Shown here: one piece after another, positions 1 through 64,000 of the stretch
Numbering within the stretch: the stretch's first letter is position 1
Layout of the letters: every line of letters begins with the position of its first letter
Assembly (NCBI RefSeq): GCF_020085105.1
Contig: NC_058052.1
Coordinates: 13,868,733-13,932,732, forward strand
Direction: 5' to 3'
DNA: 64,000 nucleotides
Source: Siniperca chuatsi
Taxonomy: Eukaryota; Chordata; Actinopteri; Centrarchiformes; Sinipercidae
Notes under the pieces: model-generated
The model's input: the letters and a program-made list of their open reading frames with translations, nothing else
What the model was told of the DNA's origin: nothing
Databases searched by the model: none
Made by a program: the position numbers and the translations under genes

Positions 1-84
1 CTAATAAATTTCAAACAGTCCCTTAAAGAGGATTGTTTGAAATGAAAAGGTGTAATGTAATAAATCAAAGCATGAAAATCTTAC

Positions 85-1373
85 CTGCTACAGCAGCTCA
101 TGCCCTCCATCGTACAAGAGCACTGCATGCAGTTTCTCACCCATTCAGAGCCAAAATCATGCTCCTTTCCATCCTCATCCACACACCCTACACGTAAAGA
201 AATAAAACCGCAGTTCAGAAGAGCCTCTTATCAAGCTCTGATAAATGTGTGGCAGTGACTAATTGTGTGTGAGTGTGTGTCGATGTGTGCATAGCACACA
301 ACAGCTGGATGGACAAAGAAGGACTAAATGCTCATTTGTCCAACAGCTCTGCTGTTACACTGCTGCTGTATTGTATCTCTTCTAATTGTAATCATGTCGA
401 CTCACCTGTTGGAGTGTTATTCAAATCTTTGATCGCTAATTTCTGAAAGAAGCAGTGAGAGTGACAGAGGACAACTAGTCCCAGCAGACAAACAAACACA
501 TGGAGAGAAGCCTGAAAGAGTAAGTAAAAGACACCTGTAAACACCTGTTTTATAGTCTCCGTATATCTATGCACTTAATCCAACATCGATCTTCTAAACA
601 TTGACAGGAAGTGGGTAGGTTTAATTCATGCCATTTTTGTATCATAATGGTCATGCAAATGACAGCCAGTCCTATTATTTAAAAGAGACTAAAACATTTG
701 TTTTTACTGTTAGTGCCAGTAGGTTTTCACATTGTAGCTATTTTCATGTATTTTTAGATGTATTATCATCATTTCAAATGATCCAGTGTTATACAAAAGG
801 CAACTTTTGTGTTTAAACTTCAATGCAAAAGACGTTTTGTCTGCAACTTTATGTATGTAAAATAAGATTGATTTCATTTAGTCTGCAGAAGATAAATTAT
901 TATAGATAAAAATTATTTACATCTTATCTGCACAATTTGCGATTATGTAATAATCTTAATCATTATGTGAAGGAATTGACATTGACCATTGACAGTATTT
1001 ACTATACCATTTCTATGTTTTTGGTTTTACTTGCTGATTTATCTTTTACCTCCACCACCACTACTACTATTAGACCTATAGAAATATTAACGATAATATT
1101 GGTGGTGGGCCTAAAATTGAATCCTGCAATAATTTGAAGGTAATTGTTAATCTAAACAATGCACTCCAATTTTACTTAAATTTCAGCTGTAAAATATAAA
1201 GTACACTCTGACAGCAGTGAAAGTCTAATTTATCTATCCATATGTAAATTTATATTGCATATAAAAAAAGTTCAACACCAATTCAAGAGCATAATCTACA
1301 GAAAGACAGTTTCTTTATTCCCAAGTTACACGTTAATAGCTTCGCTAATTATAAAGTGTAAAATACGTACCAT
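85..1373 (-). CDS. msmb: Beta-microseminoprotein-like secreted protein, partial (3' end outside window)
   Basis: Small cysteine-rich secreted protein of the microseminoprotein (PSP94) family; the biological role in fish is not clear. Proposed coding exons on the minus strand: ATG only at 1371-1373 (donor ATG|GTACGT), 406-511 and 85-187, with GT/AG borders and matching phases. The second exon encodes a hydrophobic signal peptide (LHVFVCLLGLVVLCHS) followed by HCFFQKLAIKDLNNTPT. The third carries the family pattern CVDEDGKEHDFGSEW ... CMQCSCT ... MSCCS, which lines up with human MSMB CMDLKGNKH...SEW...CETCTC...ISCC. The last exon, with the remaining cysteines, should lie left of base 1. A TATA-like box is 51 bases upstream of the ATG. 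The family call rests on cysteine spacing and exon layout; the assignment of exon 1 is inference. Confidence 0.72.
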
Positions 1374-1423
1374 CCTCAGATGTGATGTGGAAGCTGATGT
1401 GTGTGAGAAATCTCTAATGAGGG

Positions 1424-1432
1424 CTTTATATT
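1424..1432 (-). promoter_or_regulatory. TATA-like box of the microseminoprotein-like gene
   Basis: On the minus strand this reads AATATAAAG. It lies about 50 bases upstream of the proposed ATG, leaving room for a short 5' leader. This is a plausible core promoter for a tissue-restricted secreted protein. Sequence match only. Confidence 0.4.
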
Positions 1433-3348
1433 AAGGTGTGCACCCATGCATATGTTTACATATAATATTTGCATAGTGATGTTACTTATCACATATTTGT
1501 TTTAAGGTGGGGAAGAGCAGCAGGTGTGTAGGTTGTGATGATATCGCAAAATTAAAGACACACCTCGCTGAGTCATGGCATTTTTACCAATGATAGATAC
1601 TGTATGTTCTTTCTACTAACTCTCAAGAAAGCTGGATTTCTAATAATGTTTATAATCCACTTTATTCAACAAATGCAAAAAGAAACATATTAGTGAAAAA
1701 GCAGCAAAGGAAACAGTCAGTCTGAAATATAAAAACTGTTTCCCTTATCTGTAAACTTTTATTGCTGAGCCAAAAGGCAGAGATGGATTACTTGCATTGC
1801 AAATAAAGCCACAAATTGTAAACAATTAATAAAGAGATATAGTTTGGATCAACCATGACATAGTAAACATTATACTTCTATTACTTAGTCATCCAGCTGC
1901 TTTTCAACAGCTGTAATAACAAAGAGTCCTGTACTGTGCAACAGAGGAACACTCTGGACAATAAAGCTTCAACAAAATCCAGCTCCATACTAGTCTACAC
2001 TCATTACATAATTAACAATCTGTAAAAAATAGAACACCATAACACAGTATCAAATTAGGATGAAGAAATAATCATACTAAGGGATGATTGGCAAAATTGA
2101 ACATTACAAATAGATGTTCAGATATTTGGTTGAGTTTACCTGTGAACGTAGGATGCTATGCTGTCCCAATGGTGATATTATAAAATACAACAAAGCTGTA
2201 GAGTTCACTTTATAAAGTGTAAATGAAAAACAAACAACAAAAACAGTGACTGAAACAGAGCTCTTTCAGTAGAGAACAGGAAGTGTTTTTCCTGTTGCAC
2301 ATCAAAAGAAATGATTGCTCCTTTGGTAATAGTTACCAAACAGGTGTCAAATCTCTTGGCAGCAAAACAACATGACAACTCCCAAAAAAGTGACAACTAC
2401 AGTATATCAACCAGCTGTGTGGAGCCTGATCAGTTCTCTACTGCAAATGCTGAGTGAGACTAACAACCCAAACCTTAAACATCTCCAAAGTGGAACATGA
2501 ATGAAGGAAGTGATATTTTAAAAAGGCAAATAAATCTCCAAGTAAATGATCTGTGCCAGCAGCATTTAGGGCCCATAATAAACCACATTTCTTTGTTTTA
2601 CTTGACAGTGTGCAATTAAATTTAAAGGAATTGTTCAACATTTTAGGAAATACACTTATTCGCTTTCTTGGTAAGCATTAGATGAGAAGATCAACAACAC
2701 TCTCATAACTGTATGCTAAATATGAAGCTACCGCCAGCAGCTGGTTAGCTTAGCTTAGCATGACTGGAAACAGGGGGAAACAGCTAGCTTGGCTCTGTCC
2801 AAAGGTAAAAATCCACCTACCAGCAGCTCTAAAGCTCACTAATTTGTACAAAGTTATTTTGTACAAAAACTGAAATGTAAAGTGTTATAGGATGTTATGT
2901 GACGGACTACTTCTTGGCTGGGAGCAGACTTCCAGCAGTCTTGTAATCACAAATGGTCATTTTTACACTTAATTTTTTGTACAGATTAAACTAATTTTAA
3001 TTAGTGAGCCTTAGCGGTGATGGTTCTGTAGGCGGATTTTTTACCCTTAAACAGAACCAGCCTAGTTGATTCCCCCCGTTTCCAGTCCGTATTTAACAGA
3101 CAGAGTTGAGAGTGGTATCTATCTTCTCATCCAAGTTTTCGCAAGAAAGCAAATGAGCATATGTCCCAAAATGTCAAAGTATTCCTTTGAACATGGGTAT
3201 AGTTGACAAAACATATGAGGGGAAAAACTCCCACGTAATAAACTTAGAACCATCGAAAGATAAGAAGCAGCATCTCAAGTAAAAAGTTTCATTCTCTTTA
3301 ATATTACAGTCCACTCACATTGCAGCCGCTGACCTTTGAAAGTATACT
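1433..3348. other. Intergenic stretch and probable samd8 3' UTR
   Basis: No coding sequence recognised. On the minus strand this follows the samd8 stop codon. AATAAA signals (TTTATT on the plus strand) occur near 1662 and 1757 and could end a long samd8 3' UTR just before the msmb-like promoter. A MITE occupies 2622-3190. Confidence 0.4.
2622..3190. mobile_element. Fold-back MITE, teleost 'GGAATAGTTTGACATTTTGGGAAATA' type (described by its ends)
   Basis: The left end (AAGGAATTGTTCAACATTTT) and the right end (AAAATGTCAAAGTATTCCTT) are inverted copies. The inner arms also mirror each other: TTAGCTTAGCTTAGCATGACTGG with GGAAACAGGGGGAAACAGC on the left, and CCCCCCGTTTCCAGTCC on the right. It has no coding capacity. 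A second, more decayed copy lies at 24925-25309 in an adk intron. The DNA transposon superfamily is not assigned. Confidence 0.7.
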
Positions 3349-6174
3349 CTATCCAATCAGAGTTTTCATGAAGGCAGGTTTGTTGAAGGGCCAGTGATAC
3401 TGGTTGGGGACAGGTCCATTCACATTGCACTCAAAGAAGGAGAACATGGGGAACCAGATGCGCGCCCTCCGGCTATGCTGGTAGGCACGGGTGTTGGCTA
3501 ACGTGTGATAGTAGAGGAAGAGGCGGGTAGTGATGTAGAAGGCGATGAACACATCGATGGAGTAGTGCTCGTGAGCCGCCAGAATGAAGAAAATCCCAAA
3601 CAGGTTTAACACCCAGGAGATAGTGTGAATCAGATTCCAGGTTCGTGGAGTGTCTGCAAATGAAAGGAGTCATTAAAGGATAAATCTAGTGATATTCTAT
3701 AATTTTCATATTGTCAACAAATCCCATGAAAAAACCAAAACCAACAGTGAATTAATCCTACTAACAAGTATTACTTGTGTAGCCAAAGCCTGATATATGG
3801 TAATTGTAAATGGACTGCACTTATATAGCGCTTTTCTACCTTAACGGACAAAGTGCTTTACAATTTGCCTCTCATTCACCCATTCACACACACTCACACT
3901 CACACACACCGATGGTTACGGAGCTGCCATGCAAGGTGCTGGCCTGTCCATCAGGAGCAACTTGAGGTTCAGTGTCTTGCCAAAGCACACTTCGACATGT
4001 GGACAGGAGGAGCCGGGGATCGAACCGCCAACCCAGAAATTAGTGGACGACCCACGCTACCTCCTGAGTCTACTTACCTATAGCTGCCTATATAGCATAA
4101 ACATGGAAGCTGAACATTAGCACTTAATTTATTTATTGATTCAATCCCTACACTGTCATGCTGCTTTAAATACTGACTTACAAACAGCAATGTGTACTAA
4201 TCCACAGCTGAAAGTAGTCCCAATCAAAAGAGCTATTTATTTCTGTTTGAGTAGCGCTTGCAAAAAATTACAGCGTATCCAAAGTCTGATACAGCTTATT
4301 CCTTTGTGCCATAGAGCTTCACTGTTATGACGAACATGAGCACTGTTTATTCTGAATCGATCCTACATACACCGTCCTGCTGCTGTAAATATTCCTTAGT
4401 ACAGCAAATGTGTATTAATCTGCAGCTGGAAATAGTCACAAATGCACTATTTACTCCTGTTTGAGTAACGGATGCTAAAAACTACAGTGCACAGCTGTTT
4501 ATGGAAATTACTGAGCCTTTAAAAAAATGTAACTATACATTTGTGACCAATTTTTAAAGATTTCTTCAATAGGAACCAGTGGGCTTGTGACTGAGAGCTA
4601 CTGACAAGGGAGGGAAGTCAGAAAGTACTAAGAGATGGACTGGTTTTGATCTTTTCATGGGGTTGGTTGACAATAAGAAAAATATAGAGAGAGTTTTATC
4701 CTTGATCAAAGGTCAAACATACTCTAAAGTCATACATTTTGTGGGTGAAGGCAAACCAAAGTATTACCACTCACATTCAGTCACAAAAAAGTTGAGCATT
4801 GTGATGACAACAGTGTGTCCACTGAACATGTAGTCTCCACACGTTTGGACGCCTGTCAGAGTCATCCCAAATCCACTCCAGATCGCTAGTGCCCTCTGTA
4901 TCTTTCCCAAGGTATCACCGTACGTCTGGGGAACAAAAGATGCCAGTCTATTCATCAGTTATCATAATGCTGAGTCAGGAATAACACTGTAACACTGCCA
5001 ACAGTAACAAGAATTACTGGCCACTCCAGACCTGAAAATGGCAAACCCTATCTAATCTGCTCATAATCTCATGTGTGCTTCCCACCTTACTGGCACACTT
5101 CAGGTGCTGCCCAGGCACAGAGAGTGAGGTGACAAACATGGTGCAACAACGAAGCAGAAATACAGTGCCCATCAAAGAGCACAGTCGCCTGAAGAGAATG
5201 GACCTGAAATAGAAACAAACATTCACGATTCATTCCCTGCCCAGCTCTTCATTACAAACACCATGTATTTTAGTGTGATCTCTTTGCGCATGTTATTATA
5301 ACGCAGTGTATTATTGATGGGAATAGCTGGAACTGGGGGACTACCTGTGTTTGTGAAGGAGCAGGATCAACAGAAACATGTAACACAGGATGAGGCCACA
5401 GGCTTCAGCCATTGCAAAAGCCCAAGGGATTCTAGGAACACTGTCAGAGTACAAAAACAAGTTTATCAGTGATTAGATACGAGTGCAGGAGAATGTGTAC
5501 ATGAACTATGTACATGTATGCAACTATAGTTGCTCAACTTGCATTGGATACATGCATTTATACCTGTCCAGAAATATGTCAGGCAGTGGTGGGTATGTCC
5601 TTGTGTCCGGGACTCGCTCATGTACGATGACCATGACAAAAGATGTGAATCCAAACACAGAAAAGACATATAAGGAGCTGATGACTGTCTTCCACACCTC
5701 TGGGTCCAATCTGCCAGCCAGGTGCTCCCTACACCTCCCGTTGGAGTGTGCATGACACAGCGCCGCTCCTGAACCGTATCCAGATCTATCACCGTTCCTC
5801 AGCCGAAGCTCAGTCCCGTTACACGAGCGATCACCTCCGTTATACCTCCTGTCGGCTCCGTCGCAGCTCCATTCGACCCCTGTGGCAGCCAGCGAGAGCG
5901 CAGCTGTAGGCCGGAGACCCAGCTCCTCCAGCTGGGCCTGGTTCTGTCTCTGGAGCCGGCGGAGGGCTATGGTCAGCCTCTTGATGTCTCCCAGCACAGT
6001 GAGGCCCAGCGGAGGCCCGCGCAGGTCAGCCTCAGTCAGAGCCAGCAGGCTGGGGCCGTCCAGGCGGTGCTGGGTGCAAAATAGCTCCACATACTCCCCG
6101 AAACCTTCTTCCTGCAGCCACTGGGCCACCTGCTTACAGCTCCAGGCAGTCACACTGTCCTCTGACGGTGCCAT
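3349..6174 (-). CDS. samd8: samd8, sphingomyelin synthase-related protein 1 (ceramide phosphoethanolamine synthase)
   Basis: ER membrane enzyme that makes ceramide phosphoethanolamine and is thought to sense ceramide. Coding exons on the minus strand: 5564-6174, 5345-5440, 5086-5203, 4775-4925, 3349-3653. All borders are GT/AG and phases match, giving 426 residues (human SAMD8 415). Exon 1 encodes an N-terminal SAM domain (about residues 10-73, beginning [19 protein letters not shown]), a linker rich in Asn/Gly/Arg/Asp, and the first membrane helix. Later exons hold the PAP2-like core: [10 protein letters not shown] in exon 4, and HEHYSIDV near residues 353-360 in exon 5, the two motifs carrying the His/His/Asp catalytic triad. 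An acceptor (CTCTAG|TGGCATGG) just before the ATG shows that at least one non-coding 5' exon lies upstream; I could not place it. The gene is divergent from the DUSP array. Confidence 0.96.
3806..4070 (-). mobile_element. tRNA-derived SINE in a samd8 intron
   Basis: Read on the minus strand, a tRNA-like head with B box GGTTCGATCCC (4016-4026) is followed by a body and a tail ending in AAAAGCGCTATATAAGTGCAG-type sequence (plus-strand 3806-3840). A short CA-rich run lies inside. It sits in the intron between samd8 exons 5 and 4, in the same orientation as the gene. Family name not assigned. Confidence 0.7.
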
Positions 6175-6489
6175 GCCACTAGAGATACAGACACATGCAG
6201 TGTTAACTCACGTAGGGCTTGATAATTAACTTTTGATAATTGAGTACTTCTTTCTCCAGTCAGTCCTATTGTTTGAATGCAAAACTGCACGAAACTCACT
6301 CATTACTATTCAATTTGCATGTTATTGATCACAACCACTTGCCCTACTCTACTAAAATGAGCTGCACTGTCATTTGTTCTGTCTTACTTACTCAGAGCCA
6401 CTCTGTATGTCTTCAAGCTCACTCTAAACTAGTATGCGACTAAACACACCACAACAGCAAATATCTACAAAGGATTTGAATTATTTCTT

Positions 6490-6735
6490 CAACAGGCTGC
6501 AACAAATTAATAATTAACTAATTCATTCATTATTGATTGGACTGTCAGTTATTTTTAAACTAACTGATTAATAATCATTTATTCTATAAACTGACAAAAA
6601 ATGGTCAAAATGCCCATCCCAATTTCCCAGAGCCCAAACTGATGTCTTCATTCAACAGTCCTAAAACCCAAAGGTATAAAATAATATAGATATATAGATA
6701 TATAAAACGATTAGTCGATTATTCCACATAAAGCA
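6490..6735. mobile_element. MITE fragment, 'GGCTGCAAC ... GATTAGTCGATTA' type
   Basis: GGCTGCAACAAATTAATAATT, then TTTCCCAGAGCCCAAACTGATGTC and ACGATTAGTCGATTA. This matches a common teleost non-autonomous DNA repeat, also present at 7355-7930, 18660-18875 and 54745-55018. No coding content; superfamily not assigned. Confidence 0.6.
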
Positions 6736-7354
6736 AGCTTGTGTTTTATGTGTCAAACCAAAACAAACAAACAGGAATTCAACCTTACTGAGTGTGACCA
6801 TCCTTTCTGTTCCATAGGTGTCATTTCATAATAAAAACCACTAACCATCCAGGGTTTACACAAAACAAGCAGAGTAAGTCAGCTCTCCCACAGACAGACT
6901 CAGATACTGATAACACACTCTTCTTAGCTCTGTGTATTTCTCATTTTTACTCTTTGACCCTCTGATAAGCTTACCACAGTGCTGCTCACCCTGTCCTCCC
7001 CACTGCTCCCAAAGGTCTGCAAGGTTCAACCAACATGACTGTACTGTACTGCTGTTAACTGTTGAATGTGAGCTATAGCCCACGTGCTGATTGGGCAGCA
7101 GATACAGACTTAAAATTACCCAACTAAGCAGCTTTCAGTTTTCAGTAATGTCTGAGACAGCGCTAGGTTTTTAGGGAGGTATTAGACTCATTAAAGAGTA
7201 CCACTTTGGTGAGATATCAATAAATGCTGATACATAAAGGAGCCAGTATTTTCATAGCTGGTTAGTATTTAAACAGTTACAGTAATTGTGTGAGCAGGAT
7301 TACAGAATAAGTCTCATCTGTGATTACTTACTGGATCTGGGAATTACTTAAATT

Positions 7355-7930
7355 TTAGGGCTGCAACTAATGATTATTTTCTCAATTAATCAATTATTCA
7401 TTTGGTCTGTAAAATTGTGAAAAAATCCCATCACTATTTCCTGGAGCCCAAGGTGACATCTTTAAATTGCTTTAAATTTCCAATATTTCCAAAAATATTC
7501 AGTTTTCCATAATGTAAAACAAGAAAAGCAGCAAATCCTCCCTAGAGCTGAAAGGATTAGTTGAATAATTAGTTAGTAGATGGACAAAACATTAATTGTC
7601 AACTATTTTGATCAATGATTAAACCCTTTTTTGAGAATAAATGTCAAATATTTGAGGTTTTCCAATGTGAGAATTTACTTTTTGTTGTCTTATAGTAAAC
7701 TGAATATCTTTCGACTTTGGACTGTTGGTCAGACCAAACAAGATATTGACAAGACAACAAGACCTTGGACCAGGACACTGACATTTTTCATTATTTTCTG
7801 ACAATGATCATAAAATAATCAACAGATTAGTTGATAATGAAAATAATTATTAATATTAATTAATAGTATTTTTGCTTTAAAAATAACTTTTTGTTAGTCT
7901 ACTAATCAATTAACTGTTTCAGCTCTATTC
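7355..7930. mobile_element. Two adjoining MITE copies in opposite orientation
   Basis: The first copy runs from GGGCTGCAACTAATGATTATTTT (about 7358) to about 7540. The second is inverted, from AGAGCTGAAAGGATTAG (about 7545) to near 7927, with inverted diagnostic pieces such as GGACTGTTGGTCAGACCAA. Same family as 6490-6735. The boundary between copies is approximate. Confidence 0.6.
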
Positions 7931-8571
7931 AAAATACTGTCAATATTGTGATACAGGACCAAACTATAAGCTGAAATTTGAATATTATAATATCATCATA
8001 CAGCTTAAACATCGTATTCTAGTCTTAAAGGTTGAATTAGATCTAAGGGAAACACCTTTTTGCAACTTACTTGAATGTATTCAAGTGAAATGATGAATGA
8101 AAGTTTCTCTAGTCATTCCCACATTAGATGACCAGTCACACCTAAAATGACATCACATTATTGATACCAACATGTTGTTTCAAAAATAGCAGGAATTTAG
8201 AATAAGCTTAGGTTGGTAATGAAAGCTCCCAATGATCATCACACCAACTAAAGTTTGTTGTAAGCCATCAGTAACGCAGATCATATGATGGCTGGCTGCC
8301 AGTGAATGATCCATACAGAACAATAACTATCAGATTCAGCTAATCAACTGATCAATATCAAATACTTCTGTGTCTGAAACCTTACTCACCTGGGTAGCTG
8401 CTGCTTCGTTCCCTCAGAGAGAAATAAGTTATTTTTAACTAGCCTCTGGATTTTACTGGCAACATCTCTGCCTGAGGCTTTACTTGGGGATTCATAAGTG
8501 CCATGTCAGCTTGTTTGGCTGGCTTACAGTGAGTCGCAGTGACACACAGCTGAGAGAGAGAGAAAGCCCTT

Positions 8572-8573
<2 letters not shown>

Positions 8574-8639
<66 letters not shown>
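8574..8639. repeat. Compound microsatellite (GT)n(GA)n
   Basis: An uninterrupted GT run of about 39 bases is followed by a GA run of about 27 bases. Likely length-polymorphic. Confidence 0.95.
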
Positions 8640-9375
8640 CAATTTGACAAAGGGCTCATAGTCTGTTCACCACAGGGCAACAATGCCACGACAGACTACA
8701 ACATTTCAACATGAGATAAACTCTAAATATGTTTATGATGGTGTGAAAAAGTTTAAACATGATTTTCTTAACGTAAGCAAAAAGTAGAAGGGGGCATGGT
8801 CAAAGGAGAACAAACAAGTGACAGAAAGTACACTTCAAGCTTACTTTAAAAGATTATATTAAACAGTAGTTGCCTCTCTTACCAAAAATCACTGTGCTGT
8901 CAGAGATTGTAGATGAGCTGTCTTTCTGCGTCTCAACTGATAGGAGTAGTTCAAGTCCAACATGCTTCTGACAACTAGGCAACACCAAACAGGAAGAGAC
9001 AACAATGAACACCAGTAAAGAAGAGCTGGTGGCCTCATGCAGGGCTGCTATTTAAACCACACTGACATCTGCTGGCCACATTTAGGAAAAACTAGGATCT
9101 GTTTACAGGTTGAGTTTCTCTAGAATCCCCCAAAAAGTAGATTTCGTGGACTATTTGGTTTTAATTTGACAAAACAACCACAAGCAGTGGTTTTCAAACC
9201 AGTAATAATGTTATTATTAAAACATTTCCATGACTGAGCGTTTGACTGAGGGTCTGTGCCAAACTGCACCACCTGTTTTTGACAGTCAGAGACAGTCAGC
9301 AACCAAAGCAAAGGCAACAGACATGATTTAGTTTTAGGGGAATAACAGAATAGTTTACACCCTCTAAACTTAGAA

Positions 9376-10237
9376 ATGGCTGACATAAAACCAATCACAG
9401 GTGCTGCTTCTGAGGTGAGATGTGATACACGAGATCTTGAGCAGAGAAATGTCAGCGACACAGACCCAGAAGAGGAGAAGATAAGGTACACATGTCGGAC
9501 AGAGGATTCAAAGAGGACGTGGGAGATCCCGTCTCTTCAGGAGCTAGAGGAGGTTTTACATTCAGCGCCACGCTCCTGTCGCCACGGAGATGAGGTGTGG
9601 CCGAACCTGTATCTGGGAGACATGTGAGTATCCCGTGCCTTATTAAAGTTCACATACAGTATGTGTGTCTGAATTGTTATTTATGCATAAATAAAATGTG
9701 GTATTTGTGTCAGGTTTATGTCGCACGACAAGCTCAGGCTCTGGCAGCTGGGCATCACTCATGTGCTGAATGCAGCGCATGGAAAACTGTGCTGTAAGGG
9801 CAGTGATGATTTTTATGGCACCACTGTGAAATACTACGGAGTCCCAGCCAACGACCTGCCAACATTTGACCTTTCACCTTTTTTCTACCCTGCTGCTGAG
9901 TTCATTCACCAGGCTTTGACGTCAGGAGGTACCGTAAGCTGCCACATATGGTGACACTACATAGAAACAGTTACTGTGGGGTTACCTGTATTTCCTGTTT
10001 CTTTGTTTGTGTCTTTTATGATTTCCAGGAAAGGTATTTGTGCACTGTGCTGTGGGTGTGAGTCGCTCGGCTGCTTTGGTCCTAGCGTACCTGATGATTC
10101 ACCACCACCTCAGTCTTCTGTCCTCTACACACTGTGTGCAGCAGAAACGCTGGATTTTCCCAAACAGAGGCTTCCTGCGACAGCTTATAGCCCTGGACCG
10201 AAAACTGCAGGACGAAGGGTTGAATGAAACGAAATAA
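9376..10237 (+). CDS. dusp13a: DUSP13A-like dual-specificity phosphatase, array copy 1
   Basis: Atypical (MAP-kinase-binding-domain-free) dual-specificity phosphatase. Exons 9376-9623, 9714-9928 and 10029-10237 give 223 residues, with GT/AG borders. Exon 1 encodes an acidic N-terminus and the family block [12 protein letters not shown]. Exon 2 encodes [13 protein letters not shown]...FYG and the general-acid loop VPANDLP. Exon 3 holds the P-loop HCAVGVSRS and ends [10 protein letters not shown]. The FYG, VPAxDLP and FPNRGFL signatures match human DUSP13A (MDSP), a muscle-enriched phosphatase, better than DUSP13B. Introns fall after GAC AT (phase 2) and after GGA G (phase 1), the same positions as in the other four copies. 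No in-frame ATG was identified upstream of the chosen one. All catalytic residues are present. Confidence 0.9.
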
Positions 10238-10671
10238 AACAAAGCAAGGAACAACCCTACATAATATATCCATAGAATTGTCCTCTATTAGTCATTTACA
10301 CCATGCAAGACTGTCTCCATTTGTACCATTTACTGTATGTACACACTAAACAGTTCAGCTGTGTCCACCCCCCCCCCGTCCTCTCCTGATGTGACCTTAG
10401 TGGTGACAGAGAGAGTCCCTGTCTTTTCCCCCCAGACCACTGGCATCAGTGAAAAGACCAATCAATGCAACAGCAACATTAAATAACTCTACATCCAGTC
10501 AGAGGGAACTCACTGAACACAGAGAGCTAATTTTGGAGCCAAGCGGCATTCAAACAACCACCTGCTCGTGTCTCTCACTGAGCTGCAGACTCTGGGGGTG
10601 AAGGGACAGTGGACACAGACAGCAGGAGCAGTATTGGGGTCTGTTGGAGGAACACTCTATGTCCAGGGAGA
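10238..10671. other. Spacer between DUSP copies 1 and 2
   Basis: Probable 3' end of copy 1 and 5' leader of copy 2. It contains a C tract near 10369-10378. AAATAAAA overlaps the copy 1 stop codon. No other gene seen. Confidence 0.5.
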
Positions 10672-11495
10672 ATGTCAGGGAGCAACCAGCCACAGGACCT
10701 GGTGCTTATTAAAGAAGTAGAGCTCATCTTGGATTCCTGCGCACTGGAGCTCACGCCAGTGGATGAAGTGTGGCCCAACCTGTACATAGGAAATGTGTGA
10801 GTGTCTTATGTCTGTTGCAGGGAAAAATGAAACCTTCATGAGCTCTGCAAGAGAGAAATTGATCAGCTTTGTTATCCTTTTAAAGTACAGAACCTGTGTA
10901 AGTTCATCTTGATATAATTCCATGATAGTGTTTCACATGTTTCCTCTTTATTCCCTGTGTTTGGCTTCTTTTGTGTGTTTTCCAGGGCTGTAGCACAGAA
11001 TAGAAAGAAATTACATAAGCTTGGCATCACTCATGTTCTGAATGCAGCGCACTCCAAGCAGGGCAGCATTGGTGACCAGAGTTTTTACGGGAACACCTGC
11101 GTTTACTTTGGCATCCCAGCAGAAGATTCAGACCACTTTGACCTCAGTCAGTTCTTCAAACCTGCAGCTGACTTCATACATAAAGCCTTGAAGAGCAAAG
11201 ACGGTACGGTATATGAATGTGACACCCGTTGTCCCATCAATCATTTTGTACATTTCTTTTACATTCTCCATCCTGCTCTACAGGAAAAGTGCTGGTGCAT
11301 TGCATCATGGGCATGAGTCGATCGGCCACTTTGGTCCTGGCTTACTTGATGCTGCGGCAGCGTCTCTCTCTGAGAGATGCTCTGAGGCGTGTCGTCCAAA
11401 AAAGAGCCATTTACCCCAACCAGAATTTCCTGTCCCTCCTCCTCAAGCTGGATGAACAGCTGACACTCAAACGGAGGTTGTGTCCTCTTCTATAG
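10672..11495 (+). CDS. DUSP13A-like dual-specificity phosphatase, array copy 2
   Basis: Exons 10672-10796, 10986-11203 and 11284-11495 give 184 residues. Exon 1 ends with [11 protein letters not shown]. Exon 2 has [15 protein letters not shown]...FYG and acid loop [12 protein letters not shown]. Exon 3 has the P-loop HCIMGMSRS and [13 protein letters not shown]. Intron positions and phases equal those of copy 1. I chose the ATG at 10672 because the frame is closed by a stop at 10579 and no earlier ATG exists in it; the N-terminus is therefore short and an upstream exon is possible. Closest to DUSP13A (FYG, IPAxD). The neighbouring copy 1 and the shared layout indicate tandem duplication. Catalytic Cys, Arg and Asp are present. 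Function as an active phosphatase is inferred. Confidence 0.87.
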
Positions 11496-13431
11496 CATCC
11501 CTCTCAGCCATTAGTCGCCTCAAGACCTCGCTCTCTTTCCATGTGTTACACTCCACTCTAATCAGTATGAACACGTAATGATTTTCTATAAGAATGTGTA
11601 TGATGTAGTTAGGTGTGAGTTTGATGGTGGTAAACAGTGGAGTGACAGTTAAATTCCATGTTTTTATTAAGTTTAACTTCTGGGTACAGCATCAAGCATA
11701 TGTTGTAAAATATTGTAAATATCAAAGTACAGTGTCATATTTCTTGGTTTGTTTATTTGTTTATTTTGAGGTTTGTTTTTTCATATTCAAACTGTATTCA
11801 AATGTTCCCTGTCAGTGTTGTCAGACATGTCCACATGCTTTGTAAATACAGCTTTATGAATGAATGTCCATTAAAGACATTTTAAGATATTTTATTGAAA
11901 TATTTTGGCTGGCTGGATATAAAATGAGTGGTAAACTACATGTTTAAATATGTTTTGAATGATGCATATTACACTTTAACAAGACATAACTTTGAACAAT
12001 GTGCTTGATAAGGTACCTTGTTATTCTTCCATAATCCCTTAAACCAGAGTTTGTTTTTGTCACACTTGCCATACAGGGTACACAGGGAAGACGAGGGATT
12101 GGACCCAAATGCAGACACCGTAGGCAGAAGAGGTGCAGTTCAATAATTTAATGAGTAAAGTCAATGTACAAACGCTTACAGAATGGTGAGGCAGGTAAAA
12201 GGTCAAAACCAGAAAGCAGTCCAAAACAGGCAAACAAATCCAATAGGGAGGAGGATGAAAATCCAAAATCCATGTAACATAGTCGCAAAACAGAGGTAGT
12301 AAACCAAAACACTAGGCACAAACACAAGGAAAATGGCTGACCACAACACACATGAACCAAGACTAACTGACACAGACCACAGGAAGTACAGAGACTTAAA
12401 TACACTCAGGTGAGGGGAGAAAACGAGACACAGGTGAAACTAATCAGCGCCAGGCAAATAAAAATAATAAAAAATGTCGGGAAAAGCAATCAAAGACAGG
12501 AAGTAAAACTACACAAGACTCATGAGGCAGCACACTGCAAAATAAAACAGTAAATAACAAAACCCAAGACCCAAAACCATGACAGTTTTTTGTTTCAGTC
12601 AAATCATTACCATTCTGATAAAAACAAGCAATAGATTAGATCAAAAATTACATTTGATGAGGCGAATAATCTCAGCTTTCTAAATGGATTTCAATGTGGA
12701 CGCATTACAAACAAGGGGCATATAAATACAGTAACTAAATAATAGACATTATTTTAAATTGATGACAAAACAAAGTGAGATAATACTGTATATTATGACA
12801 AAAAAGAATGGATTGCAATAGAAAATAATGGCATTTATTGGATTTTAAATGAATTCAAACTCATAACAAAAGAAATGTGGCTTGAAGATTTCTTTCAACC
12901 TGTAGCTGATGTCACGTCATGATGTGTCACTGCACAGTCATCTAAAGGAGTAAAGAGGGTGCTGTACCTAACATCACTTATCCTTAAGAATTGTATCCCC
13001 AAGGCCATATGAGCCTTTTTCTTCTTGTTACAAAATGCAATGAGTATAACCTACATTTTTGATTTATGATAAATAATTCAGTATGATGTAATAACACAAC
13101 AAATACAACTAAAGTTAACACATCACTGGTGAATGTTATTCACAGCCTCAATCATATTTCTTAAAGGAGCAGAGCAGCTGGCATTACTCGGCTCCCGGGT
13201 GGCAACTGGCAACATAGAGACACATACTGTGCAGTACAGCGGAGTATTACATAACAGTCTGCAGTCATGGAAGCTATAAGCAAGTGAGCTAATGTTAAAG
13301 TTCACAGGATAATGCCGCATTGTACATAACAATGAGACTTCAGGCATGTAGTAAAAATTGATTAAATGTGTTTTAACGTGCCTCATAAATACATTCTGGA
13401 GGATGTTTTGCCACAGTGTATGATTACAGAG
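11496..13431. other. Intergenic region between DUSP copies 2 and 3
   Basis: The 3' UTR of copy 2 probably extends to about 11890 (ATTAAA near 11868). The rest has no recognised gene. It contains a solo LTR (12058-12584) and AT-rich unique sequence. Confidence 0.5.
12058..12584 (-). mobile_element. Solo LTR of a sushi-type Ty3/gypsy element (fossil)
   Basis: 527 bases bounded by TGTCA...TGACA ends, flanked by a 5-base target duplication GTTTT (12053-12057 and 12585-12589). Read on the minus strand it has the usual teleost LTR features: CACCTGTGTCTCG, TATTTAAG, CTGCATTTGGGTCC near the end. There is no internal region, so this is a recombined remnant. Confidence 0.75.
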
Positions 13432-13432
13432 T

Positions 13433-13440
13433 TATAAAAG
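13433..13440 (+). promoter_or_regulatory. TATA box proposed for DUSP copy 3
   Basis: TATAAAAG, about 300 bases upstream of the copy 3 ATG. A short leader exon (about 13465-13527) can end at GAA|GTGAGT. It would join the coding exon at acceptor GTCAG|T-ATG (exon start 13740). No comparable element is seen just before copy 4. Inference from motif order. Confidence 0.45.
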
Positions 13441-13740
13441 GAAACAGGCTACAGTCTTATGTGAGTGCGAGTGTTTATAGAGAAATAAGAGCGAACACGG
13501 CAGGAGAAGAGTTTGCACTGCCTTGAAGTGAGTAGAAACAGGTTAGTTTGGGGATCTCTTTACCATTGCAGATGATTGCTTGCATTAGGTTTCTAAGAAA
13601 AGGTCACTGTAATAAGTGTACATTGTAAAGAAAGGCAGCAAAGGCTGGAGAACTTTGTATATAATTTAACAGATAGCGAACATATTTCATACAAAGTGAA
13701 TGCTTAGTATATGCTCTCTGTGTGCTTTTTGTGAGTCAGT

Positions 13741-14788
13741 ATGTCTCTTAGGGATCCACCATATGACCCTCCTTCTGTCTCAGAGCTGCAGGAGTTCCTG
13801 CTGGCAAACAGGCGACCTACTGGGCATGTCAATAAAGTCTGGCCTAACCTTTACATAGGCAACGAGTAGGTTCACACACAATAACATGCACACATATATC
13901 TATGTAAACATCCTTCACTCATACATATGTGGATGTGTGATTGGGTTTCAGGGTGGCGGCTCGTGACAAGGGCGCTCTCCACAGTCTGGGCATAACTCAC
14001 ATTGTAAATGCTGCTCATGGACCCCCCAACCCCGGCCCCGGACCCTGCTTCTACGTCAACACTGGCCCACATTTCTACAGAGACATGACAGTGGATTATT
14101 ATGGGGTGGAGGCTGATGATGCAGTAGAGTTCATCCTTAGTCCTTTCTTTTACCCAACAGCACGATACATCAGAGCTGCACTGGCCATGGGAGGCAAGTC
14201 AGTCACACTTACAGTTATCTAAGTGTGTGTGATTGGATTTACACTCAGCGTCCACTTTATTGTGTACACCTGTACCCCCCTGTGTATGTAAATGGGGTGG
14301 ACAAAATATTAGAAACACCTTTCTATATAATGTAGTCCAGTACAACACCACCTTTAACTATGACCTCAGTAATAAACATATAATTGAATTTACACATTTA
14401 CGACAATGTCATCAAAACATTATGAACTTTGCAAAGATAGATGTTATGGCAGGGTTGTTGTATTGCAATACATTAGATTGTACAGATGTACTTAGTAAAG
14501 TGGCCACTGAAGGTATATTTTGCTGTATATCTGGTGCTGAAGGTAACAGCAAATGTCCCTATGCCAGGACGGGTGTTTGTCCACTGTCTGATGGGTGTGA
14601 GCCGCTCTGCAACATTGGTGCTGGCCTTCCTGATGATTGTTGAGGGCCTTAGGCTGCAGGAGGCGGTGGCTGCCGTCAGGCCGCACAGAGACATCTGTCC
14701 CAACCCAGGCTTCCTGCAGCAGCTCCGCGGCCTCGACATGAGCCTGGAGAGGGAGAGGAGGAGGCGACGACAGGCCCAAACACTGTAA
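13741..14788 (+). CDS. dusp13b: DUSP13B-like phosphatase domain, array copy 3 (probably first half of a two-domain gene)
   Basis: Exons 13741-13865, 13952-14193 and 14568-14788 encode 195 residues up to TAA. Blocks: [24 protein letters not shown], with a Pro/Gly-rich insertion before [22 protein letters not shown] (acid loop); P-loop [19 protein letters not shown]; a basic C-terminus ending [10 protein letters not shown]. FYRxMxxxYYGxEADD marks it as DUSP13B (TMDP)-type. The second intron uses a GC donor (GGGAG|GCAAGT); only this choice keeps the frame and the phase shared by the other copies. The stop codon overlaps a potential donor, CACT|GTAAAG. Splicing there to 14867 would remove the stop and continue into copy 4 in frame. 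Both forms may exist. Confidence 0.88.
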
Positions 14789-14866
14789 AGACACACACAG
14801 ACAAACACAAACATCAACATATGCTCATACATATGCACACAGACACACACATCTTTATTGCTACAG
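14785..14866 (+). other. Proposed 82-base intron joining DUSP copies 3 and 4
   Basis: Begins GTAAAG and ends TTATTGCTACAG. The upstream exon leaves two bases of a codon (CT) and the downstream exon supplies the third (A), giving Leu, after which the copy 4 frame continues GHSTQEEETPSLTEL. The intron is of a size usual for compact teleost genes. Supporting facts: copy 4 has no in-frame ATG and no visible promoter. Not proven without RNA data. Confidence 0.6.
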
Positions 14867-16903
14867 AGGTCACTCAACCCAGGAGGAGGAAACACCATCT
14901 CTGACAGAGCTGAGGCAAATTCTCTGGACAAACAGGAAGCCAGTGGCACCTGTGAATCAAGTCTGGCCCAACCTGTACATCGGAGATGAGTGAGTAGAAA
15001 TCACAACCAGCAGCTTGAAATGTTGTAAAAAGATGTTACAATAAATCAGTTTGTATGTGGTGTGTGTCTGGAGGTCTGTGGCGCGAGATAAAAGCACACT
15101 CTCGTCTCTGGGTGTAACTCACATACTGAATGCTGCAGCAGGCCGACACCGGATCAACACAGGTCAGCAGTTCTACAGTGATCTTGAAGTGGAATACCAC
15201 GGTATTGAAGCTGCAGACCATCCAGAGTTTACCCTCCGACCTTTCTTCAACCCTGCTGCACAGTTTATAGACAGTGCTCTGAAGCAAAACGGTGAGTGTG
15301 CAAATATGTGCAAAAGCCAATTCATAATGTAAAGAGGAACATAAATGCACTTTTTGAGGGGACAAAAACTACAAAAACACAGACACACACAAAGAATTGC
15401 AATATTAACATAGATATTACAAGTTTCTGCTTTATTTCTGGGTATAAGAACTTATTTAAACATGTTAGGAAATTACAGAGAAGCTCATACACAATTAATG
15501 TTGACAAAGACATTAGTTCTTTCTTTTTTATCCTTTCTGCATCCTCCCTATAAGAATTTCTTTTTTCACCATTTATTTAAAAAAAAAAGTCATATTTTTG
15601 GTAAACAAAATAAAATATACACAAATAAATACATAAGAATTTCAAATCAAAACCAGCAAAAATATAATTAAGTCAATGTTAGAGAAATGTTAGATATCAA
15701 ATAATCTAAAAGGGTATGTATAGTTTGAAGACATCAGACAAAGACACCTTTTTAAAATCCTTATAATCTGATTACTTTTGTTATCTTTTTAATTTAATGT
15801 AATGGGTTTAATATTATCTACTTGAATGTAATACAATGGATTTGATGTAATGGATTTATAATATAGATAAATATAATAGTTTTTTAATCTTACTTTCAAT
15901 TAGATTATCCATTAATCTGACTACTAATGTAATCTGTAATCTGACTACCTTTGTAACCTGAGTAACCAGTTTTTTCAACAGGATTATTTTTGGAATCAGA
16001 TTGCAGTAACATGCACTTAAATAGAATTCAATTTTGATTAAATTCTATTTCATTTTTTAAATTTATTTCAATTATATTCCTTTTTAAGTAGGTTTAAATT
16101 AGGGTTAAACTTTAAGTAACCAGATTACAAAAATAATCCCATAAAAAAAAAATTATATTAGACATTGAATACATTTTTAAAAATTAAATAGAATTAAATC
16201 AAAATTAAATTACATTAAATTGCTACATGCAATCCTATTTCAAAAGTAATCCAATTGCAAAAGTAATTCCATTGAAAAAGTAATCAAATTCAAGCGTAAT
16301 CAATTACCACAACAATCAGATTACAAATGTAATCTAATTACTAAAGGAATCAGACTATAAAGATACTCAGATTACAAAAGTTATCTCACTGACAAAGTAA
16401 TGGAGTAAAGATCTATTATTAAAAAACTGCAGCCAATTAAAGGTTGTTATATTCTGGAGAAAAACTCTTTAAACGTATTCAGATGGTTGGTATCTGTACC
16501 TTTAGATTTGCTTTGAAAATGTTCTGGAGACTTTTTGACCGCTCTGTTTAAGGGATATAAAGAGAAAATGCATAAATATTGGGATGAAGAGATCTGTGCA
16601 CCCTTGAACATTTCAATCAATTAATTCTTTTTCAAAAGTGTTATTAAATATACTAATCAATGTATCTTAACAGGGAAGGTGTTTGTGCACTGTGCCATGG
16701 GTGTCAGTCGCTCTGGAGCGCTGGTTCTTGCGTATCTGATGATCGTCCAGCGCCTGTCATTAGTGGAGGCCATAGTCGCTGTGCGTCTGAACCGAGATGT
16801 TGGACCCAACTCTGGATTTCTGGAGCAGCTGAGGCAGCTGGAGCTGAGCCTAAGTCCACAGAGCAGACAGCCCTCAGCGGAGGACCACACTGACACATCA
16901 TGA
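14867..16903 (+). CDS. dusp13b: DUSP13B-like phosphatase domain, array copy 4 (probably second half of a two-domain gene)
   Basis: Exons 14867-14989, 15074-15291 and 16674-16903 encode 189 residues plus one split codon. Blocks: [61 protein letters not shown] (acid loop, Asp kept); P-loop HCAMGVSRSG; GPNSGFLEQLRQL. ARDKSxL and NAAAG are close to human DUSP13B. No ATG occurs in the correct frame before the first conserved block. The frame is open back to acceptor CTACAG at 14866, so the N-terminus must come from another exon, best explained by copy 3. The second intron (15292-16673) is far longer than in the other copies and full of AT-rich repeats. If joined to copy 3 the product has 384 residues. 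Confidence 0.83.
15592..16420. repeat. AT-rich intronic repeat with inverted GTAATC/GATTAC motifs
   Basis: The left half carries repeated forms such as TAATCTGATTACTTTTGTTA and ACCTTTGTAACCTGAGTAAC. The right half carries the inverted forms, such as CAAAAGTAATCCAATTGC and CAGATTACAAATGTAATC. A central pair (AATTCAATTTTGATTAAATTC and AATTAAATCAAAATTAAATT) also mirrors. This looks like a decayed long fold-back element, or several. No coding content. It inflates the intron before the P-loop exon of DUSP copy 4. Confidence 0.6.
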
Positions 16904-17360
16904 CAGAGCATGCCCTTTCACCTATGTCAGGCACCTGTTATATTTTAATGCATTTTCTGTAATAACAATTAAATCTGACAAATAGAAATGTCTGTTATAA
17001 GAAAAACTTAATGTCTCGTAGATTATATCTGCCCCAACAACAGTTAGTAAAATATGACCACTGAATGCTTTAAGTTTTTTGTCTCCAGAAATAACTCTGC
17101 ACTGACAAATGCTAACTGATCCCCAAAACCTGTTCATGCCTTAGTGACATTCTTATAATGACAATAAAGCAACATGACGCTCTTACTAAACTTCCTTTTG
17201 TTTTCTGGCATTGTTTCTTGTAATTCTTTACCATACAGGCTAAAGGAAATTAATCACTGTCACATTAGAGGATTCAGATCACATTAGGAATGCTGTGAGA
17301 AAGCATCTATTTGTGTGTGTTTGTGTGTGTGTCACGTGGTTGAGGTCAGGTGTTGTAGCC

Positions 17361-17465
17361 CAGCTGCCTAAAAATATCATCTTAAACACAGAGCCTGAGA
17401 GAGCAGTTACCATTCCAGATCTATATTTCAGTCTTCATGCTTACTGCGGACAGAGGTCTCTATTG

Positions 17466-17503
<38 letters not shown>

Positions 17504-17592
17504 CACACATGTCCACTGAGGAAAAGTTGAGGTGCTGTTCTGCGATCCTGTTCAGGAACGGATTTAAAGCTTTAAACAGTTACAAGAAAGAG
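17361..17592 (+). promoter_or_regulatory. Candidate dusp29 promoter and non-coding first exon
   Basis: An E-box CAGCTG (17361-17366) is directly followed by CTAAAAATAT (17368-17377), which fits the MEF2 consensus at nine of ten positions. About 200 bases on, AAGAG|GTAAGT forms a strong donor at 17592/17593. The matching acceptor TTTCTGGGCAG|CAGAGG lies just before the dusp29 ATG. E-box plus MEF2 pairs are typical of skeletal-muscle promoters, and DUSP29 is muscle-enriched in mammals. Motif-based inference. Confidence 0.4.
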
Positions 17593-17879
17593 GTAAGTAA
17601 TTTTTTTCTACCACAGCACTTTATTATAACAATCAACCTGTAGAGTAGATGAACATAGAGCAAGCCATCAGTGTACTTTTTGGCCTCATAGTTCTCTTTA
17701 AACAGCCAGTATCATGAGTAGATCATGACAGCTTCAGTTCATCCTGGGACATCACATCACTGTTTTACTCCAAACCACTCAATCTGACTGTGGATGACCT
17801 AAATATCCTTGCAAATGGGCATAATGGTTATACATTTCCTCTTTGATAAAGCTTGTTGTTAGGGCTGGCTCAGGTGAGC

Positions 17880-18530
17880 CCTGAACCATCCCTTCGTTAT
17901 GCTGCAATAGGCCTAGACTGCTGGCAGACTTCCCAAGATGCACCTCTTTCCTCTCTCCTTCTCTCCCTCTCCATCTGTACGCATCCCATCTTATCCCATT
18001 AATGCATGTTACTCGACATCTTCCCTTTCCCGTAGTTTTGTGCTTTCTCGTCTCTCTCCTCTCTCCTGTTGCCGCTTTCAGCAGGTATTTCTGCTTCTGC
18101 ACCTTCTGTTCCTGCTCGACAATCACTACTACAATTATTATTATTAGTCTTATTTTATTACCAGTCCCATTACTTTTACCATTACTTTAAATCTCTATGT
18201 GGAATTTGCATTGTGCTACTCTATGTTCTCTTTCCTCTTGATTTCTCTCTCTCCCTCTCTCCCTCTCTCTTTCTCTCTCAACCCCACCGGTCGAGGCGGT
18301 TGGCCGCCCACCCTGAGCCTGGATCTGTTTAAGGTTTCTGCCTCCTAAAAGGAAGTTTTTCTTTGCCACTGTTGCCAAGTGCTTGCTCATGGTGGGATTT
18401 GTTGGGTCCCTGTAAATAATTTTATAAAGACTATGGTCTAGACTTGCTTTATATGAAAAGTACAATGAGATAATTTCTGATATGATGTTAAAAGCTAATA
18501 AATGGTTCATTCGAATTTAATGGGGATTGT
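17880..18530 (+). repeat. Common teleost interspersed repeat (GAGGCGGTTGGCCGCCC type)
   Basis: A core with GTCGAGGCGGTTGGCCGCCC, then GGTTTCTGCCTCC, GGAAGTTTTTCTTTGCC and a degenerate tail near 18470-18500. This sequence recurs across fish genomes and looks like a retroposon 3' end. The exact family and the left boundary are uncertain. Confidence 0.5.
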
Positions 18531-18659
18531 ATGATTATCAAAATAAAATAAATGAATAAATTAGTTAATTAAAACAGATTAATTAATACCTTGTAAATTG
18601 GGGGATTTATCATACAATAGTTTTTTTTTAATTCACAAATAAATGTTGTACAGGTTTTC

Positions 18660-18875
18660 AAAGAGCAGTTGAAAGGAATTATTTATTTCTCAAAGCTTAT
18701 GTTGACTTAAAGTGTCCTGTTTTGTCTGACTAAGAGTCCAAAACCCAAATTAATTCAGTTTAATGTAAAAAACAAAAAAAAATAAAAAAATAAAAAAATA
18801 GTTGGACAAGAAATAGTTGGCAATTAATTTTCTGTTGATCAACTAATCGATTAATTGACAAATTGGTGCAGGTCT
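18660..18875. mobile_element. MITE fragment, 'GCTGCAAC' family
   Basis: Contains CTGTTTTGTCTGACTAAGAGTCCAAAACCC-type sequence and the end AATTTTCTGTTGATCAACTAATCGATTAATTG. Same family as 6490-6735, with an internal A-rich expansion near 18768-18802. Confidence 0.6.
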
Positions 18876-19013
18876 ATATCAAAATATCACTGGTGTATAA
18901 GTTTTAATATTACATCTACACAGCCTGGGAACTGATAATAATGTGCAGACATGTTTTTGTTTGTGATTAAGTTCAGGGATGTGTGTGTGTTTTCTGGGCA
19001 GCAGAGGTGAGCT

Positions 19014-19821
19014 ATGTCCTCCTGTGAGGTGAAGTTCAAAAGCAGGAACCCGTACACAGCGGTGCGGGTGGACCCAGACAGTGATTACATCACTCCGGGA
19101 ACATTAGACCTTGAGCAGCTGTTCTGGACCAGCACCGGGGCCCAGTATGCACATGTCAATGAGGTCTGGCCCAGTGTCTACATTGGGGACGAGTGAGTAA
19201 ATGCACACATAGAGTACAAGTGTCAAAATTCATGATAGCAGCTTCATATTGAGTCTGTGTGTTACATGAAAACAGGAAAACAGCTCTGGAGCGGCCTGGC
19301 CTGAGGGATCTGGGTGTCACACATGTCCTTAATGCAGCAGAGGGAAAGTGGAATAATGTGCTGACTGGTGCTGATTACTACACTGACATGGACATCCAGT
19401 ACTACGGAGTAGAGGCTGATGACAAACCCACCTTCAACATCTCCCAGTACTTCTTTCCCACGGCCCAGTTCATCCACGAGGCCCTCAGCCACCCACAGAG
19501 TAAGACCTGGAGCAAATGAAAATCATTCTATGCAGAAGCTTGTATGCTTCACTATGTTTCTAATTAATCTATCTATCTTTGCCTAATTTTGTTCTAGACA
19601 AGGTGCTGGTGCACTGCGTGATGGGTCGGAGCAGGTCTGCGACTCTGGTCTTGGCATACCTGATGATGAATCACAGCTTAACTGTGGTGGACGCTATTGA
19701 GCATGTGCGACAGCGCCGCTGCATCCTGCCCAATCATGGCTTCTTAAAACAGCTCAGAGCGCTGGACATCACAATACAGGAGGAGAGGCTGAGACAAAAA
19801 AGAGAAATGCAAGAGCAATAG
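19014..19821 (+). CDS. dusp29: dusp29 (dupd1), dual-specificity phosphatase 29
   Basis: Atypical dual-specificity phosphatase, muscle-associated in mammals. Exons 19014-19192, 19276-19499 and 19598-19821 encode 208 residues (human 220). N-terminal [14 protein letters not shown] aligns with human MTSGEVKTSLKNAY. Then [62 protein letters not shown] (acid loop), P-loop [20 protein letters not shown], and a charged coiled tail. The Arg inside the P-loop (GRSRS) and DMDIQYxGVEADD are specific to DUSP29 among the five copies. Intron positions match the rest of the array. The ATG is the first in frame and lies 12 bases after an acceptor. It is the array member nearest adk, as DUPD1 is in human. Confidence 0.95.
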
Positions 19822-22232
19822 TACACAACAGATAGATAACATGCCTGTGTTTACTACTTCAATTTTTCTTCTGAATTAAGCTGAGACATACAAAAATGTT
19901 CTGTTTCTTTATTGGGTCATTAAAATGTGTTTTGTTTTTGTGTCATGTCAGTCTTATGAAGTTCAAATGTAACATTGAAGAATGTTGTGTCCTAAAGGCT
20001 TTTTGTTTTTAACATCGGGCCAGTGCTGGTACTGATCAGAGAATGGACAGAAATGTTCTGACTCAGTCAATAGTTCTGGTTGAGTTAGTTGTATGTGGCA
20101 CAGGTAAGAAAGAAGTGATCATATATAGCCTGGATGCAGCACTGCCTCAGCTCTGCTTCTGTGTCCAGCAGTAGATTCGTTGATATGGGATAAAACGTGA
20201 AATTGACCAAACTATGGTTCGCACTCACTGATACTATCTCGGTTCTGCCTCATCCTCATTTCAGGGCACTGATGAGATTATTCTTTGACATCCCAAGACT
20301 GTTTGCAGAAGTGTTCTATTTCAAGACTGACAACAAGACTGAATTCTTTGTTTAATTGAATTATTTAAAAAAAAAAAAAAAAGTTTAAACATTAAACAAA
20401 AACACTGTTTATGCAAATGAATTTTATGCATCACAATCTAGCACAGAGAAAGGCAACTTGAGTGCTATTGAGAGTGAGACCAGGAATAATATGTCACAAA
20501 GCTTTTTGGTGTATCTGAACAAATTAAACAGCCTATTTTAATTAAGATAAATCTTTTGGGCTCCTTGCCTTTATTTGATAGGAACAGCTGAAGAGAGACA
20601 GGAAATGTAGGAAAGAGAGAAGGGGGGGGGGTGACATGCAGCAAAGGGTCATGAGTTGGACTTGAACCCAGGATGCTGCATTAAGGAGTCAGCCTTGTAC
20701 ATGGGGGGGCACACACGCTCTACCAGGTGAGCTACCAGGGTGCACCAAGAAACAACCTATGTATCGGAGGGACAATGTACATCATTTTAGTACCAAGGGA
20801 TATACAGGGTTTCAAAACATCTCGTAGTATTCAGAAAGCTGCAACATAACACACACTCAGGTAAATACAGATGCCTAAGCCTGAATTTAGCTTATGTTCT
20901 TGTCCCCCCCATTTCGTTTGTATCTTCCATTTGTCATTTGTGGCAGTTATTGCCCAACAAACATAAAAATCTAATTAGGTGAAAAAGCATATTTCCATTC
21001 AATTTACATCTGATTTGTGAGGCGGACGGTCCTGAACTCAGGTTACATATTCTATGATACTGCAAGAGATCAACATACACCCAGAAGAACACAGGCTACT
21101 AATGGTGAAAAACAATGGAGGAAAGGTTTGTTTTAATGCCCCGTGTATTCCTCTGAGAGAACATTCAAATGTAATGACATCTTTCAAAACAATACCAGCT
21201 ACCGTATATGCATTTTACAGATGTTGTGAGTCCATTTCCACCCCCACAAGCCACCAGTTGCCCATCACTGGTCTAGCTTGCAAGTTTCCCTGCAAAGACA
21301 AATGCGGGTTCACATAACACCTGTAGGCCTCTGCAAACAGACATTTACAGAGAAACGAAGAAAAAAAAAAAAAAAGGCACTCATTACTGGAAGCACCTGC
21401 CCAACAAAACAGCGTGAGGAAAAACTCAAACTTCCACGATGGTGATGCTGAAGGTAACTTCTGAATATCGTTGACACAGTGAAGCTGACATTTAACAATG
21501 ATAATAGGACTTAGTGGGCAGAGACTTTGACACATTTAAGAGTGTGCGCTTAAGGAAAAACATTTGGTTTTATAACTGGCCTGTTAAATTGTAACAAGTC
21601 TAAACTCATCAGGAATAATTCATCTTAAAAAAAGTCTAAAACAAATCACTACTGCACAGTTCAATGCAGTATCCAAAACCTCCCTTGACAGTGATATTAT
21701 ATTTCTTAGTCCTCCGTGTATAATGTGTCCTCCCAGTGTGGAATTAACCTTTTCGGTCTTCAAGGGGAAGAAACTTGCGAGATGTCAACACGAGTGCTCG
21801 CAGCTGAGTCTGATGGGCGTCAGTGCAGCCAGACGCTGGCAGTGTCAGAGCCAAAACACATTTAGAACCAATCCAAAAATTACTGTCCATTAAAAACAAG
21901 ATTTCCCATTTAGATCCTTTATGGAAAGCAAAATAATCACATCCCGTGGTATTATCACGATTACTTCATGGTCATTTATATATCTTCATTGGCTCTTGGC
22001 TGCATGATCTTCTAGCGGCCCCAAGTGGAGAACACAGAGACAGGCACACGTCAGGAGGTACCCAACTAACAATTGGTAAGAAATTATGTGTAGATGAATT
22101 GAAAAATAACATGGACGGCTGGCGAGAATTGAGGGTAGTAGTTGTAGAAAATAGTGGAAATCGAGGGTCGGAGTTGTGTATGGCAGGGTGAGTATGAGGT
22201 TTCAGGCTGAAGGAAAAGTTGGCTGGGAGTCA
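19822..22232. other. Convergent intergenic region between dusp29 and adk; no kat6b
   Basis: Contains the 3' UTRs of dusp29 (plus) and adk (minus), A tracts (20368-20382, 21360-21375), a SINE at 20585-20745 and otherwise unique sequence. I looked for KAT6B coding blocks (PHD fingers, MYST domain) and saw none. Poly-A positions not assigned. Confidence 0.6.
20585..20745 (-). mobile_element. tRNA-derived SINE
   Basis: On the minus strand: A box TAGCTCACCTGGTAGAGC (from 20717-20734), B box GGTTCAAGTCC (20658-20668), then GACCCTTTGCTGCATGTCACC and a C-rich run. A typical teleost tRNA-related SINE head and body with a short or missing tail. Confidence 0.75.
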
Positions 22233-30299
<8,067 letters not shown>

Positions 30300-32030
30300 G
30301 GCTGACGGGCACGTTGCAATCACCTTAACCGGTGTGAAAACGCGGTCGTGCTAACAGTGACGGCTGGTACCCTCAGTACAGCCTCGCAGGCACCCGATAT
30401 CACCCCCAGACTATGACGTCTTCACAGAGATCCACCAATCAAAAGCCTTACATTTAGGTATTAGGAAGAAACTCATAAAACTTGTTTACTGTACTTTAAA
30501 GGTGCACTAATCAGTATTTTTACTTGAACAATGGGTCAAATTACTATTTGAAAGGTTTGCGTTATTTCTGCCTTTATTGAATACAAACGATCAAACAGGC
30601 ATAGAATTAACAGTTCATTACAATATAAACATGACTGCCCAAAACACATATACGATAAAATTAATAACGTAATTAAGAAGTGAAATAAACAAATCGTGAG
30701 TAAGTACTAATAAAATGTTTATGAAAAATAAAATGTCGTAAGATACAGTGTTCTATAAAAGTGTGGGAGGGATTGCATGAAATACAGCCTGCAACTTCTG
30801 GTTCACTTTTACTGCTCTAATTTGCATCATTTTCAACCACAGCAGACAGTTGTTTTCAGGGGGAAAAGCCCCCTAAAAGACCCCACTGTACATCATACAG
30901 AAGAATGACAAAGTTACTAACTAGCTGGTGAACATAGTGGTGCATAGTAGAGCTAAATATATACATATTGGTTTTCTTCTTTACTCTGCTTATATGGTTA
31001 TAATTTTACTTTGTAAATTGTAGCACATCTCTCTGGTGGATCTCAGTTTGAGATGGTCGGTGCAGTATCACCAATTTTTCAGTAAAATATTTCCAAATTA
31101 AGTTGAAATATAAGACCACACCATTTTTTTTAGCTCATCACAAGTCTACATGACTATCATATTATGACAGCTATTTGCATTTTACATCTGCCACCTGACG
31201 TGAGGGTTAAAGTTTAGGGTGTGGGTTCTGCTCACAGGGTCTGCTACATCTCTGCCAAGGAAAATGTGTAGTCTTCTGCCTGCACGAACACCTGAAAGGC
31301 GTCACAGAGGGCAGTAAAATCCCTAAACTCACATACAGCGCCGGGAATTAGCTGCCCGCAAATGTTGCCTGATTAAAAAGTCCTAAATTTTGCTCTGAAA
31401 GTATTGCTCGGGTTGACACATTAGAGTTGCTTGATATTAAACCGATAAACCGTCCAGAATATATTCCAATACTTTATTAATAGTATCTGGGCCTTATTCA
31501 TTTGATTTGTCGAAATGTACTCGTGACTCGTTGTGTTTACGTGTGCATACTTCTGCAGGCGGCTCCTCAGCAACTCTATTCTGCCATATTGGCACCAAGT
31601 CATATTCTTGGCACAGTCAACCGGAGTTAGCAGGTAAAACTTTTAACAAAATACTAAACTTTGTAGACATTATCCTCTATTTAGAGCTTTTATGTCGTTG
31701 TTACGCCTCTCACTCTCAAGTGCATTTTATTTTTAGCATTAAGAAGCAGATGGTAAAAATGTCCGAAGTTGCCCGTGTCAGATTGCTAGCCAGCCGGTTA
31801 AGTTACCTGAGGTTGAAGTTAGTTTGACAGATTTGACAGCAGGTAAATATTGACAACAAGTTACGCTGCTGTCCATTTGCAATGCGTTGTTTTGATTTAG
31901 GCACAAATTCTCCTTAACTCCTTATCAAATAATTGATAAGGAGTTAAGTTTTTAAAACTGCTGATTTAGTCTCTCTTAGTCAAAAACAGAGAGCACTAAT
32001 AACAACAACCACCTCATTGTTGCAGCTGAG
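30300..32030. promoter_or_regulatory. Head-to-head promoter region of adk (minus) and ap3m1 (plus)
   Basis: A CRE-like TGACGTC (30414-30420) and a CCAAT box (30435-30439) lie 115-140 bases upstream of the long adk ATG. A probable non-coding ap3m1 exon ends at AGCAG|GTAAAA near 31631. Its intron ends TTGTTGCAG|CTGAGATG just before the ap3m1 ATG. The sequence between is AT-rich with no gene. A perfect hairpin occurs at 31913-31948. Confidence 0.45.
31913..31948. repeat. Perfect 16-base inverted repeat with 4-base loop
   Basis: Arms CTTAACTCCTTATCAA and TTGATAAGGAGTTAAG separated by ATAA. It lies in the proposed first intron of ap3m1, about 80 bases before the acceptor. Function unknown. Confidence 0.85.
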
Positions 32031-35000
32031 ATGATCCACAGCCTGTTCCTGATTAATCACTCGGGAGACATCTTCCTGGAGAAACACTGGAAGAGTGTCA
32101 TCAGCCGGAGTGTGTGTGATTACTTTTTCGAGGTGAAGGAGAAGGCAGTGGACCCGGAGAATGTGCCCCCTGTCCTGCAGACCCCACACCACTATCTCAT
32201 CTCCATATACAGGGACAAGCTCTTCTTCCTGTCTGTCATCCAGACTGAAGTCCCTCCACTGTTTGTCATTGAGTTCCTGCACAGAGTGGCAGACACAATT
32301 CAGGTTTGATTAAACTCTGTTCATTTTGCCAGATAGATGTCAGACATATTTGTTTCTGTTCAGACTTAGTGTCCTGTGTAAGCAGGTTGTGTCTAGATGT
32401 AGTTTACATGGATTGTGGTTCACATTTCACATGAGATTGTGATCAGATTTCACCTCCCTGAACTAAATTTAATGGGAAATTGTAGTTGGTGCTGTAGACA
32501 AAGAAAATGCACATTTGCTCTTGACAACCCAGCTAGAGAGGAAAATGCTGTGCTTATTTTGTAGCTTGAGAACTTTTTTGAGAACGTTTCTCAGCCGTAT
32601 CCCAGTATTTGCAAGGTTTGTTGTGTTATACACACACTTTGACAAGGCAGTCCAAATGTGGGAACAGATCCCAGTTTGTCCTCATTATACCTTGGTCAAA
32701 CTGAGTAGCTGCAGGCTGTCTATCATGTTTTTATGGTGCATGTTTTTAATCACCCAAGATGCATTTTAGTGTCGAGTGTGAACAGGAGCTGTGGCCTTAC
32801 TTCCATACTACACACTAATTCTGAGCCATTTGTAGTGTGTTCATGCTGGAAAAGTGGCAACATTATGTAGCTTAAAAAGTCATTATACAAACTAAAAAAT
32901 GCTTAATTGTTGAGTGTGCTGTTGTTGTACAGTATTTTCCCCATAATGCAATGCACAAAGGAAATGGAGAAGCTATTCACAACCACAACATGTTAAAACT
33001 AATTGCAGATGGTTTCACTTTGTGAAGTTAAGTGGCCGTCAAAGCTGCAGTTTGATTGATCCGTGCGTGCAAGTATTGCATAATTTACTTTTAGTACAAT
33101 GGTTAAGTATGTTTATTTCTTACTCACAAAAACAATATACTAAAACATTTAGTATATTTTACATATTCTAAGCAAATAGTATGTAGTATGGAACTGGGAC
33201 ACAGCTAGGGTCTAATGGAAAAGAGGTGAAAAGGGTACTTTTTAAGAGAACCGACAAATCCACGCAGATTTTCTGCGGCAAGCTTTTTTTTTTGCATACG
33301 TCAGTCTAGTGTTTGCTTTAGTGTAACAGGTATTTTTGTTTACAGGACTACTTTGGAGAGTGCTCAGAAGGTATAATAAAGGACAATGTGGTGACAGTGT
33401 ACGAGCTGTTGGAAGAGATGTTGGACAATGGGTTTCCATTAGCGACGGAGTCCAATGTCCTCAAAGAGATGATCAGGCCTCCCACCATCCTGCGATCAGT
33501 TGTCAATACGCTCACAGGTAAACATATAGAGGTCACTCTTACTTTGGTGTTAAAGGTTCGTCTAAACTGTACAACCTTCTGTCTACTTATCTCTAAACCA
33601 ACTAAAATCTGCAATGTTTATGTGTACATTGATGTGTTTGCCTTTGTTTTTGTGTGTTTCCCAGGAGGTAGTAACGTTGGAGATACGTTGCCAACAGGTC
33701 AATTGTCCAATATCCCATGGAGGCGGGCTGGTGTTAAATACACTAATAATGAGGCATATTTTGATGTGATAGAGGAAATAGATGTGATTCTGGACAAATC
33801 AGGTACAAACAACCCCTTGTTTGATCACCAGTCTTTTCTTCTTCCTGAAAGATTATATAATTGGATCTTGTTACTCTTTAAACATGCCACCCCCTTTAAT
33901 CTTTCTTATTCAGGTACGACAGTATTTGCAGAGATCCAGGGTGTAATTGAAGCCTGTGTGAAGCTCACTGGGATGCCTGACCTGACTCTGTCCTTTATGG
34001 TGGGTTAATTTCCTCTCAGTGCCGTGTTTTTCTGCTTCTGGTCTGTCAAAGTGTAAAATTCACTCATCGTTGATGTTTTTGATGACAGAATCCTCGTCTT
34101 CTCGACGACGTGAGTTTCCACCCGTGTGTGCGGTTTAAGCGCTGGGAGTCGGAGCGTGTCCTCTCCTTCATCCCGCCAGACGGAAACTTCACACTCATGA
34201 ACTACCATGTCAGCTCTCAAAAGTAAGCACAGAATCTATACAGAAATCTGTCAGTTTATGTATGAATAATCAGCAGGTATGAATTTGGTGTAGCGTAAAT
34301 ATGTGATCTGGTAATCAACATCTTCTAGCAACAATAAAATCTTTGTCCTGTTATTTTCTTTGGGTTTCAGTGTGGAGGAGTGGAATGAAATTCTGGTTTT
34401 ATTTCCCAATAAGGATTCACAATCCACACTGTGTTAACACAAGCTGGTTGCTGTCTGCCTGCCAAGCTGTTTATTGTCATCGTAGTCAATTCTGCCTGTT
34501 TCCTTCCTCAGTCTCGTGGCCATTCCAGTGTACGTGAAGCAGAACATCAGTTTCTTTGAGACGGGACCTTGTGGTCGCCTAGACATCACAATCGGACCCA
34601 AGCAGACCATGGGGAAGACGGTGGAGGCCTTGATGGTCACTATCCACATGCCTAAAGCTGTGCTCAGTGTCAACCTCACAGCCACACAGGGAAACTACAC
34701 CTACGACCTTGCTACCAAGGTAACCAACCATTGACAAGGCTGTCCTAAGCAGTAATACAGTAGGTCTGTGTTAAATGAGAGGTTAGAACGCCTTCCACTT
34801 TTGAATGTGGGCCTTTTTATCCAATCAGTGTCCATCATACTGTTCAGTTTTTATTGATTTTGTCAAATGCTTCACAACAAAGCTGCTTATATCTTACCTG
34901 CCTTTTTCATATGAATTATCCTCTCTATACTGACATGTCTCATTACAAAATTAGTAATGTCAAAGACATACTTATGTACTAGAGTTTTTTTGTACATAGT

Positions 35001-35602
35001 CATGCAAGACTTAAGTAGCTCTACAGTGAAACAATTGGTGTAATTGTGACCAGAACAAAACAAAAGATAAAAAGCATTTTGTTTTACTGTCCTTACTCGG
35101 AGCATGTTTGTTTTGGCAGGTGTTGGTTTGGGACATAGGGAAACTGAACCCCCAGAAGCTTCCTAACTTGCGAGGCAGTCTGAGTATGCAGGCAGGAGCC
35201 CCCAAACCTGAAGATAACCCCTCACTCAACATTGACCTGAAGATTCAGCAGCTGGCCATTTCAGGTAGTCCTCGCTACATGATCTCTTATTAATCTTTGA
35301 ACTGAACCAAGTTAAAAGTCCAAAAATGTAACTAGTCAGTCCTTTTAGCCCCATTCTTTCTCTCCACCTTTTGTTGTTGAGAAAGTTAATGGTTATGGTA
35401 GCAGTAATGCAGTGTTCGCCGGCCCGTGATGGTGTTCAGTTTGAAATTTGTCAGAGTTGATGTAGTTGATTGCTCACTTTGCTTCTCTCCCATCTGTACA
35501 GGTCTTAAGGTGAATCGTCTTGACATGTACGGAGAGAAGTACAAGCCGTTTAAAGGGGTCAAATATGTGACTAAAGCGGGGAAATTCCAAGTGCGAACCT
35601 GA
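32031..35602 (+). CDS. ap3m1: ap3m1, AP-3 complex subunit mu-1
   Basis: Medium subunit of the AP-3 adaptor, which sorts cargo from endosomes to lysosomes and related organelles and reads YxxPhi signals. Exons 32031-32303, 33346-33517, 33665-33802, 33914-33999, 34089-34222, 34512-34719, 35120-35264 and 35502-35602; all borders GT/AG, phases match, total 418 residues, equal to human. N-terminal longin-like domain MIHSLFLINHSGDIFLEKHW...YLISIYRDKLFF; linker DTLPTGQLSNIPWRRAGVKY; C-terminal mu-homology domain from about residue 176 (FAEIQGVIEACVKLTGMPDL, HPCVRFKRWESERVLSFIPP, MYGEKYKPFKGVKYVTKAGK, ending FQVRT). Nothing looks damaged. The coding exon begins six bases after an acceptor, so the first exon is non-coding. 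It is divergent from adk and convergent with vcl. Confidence 0.98.
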
Positions 35603-36096
35603 GAGATGACTGTCAAACCCAAAGGTCAACAATCCAATGTGCCAAATAGGGGGCAAGGTTACCTCCCCCCTGAATCAGCTCTCCAATAAGTCTTACATAT
35701 GCTCTGGCTCATTGTTGTTAATGAACAGTTTTGTATTCTAACAGTTATTTATTATATGTTTGGCATTACATATATATGACTGGATGTATTTGTGACCCAT
35801 AAAGGGAAGCCTTAATAATTGAAGTACTATTAGTTTATATCCAGTTTAAATGTGCTGCATTGTATGGACCATTCCTCTTTCCTTTTGGACTATTTCTGAA
35901 TATTTTTTTCCTGTCTAATGCCTTCTGAGTGTTGCCTAAGGGGAATATTTCGTTTTGAAAAGAGACACTCGCAGCTCACCACCTTGCTCCTCACTACTTC
36001 AACACACCTATACAATCTTAATTGCATGTTGCCTGATAGTAAGCAGCCCTGCCTTTGAAAACCTTTTTACATAGTATAAGGTAGCAAATTTTATAG

Positions 36097-36131
<35 letters not shown>

Positions 36132-36565
36132 TGTTTATTTTTGAAAAATATAATGTTGTGTCTACTTCAGAGTAGCTGCAGTGTGTCTTGAGGCAGGTAT
36201 TTTTGCACACATTTGCTCATTTGTAATGGTAAGTTAAGGTGCTTTTATAGCACACTACAGCACAAATTGCATTTTTGAAGGCCTGAGTGAGGTATATCTT
36301 AAAAATATATCTTGTATATCTAAGGTACATAGTTTGACTTGGGGGGGGTGTACAACTATCTGAAGAGGCCTAGATACGAGCTAGTGATTCAGGCAGTCTT
36401 TTGGGAACAGTGTAAAAAGCACTCAGAAACCTACAAGATGCTCGCATAATCTTGAATGCAACTTCTTAACTCAGCACAGCATTTGCACAATCAATTGTCC
36501 ACTTGGAAAATACTACTTAAAGCTCCTGTATGTAGTTGAATCTGTATTTCAGTGTATAAGATGTC

Positions 36566-36571
36566 AATAAA
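36566..36571 (+). terminator. Poly-A signal of ap3m1
   Basis: AATAAA followed 20-30 bases on by a GT-rich stretch (TTCTGTGTTCCTGTGTG), the expected layout of a cleavage site. It would give a 3' UTR of about 1 kb. Confidence 0.6.
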
Positions 36572-36629
36572 TGCTTTAAAATTCTGTGTTCCTGTGTGCT
36601 TTTTTTAGCCATGCTATCAGAATAAAAGG

Positions 36630-36885
36630 GATGGCACTCTTGGCCTGTCGATTGGTAGGTCCACCAGTGTGGGCCAGACTGAAATATCTCAACAACAATT
36701 GAATGGATTGCCATGAAATGTGAACAGATGATAAACATGGTAAACATACATGTTAAACTTCAGCATGCTAGCATTGTCATTGAGCGCTTGTTAGCATACT
36801 GACATTAGCATTTAACTTAAGGCATCGCTGTGCCTTATTACAGCCTCACAGAGCTGCTAGCATGGCTGTAGACTCTTGTATTGAA
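36630..36885. mobile_element. Non-autonomous teleost repeat (AACATGGTAAACAT ... CATGCTAGCATTGTCATTGAG type)
   Basis: Runs through CACCAGTGTGGGCCAGACTG, AATATCTCAACAACAATTGA, TTCAGCATGCTAGCATTGTC and ACAGCCTCACAGAGCTGCTA. This recurrent fish sequence is rich in GCTAGC/TTAGCAT. MITE-like, non-coding, superfamily not assigned. Confidence 0.6.
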
Positions 36886-36891
36886 TACACT

Positions 36892-37301
36892 GAATATTAT
36901 GGAAGCAAATAAGGGTCATTAATATTTTGAGACTGTGAAATGATGTTGACTAATAATATCACAGCCTGCAGTTGTATATCACCTTTTGTGTGGATATGGA
37001 ATTTGCATGCACGTATCTGAATGTGTGAATTTGTTAAAAAAAAAAAAATTCTCACAAATTCAAGTTTGTGAATGTGTAATAAAGTTTTGCAGCTGTAGAA
37101 ATATTTAGTGCATGTGTGAAAAAGTATTGAGCACTATTTTTATTTTATTTTTTACAAATTCACACATTCAGATACGTGCATGCATTTTTTTTAACATCCA
37201 CACAAAAGGTGATATACATCTGCAGGCTGTGAAGTTATTTGTAAACATAATTTTCACAAGCCCAAAATATTAATGACCCTTTTTGCTTCCATAGAATATT
37301 T
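36892..37301. mobile_element. Long fold-back MITE
   Basis: Near-palindromic over about 410 bases. Left arm pieces (ATGGAAGCAAATAAGGGTC, TATATCACCTTTTGTGTGG, CACGTATCTGAATGTGTG) recur inverted on the right (GACCCTTTTTGCTTCCAT, CCACACAAAAGGTGATATA, CACACATTCAGATACGTG). The centre holds an A tract and a short unique part. No coding content. Confidence 0.75.
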
Positions 37302-37388
37302 AAGTATCGCTCCCCTACAAAACTCACTCATTTTATGTTGTGGTACCAATGACAAGCAAATTAAGAGGCTGACTAAAGTCATCATTAT

Positions 37389-38074
37389 CTAGAGAGATGG
37401 AGGTCTGCTCTGGAAAACAGAGGAATGAAGCTTAGCCGCAGTAAGACAGAATACATGTGTGTCAATGAGAGGGACCCAGGTGGAACGGTGAGGTTACAGG
37501 GAGCAGAGGTGAAGAAGGTGCAGGACTTTAAGTACTTAGGGTCAACGGGTTGCAGGTTGGAACAAGTGGAGAAAAGTGTCAGGTGTGTTGTGTGATAAAA
37601 GAGTATCAGCAAGAATGAAAGGAAAGGTGTTCAAGACGGTGGTGAGACCAGCGATGTTGTACAGCTTAGAGACAGTGGCACTGAAGACAAGACAAGGGGC
37701 AGAGCTGGAGGTAGCAGAGCTTAAGATGTTGAGGTTCTCTTTGGGAGTGATGAGGATGGACAGGATCAGGAATGAGTACATCAGAGAGACAGCTCATGTT
37801 AGATGTTTCAGAGATAAAGTCAGAGAGGCCAGATTGAGGTGGTTTGGACATGTTCAGAGGAGAGACTGTGAATATATTGGTAGAAGGATGCTGAGGTTGG
37901 AGCTGCCAGGCAGGAGGTCTAGAGGAAGACCAAAGAGGAGATTTATGGATGTAGTGAGAGAGGACATGAAGTTAATTGGTGTGAGTGAAGAGGATGCAGA
38001 GGACAGGGTTAGATGGAGGCACATGATTCGCTGTGGCGACCCCTGAAAGGGAACAGCCGAAAGGAAAAGAAGAA
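37389..38074 (+). mobile_element. 5'-truncated RTE-type LINE, reverse-transcriptase C-terminal end
   Basis: An open frame at 37576-38046 encodes the C-terminal part of an RTE-clade polyprotein: MLYSLETVALK, LRWFGHVQRRD, PGRRSRGRPKRRFMDVVRED, RWRHMIRCGDP. The upstream part (37395-37575) is the same protein in another frame, so one frameshift has occurred. The 3' end is CGAAAGGAAAAGAAGAAG. A perfect 18-base target duplication (GACTAAAGTCATCATTAT) flanks it at 37371-37388 and 38075-38092, which shows a single insertion event with 5' truncation. Confidence 0.85.
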
Positions 38075-39893
38075 GACTAAAGTCATCATTATAGTCTTTT
38101 ATTCTTCCAAGGCACAGCAGATGTGTTGGCAGGGCTAGAAGCTATCAGAATACATTCAGGGTGTGAATGAACACATCACACAGAAGTACACCCTGTGGCT
38201 CTCAGTGAGGGGTCACTGACTGCTACATGCTCAGTAGGCCCAAATAAAGATGAAAATGCGCTTAACATTCTGTGCTGCTGTTTGAGAGCTCTGGCCATCA
38301 TGGGGACGGCTCACTAATACTGTTTAAGTGAAGAGGCTTCACACATATACACAGGCACACACACATGTACAGATTCTCCATTTAACAGTTACATTTGCAC
38401 CACCATTGTAAAAAATATGTAATAAAACTTGATGAAATACTGTTTAGCGAATGAAAATATGCATTCACTGATTTTATTGCATGTAATATTTCGTTACCAA
38501 TCACGATTCCTTAAATGGCTGTGTAATTATTCCAGACACTCCTTTTAAACATTTTTTCAAAATTTAAACCTAAAACCAAAAAAAAACTAGACCGCTAGAC
38601 TGGCATCAGTGACTAATATCACATAAAAAAAAGTTGTTTTTGTTCTCAAACCACCGGGGTCGTCTAGAAAATCTGTGTTAAAATAATACGTCAGCGCATT
38701 CAGAGTGGGACTACTGAGCTCTAAATGAACGTCTAAAATCATTGGTTTTGATTAATTTTGAAAAAAATCCAAACAGTTCAACTGTTACAGAGATAGTACA
38801 GAAAGTAAGCACTACAATTAGTTAAAAATGCAGAAAACATCCTCTCTTGTTTGCTAAAAAAACAGACCTTAAAAAGTACTTCAGGGTCTCTAAAGAAAAT
38901 GGTCTGTCTTGTTTGTAATAACCTGGATTTTATTTGTTATGAACTTTATGAAGCTTACTGTAATGTAAAACAAATCCTTTGGCATTGTTCACTGTGCAAG
39001 TTAAATAAAGTTAACACAAAAAATTCAAAACACACATTAAAAACATGTCATCTCACTCATTCTGCAGCTGTCAAGTGAAAACCTCTTATTTATTAAGTAT
39101 CTTCCTGCAATCAACAAAAAACCTGCCTTTTTATTGACCGCCACACTTTTTTTTTCAAATTATACAATCACTTTTGAAACTGTATCATTTGCCTATAAAT
39201 CATAAAACTTTTAATCCAGAAAACCTTTTACTTCTTCAAGTAACATCACCGGACAGTGGCGATGATGCGTTACCTTTGAATTCATAGATCTTCAGTTAAG
39301 AACAGTGTTATTACTAAAAGTAAACATGAAGAGAGGAGAGCTCATCAGCCCACACAAAACTCCACACTTTAGTGTCAAACTCAGTGTATAAAGCTCATAG
39401 CTGAGTGTTGTCCATAAAACAAATAATTACTGTATATACAATAGACAATAAGAAACGAAGAAAAGTAAATTTCCTCTAGGAGATAAGTATCTTCATGTCA
39501 TAATTTGCCTTTAGAAAATAGAAAACATTTTCATGCAAAAAATATATACCTGGAATTTGGATAAACTCTTGTAACACAACATACCAAAAATATATATTAA
39601 AAACGGCCTCCGGTTAGCCTGCGTGATTCCACAGTTACAGATAAAGAGAACTGGAGAGCAAAGCCAAACTCACGCTAATAAATGAAACCTGTTTGGTACC
39701 AAATCTAATAGTTCCTGGTAGACACAACCAAACTACACTGAAGAATGGGTCAAAATCACCTGCAGTTTCCTCTTTGAAGAAGTGCACATGTTTATCATAC
39801 TCATATATGAGTATGCACATTGCTACTTTTACTCCAGGTGTGCGCTATTGGTGACAAGTTAAGAGTGTTACTAGTTTCAGTGACCAGGTTCGT

Positions 39894-57451
<17,558 letters not shown>

Positions 57452-58113
57452 CTGCAACACACGGATGGACCATTTATTTTATTATCATTAGCTGCAGCAA
57501 GACAGGAAATAGTATTCAAGTGAGCACTATTAATAGTCTGAAGGGTGAACGGGTGTGTATCAATTCACACCTATTTCAAACATGCATGCATGTCATATCT
57601 TTCAAACTTCGAAGGGAAGCAGCTCAGGCTCTGGTTGACTCAGCCGTCTGTTATTCTACATGAGGGCAGGTCGGAGGAAAGACGTTTATGCTTTTCTAAT
57701 TTGACCTAACTCTTCAGACCAAGCACCCATATGTGGCCATAAACTGGAGGTCTGTAGTGTTGAATTCATCTAGTCATCAGCACAGCGTCAACGATGCAGA
57801 ACGATTTGCTAGGAGCCTAATACTTTTCCACATTAAATCAGGCACAAATGATATTCGGGACCTGGTAAAGGATGTACCTTTACTTTTTACTGCCCAAATC
57901 GAACTTGACAGTCATGACTGTGAGTACTGATTTTTCTATTAGACTTGCTTGATTGCTTTCTCCGTCTGTGCCCCACAATGTTTTCCTTCTGAATGTGATT
58001 CAAACTAAAAACGCTTTAAATTTATTTCAGTACATTAAGGACCCTGCTTAAATTTCTCTCTAGATTTATTTGGTTGCACACAATTAATATTCTCACTCCA
58101 CCAATACGTAAAC
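57452..58113. other. Vinculin intron 1, part next to exon 2
   Basis: Nothing recognised. An open frame at 57733-57930 (plus) matches no family I know. Confidence 0.5.
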
Positions 58114-61100
58114 TGTCATGGTACAGCTGTACCTTTCCTAGTGCTCTGCGTTGCCCACCTGCTTTCCAGGAAGACTTCACCACAGCTCTCACCTGCCTTG
58201 CCTTGGACTGCATTCCTGCCTCAGCCTGCCTGCACGCCATAGCCTCGTGGCGGTCTGCTGTCTGCTTCCAGCCCACCAGCTTCCAGCCTTAATTCCACAC
58301 TCCTGGTTCCTCATCACGTGTTCTTCTAAATAAGCAGAACATACTACTGCACACTCATTGTGCTTTTGGGCCCAGCCCCGTTATACCATAACAGAACAAT
58401 CTGGCCACAACAATGGACCCAGCCGACTTCAACCTGGACCAAGCTGGAATGTAGCGAGCAATCTCCAGCCAAGGACAGCCACTGGGACAACATGAGCACG
58501 CTATCCGGACCCTCTTGGAACACAGTCAGACTGTCTTGAACCAGGTATCTCAATTGACTACTCAAGTCGCCACTCTGACTGCTCAACACTCACCACCCGA
58601 GTCCACAGCCCCAGGCCACTGGCCTCCTCCCTCCGTCTCTCCGCTGAGCTATGCTAGAGTGCTGCCGATCCGGGAATCATATGCGTGGATCCAGGCTCGT
58701 TCACCACCGAATTGGGGAAGTACCGGGGATTCCTCATGCAATGCTCTATGTTGTTGAATCAACAGCCTCTGACTTCCATCGGACCCAAACAAGGTAGATT
58801 ATATCATGGGATTATTTAGTGAGAGAGCCTGGCAAGCCCATTAGTTCCACCCAGCCGGTCACCACATTAACTTTGGACACCTTCACCACCATGCTGAGCA
58901 ACGTATTCGACCACCGGGGAACTGCTGCTACACAGTGGCTGGACCTCCGCCAGGGGGCCAGGAGTGTGGCGGACTATTCTGTGGATCTCTGCACCCTCGC
59001 AGCAGATACTAGGTGGAATGAGGAGGCATTGCAGGGAGTATTCACTAAAGGGCTAAGTGAACAATTAAAGGACGAGCTAGCCACTAGCGACGAATCCCCT
59101 AAATTTGGAGTCTAATCACCCTAGCAATCAGACTGGACAACCGCCTTCGCGAACGACGCCGGGAGCGGGCTAGTTACTCCTTACCAGCCACCAGTGCTCA
59201 TCCTTCCTCCTCTCGGAGAACGGACAGGTGTCCGCCAGCTGACCATCCCTCTACATCACCACCGGGGAAACCTATGCAGCTTGGCCGAGCTCGTCTCTCC
59301 ATGGCAGAACGCACCCCAGAGGAGGAATGCAAGAGTCTGCCTGCACTGCAGTCAGCATGGTCATCGCTGGGAAAAAAATAGACTCAACACTAGTTGTGAG
59401 GATAGCGGTGAGTCACACATCCATGTCAGCCCCATCCTGTTTAAGGATGCAATTACCGGCCATAATCTGTCACCAGAACCGGTCCTTCTCTCTGCCAGCC
59501 CTCATCGACTTGGGCGCTGATGACAGCGTCTTGGACCAGGAGACAGCGACCCGCCACAAGATCCCACTGGAACCCCTGGAGAGACCTCTCATAGCAAAGG
59601 CACTGGATGGTAGGCTTCTAGCCTAAGTGACTCACTGGACTATACCGGTCACCCTAGTTCTGTCCGGAAATCATCGGGAAACCATTCAGTTTAACGTCAT
59701 TCCATCTCCGGATTCTCCACTGGTTTTAGGCCACACTTGGCTGAGCCTTCACAACTCCCATATCGACTGGTCAGCCAGAAAAATCATCCGCTGGAGTTCC
59801 TTCTGCCTGGCAACCTGCCTGCAATCGGCGATTCCACCAGCAGATGGTGCAAACACTCCAATCCCAGAACCACCCAACCTATCTTCCATCCCGGAAGTAT
59901 ATCACAATCTCAGTGAAGTTTTTAGGAAGGATTTGGCCATATCCTTACCACCTCATCGGCCCTATGACTGACCCATTGACCTGCTTCCCGGAGCTACACT
60001 CCCCTCCAGCCGGCTATGTAACCTGTCTCGCCCGGAGAGGGAGTCCATGGAAAAATATATCCGAGAGTCCCTGGCAGCAGGCATCATCTGCTCTTCATCC
60101 TCTCCAGTCGGCGCTGGGTTTTTCTTCGTCACCAAGAAGGACAAGTCTCTCCGCCCCTGCATCAATTATAGGGGCTTGAACAACATTACGGTGAGAGTAG
60201 TATCCTCTTTCCCTGTTGAATGCAGCGTTCGAATCCCTAGAGGGAGCCACCCTCTTCACTAAGCTCGACCTCAGAAACACCTACCACCTGGTCAGGATCT
60301 GCGAGGGGGATGAGTGGAAGACGCCCCTGGGCCACTTCGAAAACCAGGTGATGCCGTTTGGATTAACCAACGCTCCTGCCGTCTTCCAGGAACTGGTGAA
60401 CGATGTTCTCAGGGATTTTCTCAACCGATTCGTCTTCGTATATCTGGACGATATGCGGATCTTCTCCTGCAACTCAAAGGATCATGTCATCCATGTCCGT
60501 CAGGTCCTTCAAAGAATGCTGGAGAACAAACTCATCGTCAAGGCTGAGAAGTGTGAGTTCCACGCCAGTTCTGTAACATTCCTTGGTTACATCTTTGATA
60601 GTGGGTGGTTGAGAACAGACCTGGAAAAGACCAGAGCCATTGCGGAGTGGCCCAAGCCTACCACTCGCAAGCAGCTCCAACAATTCCTAGGCTTCGCCAA
60701 CTTTTACCGCAGATTCATCCGCAACTACAGCAGCACCCCTAACCCAACTCACCTCCTCGTTGACTCCGTACGCATGGACCCCGGAAGCAGACCTCGCATT
60801 CACCAGGCTCAAGGACCTCTTTTCCTCAGTACCCATTCTCACTCAACCCGACTCCTCCCGGCAGTTCACCGTAGAGGTGGATGCATCGGACACTGGAGTG
60901 GGGGTGGTGCTCTCTCAGAGCTCCAACTCCGACTAAAAACTCCATCCCTGTGCGTTCTTCTCCAACCAACTCCCCGGCTAAACGCAACTACGACGTTGGA
61001 AACCGGGAGCTCCTCGCGGTCAAACTAGCACTGGAGAAAGGGAGGCACGGGCTGGAGGGATCCGAGTTGCCATTTGTAGTGTGGACCGACGACAAGTACA

Positions 61101-61850
61101 TGGCCTACATTCAATCTGCCAAAAGACTCAAATCGCAACAGGCCCGGTGGGCCCTGTTCCTTGGCAGATTCAACTTTTCTCTCACCTACTGACCAGGGTC
61201 CAGAAACGTCAAGCCGGATCCCCTCTCTCGTCTATACACAGCCAAAAAAATCGCCTCGGATCCGGATGCCATTCTCCCATCCTCGTACATCATTGCTGCC
61301 ATCACTTGGGAGATTGAAGCCAAGATGAGGGAGGCTCAGCAAGCCCAGCCTGATCCAGGTAACGGACCACCCAACTGGCTGTTTGTTCCGGACATGGCAC
61401 GATCCCAAGTACTCCAGTGGGGGCACACTTCCAAATTCTCCTGTCACCCTGGTATTGGTCGCACCCTGGACCAACTTAAAAGACACTTCTGGTAGCCCAC
61501 CATGGAGGCTGATACCCGGGCTTTTGTGGCAGCCTGCACCATCTGTGCCTGGAGAAAATCCTCTCATCGTCCTCCTGCCGGCTTGCTACGGCCTCTGCCC
61601 GTTCCCAGCCGCCCAGGGTCCCACATAGCTCTGGACTTTGTGACCGGCTTACCTCCGTCCCAAGGTAATACAGTTTTTCCAAGGCTGTTCACTTTGTGGC
61701 GCTCCCCAAACTCCCCACAGCCCATGAAACAGCCGACGTCATGGTCGACCAGGTTTTCCGCCTGCATGGGATACCCCTCGACATTGTCTCGGACCGAGGG
61801 CAACATTTCTACACTTCTACGCAAACATTTCAAGTGACAAACAAAAAAGA
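58114..61850 (+). mobile_element. Broken Ty3/gypsy (sushi-type) retrotransposon fossil
   Basis: In vinculin intron 1, antisense to vcl. A likely 5' LTR (58114-58393, TGTCATGG...ATAACA ends) is followed by a leader typical of teleost sushi-ichi-like elements, then remnants in family order: gag-like (about 58410-59350), protease (about 59400-59960), reverse transcriptase with a YLDD-type motif (about 60000-60720), RNase H (about 60780-61190) and part of the integrase (about 61380-61840). The element ends inside the integrase and no 3' LTR is present. It carries several breaks, roughly six to ten by eye. It is moderately old and not functional. Confidence 0.85.
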
Positions 61851-64000
61851 GTATTTATGTCCTGCTATGCATTTTATTGTATTAAACAATTCTTCCTTCA
61901 TATTGTGTTTATTACAAAGAAACGTTATCACCTCCACAGCTACATATTGTTGTTACAGAAGTCAAAATATGGACACCATAATATGTTACATTTTTTATAA
62001 TTCTACTTCTTGACATTATCTGCTTTGACTTCAGCAAATGTTAACTGTTAATTGTTTGTCATTTAGGTATCATTTAGTTCCTGTTCTCCTCTTGCATTGT
62101 TATTTGCTGTGCTGCCTAGATTTTGGTTTTCTTTAAGGTCAGATATTTAAAATCCCTGGGACTTTATTAGCTGTACACTCACTTATAAAACTAACTATAT
62201 CTTTTCTGATGCCTAGGCTTTTGGAAACAGAGTAAGAAACAGTTTTGCAAGAAACTTCTCCTGAAGATTTTGTCATTTCCCCTGTTTTGTCATAGAAATT
62301 GTATAAATCACTTACAAACAGGCAGAAAATCATAGTGTGTACCACATCTGCACGTGCGCACACACACACACAGCAGGGTGACTTAGCTCACTTCTTCTGC
62401 AGATGTTTATATAGTGATGCAGCTGGCTGAAAACCCACATGTCTCTGAAACACTGACTCTCACACACAAAACACATCCTACAACACACACAAACACACTT
62501 GAAATGCAATTACAGTGAGATGATGACATCAGTCTCTTTCTGCTCTGCCGATGAAAGTCGGTTAATAGACTTTCTGGCTCCAGAGACACAGGAGGCAGCC
62601 ATCATGCAGCGCGTTCCAACAACACAGATTCACCTACACTGAGAACCAGTCTGCTCTTCACATGTGATTTATTTTCTAATTTTACAGAACAAGCTTTTAC
62701 AAAGCAATTATAGACATTTATGCTGCTGTAGACTAAAATATAGAAAGAAAACCATTTTCAGTCAGTGTTATGTTACTCTATTTTGTGCTAGTAATACATC
62801 AATAATTAATGTCATTATCAGTGGTTGTATTTTATGAACCATAGAAACAAGAAATCTAGTTTCATCAGTGTTTTCATCTGTGTGTAACTAACGTTCGCAA
62901 CACACAATAACTCTTACTTTGAAGGAACCACTCAAGATCAAGTTTTTAAGCATGAATTTGAACTAAACACCAGTAAACTTTTAATCCGACTGTGACAACA
63001 TAAAATAATAGTACTGAGAGAATGAACTTTTTACACATAAATAAGATGTATTTCATCATTCTACCCTTTCTAAATTAAAAGTATACTTTGCCATCCTGCT
63101 ATAGTCACCTTCCCCTTCTCATTAAATGAATTTAGATCTAAAGCTGTATGATACTGTTTGTCTGGCAGTGCTGTAATTTGTCACTGTGAAACATTGTAAT
63201 GAATGTTCACAAACACTGCGAAAGCGTCTTAAGGGATACGATTAAAATCTCTGAGCGCTTCAATGTGTCTTGAATTTCCTTGTTTAAAAAAAGCAGAGAT
63301 TCCCAACTCTGAAATGTGAGAAATGCAGCTCTACGAGTAGAGTGCAACCTGATGAAACCTCCAGACGAACTCACCAAATCACATCAGGTGAATGATCAAA
63401 GAGCTGTGTGAGCTCCAGAGTTTCCTGTAAGCAGCAACGCTTGTCATCGATTTTTCAATACATAATTAATGAGAAGTTAAGTGGTTTTCTGGACACAGTG
63501 ACAGTGTGATGTGTGTGTGGTTGTACAAGCAGGAAAAGTGTGATTGCTTCAGCTGGAAACAAATAGCTGTCAATCAAAGCTGACACAATACAATTAGCCT
63601 GGTCTCATTTCAGATCCACAGGCATCAGCTCTGATGTGGGAACAGCTTTCATACTCTCTTTTTAACTTTTGGTTTTTGGAAGTCAACTCCTGCAAGTAAT
63701 GATTAATAATTCTATAGTTCAAAGACAATGACCACGTAATCACAACGTCTAAGGTTCAAATTTAGCTGTTGCATTCCGGCCCTCCTCCGTCTCGCCTCAT
63801 TTCCTGTCACCTTACTGTGAGTCTCAAAATTGCTTTTGCCAGCAGCCAAAAAATTCAAGTATTCAGAATTCATACTGTTAAAGGGATTTTTGAAATGGGG
63901 TTGTATGAGGTACTTATCCATAGTCAGTGTATTACCTACATGGCATGGAAGCTAAGCAATGCATTGCTGTTGACGGGGTCAGCAGCAGAACGTATTTTAG
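61851..64000. other. Vinculin intron 1, right part to window edge
   Basis: AT-rich, with a short CA run (62357-62370). I looked on the minus strand for vcl exon 1 (MPVFHTKTIESILEP) and did not find it, so it must lie beyond 64000. No other gene recognised. Confidence 0.6.

Follow-up and report, generated by a model that had tools for sequence, protein, structure and literature searches.

The closest described system to the genes considered here is the mammalian DUSP13 locus, in which three-exon DSP blocks are arranged in tandem. In the available portions of the published account, MDSP is produced from exons 1-3 and TMDP from exons 7-9, the mouse MDSP mRNA carries the TMDP exons as its 3′ UTR, TMDP-L1 transcripts have exons in common with DUSP13A, and the first exon of the locus provides the start of TMDP-L2 (PMC11274236). 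Mammalian transcripts can therefore cross block boundaries (PMC11274236, PMC9741552), and DUSP13 is listed, in the accessible part of the source, as the single whole-protein case among 236 human tandem-duplicated exon substitutions (PMC9741552). Each human or mouse product, as far as these sources describe them, contains one phosphatase block. In Cdc14, a pair of DSP domains within a single chain is the family signature (PMC11407943). What was found in the accessible literature on tandem DSP domains concerned mostly receptor PTPs, plus Cdc14.

How does the fish locus compare? The window, a 64,000-nucleotide stretch of contig C11 in the 719-Mb genome of Siniperca chuatsi, contains five three-exon DSP genes in tandem, all on the + strand:

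9376-10237, + strand, copy 1, DUSP13A-like
10672-11495, + strand, copy 2, DUSP13A-like (type from pairwise identities and the tree)
13741-14788 and 14867-16903, + strand, copies 3 and 4, DUSP13B-type
19014-19821, + strand, copy 5, DUPD1

Downstream of the cluster lie what we take to be ADK, AP3M1 and vinculin, identified using human protein sequences. By analogy, the fish locus would resemble the DUSP13 locus in its behaviour, and the new claim would be a frame fusion of two DUSP13B-type blocks. Unlike human and mouse DUSP13A and DUSP13B, as far as the available accounts describe them, the two fish blocks are both DUSP13B-type and the first exon of the downstream one is without an ATG. Copy 3 and human DUSP13B share 57% identity, and copy 4 scores 180.7 bits with DUPD1 and 174.8 bits with DUSP13B. 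The HCxxGxxRS P-loop is present in both copies (HCLMGVSRS in copy 3, HCAMGVSRS in copy 4). As proteins the two are 53% identical, from which we infer that the pair is old. A search of a genome contig collection with the copy 3 protein gave 77 pattern matches and no relative, and a search of a viral contig collection with the copy 4 protein gave 2 matches and no relative. Elsewhere in the window, an open frame at 60201-61028 reads, by eye, like a retroelement reverse transcriptase; the string CTAAAAATA at 17368-17376, upstream of copy 5, is a MEF2-like site that occurs in exact form nowhere else on the same strand of the window. An Rfam scan of the window at gathering scores gave no match.

The gene models for copies 3 and 4 and their immediate surroundings are as follows:

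13433..13441, + strand, TATA-type element upstream of copy 3, by sequence inspection
13463..13527, + strand, putative 5′ UTR exon for copy 3, without ATG; start placed from the TATA box
13741..13865, + strand, copy 3 coding exon 1, with ATG; the acceptor at 13739 leaves T/ATG
13952..14193, + strand, copy 3 coding exon 2, with GC donor GAG/GCAAGT
14568..14788, + strand, copy 3 coding exon 3, containing the P-loop HCLMGVSRS and the TAA stop at 14786-14788
14785..14866, + strand, putative 82-base fusion intron, donor ACT/GTAAAG (2.28 bits), acceptor TTGCTACAG
14867..14989, + strand, copy 4 exon 1, in frame, without ATG
15040..15045, + strand, AATAAA within intron 1 of copy 4, with a GU-rich run after it
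15074..15291, + strand, copy 4 exon 2, gene model
16674..16903, + strand, copy 4 exon 3, containing the P-loop HCAMGVSRS and the stop

The donor of the putative 5′ UTR exon is GAA/GTGAGT at 13528 (8.07 bits). The first-pass annotation had limited a TATA-type promoter to copy 3; the element itself stands, but its exclusiveness needs qualifying, as 13000-15000 contains further TATA-like strings at 13658 and 14324, the second of them in a dispersed repeat within intron 2 of copy 3. This repeat (14232-14529) has at least 75 further matches in the genome at 66-90% identity, and several of its copies are adjacent pairs on opposite strands. In the same intron, the GC donor at 14194 is followed four bases 3′ by a GT (14198) that is off-frame for copy 3 and in phase for copy 4. 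Two GGCAAC half sites at 13201-13213, located 54-66 bases 5′ of a candidate ATG at 13267, are presumably RFX X-box-like. The AATAAA at 15040 could possibly provide the 3′ end of an mRNA carrying copy 3 alone.

Copy 4 has no in-frame ATG and is open back to its acceptor at 14866, just as the first-pass annotation had it: the stop-to-stop frame 14742-14993 contains no methionine. The copy begins 78 bases past the copy 3 stop, and an alternative in-frame exon-2 donor would lengthen its product by two residues. When copy 4 exon 1 is compared with copy 3, the divergence at codon positions 1/2/3 is 0.42/0.30/0.57 (40 codons), and exons 2 and 3 are similar. Given this codon-position bias, the exon looks coding and retained; because it is start-less and yet constrained, in-frame entry by splicing is implied. 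The notable feature of this pair is the lost start codon of copy 4, rather than the overlap of a GT with the copy 3 stop.

Searching this genome at the protein level revealed, among the 51 matches listed, a second DUSP cluster on contig C20 with the same gene order, which we infer to be the partner from the teleost genome duplication. In a 15-row tree (c for the copies in the window, d for those on C20), c2 paired with d2 (100/100) and c5 with d5 (89/89), and c1 and d1 fell into one open group with DUSP13A. The rows c3, c4, d3, d4 and DUSP13B were grouped at 80/87, a group whose internal branching order the tree does not settle; support of 100/99 covers only the split of the DUSP13B group from the DUPD1 rows. 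The two DUSP13B-type genes of C20, d3 (200 aa, MPRGL...) and d4 (182 aa, MSPEEE...), each have their own ATG in the first catalytic exon, whereas the homologous exon of copy 4 has none, and 2,375 bases separate the d3 stop from the d4 ATG. Because d3 and d4 keep their ATGs at this distance, both the start loss of copy 4 and its close spacing to copy 3 are probably derived. Since copies 3, 4 and d4 have in common a one-residue gap before the exon-3 block (also found in copy 1) and an NR[R/K]P..VN motif, copies 3 and 4 may have arisen by tandem duplication of a d4-like gene, a relation on which the tree is silent. When the 82-base gap was checked for traces of a duplication junction, and the window and C20 for conserved DNA upstream, the matches were weak, the best at E 0.016. 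A CRE-like, CGTCATGATGT-like string occurs 5′ of copy 3 (12915-12935) and 5′ of d3 (L041:8318-8338), at an E of 0.89 that may reflect chance. There is also an inverted match at 81% between 12361-12587, 5′ of copy 3, and L042:4158-4378 in the d3-d4 gap on C20; given these two places, 12361-12587 is probably a dispersed element.

Because copy 4 is start-less, lies so close behind copy 3, retains constrained codons and has C20 counterparts with their own ATG, the anatomy of the genes suggests that copies 3 and 4 are likely one transcription unit in which copy 4 depends on the copy 3 transcript. It had been suggested that the two may be one gene encoding a tandem double phosphatase. The single unit is supported by this anatomy, but a fusion with an intron-retention switch is not favoured, because of the weak local donor, a better-scoring and phase-compatible candidate first exon, and the published behaviour of DUSP13.

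How, then, might copy 4 be translated? Our preferred reading, held tentatively and at somewhat under even confidence, is that the choice of block is made through an upstream exon, producing alternative single-domain phosphatases. Copies 3 and 4 would be two tandem coding blocks in one putative transcript, and an upstream phase-2 exon would feed either of them. Copy 4 would be entered by a splice from this upstream coding exon into the acceptor at 14866, and its product would be a single-domain phosphatase, alternative to that of copy 3. The best candidate for the presumed exon is:

13267..13283, + strand, candidate alternative first coding exon (MEAIS..), a prediction; donor CAA/GTGAGC, 7.44 bits, phase 2

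Its ATG lies in the context GTCATGG, with G at -3 and +4, and its donor is at 13284. Copies 3 and 4 agree in the phase of their acceptors (13739 and 14866), which fit a common upstream exon such as the predicted one, and this exon is in frame with both copy 3 (13740) and copy 4 (14867); the predicted single-domain products would have 201 residues through copy 3 and 195 through copy 4. Against this choice of block, the exon was found post hoc. With a stretch and an ATG-context criterion picked after the exon was seen, comparable candidates occurred in 22 of 634 overlapping 740-base windows when a good ATG context was required, and in 117 of 634 when it was not. Between 11500 and 14860, a frame opened by an ATG ends in the required phase at 19 GTs scoring 2.28 bits or more, and two of these GTs outscore the one at 13284: that at 12410 (10.91 bits, the top score), which lies in the repeated DNA with the 81% C20 match, and that at 12186 (8.78 bits). 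Moreover, reaching copy 4 from the 13267 exon means that three copy 3 exons are skipped, and in the available part of the DUSP13 account muscle Western blots showed neither TMDP-L1 nor TMDP-L2 protein, which also counts against a choice of block (PMC11274236). In favour of the exon, the genome yielded no second copy of 12600-13740, the DNA in which it lies; against it, an exact search for ATGGAAGC in L041-L043 gave no match, and the upstream DNA matched C20 only weakly.

An alternative that we consider unlikely, though still a serious contender, is that the 82-base intron 14785-14866 is spliced out and the two DSP domains are joined covalently, while intron retention, or cleavage at the AATAAA of 15040, would leave 195 residues. 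The frame arithmetic of this proposal held in full. A splice from 14784 to 14867 bypasses the stop and reads into copy 4, giving an open frame of 384 residues with both P-loops intact, in which DSPc (PF00782) is found in two stretches; with the intron kept, the copy 3 frame ends at its TAA to give the one-domain product of 195 aa. The assertion that the stop lies inside a usable donor was borne out only in part: the GT does overlap the stop and the phase fits, but 'usable' is generous. At 2.28 bits (all bit scores are approximate, coming from a matrix based on the literature), the donor falls below each of the 11 cluster donors scored first (3.66-9.81 bits), and the wider DUSP family set of 14 ranges from 3.66 to 11.47 bits; a second in-frame donor choice exists in copy 1 intron 2. 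ACT/GTAAAG has neither G-1 nor G+5, and the absence of both was seen in 0 of 14 DUSP donors and in 1 of 32 modelled donors of VCL, ADK and AP3M1, the modelling having covered VCL from residue 54 on, except for 171-201, and ADK from residue 24 on. That single exception is an ADK junction at which seven human residues are unaligned. Only two of these 46 donors, both in ADK, score as low as 2.28 bits; the second, ACT/GTTCGT, belongs to a junction that aligns cleanly, so donors this weak do exist. Of the 7,796 GTs counted on the two strands of the window, 22.5% match or exceed this score. Among 325 ORFs of at least 60 codons, 60 have a phase-2 GT scoring 2.28 bits or more at the stop or no more than 20 bases before it, so the overlap of donor and stop is unremarkable; the layout alone is weak evidence, though such a donor would be possible.

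Several observations nevertheless favour a fused product. Copy 4 requires some upstream start; the other phase-2 GT of copy 3 exon 3, at 14575, scores below zero bits, there is no GT between the copy 3 stop and the acceptor at 14866, and a purine-rich, putatively enhancer-like run lies directly 5′ of the donor. An intron of about 80-90 bases is nothing unusual at this locus, lengths of 83, 89, 93 and 93 being present among those modelled. There is also a published precedent in the LY6G5B and LY6G6D chimeras, in which same-strand neighbours are spliced together and a retained intron contains a stop; there, in the available text, the partners come from different families and the chimeras were shown by RT-PCR, whereas the fish case consists of genes alone (PMC2562388). 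Copy 4 could, however, be entered in phase 2 from other places too, namely the copy 3 exon-1 donor at 13866 (4.68 bits) and the GT at 14198 (5.33 bits). With several in-phase upstream donors, fusion is only one among several possible routes, and its donor is the weakest among those considered. Skipping that starts at exon 1 of copy 3, or at its exon 2 via the GT at 14198, would yield 190, 231 or 313 residues, and every such join is in frame; the start of human TMDP-L2 in the first exon of its locus, as given in the available account, offers a parallel (PMC11274236). We regard such skipping as distinctly improbable, in that a splice from copy 3 exon 1 into copy 4 exon 2 would bypass the constrained-looking copy 4 exon 1 and the remaining joins would duplicate part of the domain. 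Least credible to us, with very little confidence attached, is that copy 4 is a decaying, untranslated copy. It does lack a start codon and any obvious promoter of its own, but three open exons, the splice sites and the P-loop are all kept, the codon-position bias persists despite only 53% identity with copy 3, and a general-acid Asp sits where one is expected.

What would a fused enzyme resemble? Receptor PTPs also hold two phosphatase domains per chain, but their D1 and D2 are classical PTP domains and not DSP domains. That a double-domain DUSP would be unusual, as had been suggested, holds for the DUSP13B-type group, which is not known to include proteins with more than one domain. It does not hold for DSP domains at large, as Cdc14 has two in one chain; there, according to the available text, the two domains build one substrate groove beside one catalytic pocket (PMC11407943). 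The fish fusion would hold two intact P-loops of DUSP13B-type origin, which argue for two separate sites, unlike Cdc14. Neither copy 4 nor a double-domain fish DUSP is described in the accessible literature on fish DUSP13.

If the fusion is true, a weak intron with its donor overlapping a stop would let the cell pick a one-domain or a two-domain enzyme, and a group not known beyond single-domain proteins would gain a double-domain member, tandem DSP domains being already present in Cdc14. Whether through the preferred choice of block or through fusion, the start-less second block in this fish may offer another view of how tandem genes become one gene.
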